Origin: a virus
Reading direction: 5' to 3' (one strand)
DNA: 40,359 nucleotides
Virus record (IMG/VR): IMGVR_UViG_3300012006_000014
Span: 1 to 40,359 of that record
Each line of letters begins with the position of its first letter. Positions within the stretch are counted from its first letter, which is position 1. Positions 1 through 40,359 of this stretch are shown here, one piece after another. Below the pieces are notes generated by a model that saw nothing but the letters and a program-made list of their open reading frames with translations, had not been told where the DNA came from and ran no database searches. Both the position numbers and the translations under genes were made by a program.

Positions 1-15
1 TTGTTTCTTTCTCAT
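1..15 (-). CDS. Start of a truncated gene running off the window
   Basis: Only the first five codons are visible, reading M-R-K-K-Q. The ATG overlaps the stop of the preceding gene as ATGA, and a strong Shine-Dalgarno (GGAGGTGA) lies at about 22-29. The ribosome site and coupled start support a real gene, but nothing can be said of its product. Confidence 0.6.
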
Positions 16-299
16 GAGATGTCACCTCCTCGTGCCTCGTACGCCTCAACTGCATCGGTCAAAGTCTTTCGGTAATCACCATGTTCTGCGTGGAAGCCTT
101 CAGGTCGTGCGATGACATTCCAAACCACATACGGATGAATTGGATTAGCCTTATCAAAACAGATTGCAAGCCAACTGGCAAAACAATCGCCAACTACCCT
201 GTCAAACCTTTTTTGACATTTGATGACAACAGCAGTTGTATTGACAACAGTTCCCTCTGTCACCTCATTCATTGTTTTATCTAAATTAATAACTTGCAT
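12..299 (-). CDS. Hypothetical protein, 95 aa
   Basis: I do not recognise this protein. It is a soluble 95-residue product with no membrane segment and a glutamate/alanine-rich C-terminus. The ATG at 299 is preceded by a clear AGGAGGAAG ribosome site, which fixes the start. It is near the end of the run of small genes that starts at promoter P1 (1674-1702), overlaps the end of the upstream gene by a few bases, and shares an ATGA with the gene that leaves the window. Its place among WhiB-linked small genes suggests an early host-takeover or accessory role, but that is inference from position only. Confidence 0.75.
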   Translation of the reverse strand: MQVINLDKTMNEVTEGTVVNTTAVVIKCQKRFDRVVGDCFASWLAICFDKANPIHPYVVWNVIARPEGFHAEHGDYRKTLTDAVEAYEARGGDIS

Positions 300-612
300 T
301 TTCTTCCTCCTTTTGTCCCATAGTTCTTTGCTTATTCCACTGTGATTGATTATAAGCCTTGTTCAGTTTAGTAATCACATTTGTTTGGACAAACATCAAA
401 CGACCAGTTTTTAGTTTGCGTAAATGTCCGTAACGGATAAGCGAAGCAACTGCTCTCTTGACATCCGACGGCTTGTACATCTTTAAACAAAACTCAAGGT
501 AATCGTTTACCGAAAATGTGCCGTCACCAATTCGTGACTTGAATAGTGCGTAATTCAACACTTTGTAACTCACGCCATTGTGACGCACATGATCTCGGAT
601 GATTATTTTCAC
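286..612 (-). CDS. Hypothetical basic protein, possible winged helix, 108 aa
   Basis: The start is GTG, overlapping the previous stop as GTGA; the ribosome site is weak (GGGA), so translation is probably coupled. Residues about 12-75 look like a compact helical domain followed by a basic beta-hairpin (the segment around YGHLRKLKTGRLMFVQ), the usual pattern of a winged helix-turn-helix. The C-terminus is hydrophilic and rich in glutamine and glutamate. A DNA-binding role is a reasonable guess from the domain pattern but I cannot name a family. Confidence 0.7.
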   Translation of the reverse strand: MKIIIRDHVRHNGVSYKVLNYALFKSRIGDGTFSVNDYLEFCLKMYKPSDVKRAVASLIRYGHLRKLKTGRLMFVQTNVITKLNKAYNQSQWNKQRTMGQKEEENASY

Positions 613-836
613 AATATGTTGTCCCAGTATTTAAGTGTGTCTTCTGAAACAGGTTTAACTGGTGCTTCGGCTTCTTCAACATCCCAAGGATAATCCCAAT
701 CCAAAACTTGAATGTCAATTACCTTGCTACGGTCATAAGATTCGTTGCCTAAGTCTCGTGCTTCTTCCAGCGTTTCTGCTTCAATGACATAACACATTGC
801 GACTTCTATTGTTTGGTGAACGATGAACTGTTTCAC
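609..836 (-). CDS. Hypothetical protein, 75 aa
   Basis: A short acidic protein, not recognised. Residues 1-45 have an alternating strand-helix-strand pattern, with a segment around YVIEAETLEEAR resembling small alpha/beta proteins in which a strand is followed by an amphipathic helix. Start is GTG with a good site (GAGGGAAA), overlapping the preceding stop as GTGA, so it is translationally coupled to its upstream neighbour. No function can be assigned. Confidence 0.75.
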   Translation of the reverse strand: MKQFIVHQTIEVAMCYVIEAETLEEARDLGNESYDRSKVIDIQVLDWDYPWDVEEAEAPVKPVSEDTLKYWDNIL

Positions 837-1273
837 TGTGTTTCCCTCTTTCCTAAAACATCATTTGCGTAATTTACTATTCCTGAGTTTAACTCCTCAG
901 TAAATACATTCCACAAGTAATCCGACGACAAAATATATTGCCCTAGTTGGTCAAACTGTTCGTCGGTGAATGTTGAAGCCAGTTTGTACGCATCGCTGTC
1001 ATACCCACATTCCAATCGTTGCTCTACTTCTTCACGCAATGCTTTCCCACTGAAAGCAATAGAGTTTCCGTAATTCAACTCATTGTCAGTAAATGTTTGT
1101 ATTGCCGTGCCGTACTTGGTGCCAAGTTCTGATGCTGTGCCATCGTTGCCACTTTCAAGCCACTCATCCCACAACTGCTGACCAATGGCATCAAGTTTGT
1201 CTAAATCCACTACGACACTGCTGGTCAAATCGCACACCGTGCCATCTTCTACATTTATGATTACTTTTGACAT
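833..1273 (-). CDS. Hypothetical acidic protein, 146 aa
   Basis: An acidic, soluble 146-residue protein with no cysteine cluster or membrane segment. The N-terminal 25 residues form a strand-rich stretch (KVIINVEDGTVCDL) and the remainder is predicted helical, including a segment with repeated F/Y-T-D-E/N patterns. It overlaps the end of the upstream gene by 13 bases, with a GGTG-type ribosome site inside that gene. I do not recognise a family. Confidence 0.8.
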   Translation of the reverse strand: MSKVIINVEDGTVCDLTSSVVVDLDKLDAIGQQLWDEWLESGNDGTASELGTKYGTAIQTFTDNELNYGNSIAFSGKALREEVEQRLECGYDSDAYKLASTFTDEQFDQLGQYILSSDYLWNVFTEELNSGIVNYANDVLGKRETQ

Positions 1274-1653
1274 AACGACACCAAATCTAAAAACGCAACT
1301 GCCATGTCTTTGGCTGATGATGCGTATTTCTCATCAGGGTAAGCAAGTTTGGCTGCTTTTTCAAACTCTTTTTCAAATGGGCTGTGAAACTCATCTTTAT
1401 TTATTCCGTAATAACGATTACATCCACCGTTACCTTCATTCTCAACAAATATGATTGGTTTGCCATCTTTGTACAGTTTGGCTTCCCAATGGTTGCCTCT
1501 GCGGTGGTTGCGGGAATGAACGATTACAAGTGCGTAAGGTTTTAATGGTGTTAAGTTTGTTGGAACGCACCAGTTTGACCACACATCATTGTTCAACCGT
1601 GTTTGTATTTCTTCTGTTGGTGTTACCAACTGCTTCTTCGTTTTTGTTGTCAT
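1261..1653 (-). CDS. Hypothetical protein, 130 aa, first gene after promoter P1
   Basis: I chose the ATG at 1653 over an upstream in-frame start at 1677 because a perfect GAGGAGG site stands just before it and the longer form would run back through the promoter. The product begins MTTKTKKQ, has a strand-rich centre (PYALVIVHSRNHRRGNHWEAKLY) and a glycine/asparagine turn, and ends in helices. No known family is evident. It heads the promoter-P1 transcript that continues through the genes down to position 1. Confidence 0.8.
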   Translation of the reverse strand: MTTKTKKQLVTPTEEIQTRLNNDVWSNWCVPTNLTPLKPYALVIVHSRNHRRGNHWEAKLYKDGKPIIFVENEGNGGCNRYYGINKDEFHSPFEKEFEKAAKLAYPDEKYASSAKDMAVAFLDLVSLCQK

Positions 1654-1673
1654 TTTGTTTCCTCCTCGTAATG

Positions 1674-1702
1674 ACATTACACAACTATTTCTTCTTTGAC
1701 AA
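1674..1702 (-). promoter_or_regulatory. Promoter P1, first of three near-identical copies
   Basis: The -35 hexamer TTGTCA is at 1697-1702. It is followed after 17 bp by TAATGT (1674-1679), or after 15 bp by TGTAAT (1676-1681), which is the closer match to TATAAT. The block ending TGTAATGTCA recurs at 2165-2193 and 3813-3841 with the same spacing. A ribosome site and ATG follow within about 20 bp. Three copies at equal spacing make a promoter the best reading; the exact -10 register is unsure. Confidence 0.7.
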
Positions 1703-1707
1703 CCTGA

Positions 1708-1965
1708 CTACTGAATAAAATCCAAATCAATAGAATAAAGGTGGACAAGTTCGCCATCTTTAGTTTTCATGGCGTAGTAAGCACCATCATCGTCTTGCTC
1801 ACCAAGTTCATTGACACAATAAGCAAACTCCATGTCTGCAACTTCTTCTGCATCATAAAAGTTGTCATTGTTGTTGGCTGGAATCTTCAAACCTTCTGCT
1901 ACTAAATCACAACGCATTCTGACTAACATTTTGTCCTTCTTTCTAATGTATTTGGTCTCGCTCAT
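1708..1965 (-). CDS. Hypothetical acidic protein, 85 aa
   Basis: An unrecognised 85-residue protein: a basic N-terminus (about residues 1-27) followed by a strongly acidic half rich in D and E with alternating strands near the end. It starts at an ATG with an AGAGGT ribosome site two bases after the upstream stop, and its stop lies just before promoter P1. It is the second and last gene of the short P2 transcript unless transcription reads through. Confidence 0.75.
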   Translation of the reverse strand: MSETKYIRKKDKMLVRMRCDLVAEGLKIPANNNDNFYDAEEVADMEFAYCVNELGEQDDDGAYYAMKTKDGELVHLYSIDLDFIQ

Positions 1966-1967
1966 TG

Positions 1968-2144
1968 TTATACCTCTAAAGCGTTTATTTCGTTTGAAAT
2001 AGATTCCATGTCAAACCCGTAATGCTCGTTCAACAATTCTATTGCAACGGCTGTTGCCTGCTCTTCGTCTTTTGCTGAAACAGTTGTTTGCAAAGTAAAG
2101 TAATCACCTGCAAACTCTACTGTCCATATATTTTTTCTTTTCAT
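1968..2144 (-). CDS. Hypothetical small protein, 58 aa, first gene after promoter P2
   Basis: The ATG at 2144 has an AAGGAGG site that matches almost base for base the leader of the gene at 1653; a longer frame back to 2279 would cross the promoter and is rejected. The 58-residue product has a strand-strand-helix-strand pattern (IWTVEFAGDYFTLQTTVSA, then a helix with EEQATAVAIELL). Small phage proteins with this fold pattern are common but no function can be assigned. Confidence 0.75.
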   Translation of the reverse strand: MKRKNIWTVEFAGDYFTLQTTVSAKDEEQATAVAIELLNEHYGFDMESISNEINALEV

Positions 2145-2164
2145 TTTGTTTCCTCCTTGCATTG

Positions 2165-2193
2165 ACATTACAGAACTATTTTGCGTTTGACAA
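2165..2193 (-). promoter_or_regulatory. Promoter P2, second copy
   Basis: TTGTCA at 2188-2193, 17 bp spacer, TAATGT at 2165-2170 (TGTAAT in the alternative register). The similarity to P1 extends beyond the hexamers into the spacer (shared AAATAGTT) and the ribosome site region, so the two look like duplicates of one promoter-leader unit. The -35 lies inside the 3' end of the WhiB gene just upstream. Confidence 0.7.
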
Positions 2194-2457
2194 CCTCTGT
2201 TGTCGTTTAATTCTTGCTCGTTGTTTTTGGGTTGTTCCTCCCCATATACCAACGCAGTTGTTGTCCAATGCGTACTCAAGGCAAGCCTTTTTGACTACGC
2301 AAGTCTCACAGAACCATAACGCCCGTTCAGTGGATTGACCTTTCTTAATCACAAACACATCTTTCGGTACATCTTTGCAATTTGCCCACTGCCTCCACAC
2401 TGGGTTTTGTTTTTCAATCACTGGGTTTAGAAACCAGTCAAGGCTTGTAGCAGTCAT
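2176..2457 (-). CDS. whiB: WhiB-family Fe-S transcription regulator, 93 aa
   Basis: WhiB-like proteins bind a 4Fe-4S cluster and usually act with the primary sigma factor. The four cluster cysteines are present: C27, then C50-x2-C53-x5-C59, followed by the GIWGG turn at residues 70-74 and a basic tail (KQRARIKRQQR) that fits the usual DNA-binding end. Length is typical for the family. The ATG at 2457 has a GAGGAGG site and overlaps the previous stop. It is the last gene of the P3 transcript and its 3' end carries part of promoter P2. Phage WhiB proteins such as that of mycobacteriophage TM4 can interfere with host WhiB function; the same role here is inference. Confidence 0.93.
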   Translation of the reverse strand: MTATSLDWFLNPVIEKQNPVWRQWANCKDVPKDVFVIKKGQSTERALWFCETCVVKKACLEYALDNNCVGIWGGTTQKQRARIKRQQRLSNAK

Positions 2458-2781
2458 TTAATCCTCCTCAATTTGATTGATAAAACCAAAGCACGCACCA
2501 TCGCTGTCTGTTGCTTGAAACGAATACCCAACGGGTGCGATGGCATCCATTGCATCAAAAAGTTCTGTGAGCATTTGATTCACATCATCAGGGTCGGCAT
2601 TGTCCCAGTCTTCTGTGAAAATGTCTTCCCATGTATTGTAAAAATCTTGGGCAAAGTTTGTGTTTGTTTCGTACAGAACTTTGAACAAATTATTCATCAA
2701 ATCCTGTGGTCGCAAAGTTCCGTCAGAAACTATTACGCCCTTCCACTCGTCACCAAGTTGGTTAAGTTGAAACAATGTCAT
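2458..2781 (-). CDS. Hypothetical acidic protein, 107 aa
   Basis: A very acidic protein with a helical middle (DLMNNLFKVLYETNTNFAQ) and an aspartate-rich stretch around residues 50-75 (EDIFTEDWDNADPDD). Net negative charge and small size would suit a DNA mimic or a protein-protein inhibitor, but there is no sequence support for a specific family. Start overlaps the upstream stop as ATGA; the stop abuts the WhiB start. Confidence 0.75.
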   Translation of the reverse strand: MTLFQLNQLGDEWKGVIVSDGTLRPQDLMNNLFKVLYETNTNFAQDFYNTWEDIFTEDWDNADPDDVNQMLTELFDAMDAIAPVGYSFQATDSDGACFGFINQIEED

Positions 2782-3341
2782 CTAAGTGCCTCCTGCAACT
2801 CTTCGTAATCAGAATCTAACCATTCTTTAAACAATTCAACATCTTCTGTTTTAACTGCAACGGTCATTGCCGTGCTAAACACATTGCTTGTGCGATCAGC
2901 GATCAAAGCCACAGGACAAGGAACTGTTATTTTCATATCACACAAATCTTGGCACCACTTATTGAACTTCTGTTTTCGTATTGCAGTTGCGTCATCCCAA
3001 CCACCAGTTGTCCAACCATCCATAACCATGTCCCACCCCTTTAGTTTTGTTTCGGTGTACCCTCGCCAAGCGTCTGTTGAAACCCAACTATGTGAAACCC
3101 ATTTAGGGTCAATGGTGTCGTCGTATGCCAAATCGTCACCGTATTCTGTCATGCGAACGTGTTTGCCGATGAAGTACAAACGAACACCTTCTAAAGTGAT
3201 GATTCGCAAAGTTGATGCATACTGCATATCTGATTCTTCACACATACGACACAATGGTGCTTCTTGTGAGTGACTCCAACCAATGTCGTCGGTTGGATAT
3301 TTCTCGTTGCAATCGCAGCAAGTTTCTAAATTGTCTTCCAT
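2778..3341 (-). CDS. Hypothetical protein with N-terminal zinc-binding cysteines, 187 aa
   Basis: The N-terminus has a treble-clef or ribbon-like arrangement, C8-C9-x-C11 and C31-x2-C34, likely to hold one zinc ion. The rest (about residues 45-187) is mixed alpha/beta with many tryptophans (WVSHSWVSTDAWRGY, KLKGWDMVMDGWTTGGW) and is not recognised. A GGAGG site precedes the ATG at 3341, directly after a 48-aa gene. It is part of the P3 transcript. Confidence 0.8.
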   Translation of the reverse strand: MEDNLETCCDCNEKYPTDDIGWSHSQEAPLCRMCEESDMQYASTLRIITLEGVRLYFIGKHVRMTEYGDDLAYDDTIDPKWVSHSWVSTDAWRGYTETKLKGWDMVMDGWTTGGWDDATAIRKQKFNKWCQDLCDMKITVPCPVALIADRTSNVFSTAMTVAVKTEDVELFKEWLDSDYEELQEALR

Positions 3342-3350
3342 TACTCCTCC

Positions 3351-3497
3351 TTAACTTTTTAGGTTTGCGATTAAATCTTTTAATTGGTTTTCATTGACCA
3401 GCGTAGAGAGAACGCCAATCAATGCTTCTACGGCGTTGTCACCAAAACGGTTACGAACAACTGTATTTAGTTCGTTGAGTAGTTCTGCTTCGCTCAT
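3351..3497 (-). CDS. Hypothetical small helical protein, 48 aa
   Basis: The reading frame begins MSEAELLNELNTVV and ends QLKDLIANLKS; it is almost wholly helical with an amphipathic heptad-like pattern, so a small oligomerisation or adaptor protein is possible. The ATG overlaps the upstream stop as ATGA and an AGAGGG site precedes it; the downstream ribosome site follows at once. Its fit between two genes without gap is the main support for its being real. Confidence 0.65.
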   Translation of the reverse strand: MSEAELLNELNTVVRNRFGDNAVEALIGVLSTLVNENQLKDLIANLKS

Positions 3498-3784
3498 ACG
3501 CCCTCTTCATACTTCTCGTAGGGGACAACCATTTCCCAATCAGACCACGGTTCTTCGGTAACGAAATAACCAATGCGATTAACACGGTTGCGACCAGCAA
3601 CTATGTATGTGCCATCTGAACCATCTACCCAAGTCCAAACATGGTTATGAGGTTGCATATAAACAAACTCAACTTCTTGTCCATAAGTTTCAAACAGGGT
3701 TGTTTCTTCTTCAGATACGAAATGATTGGTTATTGGTTTGTACCATTTTTCCCACACTTCAACTTCATCACAAATTGTTGTCAT
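3494..3784 (-). CDS. Hypothetical protein, 96 aa, first gene after promoter P3
   Basis: The ATG at 3784 was chosen because AAGGAGGT stands before it and a longer frame to 3841 would cross promoter P3. The product is rich in aromatic residues (EVWEKWYKP, HNHVWTWVDGSDGTYIV) with predicted beta structure in its second half. No family recognised. It opens the transcript that includes the first WhiB gene. Confidence 0.75.
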   Translation of the reverse strand: MTTICDEVEVWEKWYKPITNHFVSEEETTLFETYGQEVEFVYMQPHNHVWTWVDGSDGTYIVAGRNRVNRIGYFVTEEPWSDWEMVVPYEKYEEGV

Positions 3785-3812
3785 TGTGTACCTCCTTCTA
3801 TAGGTAGTTATG

Positions 3813-3841
3813 ACATTACAGGTCGGTGACCTCTTTTGCAA
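3813..3841 (-). promoter_or_regulatory. Promoter P3, third copy
   Basis: TTGCAA at 3836-3841, 17 bp, then TAATGT at 3813-3818 (TGTAAT in the other register), again followed by CAT and a strong ribosome site. The spacer differs from P1 and P2, which makes conservation of the hexamers and their spacing more telling. The -10 contains the stop codon of the small gene upstream. Confidence 0.65.
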
Positions 3842-3986
3842 CTTTCTTTTTTGAAGTTTCTATTAAGGGTTTCCAGTTGGATTGATGACTACTGTTACCG
3901 CACCTATGCATTGGTGGTTCTGACAGTTTTACAAATACGGTTAGAACTTCGTCACAATCGGGACAGTTGTAATTAATTGTCGGCAT
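3816..3986 (-). CDS. Small zinc-ribbon protein, 56 aa
   Basis: A short frame beginning MPTINYNCPDCDEVL with an AGGAGTG site six bases before the ATG. C8-x2-C11 and H27-x-C29 could form a zinc knuckle. The lysine-rich C-terminus (ETSKKKVAKEVTDL) ends at a TAA that lies inside promoter P3. Small zinc-ribbon proteins occur often in phages as transcription or DNA-binding accessories; the specific role is unknown. Confidence 0.65.
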   Translation of the reverse strand: MPTINYNCPDCDEVLTVFVKLSEPPMHRCGNSSHQSNWKPLIETSKKKVAKEVTDL

Positions 3987-3998
3987 TTCACTCCTGAG

Positions 3999-4550
3999 TT
4001 ATTTACAGGATGTCGCCCATGCGTACCAGCCACATCCGTGTTTGTCTTGTCCATACTTCCACACTTCTAGGGCAGAAAGCAAGTTTAGGTATGGGTCATA
4101 CAAATCGCGTATGTTATTTACCGCGTTTTGGCTTTGTAGGTAGCCTTTGGGGTAATAGGTCGTGGATTTAACCCAAAAAGCGTTTAACTGGGTCAAACCC
4201 AATGAGCCTTTGATGCCATCTACCGTGTTGGGGTCATCACTGTTCAAGGCTTTGGGCAAACATCGGCTCTCTCGGTACATGATCATGTCCAAAGTGGGCA
4301 GTTCTTTAATTGCCCAACCAGCATCTACGGCTGTTTGCCACCATTGTGGGCATTCAGCGTCGGGAGGGATTACTAGCCTTTTTTTGGCTGGCAAGGTAGC
4401 CAGTGAAGCCATTGGTGGCTCAACCATTACATAACTTTTCGCTTCGGGTGCTTTTTGTGTACTGATTTCTTTTGGGGTCGTTATGCCTATGACAGTTGCT
4501 GTAAGCAAGTTTGAAATGAGCATAAAGACTACGAAAGGAACTTTGAACAT
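3999..4550 (-). CDS. Secreted or membrane-anchored lytic transglycosylase-like protein, 183 aa
   Basis: The product starts with a hydrophobic segment (about residues 4-23, KVPFVVFMLISNLLTATVIG), acting as signal peptide or anchor, then a linker, then an SLT/lysozyme-like domain from about 66 to the end. The catalytic glutamate is probably E94 in YRESR, followed by the GSLGLTQLN motif (115-123) and a conserved DPYLNLLSALEVW helix. Such enzymes cleave the glycan strands of peptidoglycan. It stands alone just after the terminator at 4573-4602. It may be the endolysin or a secreted cell-wall remodeller; no amidase or cell-wall-binding domain accompanies it. Confidence 0.82.
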   Translation of the reverse strand: MFKVPFVVFMLISNLLTATVIGITTPKEISTQKAPEAKSYVMVEPPMASLATLPAKKRLVIPPDAECPQWWQTAVDAGWAIKELPTLDMIMYRESRCLPKALNSDDPNTVDGIKGSLGLTQLNAFWVKSTTYYPKGYLQSQNAVNNIRDLYDPYLNLLSALEVWKYGQDKHGCGWYAWATSCK

Positions 4551-4572
4551 TCATCATCCTTTGGTCGGTTAA

Positions 4573-4602
4573 TAAAAAAGACCCTACAAATTACATAGGG
4601 TC
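4573..4602 (-). terminator. Intrinsic terminator after the second WhiB gene
   Basis: On the minus strand a perfect 7-bp stem GACCCTA/TAGGGTC encloses a 9-nt loop and is followed at once by TTTTTTA. This is a standard rho-independent terminator. It closes the operon 6076-4624 and separates it from the transglycosylase gene. Confidence 0.88.
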
Positions 4603-4623
4603 GTGCCTGCTAAAGGCTTGTTA

Positions 4624-5046
4624 CTAGTTTACCCCATCAGAAGGGTTAAACAACCTATTATGGACATTTTCAATGTCTGTCAAACCCTTACCCACTTTGG
4701 GATACAGAGATTTATCTAGTTTTGTGTTAAAAACTTTTTCATGATTTGAGACACAATCAGAACAACGGCAACTTTGTCTAAAACGTGCAACAGTGCCGTG
4801 GCGAGCAAGATGCTTGTCCGTTTTGTTTAAATAGGATGATCGCTCTTGTGGAGTTAAGCCACCCCACATTCCATAAGTTTCTTTTGCGCCCGTTTTCAAA
4901 CACTCTTTCCATACCGGACACGATGCACAAACCGTTACAGCAACGTCGTAATAAATCTGATGATTCTCATGCTCAACTGGTGGAAACCATAAGTCCCCGT
5001 GTAAGCCTCTACATTGCGCTTTTGTTACCCAATCAGGAGTTTCCAT
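4624..5046 (-). CDS. whiB: WhiB-family regulator with a cysteine-rich C-terminal extension, 140 aa
   Basis: The cluster ligands are C12 and C40-x2-C43-x5-C49, with the GMWGG turn at 59-63. Unlike the 93-residue homologue at 2176, it continues for about 75 residues and includes a second cysteine group (C93-x-C95-x2-C98) in an HGTVARFRQSCRCSDC segment, a pattern seen in short metal-binding tails of actinobacterial and actinophage proteins. The codon at 5047 is TTG, so the ATG at 5046 is taken as the start. It overlaps the end of the Nmad1-like gene and is followed by an intrinsic terminator. Likely a transcription regulator acting on host or phage promoters. Confidence 0.92.
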   Translation of the reverse strand: METPDWVTKAQCRGLHGDLWFPPVEHENHQIYYDVAVTVCASCPVWKECLKTGAKETYGMWGGLTPQERSSYLNKTDKHLARHGTVARFRQSCRCSDCVSNHEKVFNTKLDKSLYPKVGKGLTDIENVHNRLFNPSDGVN

Positions 5047-5359
5047 CAACCAAAGACTCTCTGTAAAGGACTAAAGCAATTATTGAATAAGCGGCTAAGT
5101 CCATTAAAGAATCTTCAATGCCTTCATTGACTAACGCACTGCCCTTTGCAGCGTTTTGTAACCTTACAACTTTGTCGTTGGCTCGTATAAGTGTTCCAAT
5201 CCATGCTGGTACACCCCATTGTTCTGATGAGCGAACATTGCCAAGAGTGTCTATGCCGATGCCGTAATCTCTTCCTTTCTTGTCATGCAACAATGCCATT
5301 TCTTCAAGCACTTGAAAAAACATTGGGTGTCCATGAAGGTTTTCAAATCGTTTGCTCAT
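5033..5359 (-). CDS. Nmad1/MazG-like helical protein, 108 aa
   Basis: The pattern HDKKGRDYG near residue 25, then an R-x2-DK-x2-RL helix in the middle and a final SLMDLAAYSIIALVLYRE helix match the family first called DUF1599 and later nucleotide-modification-associated domain 1, related to all-alpha NTP pyrophosphatases. Members occur in phages with nucleotide or base modification. Start and previous stop overlap as ATGA. Its neighbour upstream is deoxyribosyltransferase-like, which supports a nucleotide-pool role. I am fairly sure of the fold group, less of the exact family. Confidence 0.65.
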   Translation of the reverse strand: MSKRFENLHGHPMFFQVLEEMALLHDKKGRDYGIGIDTLGNVRSSEQWGVPAWIGTLIRANDKVVRLQNAAKGSALVNEGIEDSLMDLAAYSIIALVLYRESLVDGNS

Positions 5360-5802
5360 ACGTCGGGTCCTGATTCAAGCCAGTTTGATAGATCGTCTAA
5401 GTAGTAAAAGATGGGGATACCTACTTTTTTAGCCTCAACAATTTCCCTGTCTGCACCTTGTGACAGTCCATCAATACGCAAAAGAGCATCACAACGACGC
5501 ATCATCAATAAACAATACTCTGACCAAAATGCTGGTTCGTGTGGTATTACCGTATTCCACAACATTGTTAAATGGGGCAAAATCGGCATACACACACCTG
5601 AGGTGTATAAGTCGTCTGCAATCCTAATTGCCTTGTTGGTGTTCTCTATGGGGTCAGGAAAAGCATAGGGAGCAGAAATGTAGACATGGGGCAACAACAA
5701 GTGTGCCAACATCCTTAAACCACTTCTCTCGTCTTCGCTTAGATTAGGGTCACTAATATCTTCAGAATAATTACGAATTGTGTAACCAGATTTTTCTATC
5801 AT
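5356..5802 (-). CDS. Nucleoside 2-deoxyribosyltransferase-like protein (DUF4406 type), 148 aa
   Basis: After a variable N-terminus of about 38 residues comes HVYISAPYAFPDPIENT, then a helix, PILPHLTMLW, CDALLRIDGLSQGADREIVEAKKVGIPIFYY. This order (strand ending in a small-residue turn, a helix, a PH motif, then the R-x2-G-x-S-x-GA-x2-E-x2-A stretch) is typical of the deoxyribosyltransferase-like superfamily, where a glutamate is the nucleophile; E119 in DREIVEA is the candidate. Such enzymes cleave or exchange N-glycosidic bonds of nucleosides or nucleotides. It is the second gene of the operon that begins at 6076. Confidence 0.72.
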   Translation of the reverse strand: MIEKSGYTIRNYSEDISDPNLSEDERSGLRMLAHLLLPHVYISAPYAFPDPIENTNKAIRIADDLYTSGVCMPILPHLTMLWNTVIPHEPAFWSEYCLLMMRRCDALLRIDGLSQGADREIVEAKKVGIPIFYYLDDLSNWLESGPDV

Positions 5803-5824
5803 TGTGTCCTTATGGTGTTACATG

Positions 5825-6076
5825 TTATTTAATGGCTTTTGTATTCCAGTCTGAAATTGCCCGAATTAAAGACACTAGGTGACCAGTGAGGTCTTCACCG
5901 TCTTCCAATGCCTTACAGTATTTATTAGTTTGAGTGATGACAGGCTGTGCATACGCTAGTTTCTGTAAAAGAACATCAACCAATTCTCGTAGTTCGGCTT
6001 TGTCTTCGTTTGCCCGTTCTAAGGAAGTTTGCAAATCTTGGATAACAGCATATTCGTACATAGTGTCTATTCCCAT
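5825..6076 (-). CDS. Hypothetical coiled-coil protein, 83 aa
   Basis: The product is nearly all helical; residues 8-45 (AVIQDLQTSLERANEDKAELRE and on) show a heptad pattern, so it probably forms a coiled-coil dimer. The ATG at 6076 has a GAGGAAA site and is the first start after the promoter at 6108-6137, which makes this the leading gene of the operon ending at the terminator 4573-4602. Function unknown. Confidence 0.75.
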   Translation of the reverse strand: MGIDTMYEYAVIQDLQTSLERANEDKAELRELVDVLLQKLAYAQPVITQTNKYCKALEDGEDLTGHLVSLIRAISDWNTKAIK

Positions 6077-6096
6077 GATTTCCTCGCTTTCTATAG

Positions 6097-6115
6097 GGTA
6101 CTTATCAAATGTACC
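6097..6115. promoter_or_regulatory. Inverted repeat over a promoter, candidate operator
   Basis: GGTAC, nine bases, GTACC: a perfect 5-bp inverted repeat that covers the -10 region and start site of the promoter at 6108-6137. Position and symmetry suit a repressor or activator dimer. Only one copy is seen, so its role is a guess. Confidence 0.4.
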
Positions 6116-6137
6116 TTATATTTACGGGGTTTGTCAA
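6108..6137 (-). promoter_or_regulatory. Promoter of the nucleotide-enzyme/WhiB operon
   Basis: A consensus -35 TTGACA (6132-6137), 18-bp spacer and a -10 TACATT (6108-6113) stand in the largest gap of this region, directly ahead of the gene starting at 6076. The -35 overlaps the stop codon of the upstream gene. It lacks the TGTAATGTCA block of P1-P3. Confidence 0.65.
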
Positions 6138-7570
6138 TTATCCTCGCTCAAGTCCAATATTTCAGAGTACATTACATCACTTTGTTGGGCGTTAAAACCC
6201 CCGCCTGTCAAACGTTTTGTTGAGTCACCGACGTTTGCACCAAACAGTCTGCTCAACACCCCACTACTGCCTCGTGCCTCAACTTCCAACCTAACCATGT
6301 CTCTTGTGTCAGATATGTCTTTAAACTTTTCAACAAAAGAAAACAACCTATCAATCTCGTCGGATAGGGCTGGGTCAAGACCTTGACCTTCCAATTCTTC
6401 AGCAAATCGGGCAAACAAAACACGACTTACCTGCATCTCTAACATTGCCCTCAAAGCGGACTGTAATTGGTCTTTTGTTTTGATCTCAATCGGCAACTTA
6501 AAACCACATTCCGCATTCTCACGAAACGCAGGACAACGTGACGAGAGATAGCAATTATTACACTGCCTTAAAAGGTTAGAATTATACCTAATTGTAGATA
6601 CTGTTTCTATGCTAATTTCCCCATCTTCCCCTTGTTCTGCAAGGGTTTCGGCTAATGGGCTTGCGTACTGCTCAACGCCCATTATTGGTAACACGACTTT
6701 TTCGTTTTCGTGCCGCTTTTCTACCCCCCTTATAGCAATATTGTCACCCCCTCGTGCCACATTTTGCAAACTTTGATTTTGCGTGAAATTATTGATATCA
6801 GGGTCATTTTCAGATAGACCTAATTCTTGTTCGTCATCGTCTTTTGGAGGGTCATAGACCCCAAAAGTTTGACTTTCCCACGCTTTCCAAGATTTAATTG
6901 CAAGTTTTGCTACCTCATTGTTGTCGTCTTGGATGATGGCATCCATGTCAATGCCTAACCTCATAATGTCGGCACGGTGTTTTTTGCGAGAAGACTCTTT
7001 TTGCTGGGCTGGATACCGTCTTAAACCATGCCCATCCCATACTTGGGTTTCGCCGTACCGGACAGCACTAGTCCATGAACCCACTACAGCCGAATCCCAA
7101 GCAAGGGTTTCAAGTACGTCGGGTTTTGAGGAAACTGCTATAAGTTTTGCATCCCACCTTGTCATGGCATTTCTAATCTTGGATATGGTTTTACCGTTTA
7201 CGGCTTTATCACTGATCGCTGCTTTTCCGTATTTTTGGCATAGCCAAGACAGGCGTTCCATATCTTCGGGGTCGTTCCATAGTGGAATGTATCGTTCACC
7301 CATCCAAGAACCGTCATAATCAGGGCGACCAATTACATGGGTCAAAGTTTCGTAATGCTCCCTAACAAAAGCGTCGTAACGATTGACATCTTCATCATTT
7401 TCAGATGTATACAGAACTAACTCCCCGCCATTGAACATAGTTGGCAGGTCTAATTGTTTCTTTTTAGGTATGGCAAGATGGGTCAAATTGACGGCAAACC
7501 GTGTTACCCCAGAAAATATAAGCAAAGACCTAAAAGACGATTTCTCTGAGTTTGCAAAATAAATCTTCAT
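6134..7570 (-). CDS. Unknown 478-aa protein with a four-cysteine cluster
   Basis: Two parts can be seen. Residues 1-235 form an alpha/beta domain with strands such as LIAVSSKP (143-150) and a segment DSAVVGSWTSAVRYG (159-173) followed by a basic stretch. Residues 240-335 look disordered. From about 337 there is a cluster C337-x2-C340-x5-C346-x8-C355 that could bind zinc or Fe-S, then helices with heptad character to about 425. I cannot place it in a family. It overlaps the HAD-like gene upstream as ATGA and probably shares its transcript; its own stop overlaps the next promoter. Confidence 0.8.
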   Translation of the reverse strand: MKIYFANSEKSSFRSLLIFSGVTRFAVNLTHLAIPKKKQLDLPTMFNGGELVLYTSENDEDVNRYDAFVREHYETLTHVIGRPDYDGSWMGERYIPLWNDPEDMERLSWLCQKYGKAAISDKAVNGKTISKIRNAMTRWDAKLIAVSSKPDVLETLAWDSAVVGSWTSAVRYGETQVWDGHGLRRYPAQQKESSRKKHRADIMRLGIDMDAIIQDDNNEVAKLAIKSWKAWESQTFGVYDPPKDDDEQELGLSENDPDINNFTQNQSLQNVARGGDNIAIRGVEKRHENEKVVLPIMGVEQYASPLAETLAEQGEDGEISIETVSTIRYNSNLLRQCNNCYLSSRCPAFRENAECGFKLPIEIKTKDQLQSALRAMLEMQVSRVLFARFAEELEGQGLDPALSDEIDRLFSFVEKFKDISDTRDMVRLEVEARGSSGVLSRLFGANVGDSTKRLTGGGFNAQQSDVMYSEILDLSEDN

Positions 7571-8052
7571 TTTTGCTCTTTTTCTGCTCTGTAAATGGTT
7601 TGTACTTCTATTTCTCTAACTAAATCATCCCACAGTTGGTGCTCACGCTGTTTGTTTTCACGCCATTCTGGTCGCACAAAAGCAGGCAAACCAACAAGTA
7701 GAGACGGTATGGCATCTTCCATCACAAGTTTTACAGTACGTGGATTGGAATCCACAAACCAATGAATCTTTCCATAAATGGCATTAAAATCACGTACACG
7801 GTCACGTATATCTTCGGGTTTTGTAGATTCAATGACATCTATATGGGCGTATTTATAGCCTTCTAATTTTGCCCAACCTTCAATTAAATCTGTCCTAGTT
7901 GTACCTGTAGCCATAATGATCAAGTTGCCATGGTATTGGTTGTATAGGGCATGCCATAGTTTTCTAGACTCATTAGCTGGTTGTCGTGCGCCAATAGACA
8001 TGGATTTGTCCGTTGTTGGGTATGCCAACACGTCAAAAGTAACAATGAGCAT
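7567..8052 (-). CDS. HAD-like phosphatase-fold protein, catalytic aspartate doubtful, 161 aa
   Basis: The order of elements resembles the HAD fold: an N-terminal strand (MLIVTFDVLA), a helix, then a strand ending in threonine (NLIIMATGTTRTD, motif II-like), a lysine-containing segment, and KIHWFVDSNPRTV (motif IV-like, D100). Motif I would normally be DxDxT/V; here the strand reads TFDVLAYPTTD with only one clear aspartate, so the enzyme may be inactive or the assignment may be wrong. Its ATG overlaps the previous stop (TAATG). Confidence 0.6.
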   Translation of the reverse strand: MLIVTFDVLAYPTTDKSMSIGARQPANESRKLWHALYNQYHGNLIIMATGTTRTDLIEGWAKLEGYKYAHIDVIESTKPEDIRDRVRDFNAIYGKIHWFVDSNPRTVKLVMEDAIPSLLVGLPAFVRPEWRENKQREHQLWDDLVREIEVQTIYRAEKEQK

Positions 8053-8573
8053 TAGTTATTACCGACGTCTATGTCGTATATGCCCAATTCTTTACGTTCT
8101 TTGTGGGCAACGTAAGATGCGCATGGGCAATACATGCATAAGTATTGTCGTTTGTTTTTTGGGACACCAGTTTTGCGACCAATGGTTTTGGATTCATCAC
8201 ACCAATCAATGCAGAAATCTTTTGGTCTATCGTGTTTGTTAAAGCAACGCATTGCATCTACTTTTAGTTCATCACGGAAATCACTAATGTATAAATCGTG
8301 CGATTTTAATTCATTTTTAATGGCTGTTTCAGCGTCAAGTTTGCTTGCTGTTTCTTTGTCAGTTCTAAAAATCATGCCACGCCACATTTCGTGGTCAGGG
8401 TTTCTTGCCTTGTGCCTTTCAAGAATGTCAATAAGTTCCATATCGTATTCGGGTTCGCCTTGGTACGGGCGCATTTTGTACATTACTGCCCCACTCTTTT
8501 TACCCGATGGTTCTTCTCGCCAACATACAAGTAGGCGATGTTCTTGCTCGTTAGTAAACTCTTTGGGTTCCAT
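8052..8573 (-). CDS. Hypothetical protein with C-terminal cysteine cluster, 173 aa
   Basis: Not recognised. Residues 1-100 are mixed helix and strand; the last third holds C110, H114, C121, C125, C146, C149 and C151, enough for one or two metal sites. The segment YLCMYCPCASYVAHKE is the densest part. A structural zinc or an Fe-S cluster is possible. It sits upstream of the HAD-like gene with overlapping stop and start. Confidence 0.78.
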   Translation of the reverse strand: MEPKEFTNEQEHRLLVCWREEPSGKKSGAVMYKMRPYQGEPEYDMELIDILERHKARNPDHEMWRGMIFRTDKETASKLDAETAIKNELKSHDLYISDFRDELKVDAMRCFNKHDRPKDFCIDWCDESKTIGRKTGVPKNKRQYLCMYCPCASYVAHKERKELGIYDIDVGNN

Positions 8574-8596
8574 TTAATGCTACTTTCTTGAATTAT

Positions 8597-8941
8597 TTAC
8601 AAATGTGGTCTTGTGTCCTCAGGGTTAATCGTACCATTTCTATTTAACTCTTCTTGCACATTTGGGTGCAATACTAACAGTTTTCTAAGGGTGTGGGCAT
8701 CCTGTGGTGCAAGTTTAGAAGGATCAATTGATTCATGCAACAACCCTAAAGCCTGAGAATACTGACCTATGGTTGCATCGCTAAGAGAAGAAAAATGTTC
8801 AAAAGCAGAAGGCGTTTTTGGATGAATTTTTTGTAATTTAGCTGGGTGCATTGCAATAGATAGTTGTTGGGACAAGTGTGAACCTAAATCGTTATTTATT
8901 TTAGATTGTTTGTATTCGTTTAAATTAACGATTTTGCCCAT
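8597..8941 (-). CDS. Hypothetical protein, 114 aa
   Basis: A 114-residue helical, soluble protein beginning MGKIVNLNEYKQSK. The middle has several short helices broken by prolines (HPAKLQKIHPKTPSAFEHF). No family recognised. It is the last gene of the run of small proteins that begins near 14248. Confidence 0.75.
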   Translation of the reverse strand: MGKIVNLNEYKQSKINNDLGSHLSQQLSIAMHPAKLQKIHPKTPSAFEHFSSLSDATIGQYSQALGLLHESIDPSKLAPQDAHTLRKLLVLHPNVQEELNRNGTINPEDTRPHL

Positions 8942-8947
8942 AGCGGA

Positions 8948-9217
8948 TTACCAACCGTCAGTGTTTTTGTTAAACTTTCTTGGAGCCTGCACGCCGTCAT
9001 TATCTTTGGCTGCTTGTTCTGCCTCATAAGCATCGTCATCCATCATGTCTTGGGCAGTAGCCTCAATGATTCTAAAATCTTTGTGGTCTTCTAAGGGTGT
9101 GTCGTAAGTTGTTATGTGCCCACCTTGTTCTAATTTACGACGAGCTTTAATTAAGTAAACAGAATCAAAATCTACTTTGCGGTTTTTGTTATATCGTTCG
9201 TCTTCGCCTTTAGCCAT
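8948..9217 (-). CDS. Small protein of the MA-x-G-x-D-x-R family, 89 aa
   Basis: The ATG at 9217 has an AAGGAGAT site and overlaps the end of the previous gene by 8 bases; a longer frame to 9388 lies wholly inside that gene and is rejected. The N-terminus MAKGEDERYNKNRKVDFD resembles those of the proteins at 11203 and 11418. The rest is acidic and ends in a disordered tail. Function unknown; a shared N-terminal sorting or binding signal is possible. Confidence 0.75.
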   Translation of the reverse strand: MAKGEDERYNKNRKVDFDSVYLIKARRKLEQGGHITTYDTPLEDHKDFRIIEATAQDMMDDDAYEAEQAAKDNDGVQAPRKFNKNTDGW

Positions 9218-9572
9218 TGGTATCTCCTTGATCGTTTTCTCCGTGTTCGTACCACATGTCTTTAGGTGATTCATATTGAGTATCGTATGCATAATCTGCT
9301 GCATCATTATCATCAACAGAAAACGTAGTTTGAGAGGTTGTGTGGTGACCTTCAACCAAATCATAACCATGGCGGTCTGCCTCAGCACGACGAAATTCCA
9401 AATTGTTTGCTCCTAAAGCATACATGGTTGCAGCAATAGGTTTTCCTGTTGAACGACTGCGCCAATGAAACGGAATCATGTTTAGTCCCTGAGACACTCC
9501 AGATGATTCAATATGGGTGACTTTTCCGCTTGCGCCAATATCAACAATGTCAGGTGTGTTTTCGTTAGCCAT
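9210..9572 (-). CDS. Hypothetical protein, 120 aa
   Basis: An acidic protein with a predicted beta-rich N-terminal half (GASGKVTHIESSGVSQ, MIPFHWRSRSTGKPIA) and a disordered C-terminus dominated by D, E, Y and H. Not recognised. It lies in the same run of small unknown genes as its neighbours, with a 27-base gap upstream. Confidence 0.75.
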   Translation of the reverse strand: MANENTPDIVDIGASGKVTHIESSGVSQGLNMIPFHWRSRSTGKPIAATMYALGANNLEFRRAEADRHGYDLVEGHHTTSQTTFSVDDNDAADYAYDTQYESPKDMWYEHGENDQGDTNG

Positions 9573-9599
9573 ACCTACATTGTACCAAGGATTGCTTGG

Positions 9600-9923
9600 T
9601 TAGCTCCACTTTCTTATTTCGCCGTACTGAACCATTTGTTCATTTAACATATTGGCGTGGGCTAAAGCTTCATGATGACGTTCGTAAGGTTGAGTCACAT
9701 TGGCAGGTATCTCGGTTTTATCCCTTTTGCCCAAAGTAGTTCTGCGATGTATGCGATATTCGCCGTTTGTTTCGGGCACAACAAAGAAATGACCACCCGG
9801 AACACCTTTAGCATGATGCATAATTGTTTTTGGGTCAGGAGCGGTGTCTACGTATTCTCTTACGCGGAATTTGTTACGCGATTTAGCCCAAGTAGGACGA
9901 CGATCTCTATCTGAGTAAGCCAT
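9600..9923 (-). CDS. Hypothetical basic protein, 107 aa
   Basis: Begins MAYSDRDRRPTWAKSRNK, so the first 25 residues are strongly basic; the middle (GGHFFVVPETNGEYRIHRR) looks like a small beta-sheet, and the C-terminus is helical. No family recognised. Basic charge fits nucleic-acid or virion association, which is inference. Confidence 0.75.
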   Translation of the reverse strand: MAYSDRDRRPTWAKSRNKFRVREYVDTAPDPKTIMHHAKGVPGGHFFVVPETNGEYRIHRRTTLGKRDKTEIPANVTQPYERHHEALAHANMLNEQMVQYGEIRKWS

Positions 9924-9928
9924 GAGGC

Positions 9929-10129
9929 TTACGAACTTAAAATTGGATCGTTTTCAGCCAATGGTGAACGTGGAACAAAGTTGTATTGTTCGTTAAGCAC
10001 CATTGTTAATTTTGTGGGGCAGTGCATGTCAAGCTCACCACCACGATTTGGGGTTGTATTTTTAAAAGTGCCGTCAGTAGCACCTAACCGAAGATCGGCA
10101 TTTTGAGAGCGAGATGTGTTTACAGCCAT
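9929..10129 (-). CDS. Hypothetical small protein, 66 aa
   Basis: A 66-residue protein with a polar N-terminus and a short strand-rich centre (DMHCPTKLTMVLNEQYNFV). Not recognised. It ends five bases before the next start and belongs to the same gene run. Confidence 0.7.
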   Translation of the reverse strand: MAVNTSRSQNADLRLGATDGTFKNTTPNRGGELDMHCPTKLTMVLNEQYNFVPRSPLAENDPILSS

Positions 10130-10150
10130 AATATTAGTTTATCACTTTCT

Positions 10151-10861
10151 TTAAGAAAAGTTTCCGCCTACAGCCATTTTGTTCTTTAGTTTTCCAATAC
10201 TTTGGGTCATTTCAACGTTTCCAGTTGATTGTGGAGTTTTTGCAACTCTTGGTTTTCGTGCTATAGGAGATTCAGCTCTTTCCGGACGGTTTGGGTTCCT
10301 TCTACCATAGTTAGGATTTGCTGCTTTTTTCTCTTCTCGTTTAGCTGCAGTTGCTGCTTTTTGTTCAGCCGTTCTAGGTTGCCGTGGGTTATTTGTAGGA
10401 GCAGGAGCAGAAGTAGGTGTGTTAGTTAAATTTTGAGTTTGTGTATTAGCTATGTTCTGATCACCAGCCACAGCAATTTTACTATTTACAGCACGTTTGT
10501 TTTGACTGTAATCGTTTATAGTTCCAGTATTTGCCTCTCCAAATTGAACTACACCTGGAGTTTGAGCTTTGGCAATTCTTTCCATGGCATCAACGTCATA
10601 CTCAACTTCTCCACCACGTCCACCACCTCCCATGCGGTTGTACATAATGTTGTAGGGATTAAGTGGGGAAAAAATGCCCGCAGTCATATCTGCTTTTTTG
10701 GGTGCTTGTCCAGAAATACCAAAATCTTTGCCACCAGCACCACTACTACCTACGCTACCCAGTGGTTTTCCGGGAGTTCCCATTTCTACGTCTCTTGGGT
10801 TGCGACCAGTGGCATTGTACAACGGTGCAACAGGGTTACTACCAAACTTGTCAGAAGCCAT
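10151..10861 (-). CDS. Low-complexity protein with the NTGT-NDYS motif, 236 aa
   Basis: Residues 1-100 are glycine/proline-rich and probably disordered. Residues 111-147 form a 37-residue motif (starting NTGTINDYS, with AGDQNI in the middle and ending QNLTN) that is 22/37 identical, without gaps, to residues 346-382 of the protein at 11726. The C-terminal 80 residues are rich in K, R, P and A. Overall charge is basic. I do not recognise either protein; the motif, with recurrent N, G, D and Q, may form short beta turns used for assembly. Confidence 0.8.
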   Translation of the reverse strand: MASDKFGSNPVAPLYNATGRNPRDVEMGTPGKPLGSVGSSGAGGKDFGISGQAPKKADMTAGIFSPLNPYNIMYNRMGGGGRGGEVEYDVDAMERIAKAQTPGVVQFGEANTGTINDYSQNKRAVNSKIAVAGDQNIANTQTQNLTNTPTSAPAPTNNPRQPRTAEQKAATAAKREEKKAANPNYGRRNPNRPERAESPIARKPRVAKTPQSTGNVEMTQSIGKLKNKMAVGGNFS

Positions 10862-10878
10862 GACTACAGTTTACTCTA

Positions 10879-11193
10879 TTACCAAAGGTTATTCATAGAA
10901 TAACGGCCCGAACCTGTAAAGGCGTCGTCATTCATCTGTGCCCTAGTAAGCATATTGACTGCTCCAGACACCCATGAACGATAGGTTGGGGCGTTTCTAT
11001 CAACAGACAAGATGTCCATAACTCCAAGTTCTTGTTTGATAAAACCTCTGCGCTCTGGTGATAACTGTTGGGGTACAACAGGACGAGTTTGACGAATTGT
11101 TTTTGGATCTGAAATAGCCGATTCAAGAGCCATGTCTACAAGCATTTCTTCACGAGTTTGCCATGGTCGTGTGCGAGCAACATTTTGAGACAT
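10879..11193 (-). CDS. Hypothetical protein, 104 aa
   Basis: A 104-residue protein beginning MSQNVARTRPWQTREEMLVDMAL, mostly helical, with a central proline-rich break (RPVVPQQLSPERRG). Not recognised. It lies between the low-complexity proteins in the same transcript direction. Confidence 0.75.
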   Translation of the reverse strand: MSQNVARTRPWQTREEMLVDMALESAISDPKTIRQTRPVVPQQLSPERRGFIKQELGVMDILSVDRNAPTYRSWVSGAVNMLTRAQMNDDAFTGSGRYSMNNLW

Positions 11194-11202
11194 TATTGAC
11201 CT

Positions 11203-11418
11203 TTATGCCCAAGTGTTTAAGTAAGGATCAAATGGTTGCTGTTTGTTCTTTCCTTTATTTTTAGCAAAGTGATCGGCTGCGGCATGGTAATCTGCCCAAT
11301 CCTCAGGACTGCTGTGTAAATTAGGTTTTGAGCGAGTAGTACCATCAGGTCTAGCGTAAATAGCATCTCTACTTACTTTACGTTTTGGGGTATGTCGTTC
11401 GTCTTTACCGCCAGCCAT
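11203..11418 (-). CDS. Small protein of the MA-x-G-x-D-x-R family, 71 aa
   Basis: The ATG at 11418 overlaps the preceding stop (TAATG) and has an AGCAGG site; an upstream in-frame start at 11466 lies inside the previous gene. The N-terminus MAGGKDERHTPKRKVSRD matches those at 9217 and 11726 in spacing of A, G, D, R and V. The remainder is hydrophilic with a helix around PEDWADYHAAADHFAK. Function unknown. Confidence 0.75.
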   Translation of the reverse strand: MAGGKDERHTPKRKVSRDAIYARPDGTTRSKPNLHSSPEDWADYHAAADHFAKNKGKNKQQPFDPYLNTWA

Positions 11419-11726
11419 TAGTAACCTGCTCTTACATTCTTCTTTGCTTGCCTTGTGGCTCCCCATTTAGTTTTCTTTTTGTTAGCGTTGTCTATATACA
11501 TAGTTTGTGTGCGGGTTCTATCGCTAGGTGCTGTAAGAAATGTTGGGAAATAACCTTTTTCTCCAGCTTTAGTCTGATACCCAACCTCAACCGAAAGTAA
11601 ATTTGGATCATCTTTTAAATTAGAACCTTCAGGCAAATCTTTAGATGGAGTTCCTACATATCCATAAGGTCGTAATCTTGTTACAACGCGCTTTGGATCG
11701 TTGCGTGTATCTTTACCCTTAGCCAT
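11418..11726 (-). CDS. Small protein of the MA-x-G-x-D-x-R family, 102 aa
   Basis: N-terminus MAKGKDTRNDPKRVVTRL is the third copy of the shared pattern. The rest is basic and ends in a lysine/arginine-rich tail (NKKKTKWGATRQAKKNVRAGY), which suggests binding to nucleic acid or to an acidic surface. It overlaps both neighbours by a single base (TAATG). Not recognised. Confidence 0.78.
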   Translation of the reverse strand: MAKGKDTRNDPKRVVTRLRPYGYVGTPSKDLPEGSNLKDDPNLLSVEVGYQTKAGEKGYFPTFLTAPSDRTRTQTMYIDNANKKKTKWGATRQAKKNVRAGY

Positions 11727-13021
11727 TACTTTTTCCTATTCGTAGGACGACCACCACGAGAGGCATTTTGTGCTCGTGGATGTGATGACGTTGCCGATCC
11801 GGTTGTGCTTGCAGTAATACCAGCTTTTGTTGAACGTGCTTTTCCAGATGTGGTTGCTGTAATTCCGCCACCACTATTCTTTAAGTTTTGATTGTGCACA
11901 TTACCTATATTCATGTCTCCACCAACAGACACATTGCTATCGGTAGAACGTTTGTTAATGCTGTAATCATTCATAGTTCCAGTGTTTACATCTCCGTAAG
12001 CTTGTCCAGCTTGTTTTGATGCTGGAGGTGTCGGTGGTGGTGTTGGTGCGTAGCCACCTCCTCCTGCTGGAGGTGTCGGTGGTGCACCTGCGCCAGCGCT
12101 TGCTCCTGGTCGTGACGAGAATGAACCCATGCGACTACGCAAACGGCTCATAAATCCAGGTTTGTCTGATTTTGGCATCTTGCCATCTTTAGTTGGTGTA
12201 ACCATGACCGTCGGTTTTGAACGTGGTGTTGGATTGGATGGCATTTCACCCTTGTCACTTGGGTCTTTGCTAACACCAGATGTTGCTAATTCTTTAATGC
12301 GTGCTGTGCGAGCCTCATCTTTTTCTCGTCGTGTTTCAGGCATTTCTGTTGTAATGTCGTTTTGTCTGAAAGCGGGACCAGATTTTCCACTTGTGCCTTC
12401 TGCACCTGCACGAAGTTTTGAAGGCTTTACAGGACCAGCTTTTTCTCGTTGTTCTGCAACACTTCCAAACTTGTAACCAGGATTTCCTGGTGGTGGATTC
12501 TTTTCTCGTTGCTCTGCAACACTTCCAAATTTTGGACGGTCTGAGTTTTTGTTTTCATACTCTCGTTTGTCAAATTCTCTGTCGGCGGCTCTTTGCCCCT
12601 CAGCAGTTTTTGGGTCTGAATAGTCACCGTAGCCAATTGGAGGCGTCAACCTAGAAGATGGTTTAGGAGTACCTTGTTTGTCACCTTTACTTGCAGGTGT
12701 ACCAATTGGGTTGCGTTCTTTAGCTTTACCTACGGCATCTTGTGCTTTAGCACCTGCAGCTTCCACAGCATCAACTTTTTTAGATGCACCCTTCTTTTTT
12801 GCAGTTGTTTTCTTCTTTGCCATTTTGCTCTCCTTAGCTTTCTGCGTATCTTCTTCAAGTGCTTTCTTGTTTTCTGGAGTCATGCTTTTAGCGGCTGCTT
12901 TTCTTGTTTTAGTAGCCATTTCTGTATTCCCAGATTTTTCTTGACGCCTAGCTTCGGATTCGTAAGCTGCCCCAATTTTTTCAAAAGGAGTTTTAGGTGT
13001 GGATTTCTTTTTTTCAGCCAT
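11726..13021 (-). CDS. Large low-complexity basic protein, 431 aa
   Basis: Residues 1-105 are lysine/alanine-rich and resemble histone H1 tails (MAKKKTTAKKKGASKK at 67-82). Residues 164-194 contain two copies of KFGSVAEQREK spaced 20 residues apart. Residues 300-340 are proline/glycine-rich, and 346-382 carry the NTGT-NDYS motif shared with the protein at 10151. The tail has two GITA-T/S-T repeats. Most of the protein is probably disordered. A role in DNA condensation or as an internal virion or scaffold component would fit the composition, but is inference. Confidence 0.8.
   Translation of the reverse strand: MAEKKKSTPKTPFEKIGAAYESEARRQEKSGNTEMATKTRKAAAKSMTPENKKALEEDTQKAKESKMAKKKTTAKKKGASKKVDAVEAAGAKAQDAVGKAKERNPIGTPASKGDKQGTPKPSSRLTPPIGYGDYSDPKTAEGQRAADREFDKREYENKNSDRPKFGSVAEQREKNPPPGNPGYKFGSVAEQREKAGPVKPSKLRAGAEGTSGKSGPAFRQNDITTEMPETRREKDEARTARIKELATSGVSKDPSDKGEMPSNPTPRSKPTVMVTPTKDGKMPKSDKPGFMSRLRSRMGSFSSRPGASAGAGAPPTPPAGGGGYAPTPPPTPPASKQAGQAYGDVNTGTMNDYSINKRSTDSNVSVGGDMNIGNVHNQNLKNSGGGITATTSGKARSTKAGITASTTGSATSSHPRAQNASRGGRPTNRKK
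12441..12529. repeat. Direct repeat, two 29-bp copies 60 bp apart
   Basis: The copies at 12441-12469 and 12501-12529 differ at one base and encode the repeated KFGSVAEQREK segment of the low-complexity protein. The near identity at DNA level points to a recent internal duplication. Confidence 0.75.
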
Positions 13022-13043
13022 GATTACTTAAAGTTTATCAGGT

Positions 13044-13535
13044 TCAACGCCAAGTTGGTTTTAATTGGCGCAGTGTTGCCCGACGTTCTGCATCAATGTA
13101 TTCTTGGTTTTGTTGCTCCATTGTGCGTGGAATTCCTTTTGGTCCAACCTTACCGTCATTTGTAAGAACCACAGGCATAGCTCCCGGTGGAGCAAACTTC
13201 ATACCTTTATCTTGGTAGGCAATACCTGTCCACAAATTAAACTCATCAGGCCAAACATAATCACCTGGGTTCACTCGCTCACCTTTGTGCACGCCACGAG
13301 AATATTGTCGGGCATTTTGGCGGCTTAAAGTTCCTAAAGTCTTGTCTTGTCGGCGGTTAGACGACATAGTGCCAAGGTATCCGTCTGGATACGTGGTGTC
13401 CTGTAATGTACGGTAACCAGCAAGTTGATAATCCTTATTATTCCTAAAAACAGGCGCTGGACCAAACAGGGGTTGAGACGACATTTCTTGTTGAGAATTC
13501 GGGGTTTGCCAATCTGCAAATGATTGATTAGCCAT
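13044..13535 (-). CDS. Hypothetical protein, 163 aa
   Basis: A polar protein rich in N, Q, R and P. The centre (GDYVWPDEFNLWTGIAYQDKGMKFAPPG) could be a small folded domain; the C-terminus is helical (EQQNQEYIDAERRATLRQL). Not recognised. Its ATG overlaps the stop of the 42-aa gene upstream (TAATG). Confidence 0.78.
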   Translation of the reverse strand: MANQSFADWQTPNSQQEMSSQPLFGPAPVFRNNKDYQLAGYRTLQDTTYPDGYLGTMSSNRRQDKTLGTLSRQNARQYSRGVHKGERVNPGDYVWPDEFNLWTGIAYQDKGMKFAPPGAMPVVLTNDGKVGPKGIPRTMEQQNQEYIDAERRATLRQLKPTWR

Positions 13536-13663
13536 TAGTTTCCTGCTTTGCTATGGTCAAATGAAGTCATGAAACCGCCTGCAGCCCCAGCAACCGATGA
13601 AATTGGGCGTGGCTTTACTTTACTAACAACTTTTTTAGTAGTTTTCTTTTTCTTAGTAGCCAT
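13535..13663 (-). CDS. Very basic small protein, 42 aa
   Basis: Begins MATKKKKTTKKVVSKVKPRP, then a small hydrophobic segment with alanine and glycine. Ten of the first 19 residues are lysine or arginine-like in charge or flanked by them, much like a histone H1 tail or a DNA-packaging peptide. It fills the gap between two genes exactly, overlapping the next start by one base, which supports it being translated. Confidence 0.65.
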   Translation of the reverse strand: MATKKKKTTKKVVSKVKPRPISSVAGAAGGFMTSFDHSKAGN

Positions 13664-13665
13664 TG

Positions 13666-13875
13666 CTACTCAGTCCAAACTGAAATCTTTCCAGCACCTG
13701 TTGGTCGTGGAATACCGTGCGGTGGGGCGTCGTCTCCTCGTGTTTCATCAATGTCAGTCATTGTTACTTTACGTGAAGGGTTATGTGATTGATCAATTTG
13801 ACGACGGGCTTTTCTACCTTTGTACTCCGCCATGTCAACGACATTTTTCTTCATGCTTGGTTGGATGTAGCCCAT
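13666..13875 (-). CDS. Hypothetical basic small protein, 69 aa
   Basis: The start at 13875 (MGYIQPSMKKN) lies one base after the previous stop; longer frames would lie inside that gene. The middle is strongly basic (YKGRKARRQIDQSHNPSRK). The ribosome site (GGAG) is rather distant, so the true start could be the next methionine. Not recognised. Confidence 0.6.
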   Translation of the reverse strand: MGYIQPSMKKNVVDMAEYKGRKARRQIDQSHNPSRKVTMTDIDETRGDDAPPHGIPRPTGAGKISVWTE

Positions 13876-13876
13876 G

Positions 13877-14248
13877 TTATTTCTTACTCCAAGGATTCGG
13901 GGCATTATATTCGTCAACACCCTCAAAGCCACCTTCAAGGTATGCTCTCTCCGTGCCACCTGGTTTAGCGTCTTGGCCGTATGTTTTATTACTGTCTAAA
14001 CGATACCCTTCTTCCTTCTTTGCTTGTGCGTATTGCTTTCCACGTTTTGCAGAAGCTTCACGATATGCAGGGTCGTTAATGCCAGACTTCTCAATAGCTT
14101 TCTGGCTTTTCTTTGCGGCTTTGCGTGATTCTTTAGTTGGAGCAGGTGGCTCACTAGAAATCTTAACTCTATTTGTAGCTGGTGCTGTTACGCCGTGTGG
14201 ATCGTCATATCGTCCACCGTGGGGTTTCTTGTGAAAAATGATGCCCAT
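13877..14248 (-). CDS. Hypothetical basic protein, 123 aa
   Basis: Begins MGIIFHKKPHGGRYDDPHG; residues 35-80 are lysine/alanine-rich (KESRKAAKKSQKAIEKS) and likely helical. No known domain. It directly follows the SpoVS-like gene, two bases apart, and is first of the run of basic unknown proteins. Confidence 0.75.
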   Translation of the reverse strand: MGIIFHKKPHGGRYDDPHGVTAPATNRVKISSEPPAPTKESRKAAKKSQKAIEKSGINDPAYREASAKRGKQYAQAKKEEGYRLDSNKTYGQDAKPGGTERAYLEGGFEGVDEYNAPNPWSKK

Positions 14249-14250
14249 GT

Positions 14251-14541
14251 CTACCTCAGTACTGGTTTAAAAGAGATTGCTGAAATACTCTCTCCGTTCT
14301 CTCCAATAATATCATCAAACCCAATAATGAAATAAAGATCAAGACCTCGTGGGGCAACAAAGCCACGGGCAATTGCAGCCGCTTTTGCTGCTTGGTTTAC
14401 AGCACTTGCGCCAATAGCGCGAATCTTTGGAAGATGCCCAGCGATAATGGATCGGGCAAGAATAGAGCCAACACTTTGAGGGTTGCTACTACCTGACACT
14501 TTTAAGACATCTTCAACCTTTTGATTAAGTTCTTGTGACAT
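14251..14541 (-). CDS. spoVS: SpoVS-family protein, 96 aa
   Basis: From residue 13 the sequence follows the SpoVS family almost throughout: VLKVSGSSNPQSVG, then the conserved core with RAIGASAVNQAAKA and AIARGFVAPRGLDL, ending in SFKPVLR. SpoVS is a small Alba-like protein that in Bacillus affects septation and sporulation and is thought to bind nucleic acid. Length is close to the family's, with about 10 extra N-terminal residues. The gene starts the block after a 45-bp gap with a possible weak promoter, and has a clear AGGAG site. In a phage the role may be chromatin or RNA binding; that is inference. Confidence 0.88.
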   Translation of the reverse strand: MSQELNQKVEDVLKVSGSSNPQSVGSILARSIIAGHLPKIRAIGASAVNQAAKAAAIARGFVAPRGLDLYFIIGFDDIIGENGESISAISFKPVLR

Positions 14542-14586
14542 ATAGACTCCTGTTTGTAAATCATACGGAAAGCCTATATTACCACG

Positions 14587-14949
14587 TTATGTGAATTTGG
14601 CGGATTTAAGTAATGTAACCATGTCTTCTAAGCGCATTACAGCATACGATTCACCTAATGCTGCTGCCCCTTTTCCGGGTCGCTTTACGACCAGCAAAGG
14701 CAGTCCTTTAGGCAATTTGGATGCTTGGGTTACCGTGTCATTTAACCATTCGCTCAATTTAAAAGACTTTTGGTTCTTGCATTGAATTGCTACCTCAGTA
14801 GCATCAGGGTGCTTAACCCCGTGGATATCTCCAGAATCGTTTTCTCCAGCCAAAGCAGTTCTTCTGGCATTAGGAAAATCTTTTTCTTTTAAGTAACCAA
14901 CAATTGCTGTTTCAAACGATGTTCCTTTTGCTTTATGCTTGTTGCCCAC
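14587..14949 (-). CDS. PD-(D/E)XK nuclease, Holliday junction resolvase-like, 120 aa
   Basis: The motifs are in order: GTSFETAIVGYL with E13, ARRTALAGENDSGDIHG with D41, and VAIQCKNQ with Q56-x-K58 in place of the usual E-x-K. This matches small archaeal-type resolvases and related phage nucleases that cut branched DNA. The start is GTG, overlapping the previous TAG, with a TTGGAGG site. A second resolvase-like nuclease is encoded at 16454, so the two may have different substrates (junction resolution, host DNA degradation). Confidence 0.78.
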   Translation of the reverse strand: MGNKHKAKGTSFETAIVGYLKEKDFPNARRTALAGENDSGDIHGVKHPDATEVAIQCKNQKSFKLSEWLNDTVTQASKLPKGLPLLVVKRPGKGAAALGESYAVMRLEDMVTLLKSAKFT

Positions 14950-15110
14950 TAATCCTCCAAAATGTCATAATTGGCGTAACTCATCAAAATTAACCTTTTG
15001 TCTGGTGATACACCAATCCATGTTGGGGCGTCGCTATCGCATAGACAACCTACAGTTCTGCGCTCATCATTAGAAAATACATGTCCGCAAGAGTTACAAC
15101 GAATCTTCAT
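14949..15110 (-). CDS. Small zinc-ribbon protein, 53 aa
   Basis: A short frame beginning MKIRCNSCGHVFSNDERR with C5-x2-C8 and C22-x-C24, a probable zinc ribbon. It ends QYDILED-like acidic residues and its TAG overlaps the GTG start of the nuclease gene. It fits the gap between two recombination genes. A nucleic-acid or protein adaptor role is possible; nothing specific can be claimed. Confidence 0.7.
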   Translation of the reverse strand: MKIRCNSCGHVFSNDERRTVGCLCDSDAPTWIGVSPDKRLILMSYANYDILED

Positions 15111-15112
15111 GG

Positions 15113-15598
15113 CTAAGCAATAAACCTTGCAGCTCTATTTTCTTTTGGAGCAAGACTGATGCGACGACTTAACTCTCTTGACAAAACTTGTGCACCTCGT
15201 TCGCACCTATCAAAAACTGTTTCCACAAGCTTTCGGTATGCACGTGCTTGTGTGTACGCTTCTTGTTGTTTTTGTACTTTATCTTCTACATCACGTTTGG
15301 CTTTGGCAATGGTTACTAATTCTCCTTTGATTTTGTTTCCCCACTGTTCAATCAAAGTGCAAGCCTTTGTATATTCAAACGTGTTTAGTTCACGTTCTTC
15401 AACAATCTCAGCAGCAATCAATTGTGCTTGAGCGTAGTTAACCCAAGACATAAACTCAGAATACAAAGACATCAATTCAGCTTCTGAAATGTCACCAAGG
15501 TTTCGTGGAACTACTGGAAGTAGGCTGTGTGGTTTTTCAGGCAATGCAAAAGTTTTTAAAAATCTATTCATCTCTGGTGTTTCTTCTACAATCATCAT
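15113..15598 (-). CDS. Hypothetical helical protein of the recombination module, 161 aa
   Basis: I chose the ATG at 15598 because it overlaps the previous stop as ATGA and has a TTGGAGC site; a start at 15610 lacks one. The product is almost wholly helical, with a long coiled-coil-like region around residues 75-140 (EWGN-type turn, then AKAKRDVEDKVQKQQEAYTQARAYRK). Similar small helical proteins accompany recombination genes in actinophages, but I cannot name a family. Its place just after the Cas4-like nuclease suggests a partner or regulator. Confidence 0.75.
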   Translation of the reverse strand: MMIVEETPEMNRFLKTFALPEKPHSLLPVVPRNLGDISEAELMSLYSEFMSWVNYAQAQLIAAEIVEERELNTFEYTKACTLIEQWGNKIKGELVTIAKAKRDVEDKVQKQQEAYTQARAYRKLVETVFDRCERGAQVLSRELSRRISLAPKENRAARFIA

Positions 15599-16461
15599 TT
15601 GCTCCAACATGTGTTTTTATACGGGCAGTACTTACAACCATTGCAAGTCGCTGCTTCTGCCCAAGCTGGTCGCATGGGTGGAATCTTTTGTTGTAATGCT
15701 ACTAACAAAATACGACAATTGTCAAGTATGGGCTGAACCAAATGGGGTAGATATTTGATTGAGAACTCTTTAACTTCTTGAGAAGGTTTCCATTCATAGA
15801 TGAAAGTTAAGTCATGTATTCCAGTGCAATGCATGTACAACATACCTTGGCGAACATGGCTTGGAAATGGTTGGCGAATCTTCTTCCATAATCCGTCAAT
15901 GCCCATGTTGGGGTTTTCTTCATATTGTTTGTACAAATCAAAGTCCTCAAAACGAACTGTACCTACACCAATTGATTTAATTTCAATTAAAGTTCTTCCT
16001 TTTTTATCCGAAACAATACCGTCAGCACTTCCTCTGATGCCATGCTCTTCATCCTTGACTGGTACTTCGGCATACCTTAATGCAATAGTTGAACCACATT
16101 CTGGACAATGATCCGGAGACAAATCCCACCACAAATGATGACAAGACCCGCAACTAAAGTTTCCTTCTAGTACTCCTGCTTCCCAAAGCCAAGTTTGCCA
16201 TTTGTGATGGATTGCATGACCTTCTTCAAAAACGTTTAAACGTTGAAAAGAAAAGTTTTCATCAGCTTTAACCTCATTCTTGATTGTGTACCAAGATGCT
16301 CTTGGACACCAATCTCTTTTTGCTAGTTCGCTGGGATGAAAAAAAGATGTATCTCTTTTCTTGTCTTTTTGTTTTTTACTTTTTAACAACTGGATTGCAA
16401 CAGTCGGCAAAACCCTACCGTTCATTTTAAGTAGGTTTTTGTAGTTGTGCATGTCAGACAT
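15595..16461 (-). CDS. Cas4/RecB-like PD-(D/E)XK nuclease with an inserted zinc ribbon, 288 aa
   Basis: The family's single N-terminal cysteine is C52 (HPSELAKRDWCPRASWY), and the C-terminal trio is C276, C279 and C285 within CNGCKYCPYKNTC, so a 4Fe-4S cluster is likely. The catalytic residues are D147 in GSADGIV and E160-x-K162 in LIEIK, with a glutamine at 205 (RQG) as the usual later motif. Between them is an extra zinc ribbon, C104-x2-C107 and C119-x2-C122, not typical of Cas4. Such nucleases resect DNA ends for recombination. The gene is next to RecA and a resolvase-like nuclease, with no CRISPR array in sight. Confidence 0.87.
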   Translation of the reverse strand: MSDMHNYKNLLKMNGRVLPTVAIQLLKSKKQKDKKRDTSFFHPSELAKRDWCPRASWYTIKNEVKADENFSFQRLNVFEEGHAIHHKWQTWLWEAGVLEGNFSCGSCHHLWWDLSPDHCPECGSTIALRYAEVPVKDEEHGIRGSADGIVSDKKGRTLIEIKSIGVGTVRFEDFDLYKQYEENPNMGIDGLWKKIRQPFPSHVRQGMLYMHCTGIHDLTFIYEWKPSQEVKEFSIKYLPHLVQPILDNCRILLVALQQKIPPMRPAWAEAATCNGCKYCPYKNTCWSK

Positions 16462-16792
16462 CAGTTGTTATCTCCAAAAAATCATCCTCACCAATGACCA
16501 CGTAACGACGACCAGCGAGGTCAAACTGCAACACAGGTACACGATCTTCAAGTAACGCACGATCCCTCAATTCTCTTAAATCAACTTCTTTAAGCGTAAT
16601 GGTTTTCTTGTTCTCAGTCAACTTGTTTTCAATAAGATATTCATGGCTACGTACGTCGTTCTTCCTAAGCCAACCAGCTCCTGAACGGGCGTTTCTAGAA
16701 CCTTTGTACCTATCTGCTGTCCTCTTTTCCTGTTTCTTAGAAGACTTCATGATCCGTGTATGTCTATCTGGATCTCTTCCTAGTATGGTCAT
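16454..16792 (-). CDS. PD-(D/E)XK resolvase-like nuclease, 112 aa
   Basis: E22 in KKQEKRTADRY, a glycine/serine turn (RNARSGAGW), D46 in KNDVRS and E55-x-K57 in YLIENKLT give the core of a small PD-(D/E)XK endonuclease of the archaeal resolvase type. The second half ends with a strand pair (VPVLQFDLAGRRYVVIGEDDFLEI) common to phage members. It overlaps the RecA stop as ATGA, so is probably translated with it, and would process recombination intermediates or branched replication products. Confidence 0.8.
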   Translation of the reverse strand: MTILGRDPDRHTRIMKSSKKQEKRTADRYKGSRNARSGAGWLRKNDVRSHEYLIENKLTENKKTITLKEVDLRELRDRALLEDRVPVLQFDLAGRRYVVIGEDDFLEITTDV

Positions 16793-17811
16793 CTAACCAC
16801 TTTGTAATACTCTTCAATGTCATGCTTTAAATCTTTTTGCATAAACAAATCTTCTCTAAAGGCTTCAAGCATCTTGTCTTTGCCTTGCCATTTTTGACTG
16901 CCATAGGCGTAGTACGCCCCTGAACGAGTAATCACATCAATAACTGTTGCAATGTTGATCATATCTTTTAAGGTATCAAAAGAACCTTTAGAAAATCCCG
17001 TGGCATCAGTAAAATAAAAATCAACAACTGCTTGTTGTGAAGGCTTGTACGTTTTGTTTTTTAAAGTACGGGCTTTGATTGTTTGCCCCACAATTTCGTC
17101 TTTTTCTTTAAGCCATTCATCTCGTCTGACCTCAACACGAACAAAGTAACTAAAGTTCTTGGCTAATCCCCCAGGAGTAGTGCGACTATCCCCCCACATG
17201 ACACCAATCTTTTGACGCCATTGGTTAATCATCAAGCCAGTACAAGAACGTTCTTTTTCTACCATTGAACGCTTCTGTGCTTCTGAGGCTTTGCGGAAAA
17301 ACTTTGATGTGATACGAGCACCCAAACCAACGGTGAACTCATCCATCATGCGCTCTGACTCATCCGTTGGTACAAGTGCTGGTAAAGAATCAATGACGAT
17401 GCAATCAGCAGCACGATTCTTCATAAGTTCAATGACCAAGTTGTACGCTTGCTCCATGCTGTTGGTTTCAATAACCCACAAACGGGCAAGGTCAACACCA
17501 ATTGATTTTGCATAGTCGGGCACAAATTCTTCTGCTGCAACCCAAACTGCTGTCCAATCTGGGTCAAGCGCTTGGTTAGCCGCAATGGTTTTAAACGCAA
17601 GAGCTGTCTTACCAGAAGACTCATCACCAATAATCTCTGACCATTGGTTTGCGGGCCAACCACCACCGAGCATCAAATCATAAGCAAGAATTCCTGTGGT
17701 TGTACGCTCTAGTTGCTGGTGCATAGCATCAGCTCTTAATATTGAAACGTCGTTTTGTTTTTTGTTTATCTTGTTGATTATTGCCGAGATTGACTCGTAA
17801 TCAGTTTCCAT
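16789..17811 (-). CDS. recA: RecA/UvsX-type recombinase, 340 aa
   Basis: Walker A is GDESSGKT (62-69), Walker B is CIVIDS (137-142), and the region 194-215 (GLMINQWRQKIGVMWGD, then TPGG) matches loop L2 and the conserved TPGG element. A catalytic glutamate is likely at E94/E95 in VAAEEF. It forms filaments on ssDNA and drives strand exchange, here probably for recombination-dependent replication and repair. I took the ATG at 17811, which has a GAGGA site; a frame back to 17880 lies in the previous gene. The C-terminus is shorter and different from bacterial RecA. Confidence 0.94.
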   Translation of the reverse strand: METDYESISAIINKINKKQNDVSILRADAMHQQLERTTTGILAYDLMLGGGWPANQWSEIIGDESSGKTALAFKTIAANQALDPDWTAVWVAAEEFVPDYAKSIGVDLARLWVIETNSMEQAYNLVIELMKNRAADCIVIDSLPALVPTDESERMMDEFTVGLGARITSKFFRKASEAQKRSMVEKERSCTGLMINQWRQKIGVMWGDSRTTPGGLAKNFSYFVRVEVRRDEWLKEKDEIVGQTIKARTLKNKTYKPSQQAVVDFYFTDATGFSKGSFDTLKDMINIATVIDVITRSGAYYAYGSQKWQGKDKMLEAFREDLFMQKDLKHDIEEYYKVVR

Positions 17812-17821
17812 TTTGTGTTCC

Positions 17822-18196
17822 TCATACTGACCATGATGTTTGGTCTGCTTGTTCGTATAAACCGTTCCACCCACATTCAAAACATCTTGGTGCTGGTGCG
17901 TGACCTAGGCTACCACCGTTTGACCTGCTAAATACGTTTTTACTTCCGCACCGTGGACAAGAAAGAGAACCTTCTCGTCTGTGGGCTTCACCACCTTTCC
18001 ATGTTCTTATTGCCGTACCCATGTCTGTTTGCCCAGCGGGGTCTCGTTGTTCTTGAACAGCAGAAGGTTTCTGCACAGCAACTGTTGCAGCCTGTTGACG
18101 CAACGCAGGAAGAATTACATTTTTAGTAACAGGAGGCAAAGACGAGCCTTCCTGTTGATCTTTATTGCTTAGTTTTTTATCCCACCACGATGACAT
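17822..18196 (-). CDS. Zinc-ribbon protein, 124 aa
   Basis: The first 75 residues are low-complexity with prolines and glutamines. The C-terminal part has C80-x2-C83 and C105-x2-C108 (CPRCGSKNVFSR, then CFECGW), a classic zinc ribbon. Such proteins often bind DNA, RNA polymerase or a nuclease partner. It lies between the unknown gene at 18219 and recA, so a recombination or replication accessory is likely. Not recognised as a named protein. Confidence 0.75.
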   Translation of the reverse strand: MSSWWDKKLSNKDQQEGSSLPPVTKNVILPALRQQAATVAVQKPSAVQEQRDPAGQTDMGTAIRTWKGGEAHRREGSLSCPRCGSKNVFSRSNGGSLGHAPAPRCFECGWNGLYEQADQTSWSV

Positions 18197-18218
18197 GTCG
18201 TGTAAACCTCATTTTGTG

Positions 18219-18593
18219 TTAATCGTCTTCGTACTCTTCATCATACTTAATATTTCCAAGCAAGGCAACTTTTTGATTAGACAACAGTTTTTGAACCAAT
18301 GCCATGCTGTAGGACAGGATAACCGCCTTGGTGCTTTCTATGATGGCAGCGTTTGGTCCTTGAAGTTCAGGTTGCGTTGTTGATAGTACTTGTGTAAACC
18401 ATTCAACAGACTCAACTATCTCATCAAAGATTCCAAAATCGTGTAATGTCTCCCATTGACCTTCAATCAATTGGTGTTCTAATTCTTCAACGTCTTTTGA
18501 AACTGGCGCAAAACCTAGTTGGTTTGCAACATCCTGTCCGGTAATAGACGAAAGCATTAAACAAAAATTTCGTTTATCAAGAGTAGTTGTCAT
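18219..18593 (-). CDS. Hypothetical acidic helical protein, 124 aa
   Basis: The ATG at 18593 overlaps the polymerase stop (ATGA) and has a GGCGGAGG site. The product is largely helical and ends in a very acidic tail (KYDEEYEDD), as do many ssDNA-binding and polymerase-partner proteins. The segment from 20 to 45 contains the GQDVANQLGF pattern. I cannot assign a family; its position after the polymerase suggests a replication accessory. Confidence 0.75.
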   Translation of the reverse strand: MTTTLDKRNFCLMLSSITGQDVANQLGFAPVSKDVEELEHQLIEGQWETLHDFGIFDEIVESVEWFTQVLSTTQPELQGPNAAIIESTKAVILSYSMALVQKLLSNQKVALLGNIKYDEEYEDD

Positions 18594-20638
18594 TGTTTTG
18601 CCTCCGCCCAACTTCGTGCCGAGTGACACGAAACTTTTAATGTTACTCCCATGATATCGCTATTGTGACCCATGGCGGTGATCAACGTGTTTATTGAGTT
18701 TTCTTCTTGGTCTTCAGGAGTAATGGCAACAAGTTCGTCGTGAACTTGTACAAGCATCTTCGTCTTCGTATCTTTAAAAACATTATCCACATCAATCATT
18801 GCTTGTTTACAAATATCAGCAGCGCTACCTTGAATGATTGCATTAATTGCTTGTCGTTGTGCTCTAGCTACTAATTCAGAAGAACGAGATGATAAATCGG
18901 GCAATCTTCTTCGTCTGCCGCTAAGTGTTGTAACGTATCCTTTTTTAGTGGCTGTGGCTATTGCTGTTTGCTTCCATTTAGTTAAGCCAGAAAAACTCTT
19001 GTAATAAGAAGCTAATAGTTCTTCTGCGTGCTCTGGAGTAACCCCAGTAACTCTGGCAAGTTTGTTTGAACCACCGCCGTACGCTGTTAGGAAGTTAACA
19101 CCTTTACCAATTTGTCGTTCTTCTGAAGTAACTTCATCAACGTTTTTCTTAAATACAGCGGCAGCTGTTGCTGAGTGAATGTCCTCGTTATGTTTGAAAA
19201 TCTCAAGTAACCGAGAGTCTTGGCTAAACATAGCCATAACACGCAATTCAATCTGATCATAGTCAGCAACTAACATTGTGTAACCATCTGGTGGCACAAA
19301 CAGTTTTCTAATACTGGAATCACGAGGAATGTTCTGAAGGTTTGGAGACGATGAAGATAACCGCCCAGTGGCTGTCCTATGAAGATTGAATGAAGGGTGT
19401 AATTTGTTGTTGTTGAGTTTGGGCAACAATCCATCTACATATGTATTCTTTAGCTTTTGTGTTTCTGACCACTCCAAAAGTAGTGGTATGACTGGATGCT
19501 TACCCCGAAGACTTTCCAGAGACTCTGTGTCCACTGATGGTGCGCCTTTTGGTGTTTTCTTGGTGGGTTTTAAACCTAACCCACCTTCTCGCTTTTTGTT
19601 AAATAAAAACAATTGCTTGTCCTTATTTGAATCTGGATTGAATCCAGGGTAAGCAAACTCTGATAAAAGTAATAAAGTATCGTTTAGTTTGGTATCTAGC
19701 TCTTTTCGCAAATTCTTTAAATTATAACCATCTACAGTGATTCCTTCTTGCTCCATACTCATCAATACCTGCAGTACATCCATGTCTTGTTCCATTACAG
19801 GTAACAGTGAAGATTCTGCTTTTAGTTTAGACATTAACTTTACATAGAGCATCCATGTCCAACGAACGTCTAAGTGAACATAACGAGACGCTGCTCCGTA
19901 CGTTGCCAAATCAATTGTTTTACCAAGTTTTCCTTCTTTGTCGTAAGGAGCATGATTACCAAAGTTGTGGGCAATTAAGTTAACTAAAGAAAAACTTGGA
20001 ATGTTCTCATCGCAAATGTGTTGCAAAACCATTGTATCTCTATATGGTCCTGGCGGTAATTCTCCGTAATACTTTTGGATAGACAAAGCATCAAACTTTA
20101 CGTTGTGCCCTACCTTAACTGCGTTGCCAAAAAACAATGGGCGTAAGCATTCAAACACGTCATAGCGAGATAACTGAGCCGGAGGTTCTGAGTGAATAGC
20201 AGGAATGTAATACTTTGTTTTAGCTGTTGAAACTTTACCGTTTTTTAAAACTTTGCGGTACTCAATAGGTGGCAGTGTCGCTCCGTCACCACGCTGTTCT
20301 GGTACAAGCACTTCTCCCAACTTATGCCCCATTGGGATAGCCCATGAGTGCCCGTGTGTTGCAATGCCCAACCAAAACACTTCGTTGCGCAGTGGGTTAA
20401 CTGCAAGGTCTTTAAGATATCGTTGGCGAATCGCTTCAGTAGATCTTTCAACAACATCCTCGCTGGGGTTCTTGAGTGTTGCAATGTGTTGTGCGCACTC
20501 TTTTTGAAAGTGTGCGTTTACATCATCGTGACGCTCAAGAACACCCCGCGATTCAATGTCAAAAGCAAATGAGCCAAATTCTGTGACTACATCTACTATT
20601 TGCCTTAATTCATCAACGGTGTTTACCGTCTTGTACAT
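18590..20638 (-). CDS. polA: Family A DNA polymerase with 3'-5' exonuclease, 682 aa
   Basis: The exonuclease domain has D27 and E29 (FAFDIES), N179 and D183 (GHNVKFDAL), and Y253-x3-D257 (YVHLDVRW), so proofreading should be active. The polymerase domain has LSSSSPNLQNIP, motif A DYDQIELR (D459), the O helix with R508, K512, F516 and Y520, and motif C HDE (D634). No 5' nuclease domain is present, as is usual for phage enzymes. F516 corresponds to Phe762 of E. coli Pol I. It starts three bases after the ssDNA-binding gene with a poor ribosome site, so translation is likely coupled. Confidence 0.96.
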   Translation of the reverse strand: MYKTVNTVDELRQIVDVVTEFGSFAFDIESRGVLERHDDVNAHFQKECAQHIATLKNPSEDVVERSTEAIRQRYLKDLAVNPLRNEVFWLGIATHGHSWAIPMGHKLGEVLVPEQRGDGATLPPIEYRKVLKNGKVSTAKTKYYIPAIHSEPPAQLSRYDVFECLRPLFFGNAVKVGHNVKFDALSIQKYYGELPPGPYRDTMVLQHICDENIPSFSLVNLIAHNFGNHAPYDKEGKLGKTIDLATYGAASRYVHLDVRWTWMLYVKLMSKLKAESSLLPVMEQDMDVLQVLMSMEQEGITVDGYNLKNLRKELDTKLNDTLLLLSEFAYPGFNPDSNKDKQLFLFNKKREGGLGLKPTKKTPKGAPSVDTESLESLRGKHPVIPLLLEWSETQKLKNTYVDGLLPKLNNNKLHPSFNLHRTATGRLSSSSPNLQNIPRDSSIRKLFVPPDGYTMLVADYDQIELRVMAMFSQDSRLLEIFKHNEDIHSATAAAVFKKNVDEVTSEERQIGKGVNFLTAYGGGSNKLARVTGVTPEHAEELLASYYKSFSGLTKWKQTAIATATKKGYVTTLSGRRRRLPDLSSRSSELVARAQRQAINAIIQGSAADICKQAMIDVDNVFKDTKTKMLVQVHDELVAITPEDQEENSINTLITAMGHNSDIMGVTLKVSCHSARSWAEAKQ

Positions 20639-20641
20639 TGA

Positions 20642-21361
20642 TTATCGTGCGTCGTTGATCTCGGATGAAATGTCCAAAAGTTCTGAACGTGTTGGTATTG
20701 AGATGATTTCAGGTGTGTAGCAGTTGCGCTTAAGCACAGACATATCTTCATCTGTGTAGCCAACCATTGACCACTCTGACAAATCACGTTCACGAACCAT
20801 TTGAAGAATGGTTTGTGTTTGTGCGCCTTTGCCAGTCTTGGATACTGCCCAATAGTGTTTGGACAATGGACCTTGCTGTGGGTTTGTGTGGAAGTTCTTA
20901 AGTTGGTCAATCAAACGAACGCCAACCTCAAATGACTTAACTGATAGGTCTCCGTCTTCACCAAGTACTGCAATGTTAAATGCAAACTTAGTTGATGGGC
21001 GATTACCAGCGTCACAAAGTGGGCAACCTTCAGGATGATCTGCCAAGCAAACAAAAGACTTCTGACCAGCACGGCCATCAATCCAGTGTGTGCGAAACGA
21101 TGCATAAGGTTCGTCCTCTAGGAACTTAATAATTTGTGGGTCTTCTGTGACTTTAAAACGTTGAGCAAACGCTGAAGTTGATTCTTGCACTTTTTGTGCT
21201 GCACCCCAACCTCGGTTGATTACGCTTTTCTTTCCAGGATTAGTCACTGGTGTTTCTACTCGCTCTTTTTGAGTGAGGGATTCTTTCTTTGTTGCGACCT
21301 TGACAGGCGAATCAAACTCTACTTCGTCTGTGTCAAAGTCATCGTCGTATTTATTTGGCAT
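20642..21361 (-). CDS. gp32-like single-stranded DNA-binding protein, 239 aa
   Basis: The core (about residues 85-200) has HWIDGRAGQKSFVCLADHPEGC, then CPLCD, giving C105, H109, C113 and C116 as zinc ligands, and strands such as KFAFNIAVL. This matches phage gp32-like ssDNA-binding proteins, which have a zinc-stabilised OB-fold. The acidic N-terminus (KYDDDFDTDEVEFD) is unusual in that the acidic tail of gp32 lies at the C-terminus. The ATG at 21361 is chosen; the longer frame would start with TTG. It directly precedes the polymerase. Confidence 0.82.
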   Translation of the reverse strand: MPNKYDDDFDTDEVEFDSPVKVATKKESLTQKERVETPVTNPGKKSVINRGWGAAQKVQESTSAFAQRFKVTEDPQIIKFLEDEPYASFRTHWIDGRAGQKSFVCLADHPEGCPLCDAGNRPSTKFAFNIAVLGEDGDLSVKSFEVGVRLIDQLKNFHTNPQQGPLSKHYWAVSKTGKGAQTQTILQMVRERDLSEWSMVGYTDEDMSVLKRNCYTPEIISIPTRSELLDISSEINDAR

Positions 21362-21387
21362 TTGTCTTTGTCCTTTGTGTGTGTGTT

Positions 21388-21813
21388 TTATTTTTTCCAA
21401 TTGTCTGTTATGTATTGCTTTAATTTATTCCAATTCTCAGCAGTCACAACTCTTGGATCTGTATCTCCAATTATTGTGCTTACTGCGAATACTATCAAGT
21501 CTACCTGCTTGCGTGTATAAATCCTCCTTCCTTTTGCTTCTACACCGGGAAGTTGTCCTCGGTCTGGTGGCGCTGTTCTATATATAGGTTTTGGGATAAT
21601 TCCTTTCTTTTCCCAAGACCTTACGGTTACAGTTTTCTTGCCTAAAACTTTGGCTAATTGCCCAATAGTAAACACTTCAATACGTTCACCTTTAATAACA
21701 TAATGCGAAGATTTAATGCCAAAAAACGGGTCATCAAATTTTTTAGGCTTATGTTTTGTCCTGTTTTTTGGTTGTCGTTTCCCAGGAAAATCTTCTATAT
21801 CTTTAAAGCCCAC
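21388..21813 (-). CDS. MerR-like helix-turn-helix protein, 141 aa
   Basis: Residues 46-70 (EVFTIGQLAKVLGKKTVTVRSWEKKGIIPKP) are a typical MerR/excisionase helix-turn-helix with the following wing (GRRIYTRKQVDLIVFAV). The first 40 residues are basic and disordered. The C-terminal part lacks the long dimer helix or cysteines of full MerR regulators. The start is GTG with a GAAGGAAAC site. In this setting it could regulate the phage or act in replication; it lies between a helicase module and the ssDNA-binding gene. Confidence 0.8.
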   Translation of the reverse strand: MGFKDIEDFPGKRQPKNRTKHKPKKFDDPFFGIKSSHYVIKGERIEVFTIGQLAKVLGKKTVTVRSWEKKGIIPKPIYRTAPPDRGQLPGVEAKGRRIYTRKQVDLIVFAVSTIIGDTDPRVVTAENWNKLKQYITDNWKK

Positions 21814-22214
21814 GTTTCCTTCTCCACGTAGAACGATTTAACTTTTTCTTGAAGATCATCATCATCCCATGCTAAACCAAGTAGGCGGTCTTCGCTGATA
21901 ACTTCAATGACTTCTTTAACGGTTTCCCAATACCCGTTTTCTTTTGCCCAAGCTTCTGCTGCTGCAGCATTGAAAGATTTAGAAACACGGCGCTCTCGTT
22001 TGATTTCGCACGATGGAAGGTTAATCCACAAATTTCCTTTGTCGTCTGGTTTTCCGTGTGCGTCAAGAACTTCCGTCAATTCTTTTTTAAAACCATCCAA
22101 ACGCTTTTGTGTTGTTTCCAACATTGCTTTGTGATTCTGAAACTCGCTGACAAGTTTACTAACATAAGTTTCATCAAAAGTTGATTCAGGTTGCTGTCTA
22201 ATTATTTTGTTCAC
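21795..22214 (-). CDS. Hypothetical helical protein in the replication module, 139 aa
   Basis: A GTG start with a GAGGT site, one base past the helicase stop. N-terminal half is a helical hairpin (ETYVSKLVSEFQNHKAMLETTQKRL), then a beta segment with the motif DDKGNLWINLPSCEIKRERRVSKSFN, then a helix and a final strand. Proteins of this plan are common next to phage helicases, but I do not know their function. Confidence 0.75.
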   Translation of the reverse strand: MNKIIRQQPESTFDETYVSKLVSEFQNHKAMLETTQKRLDGFKKELTEVLDAHGKPDDKGNLWINLPSCEIKRERRVSKSFNAAAAEAWAKENGYWETVKEVIEVISEDRLLGLAWDDDDLQEKVKSFYVEKETWALKI

Positions 22215-22215
22215 G

Positions 22216-23760
22216 TCATACCTCGCTGTGCGCTATGAAATCGGATAGTGCTCCCAAAGTAAGTTTATAGTCGCCTTTGGTGTCATAGCCACCATCTATA
22301 AACGCTTTGTTGATATTTCTTTTTTCTTGTAACATTTCGTATTGTCTTTCCTCAATGCTACCTTTCATCACAAATGAAACAACATTGACATGGGGAAATT
22401 CTGAAGAAAGTCTGATGATACGGGCTTCTCTTTGATCTAGTTTACCTGCTGACCAAGGCAGGTCGTACGAAATTAAATAATTGGCAATGGGTAAGTCAAC
22501 TCCATAGCCACCAGCATCCGACGATAGAAACAACCGTGTCTTGGGGTCTTGGGTAAACTGTTGTTTGGATGAATCCCTATCTAACATTGTCATTCCTCCC
22601 ATGAACAATACGCTGTTAGTTAAGTGTTTAGTGGCTCGTTGAATCAACCTAAGGTTTTCTTTAAAGAAGGAAAACAAAACAACTTTGTTGTTTGGTGACT
22701 GTTCCAAAACATCTGTAATGTACTGAACTACTGCTTCTAGCTTTGGTGTTCCGGAAGTTGGTGGCATGATGCCTTGGTTTACTAACTTGTTTGCATACTC
22801 ACTACCTAAGTCTGTTGACGCATCTGCATACATCTTGGCCGACCAATGAACCAACTCTGGGTTGTCACAGAACATTCGCAGCACAATTAGCTTAGACATG
22901 ATGTCTCCTTGTGCTTCTTTGTTGCCTGATGAACCGTAGTAGTGGCTCCAAATGTCAAAGCCTCGCCCTGTTTGCGAAATTGCTTTTTGAATTGATTGCA
23001 ACAAATCATGTGCAATCTTTCTGTACACAACAGCACCCGCAGTATCAAAAGGAACTGGTATTACTTGTTGTATAACTTGAGGTAGTTGATCGGCAATGTC
23101 TTCTCTAGTTTTACGAATCATTACACCTTCCATGCTGTAATGAAGTTGTTTCAGATTGCGGTAACGACTTGGTTTACCCCACTTATCCCTGACTATGAAA
23201 GTCCTATCAAAGATGTCAACCTTACCTAGTACTTTGGGGTCAACAAACTCCATAATGGAAAACAGTTCTTCAGGGCGATTTTCAATTGGTTGTCCAGTTA
23301 AGGCAAACCGATAGTGGTACCTCTTCCCTATTCTTTTTATTAAACGAGAACGTCTGGCTTTAGCCGATTTAATAATGGTGGCTTCATCCACAACCATTGC
23401 ATCAAACGTATGTTTCTCAAAGTCAGCCAAATCATTTTTTAAAGATTCAGAATTGATGATTACGTAAGTGGCACTAAGCGATGCCCTCCATTGTTTTTTT
23501 CTAGTACTAACTGTTCCGTCTATGACAATGCTAGAAGAGTCAGTAAACTTTTTAATTTCCCGTTCCCATTGATACTTAAGTGATGAAGGCACAACAATCA
23601 AAGCTTTTTTTATTTCCCCTTGATTTTTTAAAGTTTCTAACGCCGAAAGTGTTGTAATGGTTTTACCAGCACCCATGACTAAAGCCAAAAGCATTTGACC
23701 GCGATCTACCATCGCATCAGAAGCTTCTTGTTGAAATGGATACAAGGTTCCTTTAAACAT
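22216..23760 (-). CDS. SNF2-type superfamily 2 helicase, 514 aa
   Basis: Starting at the ATG at 23760 (MFKGTLYPFQQEA, Q-motif-like), the motifs are: Walker A GAGKT (30-34), Walker B DEAT (125-128), motif III LTGQPIENR (154-162), and in the second RecA-like domain LFLSSDAGGYGVDLPIAN and DQREARIIRL (motif VI). This is the SNF2/RapA group of DNA translocases. In phages such helicases are thought to help in replication fork processing and recombination (UvsW-like) or to remove proteins from DNA. It overlaps the primase stop by 8 bases. Confidence 0.92.
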   Translation of the reverse strand: MFKGTLYPFQQEASDAMVDRGQMLLALVMGAGKTITTLSALETLKNQGEIKKALIVVPSSLKYQWEREIKKFTDSSSIVIDGTVSTRKKQWRASLSATYVIINSESLKNDLADFEKHTFDAMVVDEATIIKSAKARRSRLIKRIGKRYHYRFALTGQPIENRPEELFSIMEFVDPKVLGKVDIFDRTFIVRDKWGKPSRYRNLKQLHYSMEGVMIRKTREDIADQLPQVIQQVIPVPFDTAGAVVYRKIAHDLLQSIQKAISQTGRGFDIWSHYYGSSGNKEAQGDIMSKLIVLRMFCDNPELVHWSAKMYADASTDLGSEYANKLVNQGIMPPTSGTPKLEAVVQYITDVLEQSPNNKVVLFSFFKENLRLIQRATKHLTNSVLFMGGMTMLDRDSSKQQFTQDPKTRLFLSSDAGGYGVDLPIANYLISYDLPWSAGKLDQREARIIRLSSEFPHVNVVSFVMKGSIEERQYEMLQEKRNINKAFIDGGYDTKGDYKLTLGALSDFIAHSEV

Positions 23761-24682
23761 GTAACCACCATGGGAATACAGATGCTTTAGAGATTGATTC
23801 ATAAACTTCTGCGTCTGTCATGTCCCCAATGTCCTTTGCTTCAGTATGCGAATACTTAGCCCATAAGACTGGGGTTCTAAATGCGGGCAATTTTTCTTTT
23901 AGTTTTTGAGCTGCTGCGATTCCTGCTGAGTCATTGTCTAATGCAATTATCAACTTATTAACATGATTAGCAAGTAATGAAATTTGTGTCTTACTTATAT
24001 GCGCACCAAATGAAGCCAATCCACAGCAGCCGCCCATTACGGTGTGTAATCGTACAACGTCAAGTGGAGACTCAACCAAAACGCAAGTGTCACAGTCTGC
24101 TTTGTCAAGACCAAACAACGTGCTTGATTTTGAAACACCCACTGGGTAATTTAAAACTCTAGTTTTGGATTTAGATTGCCAACCTAGAAGTTCTCCAAAA
24201 GGAGACACGATAGGGATAACCCACGCTTTTGTGGAGGTATCCCATCGGATACCGTACCTACGAGCCGCATCTCTATCTAAGTTCCTACTCGCCAACAACC
24301 CATCTGAAGGAACTGCAAACTTACTAAACGCCATCCAGTCTACGACTGGCTGTTGAGGTTCTGCCTCTACTGGGTTAGTTAGTCTGTTAAGACCGTTGTT
24401 AATTAAAAACTCATGCACAGCAACAATAGAGTCAGCTTCTCCGGTTAGCTCAGAAACTAAATGAGACAGTGTGCCTTTAGCGCCGCACGAATAACAAATC
24501 CATAATCCGTTAGAAGCATTCATAGACCACGATGGTGATCTATCAGCTTTACCAGTTCTGTTTAAATGTACTGGACACCTAGCAGAAATCTCACTGTCTC
24601 CAACACGTACGACATCAACACCTAAACTTTTTAAAACATCTGCAATATCAGTAGTACCATGAATCGCTGTCATCATCGTCAT
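23753..24682 (-). CDS. DnaG-type primase with CHC2 zinc finger and Toprim, 309 aa
   Basis: The zinc-binding CHC2 motif is C36-x2-H39 and C63-x2-C66. The Toprim domain has E204 and D208 in VLVESPLDVV, and D249-x-D251 in IALDNDSAG. It makes RNA primers for lagging-strand synthesis. At 309 residues it is shorter than bacterial DnaG and lacks the C-terminal helicase-binding domain; the helicase is encoded by the adjacent gene. The start at 24682 has AGGAGAGG six bases before it, inside the helicase gene's end. Confidence 0.92.
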   Translation of the reverse strand: MTMMTAIHGTTDIADVLKSLGVDVVRVGDSEISARCPVHLNRTGKADRSPSWSMNASNGLWICYSCGAKGTLSHLVSELTGEADSIVAVHEFLINNGLNRLTNPVEAEPQQPVVDWMAFSKFAVPSDGLLASRNLDRDAARRYGIRWDTSTKAWVIPIVSPFGELLGWQSKSKTRVLNYPVGVSKSSTLFGLDKADCDTCVLVESPLDVVRLHTVMGGCCGLASFGAHISKTQISLLANHVNKLIIALDNDSAGIAAAQKLKEKLPAFRTPVLWAKYSHTEAKDIGDMTDAEVYESISKASVFPWWLHV

Positions 24683-25907
24683 CGTCCTCTCCTACTTCTG
24701 TGAAGTCCATGTTCTTCCAGTCCCAGTTAATGCGAATCTCACCTAGTGGTGCTGAACGAGCAAGAACCACACGGATGATTGATTGGTTGTCAATATCAGG
24801 GTCTGACTCCACGCCAACGATAAGGTCTGAGTCTTGGGCAAAAGACGATGTATAGCCAATTGAGTCAGCAGTAATCTTGCGTGATTTCTTGTTGCCAAGT
24901 TTCCAAGACAAAACTTGAGTTGTGCCAATTACTGGAATGTCTGCATTTTGTGCCAAACGTTTTAGCGACCTAGTGATGTTGGTAAGTGCTTGTGGCGAAC
25001 CTTTAGGCTCACCATTCTCATCGTCCATAAGATACACACCGTCAACAAACAAGATGTCGGGTTTAAATTCTTTTACCTTCGCAGCAAGAGCACTTACGGT
25101 TGTTAGAGATGACGTATCTTCCGTGACTACAAATGGATGCATGTTTTTTCGCATACGCAAGGTGCTTGCAATCTTTTCTAATTCGTTGTTCGTCAAAGAA
25201 CCACGCAAGATGTTTGTGTAGGCAACCTTAGAAACAATTGCGTCGTATCGTGCTGCTTGCTCTTCAGCAGACATTTCAAACGAAACAAATAGCGGTGATT
25301 TGCCGTGAAGGTGGGCGGCATTTGCCATGATGAGAGTCATCAAGGACTTACCTTTCTTTGCTTCACCTACAAACGTAATAAGTTGCTGTGGTCTAAACCC
25401 AGATGTGATTCTGTCTAAACCAAGTAGGCCAGTTGGAATACCACGCAATGCGTTTGGAGTGCTTTGTAATTCTTTGTATTTGTCAACTCGTGATTCCCAG
25501 GTTTCAATAAGGTTGATGTCACGCAACCGTGCTGTTTCTGCAGATGCCTTTTGTAAACCATTTGCAAGATCAAGTAATGCTTTAGACGTGTCGCCAGCTT
25601 CCAAAGACGGCATTGCAAGCGCCATAGCCTCAAGCAGGTTGCGATGACGGTACGCTTCGTAGACCTCGTCAATGAGTGCCGTGAATGGTTCATCTTCAGC
25701 AGTGATTAAACGAATGTCTCCAAACTCTTGACTAAGCGCTCGCTTAGATGGAACTTCGCCATGGTCTCTCCAAAAGGTAATTAACCATGACCAAACTTTG
25801 GACCACTCTGCTGTGAAGTGGTCTTCTTTTACGCCAGCCTTTAGAGCAACTGATAAATCTTTAGTTTGAATTACCTTGCTGATTAAGAGATGTTCTGCAC
25901 TAGCCAT
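24648..25907 (-). CDS. dnaB: DnaB-like replicative helicase, 419 aa
   Basis: An N-terminal helical domain (about 1-120) like that of DnaB is followed by a RecA-type ATPase: Walker A GEAKKGKS (181-188), a catalytic glutamate at 211 (SFEMS), Walker B ILFVDG (285-290) and a sensor-like segment (VIGTTQ). It would form a hexamer that unwinds DNA ahead of the fork. The C-terminus is strongly acidic, with a run of aspartates. The ATG at 25907 overlaps the previous stop (TAATG). It is shorter than typical DnaB, as is common in phages. Confidence 0.92.
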   Translation of the reverse strand: MASAEHLLISKVIQTKDLSVALKAGVKEDHFTAEWSKVWSWLITFWRDHGEVPSKRALSQEFGDIRLITAEDEPFTALIDEVYEAYRHRNLLEAMALAMPSLEAGDTSKALLDLANGLQKASAETARLRDINLIETWESRVDKYKELQSTPNALRGIPTGLLGLDRITSGFRPQQLITFVGEAKKGKSLMTLIMANAAHLHGKSPLFVSFEMSAEEQAARYDAIVSKVAYTNILRGSLTNNELEKIASTLRMRKNMHPFVVTEDTSSLTTVSALAAKVKEFKPDILFVDGVYLMDDENGEPKGSPQALTNITRSLKRLAQNADIPVIGTTQVLSWKLGNKKSRKITADSIGYTSSFAQDSDLIVGVESDPDIDNQSIIRVVLARSAPLGEIRINWDWKNMDFTEVGEDDDDDDSDSWYY

Positions 25908-26347
25908 TACGCAGACCACGCAGTCTTAGGTGTAACCACCGTGGATCTGAATCCAATAATCTTTGCGTGCTCTTCATCTGCTGTATACACCTTCTGTATG
26001 GACGGAAAAAATCTGAGGTCGTATGCTAATTCCTCAATTGACTTATACGCCGTTACTACTGTTGATATCCCTTTTCTTACTAACCACTTTTCAATGCTGT
26101 CAACAAGATAGTCGGGCAACAGCGTATAAACAACTATCCCCACGTTATATCTGTTAATTAAATCAATTGCGTGCTTTACAGGTATTTCGTTTACCTTCCA
26201 AAAAGATATGTACTGTTCCCAATTTTTCGCAGTCAGTGCAACACGTGCTCTAATTTTAGATAACCCTTCCGGCTCTGATGCCAGAACGCCCTCAAACATT
26301 GTTGCTTGAGAGATTGGAGAAAAGGAAGCTAAATCATTCCCCTGCAT
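25907..26347 (-). CDS. Hypothetical alpha/beta protein of the primosome operon, 146 aa
   Basis: Residues 35-140 show a regular alpha/beta pattern: LINRYNVGIVVYTLL, a helix, KGISTVVTAY, a helix, QKVYTADEEHAKIIGF. This is like a small Rossmann or HAD-like fold, but no catalytic motif is apparent. It lies between the DnaC-like loader and DnaB and overlaps both genes, so a part in helicase loading or replication control is a fair guess. Not recognised. Confidence 0.75.
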   Translation of the reverse strand: MQGNDLASFSPISQATMFEGVLASEPEGLSKIRARVALTAKNWEQYISFWKVNEIPVKHAIDLINRYNVGIVVYTLLPDYLVDSIEKWLVRKGISTVVTAYKSIEELAYDLRFFPSIQKVYTADEEHAKIIGFRSTVVTPKTAWSA

Positions 26348-26984
26348 AATGTGGGTCCAATAAACGATAATCCTTTCCTAAGAAAGGCAACACGCAGCAA
26401 CATTCACTCAGAATAGAAGCAACACGTGGTCCATAAATATCGCTTAAACGTGATAATGGAATCTCACTAGTAATGATTGTAATTAACTGTTGTTCGTAGC
26501 GACTATTCAACATAGAAGTAATTGCCTTTTTTGTAAAGTCAGTCATTCGTTCTGAACCAAGATTGTCCAAAACCAAAACGTCGTACACAGCATTGATGTA
26601 CTTCAACATGTATTCGTCGGAGTACATATCAGATAAAACATTGTCAGGATTCATCTCGTCGTATGATGCTTCAACAAACTTTTCAGCCGTTATAAAAAAA
26701 CCGCTTAGTTGGTGATTTAAAACGATTTCACGAAGTAAGCCACATGCAACATGTGTCTTTCCACTCCCAGAACCGCCAAAAAAATAAAGACCTTCTCCGC
26801 ATTCTTTGTTGTGTTCAATGTTGGTTAACCATTGGCGAACGTATGTAACAACATCAGGACTTCCTAATTCCGTGTTGTAATCATCTAAAGTTTTTTTAGT
26901 AAAGCGTTTTGGTATGTGCGCATTCTTTAGGCGCTCTATAGGTTGTCTGTTGCGCCAATACTTTGCAGAGTGCCATTCACTCAT
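26334..26984 (-). CDS. DnaC/IstB-type helicase loader (AAA+), 216 aa
   Basis: Walker A GGSGSGKT (70-77), Walker B VLVLDNLG (136-143), a polar sensor I segment (LITIITSE), and a candidate arginine finger in YGPRVASIL identify a AAA+ protein of the DnaC family. These proteins load the hexameric helicase at an origin. Position between the winged-helix protein and DnaB fits this role well. The N-terminus (residues 1-35) has basic clusters that may bind the helicase. Confidence 0.9.
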   Translation of the reverse strand: MSEWHSAKYWRNRQPIERLKNAHIPKRFTKKTLDDYNTELGSPDVVTYVRQWLTNIEHNKECGEGLYFFGGSGSGKTHVACGLLREIVLNHQLSGFFITAEKFVEASYDEMNPDNVLSDMYSDEYMLKYINAVYDVLVLDNLGSERMTDFTKKAITSMLNSRYEQQLITIITSEIPLSRLSDIYGPRVASILSECCCVLPFLGKDYRLLDPHYAGE

Positions 26985-27375
26985 GTGTACCTTTCATCAA
27001 TCTCTTGTCAACAGTGTATTCGGAATAATCGTACTTTGACAATGGTGTATCTACTTTTTTCTTTAAAGCATCCAAACGCGACGCAAACCCTTTCCACGTT
27101 GGCACATCTGTTGGCAATGGTGTTTGTTTAATCTCGTGAGCAAACACGTCAATCATTTTGTAAATCTGTTCTATTGTCACGCCTTTTTCTTGCAGGTTCT
27201 TAAATACTTTCATCAAAGCCATACCGTTAACCGGAGCGTTTAATGTCATGTTCTTACTAATTGTTGCATCTCTAAAGTAAGCCACCAATCCAGTTGTTGA
27301 ACTTTTCTTTTTAGCAGGCGGTTTACTGACGGGTTCGTCGGCGCCTAATGTTTTACCGCCCCAATCATCAATCAT
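26977..27375 (-). CDS. Hypothetical protein of the replication-initiation operon, 132 aa
   Basis: Start at 27375 (MIDDWGG) overlaps the stop of the 55-aa gene by 8 bases. A basic, disordered linker (PVSKPPAKKKSSTTG) is followed by helices that include VFKNLQEKGVTIEQIYKMIDVF, and the protein ends in a basic tail. No known domain is evident. Its ATGA overlap with the loader gene suggests a joint role. Confidence 0.72.
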   Translation of the reverse strand: MIDDWGGKTLGADEPVSKPPAKKKSSTTGLVAYFRDATISKNMTLNAPVNGMALMKVFKNLQEKGVTIEQIYKMIDVFAHEIKQTPLPTDVPTWKGFASRLDALKKKVDTPLSKYDYSEYTVDKRLMKGTHE

Positions 27376-27535
27376 TATCCAAACTCTTTTTGCTTTTATC
27401 AACGATGTACATGACTTTAATTTTTTTGCCGTTCTCAACTGGAGTCAAAGACAATTTGGGCACTATCACTTCTTTGCCTTTATCGTTTATTTCTTTTTCG
27501 CTGTACTCCCACATCCACCGCATGCCTTTACCCAT
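27368..27535 (-). CDS. Hypothetical small protein, 55 aa
   Basis: A compact reading frame beginning MGKGMRWMWEYSEKE with a GGGAG site eight bases upstream. It has a few strand segments (VIVPKLSLTPV, KIKVMYIV) and no known motif. It overlaps its neighbours on both sides by eight bases, which supports a real gene between the winged-helix protein and the next gene. Confidence 0.68.
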   Translation of the reverse strand: MGKGMRWMWEYSEKEINDKGKEVIVPKLSLTPVENGKKIKVMYIVDKSKKSLDND

Positions 27536-28103
27536 TGCTGTTTCTCCCGTCAGTAAGTTTTAACTGTCGGTTCCACCGACTGTCCGTTGAGTATAGATCC
27601 AAGCTCTTAGTACTTTTCCCTTTCTTTTGGTTTTCCTTCTTATAATTATTTTTCTTTCTTATTTGGGTGTCTGTGGAGTCACTCAATATGAGTGTCTCTG
27701 GAGTCACTGCAGGAGTGTCTGTAGAGTCACTACTAAATACCCCAGTGTCTCTGGAGTCACCCCCATTAATTAAGGCTTCTGCGGCTGCCGTATTGTACGT
27801 AATTACGTACAAATTTGGCATGTTCTTTCCATGCCTACCCATCTTTACAATTTTGCGGATAACTCCAATCTCAACCAAACGATGCATAGCTCTAATCACA
27901 GTTCTGCGGTTGTATCCAGTATCTCTTGCTAAAACGTCATAGGTCGTAGATAAAGTTTGGTCATGTGTATTCATGTAACCAATGGCACAAGTCAATACGT
28001 GCAAAGCTATGGAATCGCCTTTCATGTATTTAACAACCCAGGTCGGTATGGAAATCCAAGGACCTCCTAATTTGGTATTCTCGCCTGCACTTTTCTGTTT
28101 CAT
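27528..28103 (-). CDS. Winged-helix protein, candidate replication initiator, 191 aa
   Basis: Residues 17-102 form a winged helix-turn-helix of the type seen in plasmid and phage initiators: helices around 30-45, the HTH at 52-72 (TTYDVLARDTGYNRRTVIRAMHRL), and a wing ending in LYVITY. Residues 113-147 are a linker encoded by four iteron repeats, and 148-166 are very basic (RKKNNYKKENQKKGKSTK). This layout, with iterons inside the gene and a helicase loader downstream, is like the O-P region of phage lambda. Likely role: binds the iterons and recruits the DnaC-like loader. The ribosome site is GAGAGGA. Confidence 0.8.
   Translation of the reverse strand: MKQKSAGENTKLGGPWISIPTWVVKYMKGDSIALHVLTCAIGYMNTHDQTLSTTYDVLARDTGYNRRTVIRAMHRLVEIGVIRKIVKMGRHGKNMPNLYVITYNTAAAEALINGGDSRDTGVFSSDSTDTPAVTPETLILSDSTDTQIRKKNNYKKENQKKGKSTKSLDLYSTDSRWNRQLKLTDGRNSNG
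27611..27664. other. AT-rich tract beside the iterons, candidate unwinding element
   Basis: A pyrimidine-rich, strand-asymmetric stretch (T-rich on plus); in 27631-27664 only about 5 of 34 bases are G or C. It abuts the first iteron. In iteron-type origins the first strand opening occurs in such a tract. It is coding, for the lysine-rich part of the initiator candidate, which lowers but does not remove its value as evidence. Confidence 0.5.
27667..27760. repeat. Four 16-bp iterons, candidate replication origin
   Basis: Copies are at 27667-27682, 27692-27707, 27715-27730 and 27745-27760 with plus-strand consensus GTGTCTSTGGAGTCAC (one copy has an A in place of a G). Each copy is itself a near-palindrome (GTGnCTCnnGAGnCAC), as for a dimer site. 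Start-to-start distances are 25, 23 and 30 bp, so the second copy is read in another frame from the other three: it encodes VTPET, while the others encode DSTDT or DSRDT. Conservation is therefore of DNA rather than protein. Confidence 0.78.
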
Positions 28104-28246
28104 ATAGTTGCATCCTCTCTAGTGATCGTGTTATGCTTTTGCTAAGTAAACGGTTCCCTTCTCCCGTTTACTATTGCGAGTTATTTAGTAACTGCGCAAG
28201 GCCCACTTGATAGTGGGGGCGTTGGTTTCCCTTCTTACCAACGTCC
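28104..28246 (-). ncRNA. Structured noncoding segment with four tandem hairpins
   Basis: No gene lies between the stop at 28247 and the start at 28103. In transcript order the segment has H1 28221-28242 (6-bp stem, 10-nt loop), H2 28202-28217 (6-bp stem, 4-nt loop), H3 28174-28199 (10-bp stem with one bulged base, 5-nt loop) and H4 28146-28171 (8-bp stem, 10-nt loop), separated by only 2-3 bases. H1 and H4 have unrelated stems but loops AAGAAGGGAA and GAGAAGGGAA. No T-run follows any of them, so they are not plain terminators. It may be a structured leader, a small RNA or part of the origin. Confidence 0.6.
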
Positions 28247-28873
28247 TCACTGTGGGTTTAAAAACTCCAATATTTCCTTTTTAGACCCGTTAACTGACAT
28301 AAGTTGTCCGTCCTTTACATAGGTGAGCATATACAGCTCATTAGAGGGCTTAGAAACTGAATCCTGTGTAGGGGGAAGGGTATCCTTTTTTGACGCATCC
28401 TGGGGCTTCCTAGAGGCCTCTACGGGCTTATCTTCTACTGGTTGCCCGACTGTCAATGGGACTAAACCGTTACATAGGTCTAAAGTCTCCATTTCCTTTG
28501 CATTGGCTGTAAGGACAATCTCTTCTACAAATTGTGTAGGTTGGTCAAAGGTAGCAACTTCATCCCACAAAACGAGCACTGTGGCGTCAGGGTAGCTGTC
28601 CAAACTATCCTCAACAAGGTTGTTTACTTTTACAACTCGGTTTGCAGCACCTTCAACAATGTGATGAACTTTTGTATCGGAATGAATTACTGTGAATGAC
28701 GCTGAATGTTCTATGAGCCAATCGTAAACACGACCCTGACCATCGGTGGGTTTGCCAGTCCAAAGAACCACAAACTCTTTTGCGGTCAACGACACGTCGC
28801 TTAAACCTGTTTCAATTACATTTGCGTTTGAATTGCCAGTACCAGCAATTATGTAGTACCTAGATTTTTGCAT
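28247..28873 (-). CDS. Hypothetical protein, 208 aa
   Basis: The N-terminal 135 residues have an alpha/beta pattern (YYIIAGTGNSNANV, EFVVLWTG, FTVIHSD, TVLVLWDE) that recalls a Rossmann-like domain, though the GTGNSN turn does not match a known nucleotide-binding signature. Then comes a disordered linker rich in P, K and D (about 145-180) and a small C-terminal segment (ELYMLTYVKDGQLMSVNGSKKEI). A strong AGGAGG site precedes the start. It is between the tail and replication modules; function unknown. Confidence 0.78.
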   Translation of the reverse strand: MQKSRYYIIAGTGNSNANVIETGLSDVSLTAKEFVVLWTGKPTDGQGRVYDWLIEHSASFTVIHSDTKVHHIVEGAANRVVKVNNLVEDSLDSYPDATVLVLWDEVATFDQPTQFVEEIVLTANAKEMETLDLCNGLVPLTVGQPVEDKPVEASRKPQDASKKDTLPPTQDSVSKPSNELYMLTYVKDGQLMSVNGSKKEILEFLNPQ

Positions 28874-28882
28874 GTTGTCCTC

Positions 28883-29137
28883 CTATTTTAAAGACTTGTT
28901 ATGTGCCATATCTCCTAGATAAGTCAAGCATCGTAGCACCGTGTGGCAGAAACCAGCAAGTGTTGCAATCACCAAACCGCCTAACCAAATGTTTTCTACA
29001 TCAACAATAAACGAAGAAGCATAGGAGACAACTACTCCCGCTAAAACTTTTACCCAAGGCATTGCCTCTTTAGGTAAAAGCAAATCAATTACTTGCAACA
29101 GTTTGTAGACGGCTAGTGCACAAATTATGTAGTTCAC
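28883..29137 (-). CDS. Small membrane protein, holin candidate, 84 aa
   Basis: Three hydrophobic segments are visible: YIICALAVYKLLQVIDLL, VKVLAGVVVSYASSFIV and IWLGGLVIATLAGFCHTVL, with short charged loops and a basic tail. That is the size and layout of a class I holin. I took the GTG at 29137, overlapping the previous stop (GTGA) and preceded by CAGGA; the alternative TTG at 29155 lies inside the previous gene. No endolysin is adjacent, so the holin role is uncertain. Confidence 0.68.
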   Translation of the reverse strand: MNYIICALAVYKLLQVIDLLLPKEAMPWVKVLAGVVVSYASSFIVDVENIWLGGLVIATLAGFCHTVLRCLTYLGDMAHNKSLK

Positions 29138-30774
29138 GTTTTTCCTGGTATCCAATCGTAGTTAATAGTTTTGTCAATAGATGGATTTAGAAGCATAGTA
29201 ACTGGTAATAGTTTTGGCAACAGGTCAACAATTGTTTCTTGAGTTTTCTTTCTATTGGTGGAATACGTTGAATAAGAAGCGTATTGACTACCTGACCATT
29301 GGTGGTCAGCAAAGTTGTTTTGGTAAACAAAACCACCAAAATCTGAATCACCATTAAAGAATGGGCCATACGAATTAGGTTCTACCATCCACTTAGTTAT
29401 TGTGGTAGATTTACCAGCCCCTAAACCAAAAATAAGAACTGGGTACAACATAGCCGTGGTGCTTTGTGTTGGCGCTAGTATTACTTTTCTATCATCTGGA
29501 CTTAGGTTTGCAGGAATGATTTGATTACTTTGGTTGCTGGTTGACCAGTTAGACCATGATGCCGATGCGGATGCCCATTGAGCACCCCAAATACTTCCGG
29601 CAGAGGCTGTTGTAATTTCAATAGATGACCAGTAATCAATGTTGTCTTTTACTGGAACAGCAACGGTGGACATCAAAGCAAATTGTGCTGATGAACTTCC
29701 TGAGTTAGTTACAGTAATGTACTCGCCTGATTTTGTGTAAGTAACAGAAGCAGATTGTGTTGTTAAGTTCCATTTTTTAGTTCCAGATTCAATCACAAAC
29801 AATGAATCCGCCACTAAATTTGCTTTTTCTGCATGGATGTTAAACGTATAGCGAGGGCTAGTTGTTGACTCAATGACATCTACCTCAGAACCTGTTACAG
29901 CAATTAAGTATTGTTTTGTTGCTTCAAGAGTTCCTTTTCGTTGTCGGTAGTAAGCAATATCTTTTAATATTTGTCTAATGCGAGAAGTTCCAAGATCTTG
30001 AATAGATACTTCTAAACCAAACATTTTAGATAATTGGTCTAAGGATTCTGTTTCTGTTTTTTCAGGATCATATTGTTGGACTATTGAGTTAAGTAATGTC
30101 CTGATGCGGTCAAATTCAAAACCAAAGATGTCTAAATATCGGTAAAGGTAGCCTCTTGATAAACCTTCTGGGTCTGTGTCCATTCCGTTAATATCTGCAA
30201 CACGGTGATGAGAAGGAACACGATCCCATAAAGCATCGGTTGTATGGTGGTCAAAAGGTACTAACTCTTGTAATGTTGCAACTCTTTCGTACCAGTTAAT
30301 ACCAGATGGTCCTGTTCCATTTTGGTTCCAGTGCAAGAACAGTGAGTAGTAAGCCCACGCTCCGGATGGAACACCATTGTGGGTTACTGCGTACGTAGTA
30401 TCTGCATAAGTTTGTGTTTTAATAATTACACCGTCTGCAACAGTTTCAGGAGCACCTGTTTTAGAATAAACAACTACAACGCCTTTTATAGAAGTTTGAC
30501 CAGATGTTTTAGTTGCTGGGTCTTCAATTAAAAAGTTAGACCAAAACAAATTTACTGAAGAATGGGTTGTTGCTGTTGCTTCAAATATGGCTGTAACATC
30601 TAATTCACCAACTGGAGCAATAAACCCATCAGCTCGTAACGAACTATCTGAATCTAATCTTGTCTGCCCAACTGGGGCGTCTGTGTTTGTACCACGAACA
30701 TAAGAACCAAAAGGGTTGGCGTCAGGACTTGCAATTAAGTCAACGCGACGAATCCTAAAAGATTTATACGCCAT
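29134..30774 (-). CDS. gpI-like tail protein with inserted beta domain, 546 aa
   Basis: Residues about 180-300 (ALWDRVPSHHRVAD, then YLDIFGFEFDRIRTLLNS, LSKMFGLEV, YYRQRKGTLEATKQYL) fit the phage tail protein family to which P2 gpI belongs, which joins the baseplate to the fibres. The first 170 residues and the region 300-500 are beta-rich, the latter ending with the pattern GPFFNGDSDFGGF typical of carbohydrate-binding-like modules in tail proteins. It follows baseplate J with an overlapping start (TAATG). It probably sits at the baseplate rim and may contact the cell surface. Confidence 0.82.
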   Translation of the reverse strand: MAYKSFRIRRVDLIASPDANPFGSYVRGTNTDAPVGQTRLDSDSSLRADGFIAPVGELDVTAIFEATATTHSSVNLFWSNFLIEDPATKTSGQTSIKGVVVVYSKTGAPETVADGVIIKTQTYADTTYAVTHNGVPSGAWAYYSLFLHWNQNGTGPSGINWYERVATLQELVPFDHHTTDALWDRVPSHHRVADINGMDTDPEGLSRGYLYRYLDIFGFEFDRIRTLLNSIVQQYDPEKTETESLDQLSKMFGLEVSIQDLGTSRIRQILKDIAYYRQRKGTLEATKQYLIAVTGSEVDVIESTTSPRYTFNIHAEKANLVADSLFVIESGTKKWNLTTQSASVTYTKSGEYITVTNSGSSSAQFALMSTVAVPVKDNIDYWSSIEITTASAGSIWGAQWASASASWSNWSTSNQSNQIIPANLSPDDRKVILAPTQSTTAMLYPVLIFGLGAGKSTTITKWMVEPNSYGPFFNGDSDFGGFVYQNNFADHQWSGSQYASYSTYSTNRKKTQETIVDLLPKLLPVTMLLNPSIDKTINYDWIPGKT

Positions 30775-32579
30775 TAGACAGAAGCAACTCCACCACTAGC
30801 AGTAACACTTAGTTGTGATAAAAGAAGAAGACGATTGTCTGCTGCTTTGACGCCCTCAACAGCCGGTATTAATGATGCCGTATCAATTACGTTTGAAGCT
30901 CCAGTAGTGAAACGAGAAACACTAACGTAGTCCACACCATCTACATCCAAGATAGTGCGGTACAAAGTACCAAGGGTTATCGTTTGACCAAACGTTACAT
31001 CATCAAAATCAAACAATAATTTAATTGCAGTTTCTACATCATCTTTTACAGAATCTTGAATGTAACTTGGCAATACTGCTACATTGCATGTGATTTTTAC
31101 TAAATCTAAAGTAACACTAGGAATAACAAGAGAATTTACTCCTACAATTTCTCGTGGAGAAATGTAGTCATATATTAGATCTTGATAATTGGTATCCAAA
31201 GTAAGAGGGCTAGTAGTTGGGCTAACTGGCAAAGTTCCGTCATAGGAATCTTGAGTAGTTAACGCATAAATTTTTACTTGGGCATTTTTATAAGTTGCGG
31301 TTGATGCAACACTTGCCGATGCAACACTTGCCGAAACAAGAGCATAGGTAAAAGATGTAGAACTAGGTGTACCTGTTACAACGTACGTACCATCAAACGT
31401 ATCATCAACGTCAAATACTCCAACATATTCTCCAAGTGACAGTCCGTGAGCGGCACTTGTTGTTAGTGTAGCTACCGATGATGTTTTGGCTTTGTTAGTT
31501 ATTACACCTTGTTTTGCTGTAGCGCCAGAAACTATTTCTGCTTTTGTTTTGACTATTCCCGGAACACGAAGAGTTAATTCTTCGTAATCCTGCAAAGACA
31601 CTGCTCTGTCTTGAGACCTAAACGATGCTGGAATGTTCGTTTTTAATGAAACAATACTTTCAGAATCAGAACCACCAAATGCGCGAGTGGTGTTTGGCGT
31701 AATAACAATTCCGTCATAGGTTGGGCCGAAAGCATTTGACAATGAATAAAATGCAGTTACTGAATTGGCTTCAACGTTTCCTGCAGAGCCACGGCTTCGT
31801 CGGTAGGTGATAGTAATAACGGCGTTAGTGGATGGTATTTTTCCATGAATACCATTTCCAAATTGTAGAACAATGCTGTCATCAGCTTCAATTCCTGCTA
31901 CATAAACTTTGTCAGAGTTAGTGCTATCAATTAACCGATCTACTTGCGCATATGGAACAGACGTTCCCAACACTCCTTCAGCAACCGTTACGACTAATGA
32001 GTTTTTAACAACTCCAGTTCTTGATATTGTATACGTTTGTGAAATTTGACCGCTGCTTGTAAATGTTTCTGTAAAGAATTCTCCCTCTGTCAAACTTAAC
32101 AATGCGGGAGTTGTTTTAGCATAGGTTACATATCCAGTAATAGCTGCTCCAGTAGAGTTAAAAGCTATTGCTTGATTAGATGTAAAAATTACTGGTTCAG
32201 CAGTTTCTACCAAAGGTTTTGCGGTGAACTTGGTATTAGCAGGAATTAAAATTGGTGATGCATTTGTGGCCAAAGAGTTTGTCGCATTCAATGTTATTGA
32301 AGTTTGTGCTGAAGTTCTGCCATGTGGTATATAGTCTAAAAGACTTGCAATTGCCAATAACGATGAACGTCTAGTAGCAGTATCCAAAAATGATTCTTTG
32401 GCTGCTTGGTCTACATAGTAATGAAGGATATCGCCCATGTAAGCAACAAGGTCAACAAACAACATGCCAAAATCAGAATTGTCACGTGATGTCCATTCTG
32501 GGAAAACAACAGATGCACGATTAAGCAAGTCAGTGCGAATTGAAATATAGTCTCGGTTGGTATAGTCAAAAGTTGTCAT
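30774..32579 (-). CDS. Baseplate J-like wedge protein, 601 aa
   Basis: The N-terminus (DYTNRDYISIRTDLLNRA, then SDFGMLFVDLVAYMGDILHYYVD) and the run of strands and the YEELTLRVPGIVKTKAEIV segment match the baseplate J / T4 gp6 family that forms the baseplate ring. Between residues about 370 and 430 there is an inserted domain beginning ATLTTSAAHGLSLGEYVGV, a small beta module seen repeatedly in phage tail proteins. It ends in a low-complexity SVAS repeat encoded by a 15-bp tandem duplication. Confidence 0.92.
   Translation of the reverse strand: MTTFDYTNRDYISIRTDLLNRASVVFPEWTSRDNSDFGMLFVDLVAYMGDILHYYVDQAAKESFLDTATRRSSLLAIASLLDYIPHGRTSAQTSITLNATNSLATNASPILIPANTKFTAKPLVETAEPVIFTSNQAIAFNSTGAAITGYVTYAKTTPALLSLTEGEFFTETFTSSGQISQTYTISRTGVVKNSLVVTVAEGVLGTSVPYAQVDRLIDSTNSDKVYVAGIEADDSIVLQFGNGIHGKIPSTNAVITITYRRSRGSAGNVEANSVTAFYSLSNAFGPTYDGIVITPNTTRAFGGSDSESIVSLKTNIPASFRSQDRAVSLQDYEELTLRVPGIVKTKAEIVSGATAKQGVITNKAKTSSVATLTTSAAHGLSLGEYVGVFDVDDTFDGTYVVTGTPSSTSFTYALVSASVASASVASTATYKNAQVKIYALTTQDSYDGTLPVSPTTSPLTLDTNYQDLIYDYISPREIVGVNSLVIPSVTLDLVKITCNVAVLPSYIQDSVKDDVETAIKLLFDFDDVTFGQTITLGTLYRTILDVDGVDYVSVSRFTTGASNVIDTASLIPAVEGVKAADNRLLLLSQLSVTASGGVASV
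31303..31332. repeat. 15-bp tandem duplication in the baseplate J gene
   Basis: Two exact adjacent copies of GATGCAACACTTGCC (plus strand) at 31303-31317 and 31318-31332. They encode a repeated SVASA linker at the end of the inserted beta module. An in-frame, probably recent slippage event. Confidence 0.85.
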
Positions 32580-32977
32580 AATACAGAATCCTCAGTTAAA
32601 TCAGTTGGCAAGACTACATCAATAGTTGCTTGTCGTCTACCAAAGGTTGGTATTTGATATTCCACAGTAATTTTAATTGTGGAATCGTTAACTAACGTGT
32701 TTGGTCCGTTGATTATTAAATTTGTTATTTGAGCACCAGCAACGTTTCTTTGCAATCCTTGTAATGCCTCCATTTTGTATTCTTCAAAAATCAACGGGTC
32801 AAAATTTTCGTATACAAGAACGTTTGTGTTTGCTCCATACATGGGAAGCATTGGTCGTTCAAATACAGAAGTAGATAGATAATCTAAAACTTTTTGTTTG
32901 ACTATGTCATCTAGTTTGGAAATCTTTGAGACTTTACCAGACGGTTCAATATTAAATGGCATTTTCATAATTGACAT
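32576..32977 (-). CDS. gp25-like baseplate wedge protein, 133 aa
   Basis: The segment VKQKVLDYLSTSVFERPMLPMYGANTNVLVYEN is the usual form of the GPW/gp25 family, in which the ring of E/P-x-(M/F)-x-P-x-(F/Y)-G leads into a helix and a final beta sheet (IKITVEYQIPTFGRRQATIDVVL). These small proteins build the baseplate wedge in contractile tails and resemble lysozyme-free gp25. It overlaps baseplate J by four bases. Confidence 0.9.
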   Translation of the reverse strand: MSIMKMPFNIEPSGKVSKISKLDDIVKQKVLDYLSTSVFERPMLPMYGANTNVLVYENFDPLIFEEYKMEALQGLQRNVAGAQITNLIINGPNTLVNDSTIKITVEYQIPTFGRRQATIDVVLPTDLTEDSVL

Positions 32978-32989
32978 AATTTACCTAAT

Positions 32990-33289
32990 TTAACTAAAAA
33001 CCTGTACAGAAAGAATAGATCCGTATCCATCTGTTGGGGCAATTGTTGGGTTGACATTAAGAATAAAAACGTTTGTGTAATCAGAGTTATCGGTAGTAAC
33101 CACTACTTGATCGCCAATTTCTGGGACAGGCCAAACGCCATTTACTTTTTTTCTACCTATAAATGATATATCTAATGTAAGCTCTGGGCCAAATTTAGAA
33201 GGTATTCGTACCTTGATCTCACCCGTGGATGCGTTAGACGCAGAAACAATTGCCCTATGTATATAGGGTTGAAAGACCTCAGTATACAT
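32990..33289 (-). CDS. Baseplate spike OB-fold protein (gpV/gp5-like), 99 aa
   Basis: The sequence has the OB-fold pattern of baseplate spike proteins: YIHRAIVSASNASTGEIKVRIPSKFG, then WPVPEIGDQVVVTTDNSDYTNVFIL. It is only 99 residues, so it provides the OB domain and lacks the long beta-helical spike and the lysozyme domain of T4 gp5. A separate tip protein may be encoded elsewhere. Its start overlaps the hub gene's end. Confidence 0.82.
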   Translation of the reverse strand: MYTEVFQPYIHRAIVSASNASTGEIKVRIPSKFGPELTLDISFIGRKKVNGVWPVPEIGDQVVVTTDNSDYTNVFILNVNPTIAPTDGYGSILSVQVFS

Positions 33290-34442
33290 AGGCTTCCTCT
33301 CGGCTTGCTTTCCAGATACGGTTAGTTAATTTTGGGGGGGCTGCAGTTTTGTAAGAAGCCTCTCTAGCTATAGATAGAGATGTCTTGTTTAACGAATCAG
33401 TTTTCAACTTAAGTGTTGTAATGTAGTGCTTATCATTTACATGATGAGTTACTTCGTCAATAAGCCAATACCCATCAAATTCTGAATTGTAGGAATCTAT
33501 ATAAGCAAGGCGACCAGGCATTGCTGTGGATATACCAACTACACTAACTTCCGCAGTCATTCCATATGAATCTCTTGTGTATTTTTTAATAAACTGTTCT
33601 AATGCGTCTTTAGATGTTGTGTTTACAGTGACTTCATGAGTAAACCTATTTTTTACGGTTGACCCTAATCCGCTTGGTCTATCCTGTAACGACGTGTACG
33701 TAGTCTCTTTGCCCAAATTGTCTAATGATTTTAATACCCAATCAGCTGCCCCACCTTGTGGAGTAACATCTCCAAAGAACCCATTAAGTTGGTAAATATT
33801 TCCTGGTTTCTTTTCTATTCCAGAATCTGATAAAAGAGTTTTTAGTATTGTTATAGGAGCAGTTTTTACATATGAAGAAAAAGGATCATATACAGACAGA
33901 TGAGTTCCATTAGCAGTTACGCAATAGCCTATTTGATTTGCTGTTCTTACTAGTAACTCCCAATCGCTAATTTCATGCTGGGCAATTAATGAGAAAATGT
34001 ATTTGTTGTTAGGTACAGAGTACGAAAAATTGTATTTATTTGCAATTATTTCTGTTAATTGCTTTATTGTTTTGTTAGCATACGTTGTATTTTTTATGCG
34101 TTTCATTTCGTAACTACTTCCAAAACAAACAACTTTAGCCATTTGGATTAATGAATCATTGACAGTTCCCATTCTTGTTTGGGCTTCAATTTCTACGTAA
34201 GCAACATACCCAACAAACTCAATCATGTTTGCTTCGTTGTTACCCAAGGCAATACGCACTGGAAGTCCTCTGTACGCAGTAACAGCTATACCCGGAAATC
34301 CTCCGTACGTGATGGTAGCAATGTCATGTTTATTTTCAGAAAAAGTTAATTCAACGTTTCCTATTTGTGTTAGAGGAACTGTACCGCCAGTAATCTCTAC
34401 ATCTACCAATGGGCTGTCTAAACTTGCGTTTGTAAAAATCAT
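33279..34442 (-). CDS. Baseplate hub protein, gpD/gp27-like, 387 aa
   Basis: Features of the late control D / VgrG-gp27 family: two beta-barrel-like halves, the segment YANKTIKQLTEIIANKYNF at about 140, then EISDWELLVRTANQIGYCVTANGTHLSVYDP, and a C-terminal region ending WLIDEVTHHVNDKHYITTLKLKTD. It would form the trimeric hub that joins the tail tube to the spike. Flanked by LysM and OB-fold genes as in many contractile-tail clusters. Confidence 0.85.
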   Translation of the reverse strand: MIFTNASLDSPLVDVEITGGTVPLTQIGNVELTFSENKHDIATITYGGFPGIAVTAYRGLPVRIALGNNEANMIEFVGYVAYVEIEAQTRMGTVNDSLIQMAKVVCFGSSYEMKRIKNTTYANKTIKQLTEIIANKYNFSYSVPNNKYIFSLIAQHEISDWELLVRTANQIGYCVTANGTHLSVYDPFSSYVKTAPITILKTLLSDSGIEKKPGNIYQLNGFFGDVTPQGGAADWVLKSLDNLGKETTYTSLQDRPSGLGSTVKNRFTHEVTVNTTSKDALEQFIKKYTRDSYGMTAEVSVVGISTAMPGRLAYIDSYNSEFDGYWLIDEVTHHVNDKHYITTLKLKTDSLNKTSLSIAREASYKTAAPPKLTNRIWKASREEAYVY

Positions 34443-34687
34443 AACGGTATACGAATACGATCATTTGCTTGCAAGTCAAATGTAAAATTTATTTGTGGAT
34501 TTAAATCTAATAATCTCCAATGTTGGGAACTATCTCCATATATTTTTGCTGCAAGATTTTCAAAAGTATCCCCAGGCTTTACGATATAGGTTTGAACTGC
34601 AATTTCAGAATACTCTTTCCGTACAGCAATGATTGTTCCATCAGAAGCTACGTCAGTTGTATAACGAGATAAAGAATTAGTTATCAT
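34439..34687 (-). CDS. LysM-domain baseplate protein, 82 aa
   Basis: Residues 30-82 are a LysM domain: VQTYIVKPGDTFENLAAKIYGDSSQHWRLLDLNP, with the closing DRIRIP. In contractile systems (P2 gpX, T4 gp53, and PVC-type proteins) a small LysM protein stabilises the baseplate, without need for peptidoglycan binding. Start and stop overlap its neighbours by four bases each. Confidence 0.9.
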   Translation of the reverse strand: MITNSLSRYTTDVASDGTIIAVRKEYSEIAVQTYIVKPGDTFENLAAKIYGDSSQHWRLLDLNPQINFTFDLQANDRIRIPL

Positions 34688-36489
34688 GTTTGTGACGCTG
34701 TAGACAAACTTAAGTTGTTAAAAAGGGAATCTTCTCCGCAAGTTACTGTTTTATCAAATGTTATTTTTTGACCAAGTGGGTAAGGGTTGCCGTGTCTTTG
34801 AAGAGTAATTGTAATTTCTAACCTTACTCTAAATTTGTCTTGCTCAAATGGTCGTGGGTTATTTGAAGGAGGCAAAGCCATATCCCATTTTGCTTCTTCT
34901 TGACCAGTAATGCCAAATATATCGCTGTCGTTACGACCAATAATGTGATCTATATTTGAAACGACGTCTAACTTGTCACTAATCAATGCAATACTTTCGT
35001 ATATTTGACCAGATCCTGTTGCTATAACTAATGGATTATTAAATGTTCCCCATTGTTCAAACCCAATAGGATACCCTTTAACTAAGCTACCCCCAGATGC
35101 CGAAGTTCTAGTTGGTTGTCTTGAGTTACTTGCTCCATTTATGTAAGAATCCCAATGTATTGAAATTGTTCCAGTCCAATGAAATGAGGGGTCTCCTCCA
35201 CCGTCTTTTGCCAATGTATTAATTCTGTAGTTAGCACCTGCCTCATTCAAACGTAAAGTAAAATTAAAACTTTGTTGTGGATCCGATTTAAGGATGTAAT
35301 TTAATAAATCTTTACCACCTTTGTGATGGGACACAGTTTTGTACATAGACCTAACACCATCTAAAGTTGCTTGTTCTACAGCCTTATCCGCCTCTGATTT
35401 TGGTTTAGAGTCTGGAGATGAAGGTTGATCTGAAGAAGAAGTTTGGTTTTGGGTGAGAATTGTTGTTTTTTTGGCAAATCCAATGTACAAAGCTTGAATG
35501 CTTAATTCTACGGTTGCTTGAGTAGGTACAAATTTTTTAGAAAATTTATGAAAATTTACCGTACTTGACAAAACAAAACCTTCAATCATCATATAATTTG
35601 ACAACATAATTCTTACTGGTGTTGGTACAAGAAAAGCTTGGTTACCTAAATTTGGATTACTGTTAGTTGGGTTTAACCAGTAATCGCTTGCTGTTTTATT
35701 TATCTCAGCAGTTTTGTCTTGTTCATCTTTTGTGTCTTCAGAATCAACATCCGTACCTTTGGTAGTTGTGGGTGTTGTAACAGAAGATTTTTGTGCCTCA
35801 GCAATTTTTTGAATAGTGGTTAGTGTTTCTTTACTAATGCCTTGACCAATGACTCCGTCTAAAACCATAATGTCTGCAAGAACGCCAATTTTGGTAACCC
35901 AAGATGGTTGATAATTTCCTTGTACAAATTCATATATTTCAGGAGATGTTTCAAGAAGTGGATCAAATCTATCAGATACGCTTCCAGCGTAAACTTTAGT
36001 GCCTTTAGACATGTAGTATCCAGAAGTAACTTCTGCCTCTCGGTTAAACAGAAGTTTTAAACCATACGTTGATTGACCAGGAATTGGAACAGTTAACTGT
36101 TCGGGTCTTTGGTTAAAAAAGTATTGTGTGTCGTAACTATTTGCAGATACACTACGAACAATAGTTTCTGGTTGAAATTGAAAGTTACAACGGCGTCCAA
36201 CAATATCAACTGCTTTGTCGCTCATGCGATCATAGAATTCGTTTAGTCTACGAATATACCCACGAATTGGTTTATAAGGAGCTCCACCCATTGTTCTGGT
36301 TGTTGGTCCAGGAAATATAAAAGGAGGATTGTCTTGTTGACGTGAGTACTCAGCGTCAGAAAGTGGTCTACTTATATCTAGATAAGAAGTTCTAGCATCA
36401 CTGTAAACAAAAGATTGTGGATTAAGGTTTACTCTTTGAGAGTTTCTAATCTGGTCTAGTTGCCTACGCTCTTCTGGGTCTATGGCCAT
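34684..36489 (-). CDS. Tail-tube-end/baseplate protein, probable, 601 aa
   Basis: Residues about 290-345 (LVPTPVRIMLSNYMMIEGFVLSSTVNFHKFSKKFVPTQATVELSIQAL) resemble the N-terminal domain of contractile injection system tube-connector proteins, which lie between the tape measure and the LysM gene. The rest has no clear match: an N-terminal helical part, a low-complexity linker rich in T, D and K at about 235-270, and beta-rich C-terminal sequences. It probably forms the tube's distal end. Assignment rests largely on position. Confidence 0.68.
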   Translation of the reverse strand: MAIDPEERRQLDQIRNSQRVNLNPQSFVYSDARTSYLDISRPLSDAEYSRQQDNPPFIFPGPTTRTMGGAPYKPIRGYIRRLNEFYDRMSDKAVDIVGRRCNFQFQPETIVRSVSANSYDTQYFFNQRPEQLTVPIPGQSTYGLKLLFNREAEVTSGYYMSKGTKVYAGSVSDRFDPLLETSPEIYEFVQGNYQPSWVTKIGVLADIMVLDGVIGQGISKETLTTIQKIAEAQKSSVTTPTTTKGTDVDSEDTKDEQDKTAEINKTASDYWLNPTNSNPNLGNQAFLVPTPVRIMLSNYMMIEGFVLSSTVNFHKFSKKFVPTQATVELSIQALYIGFAKKTTILTQNQTSSSDQPSSPDSKPKSEADKAVEQATLDGVRSMYKTVSHHKGGKDLLNYILKSDPQQSFNFTLRLNEAGANYRINTLAKDGGGDPSFHWTGTISIHWDSYINGASNSRQPTRTSASGGSLVKGYPIGFEQWGTFNNPLVIATGSGQIYESIALISDKLDVVSNIDHIIGRNDSDIFGITGQEEAKWDMALPPSNNPRPFEQDKFRVRLEITITLQRHGNPYPLGQKITFDKTVTCGEDSLFNNLSLSTASQT

Positions 36490-39173
36490 TAGGTTGTCCT
36501 CAACAATTCTCTCTTAAGATCATTATCCAGTAATCGGGCTATTTCTTCAGCCATACGTCTTGCGTCTGACGGGTTGTTTCCTGTAGAGGTTACATATATG
36601 TTCGGAGCAATTGTAACACTAGTGCCACCAGCAACTTGAACAGTTGTGCCACCACGAGTAGGTTCGTTTACAATTGGGTCACCTTGGTCAAGACCTAGTT
36701 GGCGAGTAATCGCTTGAGCTTTGGGCATAATTTCTTGAGTACCCGCCATTGGGTTTCCCTCTTTGTTCCATGGAGAATAGTTACCTCCACCAAACAAAAT
36801 GCGTGCAGCTTTAATATTTAATTTGGGATCATACAAATCTTCGTTTTTGCTAATACCAAATTGTTGTCTACGTTTAATTGGGTCTAAACCTACTGACTTG
36901 TCGTCTTTCATATTAATTTGAAATAAACCATACGATAAGTCATCGGAATCATCAGCAAGCTCACCTGGTCGCCAACGTGATTCACGCCAAGAAATAGCAA
37001 GCATGTTTGTAATGTCTTTTCCTTTGAACCCACGACGGCTCAACAACTGAGCAATCTCAGCTGGGTCCATAGCCCCACCAGGTGTTGTTCCAGCTCCTTG
37101 TGGACTCTTTGAAGAACTTTCTCCGTAAGCTGCTTTACTTACAACACCAGAACTAGCAGCTCCATCCATTTTTTCAAAGTTAAAGTTTCCTGGTCCTGAA
37201 ACAATATCGCTAATACTTACTTGATTAAATGTTTCAGCGCCACCATGACCACTTGGTGAATACTTTGCAAAGTACTTATCTCCTACAACATAACCACCTT
37301 TAGGTGTACCAGTAGATGGATCTAGTGTTACTGAACCCTTAGACGTACCAGCAGGTTGACCCCATTTAGAACCTTGTTTTTCGTATTCCCATCTAGAATC
37401 AGGAAGCTCTGCTGGTTGGATGTGCCAAGGTTCTCCTAAATTTTTACCAAATGTTTTTAGACCGTATTTAGCAGCGTTTTCTTGAACCCAATCAAGGTCT
37501 CCAACCAAGTCTGCAGCCAAACCAATTTCGTGCATAGACCGTCCCGGAGGAGCAGCAGGTGCACCTGAAATGTGTTTATATTGTTCTCCGTTGTATTCAA
37601 CATCACCAGCAGATCCGTCTGTTACTTTTTTGTAACGACTAAAAAACAATGCTCTTTGATCAGCTTCAGAACGAGTACCGACTCCCAAACCAACATTAGG
37701 GTTGTCTGCAAACATTCGCAACAAACGATCTTTAAAAGTAGAATTCAATGTTCTAAAACTTGTAGAGTTTGATAATTCACCAAGGCTTACACGTTTTGCA
37801 GGGCTTCCATAACCCATTGGAACTTTTGCACTTCCTCCAGGTTTTACTCCACTTTCTGGCGGGTCACCCATCAACGTAGCACCAAGCATGCTTAACCCAA
37901 GGCTTCCACCAAACGTTGTTGGAGCAAGGAAAGTACCTGCAGCCATCAACGCTGCTCCTCCAATTTTTCTGCCAATACTTCCTCGTGAAGAGATATTGGC
38001 ACCAATAAGTCCACTTAATGTTTCTTCTAATTGACCAAGTGCTCTTGTAACTGCTTGGGTATTCTTTTCAAATTGAGCTAAATTATCTGCTTGTCGCCTG
38101 TAGTAATTCTCGTCACGACCTTCTTTAACACGTGCTGTTTCTTCAGCTTGTGTTGCAACGTTTTTCTCAATACCCATGATTTGACGATCTGATTTTTTAG
38201 ATGGATCGTACATTGTTGTTTTGCCAGTTTTCTTTTGATACTGAACATTGGCATTTGCATAATCTAAAATTTGATCAATCATGTCTTCTGGTACACCAGA
38301 CGCCATCAACATAGCCCTAGTGTTAGACCCTGCTTGACGAGCACCAGCAAGTCTTCCCTCATTAGTAAGACCAGTTCTTTGAACAATTTGTTGCATGACT
38401 TTATCCATGGAGCGTTGTTGCCCACCAAGACCGTACATGCCAGTGCCCAACATCATTGTCAGTCTGTTGTTAGCAGCAGGTCCTGCAAGGGTTGCAGCTT
38501 GTTGTGCAAGTTGATCTGTACCAATTGAGTAACCAGAGAGTGCACGCATACCAGCAAAGCCAGCGGCGTTTCCTTGAGCACTTAAACCTGTCTGTGCTTG
38601 CATGGCAAGCATTGTGCTAATTCCGCCGTAGCCAAGTCGTTCGCCCATCATTGGTTGACGCATTCCAACATACTGCATTTGAGAAATGCCTTGTTGTTGC
38701 TGATAGTAAACACCTAACTTGTCAACAGACAACGAACGATCATAATTGTTGTCCATACGCTGGTTCATTGCATCAATGGTCATTGCTAGGTATTGCATAC
38801 CTTGTGCTGCACGACCACCTGCACCTCCACCACCGCCACCACTCTTAGGGATAAGTGGAACTCCAGCTGCAACGTAAGTTTGATTTTGAGCTATGTTCCC
38901 AGTAGACACACTTGAAGTTTTTGGGTCTCCAAGTGGTGGCGTAACCGCATAAGAAGTTAGTGACCCTCCTCCGCCTCCAGGTAATCCTCCGGCAGCTTTA
39001 ATACCTTGAAGATGTTTAAGAGTTTGAGATAGTTGAGTGTTTACGTTTTTAAGGCTTTTAGATAAGGCATCAAAATCGGTACGAATGGATTTAACACCTT
39101 TGACCAATTTTTCCATTTGGTCAACGTCAACTTTAAACTTAGCTCGTAAGTCTCCTAGGTTTTTTTCTGCCAT
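36489..39173 (-). CDS. Tape measure protein with M15 peptidase and SLT domains, 894 aa
   Basis: The N-terminal 60 residues are coiled-coil, followed by glycine-rich linkers and helical segments with hydrophobic stretches (about 403-436), as in tape measure proteins. Residues about 465-600 form an M15-type D-Ala-D-Ala peptidase: H548 and D555 in SMHEIGLAADLVG, H584 in EPWHI. Residues 700-830 form a transglycosylase: catalytic E731 in RESRW, SYGLFQIN at 747-754. Both enzymes could help the tail cross the cell wall. It follows a frameshift-type assembly gene. The length would match a tail of about 130 nm if the usual 1.5 angstrom per residue holds. Confidence 0.88.
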   Translation of the reverse strand: MAEKNLGDLRAKFKVDVDQMEKLVKGVKSIRTDFDALSKSLKNVNTQLSQTLKHLQGIKAAGGLPGGGGGSLTSYAVTPPLGDPKTSSVSTGNIAQNQTYVAAGVPLIPKSGGGGGGAGGRAAQGMQYLAMTIDAMNQRMDNNYDRSLSVDKLGVYYQQQQGISQMQYVGMRQPMMGERLGYGGISTMLAMQAQTGLSAQGNAAGFAGMRALSGYSIGTDQLAQQAATLAGPAANNRLTMMLGTGMYGLGGQQRSMDKVMQQIVQRTGLTNEGRLAGARQAGSNTRAMLMASGVPEDMIDQILDYANANVQYQKKTGKTTMYDPSKKSDRQIMGIEKNVATQAEETARVKEGRDENYYRRQADNLAQFEKNTQAVTRALGQLEETLSGLIGANISSRGSIGRKIGGAALMAAGTFLAPTTFGGSLGLSMLGATLMGDPPESGVKPGGSAKVPMGYGSPAKRVSLGELSNSTSFRTLNSTFKDRLLRMFADNPNVGLGVGTRSEADQRALFFSRYKKVTDGSAGDVEYNGEQYKHISGAPAAPPGRSMHEIGLAADLVGDLDWVQENAAKYGLKTFGKNLGEPWHIQPAELPDSRWEYEKQGSKWGQPAGTSKGSVTLDPSTGTPKGGYVVGDKYFAKYSPSGHGGAETFNQVSISDIVSGPGNFNFEKMDGAASSGVVSKAAYGESSSKSPQGAGTTPGGAMDPAEIAQLLSRRGFKGKDITNMLAISWRESRWRPGELADDSDDLSYGLFQINMKDDKSVGLDPIKRRQQFGISKNEDLYDPKLNIKAARILFGGGNYSPWNKEGNPMAGTQEIMPKAQAITRQLGLDQGDPIVNEPTRGGTTVQVAGGTSVTIAPNIYVTSTGNNPSDARRMAEEIARLLDNDLKRELLRTT

Positions 39174-39175
39174 TA

Positions 39176-39337
39176 TTACTCCTGTCTACGCCAACGGCTC
39201 ATCGCCGCCCAATAGGTGCGCTGACGCACCGTCATATTTTGTATGTCGTTGAGCGAGAAGCCCTTGTAAACAGATGCAATAGCATCGTAATCCCAATATG
39301 TACTTACTAGATTAGCCGAATAAAAGGGAGGCCCAAT
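39176..39337 (-). CDS. Second part of a tail assembly protein, likely made by frameshift
   Basis: A 53-codon open frame with no ATG, GTG or TTG before its middle and no ribosome site. It is in the +1 (or -2) frame relative to the gene at 39312, overlapping its last eight codons, and ends two bases before the tape measure ATG. It encodes WDYDAIASVYKGFSLNDIQ and MTVRQRTYWAAMSRWRRQE, the kind of sequence seen in the extension of tail assembly chaperones. The shift must occur within about 39315-39337. I cannot identify the slip site for certain; TCC-CTT-TTA is a candidate. Confidence 0.6.
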   Translation of the reverse strand: MGPPFYSANLVSTYWDYDAIASVYKGFSLNDIQNMTVRQRTYWAAMSRWRRQE

Positions 39338-40106
39338 TTAGTGCGATTGGGAAAGGTTTTTCGCAATGGGCACAGTGGGCTTCCACCTCCTTGATTTCTG
39401 GGCCTGGTTGTGCTTCAAGTAACTTGTCAATAATCATGGCACGATCCTTCATGCCAAGACTTTTAGCCCATTTCTCAACGTCTGCTGGTTTGGTACCATC
39501 GTCCCAGATAGCGCAACGAGAAATAAGTATTGTGTTTTGCTCAGGAATGCTCTTTGCTTTCTTGCCAACAGTCTGACTGTCTTTTCCTGATACAAGACGG
39601 AACTTTTGTTTTGTTCCGTTACGCAACGTAACTACAAGTGGTTCTTGTGGGTTTCCTTTTGGTTTTTTAATTGGAAATTCTGACATCTCAATAAGTACGT
39701 CATTTGATTTTTTGCAATGAGGGCAGTTAATTTCGTACTCACGATTCTCACCATAGGTTGCACGAACTGTTGCAAGAAACAAAGAATCCCTGTCGCCCAA
39801 AATGAGGGCATCAACGACGTCCGGCTTTTCGGATACTTTTATGTTTCCAATAGTGACAACACTTCGTTTTAAAAGTGCTGCCATGTATTGGGCGTAAAGC
39901 AAATCATCATCGGCATCTAATGCTGCCAATGCTTCTTCGTCTTCGCCAGTTAACTCTTTTACTACGGCTGTTGTTTCCCATTCTTTAGTAGCTTCATTAA
40001 AAATACCACAAACTAATTCTAAGGTGGTATTTGGTGTTGAAACTATTCGTGGAACAGGATCGGATATAGCCGCCGCGACAGCCAGTGCATCTTGTTGTGT
40101 ACCCAT
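39312..40106 (-). CDS. T4 gp26-like tail/baseplate assembly protein, 264 aa
   Basis: The order of elements (helical ALLKRSVVTIGNIKV, DRDSLFLATVRATYGE, then C128-x2-C131, a long middle, and a second pair C245-x2-C248) matches the T4 gp26-type base plate protein family found just upstream of tape measure genes. Two CxxC pairs probably hold zinc. It has a strong AGGAG site at its ATG. By position, and given the overlapping second frame at 39176-39337, it is probably the tail assembly chaperone of this phage. Confidence 0.78.
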   Translation of the reverse strand: MGTQQDALAVAAAISDPVPRIVSTPNTTLELVCGIFNEATKEWETTAVVKELTGEDEEALAALDADDDLLYAQYMAALLKRSVVTIGNIKVSEKPDVVDALILGDRDSLFLATVRATYGENREYEINCPHCKKSNDVLIEMSEFPIKKPKGNPQEPLVVTLRNGTKQKFRLVSGKDSQTVGKKAKSIPEQNTILISRCAIWDDGTKPADVEKWAKSLGMKDRAMIIDKLLEAQPGPEIKEVEAHCAHCEKPFPIALNWASLLFG

Positions 40107-40127
40107 TTTATACTCCTATGTTTTTAG

Positions 40128-40359
40128 TTAATTTGCTGTGTCAATTGCTGCAATTTCTTCAGGTGTCCAAGCTACTATAAAACCCTCATGGTGGATGTTC
40201 AACTGTTGAATCATAATACCGTTGTCACCAGCATTAAGGTCGCTAAGACCATAAGCACCTGGCCAGCAGTTAAACAATTTAAAAGCTAGTTTGATGTTGC
40301 CTGGCTTGAGTACGGTGTTCTGGTCTGAACTATCGTACGCATATTTTGCGTCACCTGCA
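40128..40359 (-). CDS. Tail tube protein, C-terminal part (T4 gp19-like)
   Basis: The gene enters from beyond the window; the last 76 residues are visible. The pattern FKLFNCWPGAYGLSDLNAGDNG, then IMIQQLNIHHEGF, is the C-terminal signature of gp19-type tail tube proteins, which stack as hexameric rings to form the inner tube. Its place ahead of the assembly protein and tape measure is as expected. Confidence 0.88.
   Translation of the reverse strand, partial: AGDAKYAYDSSDQNTVLKPGNIKLAFKLFNCWPGAYGLSDLNAGDNGIMIQQLNIHHEGFIVAWTPEEIAAIDTAN

Follow-up and report, generated by a model that had tools for sequence, protein, structure and literature searches.

Hairpins lying ahead of the replication initiator gene in an uncultured phage belong to a new RNA family, a conclusion that is well supported by comparison with relatives. 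The window, meaning the whole stretch of DNA analyzed here, comprises 40,359 bases and is a virus record from IMG/VR. Within it, we predict a small noncoding RNA of about 115 nt on the plus strand (28144-28260), based on covariation, strand polarity, and a drop in conservation after 28265. Our reading of the locus as a whole is that a promoter placed like lambda pO serves a plus-strand phage small RNA whose loops act in trans, most likely in translation control, and we put the probability of this complete statement at about one half. Its parts are held with different strength: the plus strand and the fold are well supported, and the transcript itself is what we infer. An earlier note, made from the letters of the window, had pointed to a folded, conserved RNA beside the initiator gene with loops that are probably read by something; this is supported, a small RNA being one of the options that the note had offered.

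The record encodes a T4-type baseplate protein, a DnaB-like helicase, a DnaC-like loader, a DNA polymerase, and an O-like initiator. As DNA, the locus had no similar phage record in the collection searched. The best protein matches of the polymerase and DnaB were in Streptomyces phages, at ~33% identity, and from these matches our guess is an actinobacterial host; our search confirmed no bacterial genome encoding the initiator. The initiator gene (27528-28103, minus strand) encodes a 191-aa lambda-O/RepL-like protein with a helix-turn-helix (HTH), which matched PHROG replication initiation families (best E 3e-11), HTH_36 below the curated cutoff and, weakly, P1 RepL by tblastn (E 5e-3). Four iteron-like direct repeats with the core GTGTCTSTGGAGTCAC, spaced 25, 23, and 30 nt, lie within this gene (27661-27761) and are probably the origin. 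The arrangement of the repeats at 27661-27761 is lambda-ori-like. On the other side of the RNA is a gene for a 208-aa protein (28247-28873, minus strand) that is conserved beside the RNA in relatives and whose 3' end overlaps the last hairpin. This protein had no PHROG, Pfam, or phage-record match. Its structural model (mean pLDDT 79) was Rossmann-like, the nearest structures being Moco carrier and LOG proteins (best Foldseek E 2e-3), with no PDB match at E <= 0.001.

Four back-to-back hairpins had been described at 28146-28242, and their coordinates, arms, and loops were as claimed, including two nearly identical minus-strand loops, AAGAAGGGAA and GAGAAGGGAA, on the unrelated arms GTTGGT and GTAAACGG. 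This 97-mer folded better than its dinucleotide shuffles on both strands (z -3.7 on plus, -3.2 on minus), and AGAAGGGAAMC occurred twice in the window against 0.04 expected. The hairpins are present, but the last two of the four (28202-28242) proved to be the bulged upper parts of a single hairpin spanning 28200-28258. On the plus strand, hairpin A (28145-28172) has a 9-bp stem and the loop UUCCCUUCUC (28154-28163), which is invariant in clade I while the stem covaries. Hairpin B (28174-28199) has a small loop in the window; in clade III, relatives carry (U)CCCCYUUUCU as its loop. Hairpin C (28200-28258) consists of an outer helix (28200-28206/28252-28258), a 5' bulge UUGAU (28207-28211), a 15-bp inner helix (28212-28226/28237-28251), and the loop UUCCCUUCUU (28227-28236). 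Its 3' strand extends beyond the end first noted and covers the stop codon of the neighboring gene.

Scans for relatives, in which the initiator, the loader, and the protein of the upstream gene served as queries, yielded 28 distinct IMG/VR intergenic sequences flanked by the same two genes. The RNA was kept in all of them at one syntenic site, between the gene of no known family and the lambda-O-like initiator, and initiator identity to the window ranged from 100% down to ~37%. We sorted the sequences by eye into clades I (the window and nine near relatives), II, III, IV (L024), and V (L177 and L180). Hairpin C, with its outer helix, 5' bulge, inner helix, and pyrimidine loop, was present in every clade, in differing sizes.

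Covariation exceeded that of shuffled and slid controls, as expected of a structured noncoding RNA. In a plain MAFFT alignment of group I, two-sided changes were seen in 10 of 42 pairs, a result matched by 0 of 500 shuffles, and RNAalifold gave two-sided changes in 11 of 29 pairs for group III. Across all 28 sequences, in an alignment that was itself fitted to the covariance model, 39 of 42 pairs showed two-sided changes, with a score of 0.681 compared to 0.195 for shuffled and at most 0.130 for slid alignments. A covariance model built from group I alone scored the same syntenic site in 28/28 sequences (E 3e-40 to 8e-3). Searched across eight whole records, the model hit a single site in each of six; in the other two, nothing reached E <= 1, and the copies were seen by synteny. 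The earlier note had looked to relatives for covariation and for retained loops and stems; both were found, in the note's favor. No Rfam family (of 4227) matched the window above its gathering cutoff, and in a relaxed search with the region and four relatives, all scores fell far under the cutoffs.

Among the relatives, the stems have changed almost wholly, and a short pyrimidine-rich sequence in two or three loops has stayed nearly constant. Nearly all members have a YCCYUUCUU-like loop in hairpin C, and all but one have a second such loop. By clade, the C loop contains CCCUUCUU in I, II, and IV, UUUCCUUCUUUG in most of III, and CCCCUUUUU in V. In full, it reads UUCCCUUCUU in nine members of group I and ACCCUUCUUU in L022, UUUCCCCUUCUUUGA in group II, mostly UUUCCUUCUUUG in group III with UUUUUCUCUUCUUUG in L031 and L040, UUGCCCUUCUUGA in group IV, and UUUCUUCCCCUUUUUC in group V. 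The second pyrimidine loop is carried by hairpin A in clades I, II, and V and in L032, and by hairpin B in clade III. L024 has no pyrimidine loop in hairpin A, and some clade III A loops are also off motif. The pattern of a fixed loop on a changing stem, first remarked on in the window, was thus seen far beyond it, in 28 distinct sequences, though some loops of some members depart from it; it is a family tendency rather than an invariant. The loops had also been likened to a near Shine-Dalgarno (SD) sequence, which reverses on the RNA strand, where the loop reads CCCUUCU and is anti-SD-like. A scan of IMG/VR for the loop doublet returned 105 matching stretches; those of the same clade were at this locus, and the rest looked like chance matches or tandem repeats. 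One of these, in L107 (904-1827), is a repeat array with AGAAGGGAAAACGG(G/A)GTCAA every ~66 nt that is probably unrelated to the RNA.

Because the loops are conserved while the stems change, we infer that something acting in trans reads the loops. We propose that an extended -10 promoter, lying ahead of the initiator gene and directed away from it, would give rise to a plus-strand RNA of ~115 nt, antisense to the operon, which would fold into hairpins A and B and the bulged hairpin C. At least two hairpins in most members would present a YCCYUUCUU-like pyrimidine loop on freely varying stems; these anti-SD-like loops would pair with mRNAs of the host or the phage at purine-rich ribosome-binding regions, and such pairing would control translation during phage replication. 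We hold this loop-based translation mechanism tentatively, at somewhat below even odds. Independently, the promoter, by analogy with lambda pO, may set the amount of operon transcription that reaches the origin in the initiator gene.

A cis-acting antisense RNA would instead pair in full with a readthrough mRNA running from the upstream gene into the initiator, beginning with loop-loop contact and lowering initiator synthesis as plasmid copy-number RNAs do. The position is suited to this, since the RNA is by its placement antisense to the intergenic leader of the initiator gene and starts just ahead of its SD. In this placement it resembles CopA/RNAI-type countertranscripts of plasmids, and an overlap with the initiator mRNA would depend on where that mRNA starts. 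Its stable bulged stems and short loops, and the fact that most of each record has its genes on a single strand, are also in keeping with this model. A fully complementary cis target would exert no pressure on the loops, yet it is the loops that stay and the stems that change; the loops of plasmid countertranscripts diverge, and those of the phage RNA are conserved instead. No promoter is known for an mRNA spanning the region, and we regard cis pairing as unlikely. We are similarly doubtful that the pyrimidine loops titrate or recruit a phage or host protein (Rho, a protein with an S1 domain, or one of the phage's replication proteins, for example). Repeated binding sites would fit a loop that recurs two or three times in similar form on unrelated stems, and none of the targets tested is as constant as the loop sequence, but loop size and closing pairs differ among clades, which fits pairing through linear sequence better than a fixed protein site.

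To examine possible mRNA targets, we took as gene starts those that paired best with a presumed anti-SD tail, a procedure that favors SD-like leaders. Loops paired no better with the leader of their own initiator than with those of others (swap test, both loops, p about 0.5), and pairing with the phage's own initiator SD was rejected on this flat result. When mean pairing with phage leaders was calculated, shuffled pyrimidine loops did as well in most of 12 tests, and a general tuning of the loops to phage leaders was likewise rejected. Three C loops were exceptions, with no correction for 12 tests: that of G008 gave 0.010 on both the leader and the leader-minus-control measures, and those of G004 and G006 stood out on the latter measure only (0.015 and 0.05). 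AGAAGGG was found at SD positions in one of eight genomes (G003, 3 of 7). In G003, the record behind L039, AGAAGGG(A/G) stands just 5' of the start codon in three genes (oriented coordinates 49668, 56730, and 57584); these sites are complementary to the loops and absent from the other seven genomes. AGAAGGGRA occurred nowhere except at the RNA in G001 and G002, which are near clade I records. Collectively, the tests on phage genes were negative or inconsistent and supported no phage target.

The 3' tail of actinobacterial 16S rRNA is near ACCUCCUUUCU, which the loops appear to resemble. The E. coli 16S end, as read, is ACCUCCUUA, and the loop complements in E. coli rRNA comprised a few 7-mers and nothing telling. 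By copying the host tail, the loops could act as a decoy or a broad repressor of translation, to the benefit of phage mRNAs, whose start sites for the most part avoid the exact loop complement; we consider this improbable.

The promoter motif of the small RNA (28108-28137, plus strand) comprises a -35 element TTGCAT (28108-28113), which overlaps the SD region of the initiator, and a -10 element TATGCT (28132-28137), separated by an 18-nt spacer that ends in TGT (28129-28131) as in an extended -10 promoter. The pattern TT(G/A)-N16-18-TGnTAnnnT, picked after the first sequences had been viewed and having a background of one per 10,980 nt, was found at the same place in 28/28 sequences, with TTG in 27 and hairpin A beginning ~8 nt beyond. 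A generic sigma-70 scan with stricter hexamer rules listed no promoter at 28108-28137. The RNA would begin 7-9 nt past the -10 element and probably ends at the base of hairpin C. Group I identity falls from ~0.9 to ~0.6 beyond 28265, and this drop suggests a 3' end nearby; no U-run terminator was found at the RNA locus. It is quite unlikely that the promoter alone matters, firing against the operon as pO does to tune transcription through the origin, with the RNA as a by-product. This model draws on the geometry shared with lambda, the motif in 28/28 sequences, and the precedent of pO inactivation (PMC3985674), but a by-product RNA would not retain covarying stems and fixed loops.

The structure is very likely an RNA of the plus strand, antisense to the replication operon. 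The minimum free energy was lower on the plus strand in 27/28 sequences, which, being related, do not amount to 28 independent tests. Mean fold z was -5.8 on plus compared to -4.2 on minus, and the strand difference exceeded that of shuffles by 1.7 sd on average. A helix search that treats both strands alike, in which some picked helices lay outside the three hairpins, counted 57 G.U and 8 A.C pairs on the plus strand; the model-fitted alignment, whose model itself favors G.U, gave 107 and 8. Since G.T is also tolerated in DNA, more so than A.C, wobble polarity alone is no proof of RNA and is compatible with a single-stranded DNA element, such as a primase site or single-strand origin as in phage G4, that folds when its strand is exposed. 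The earlier note had considered such an origin part, and the hairpins do adjoin the iteron-bearing initiator gene, but all 28 sequences have the conserved promoter motif at a constant spacing from hairpin A, which favors an RNA, and we consider a DNA element highly improbable. A minus-strand leader or attenuator of the initiator mRNA, another early suggestion, was rejected as scarcely credible: the minus strand too folds better than shuffles, but it is the weaker fold and has mismatches where the plus strand has G.U, and the conserved promoter motif points away from the initiator.

The closest parallel in position is lambda oop/pO. At both loci, a divergent promoter stands where an O-type initiator gene with four internal iterons begins, the promoter here being recognized by its sequence, and both follow the order upstream gene, RNA, initiator, helicase loader (oop/pO, O, and P in lambda; PMC3985674). 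In lambda, inactive pO lowers replication, normal levels of oop have no effect in trans, and oop is antisense to cII (PMC3985674). Unlike in lambda, the upstream gene has no family match, and hence no link to cII; the antisense overlap is small, covering only the last codons of that gene; the RNA shows repeated near-fixed pyrimidine loops; and no U-run terminator was found. Our covariance model had no match in lambda 38200-39700 or in the replication region of Streptomyces phage Alone3, and homology to oop or to an Alone3 RNA was rejected on these grounds.

The loops have their parallel in bacteria. Among rhizobial sRNAs, SmelA075 forms three hairpins and SmelA099 four, with the anti-SD sequence CCUCCUCCC in the loops and more variation in the stems (PMC3927594). 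These RNAs and the CcsR or 'cuckoo' RNAs (RF02791, CcsR1) resemble the phage RNA in carrying similar anti-SD-like loops on variable stems, with L024 as the exception here. They differ from it in loop sequence, which is YCCYUUCUU-like in the phages rather than CCUCCUCCC, and in that the phage RNA lies at a replication locus. The CcsR1 family is named for its conserved CCUCCUCCC motif. The best CcsR1 score, in relative L177 (1042-1147, minus strand; E 0.55), was at chance level and below the cutoff. Partial anti-SD loop motifs of Staphylococcus aureus RNAIII and other sRNAs also bind ribosome-binding sites (as stated in PMC3927594); RNAIII is unrelated to the phage RNA in sequence and host. The phage RNA appears to be previously undescribed, with the position of lambda oop and the loop pattern of the rhizobial sRNAs.

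These data point to an RNA family without an Rfam match that occupies an oop-like place in uncultured phages and has a loop pattern otherwise known from bacterial anti-SD sRNAs. Two loops and one promoter offer a defined handle on the role of the divergent RNA at lambda-type origins, a matter of continuing debate in lambda itself. Should the loops work in trans, the phages would possess a compact regulator made of RNA, in which the recognition loop is repeated.
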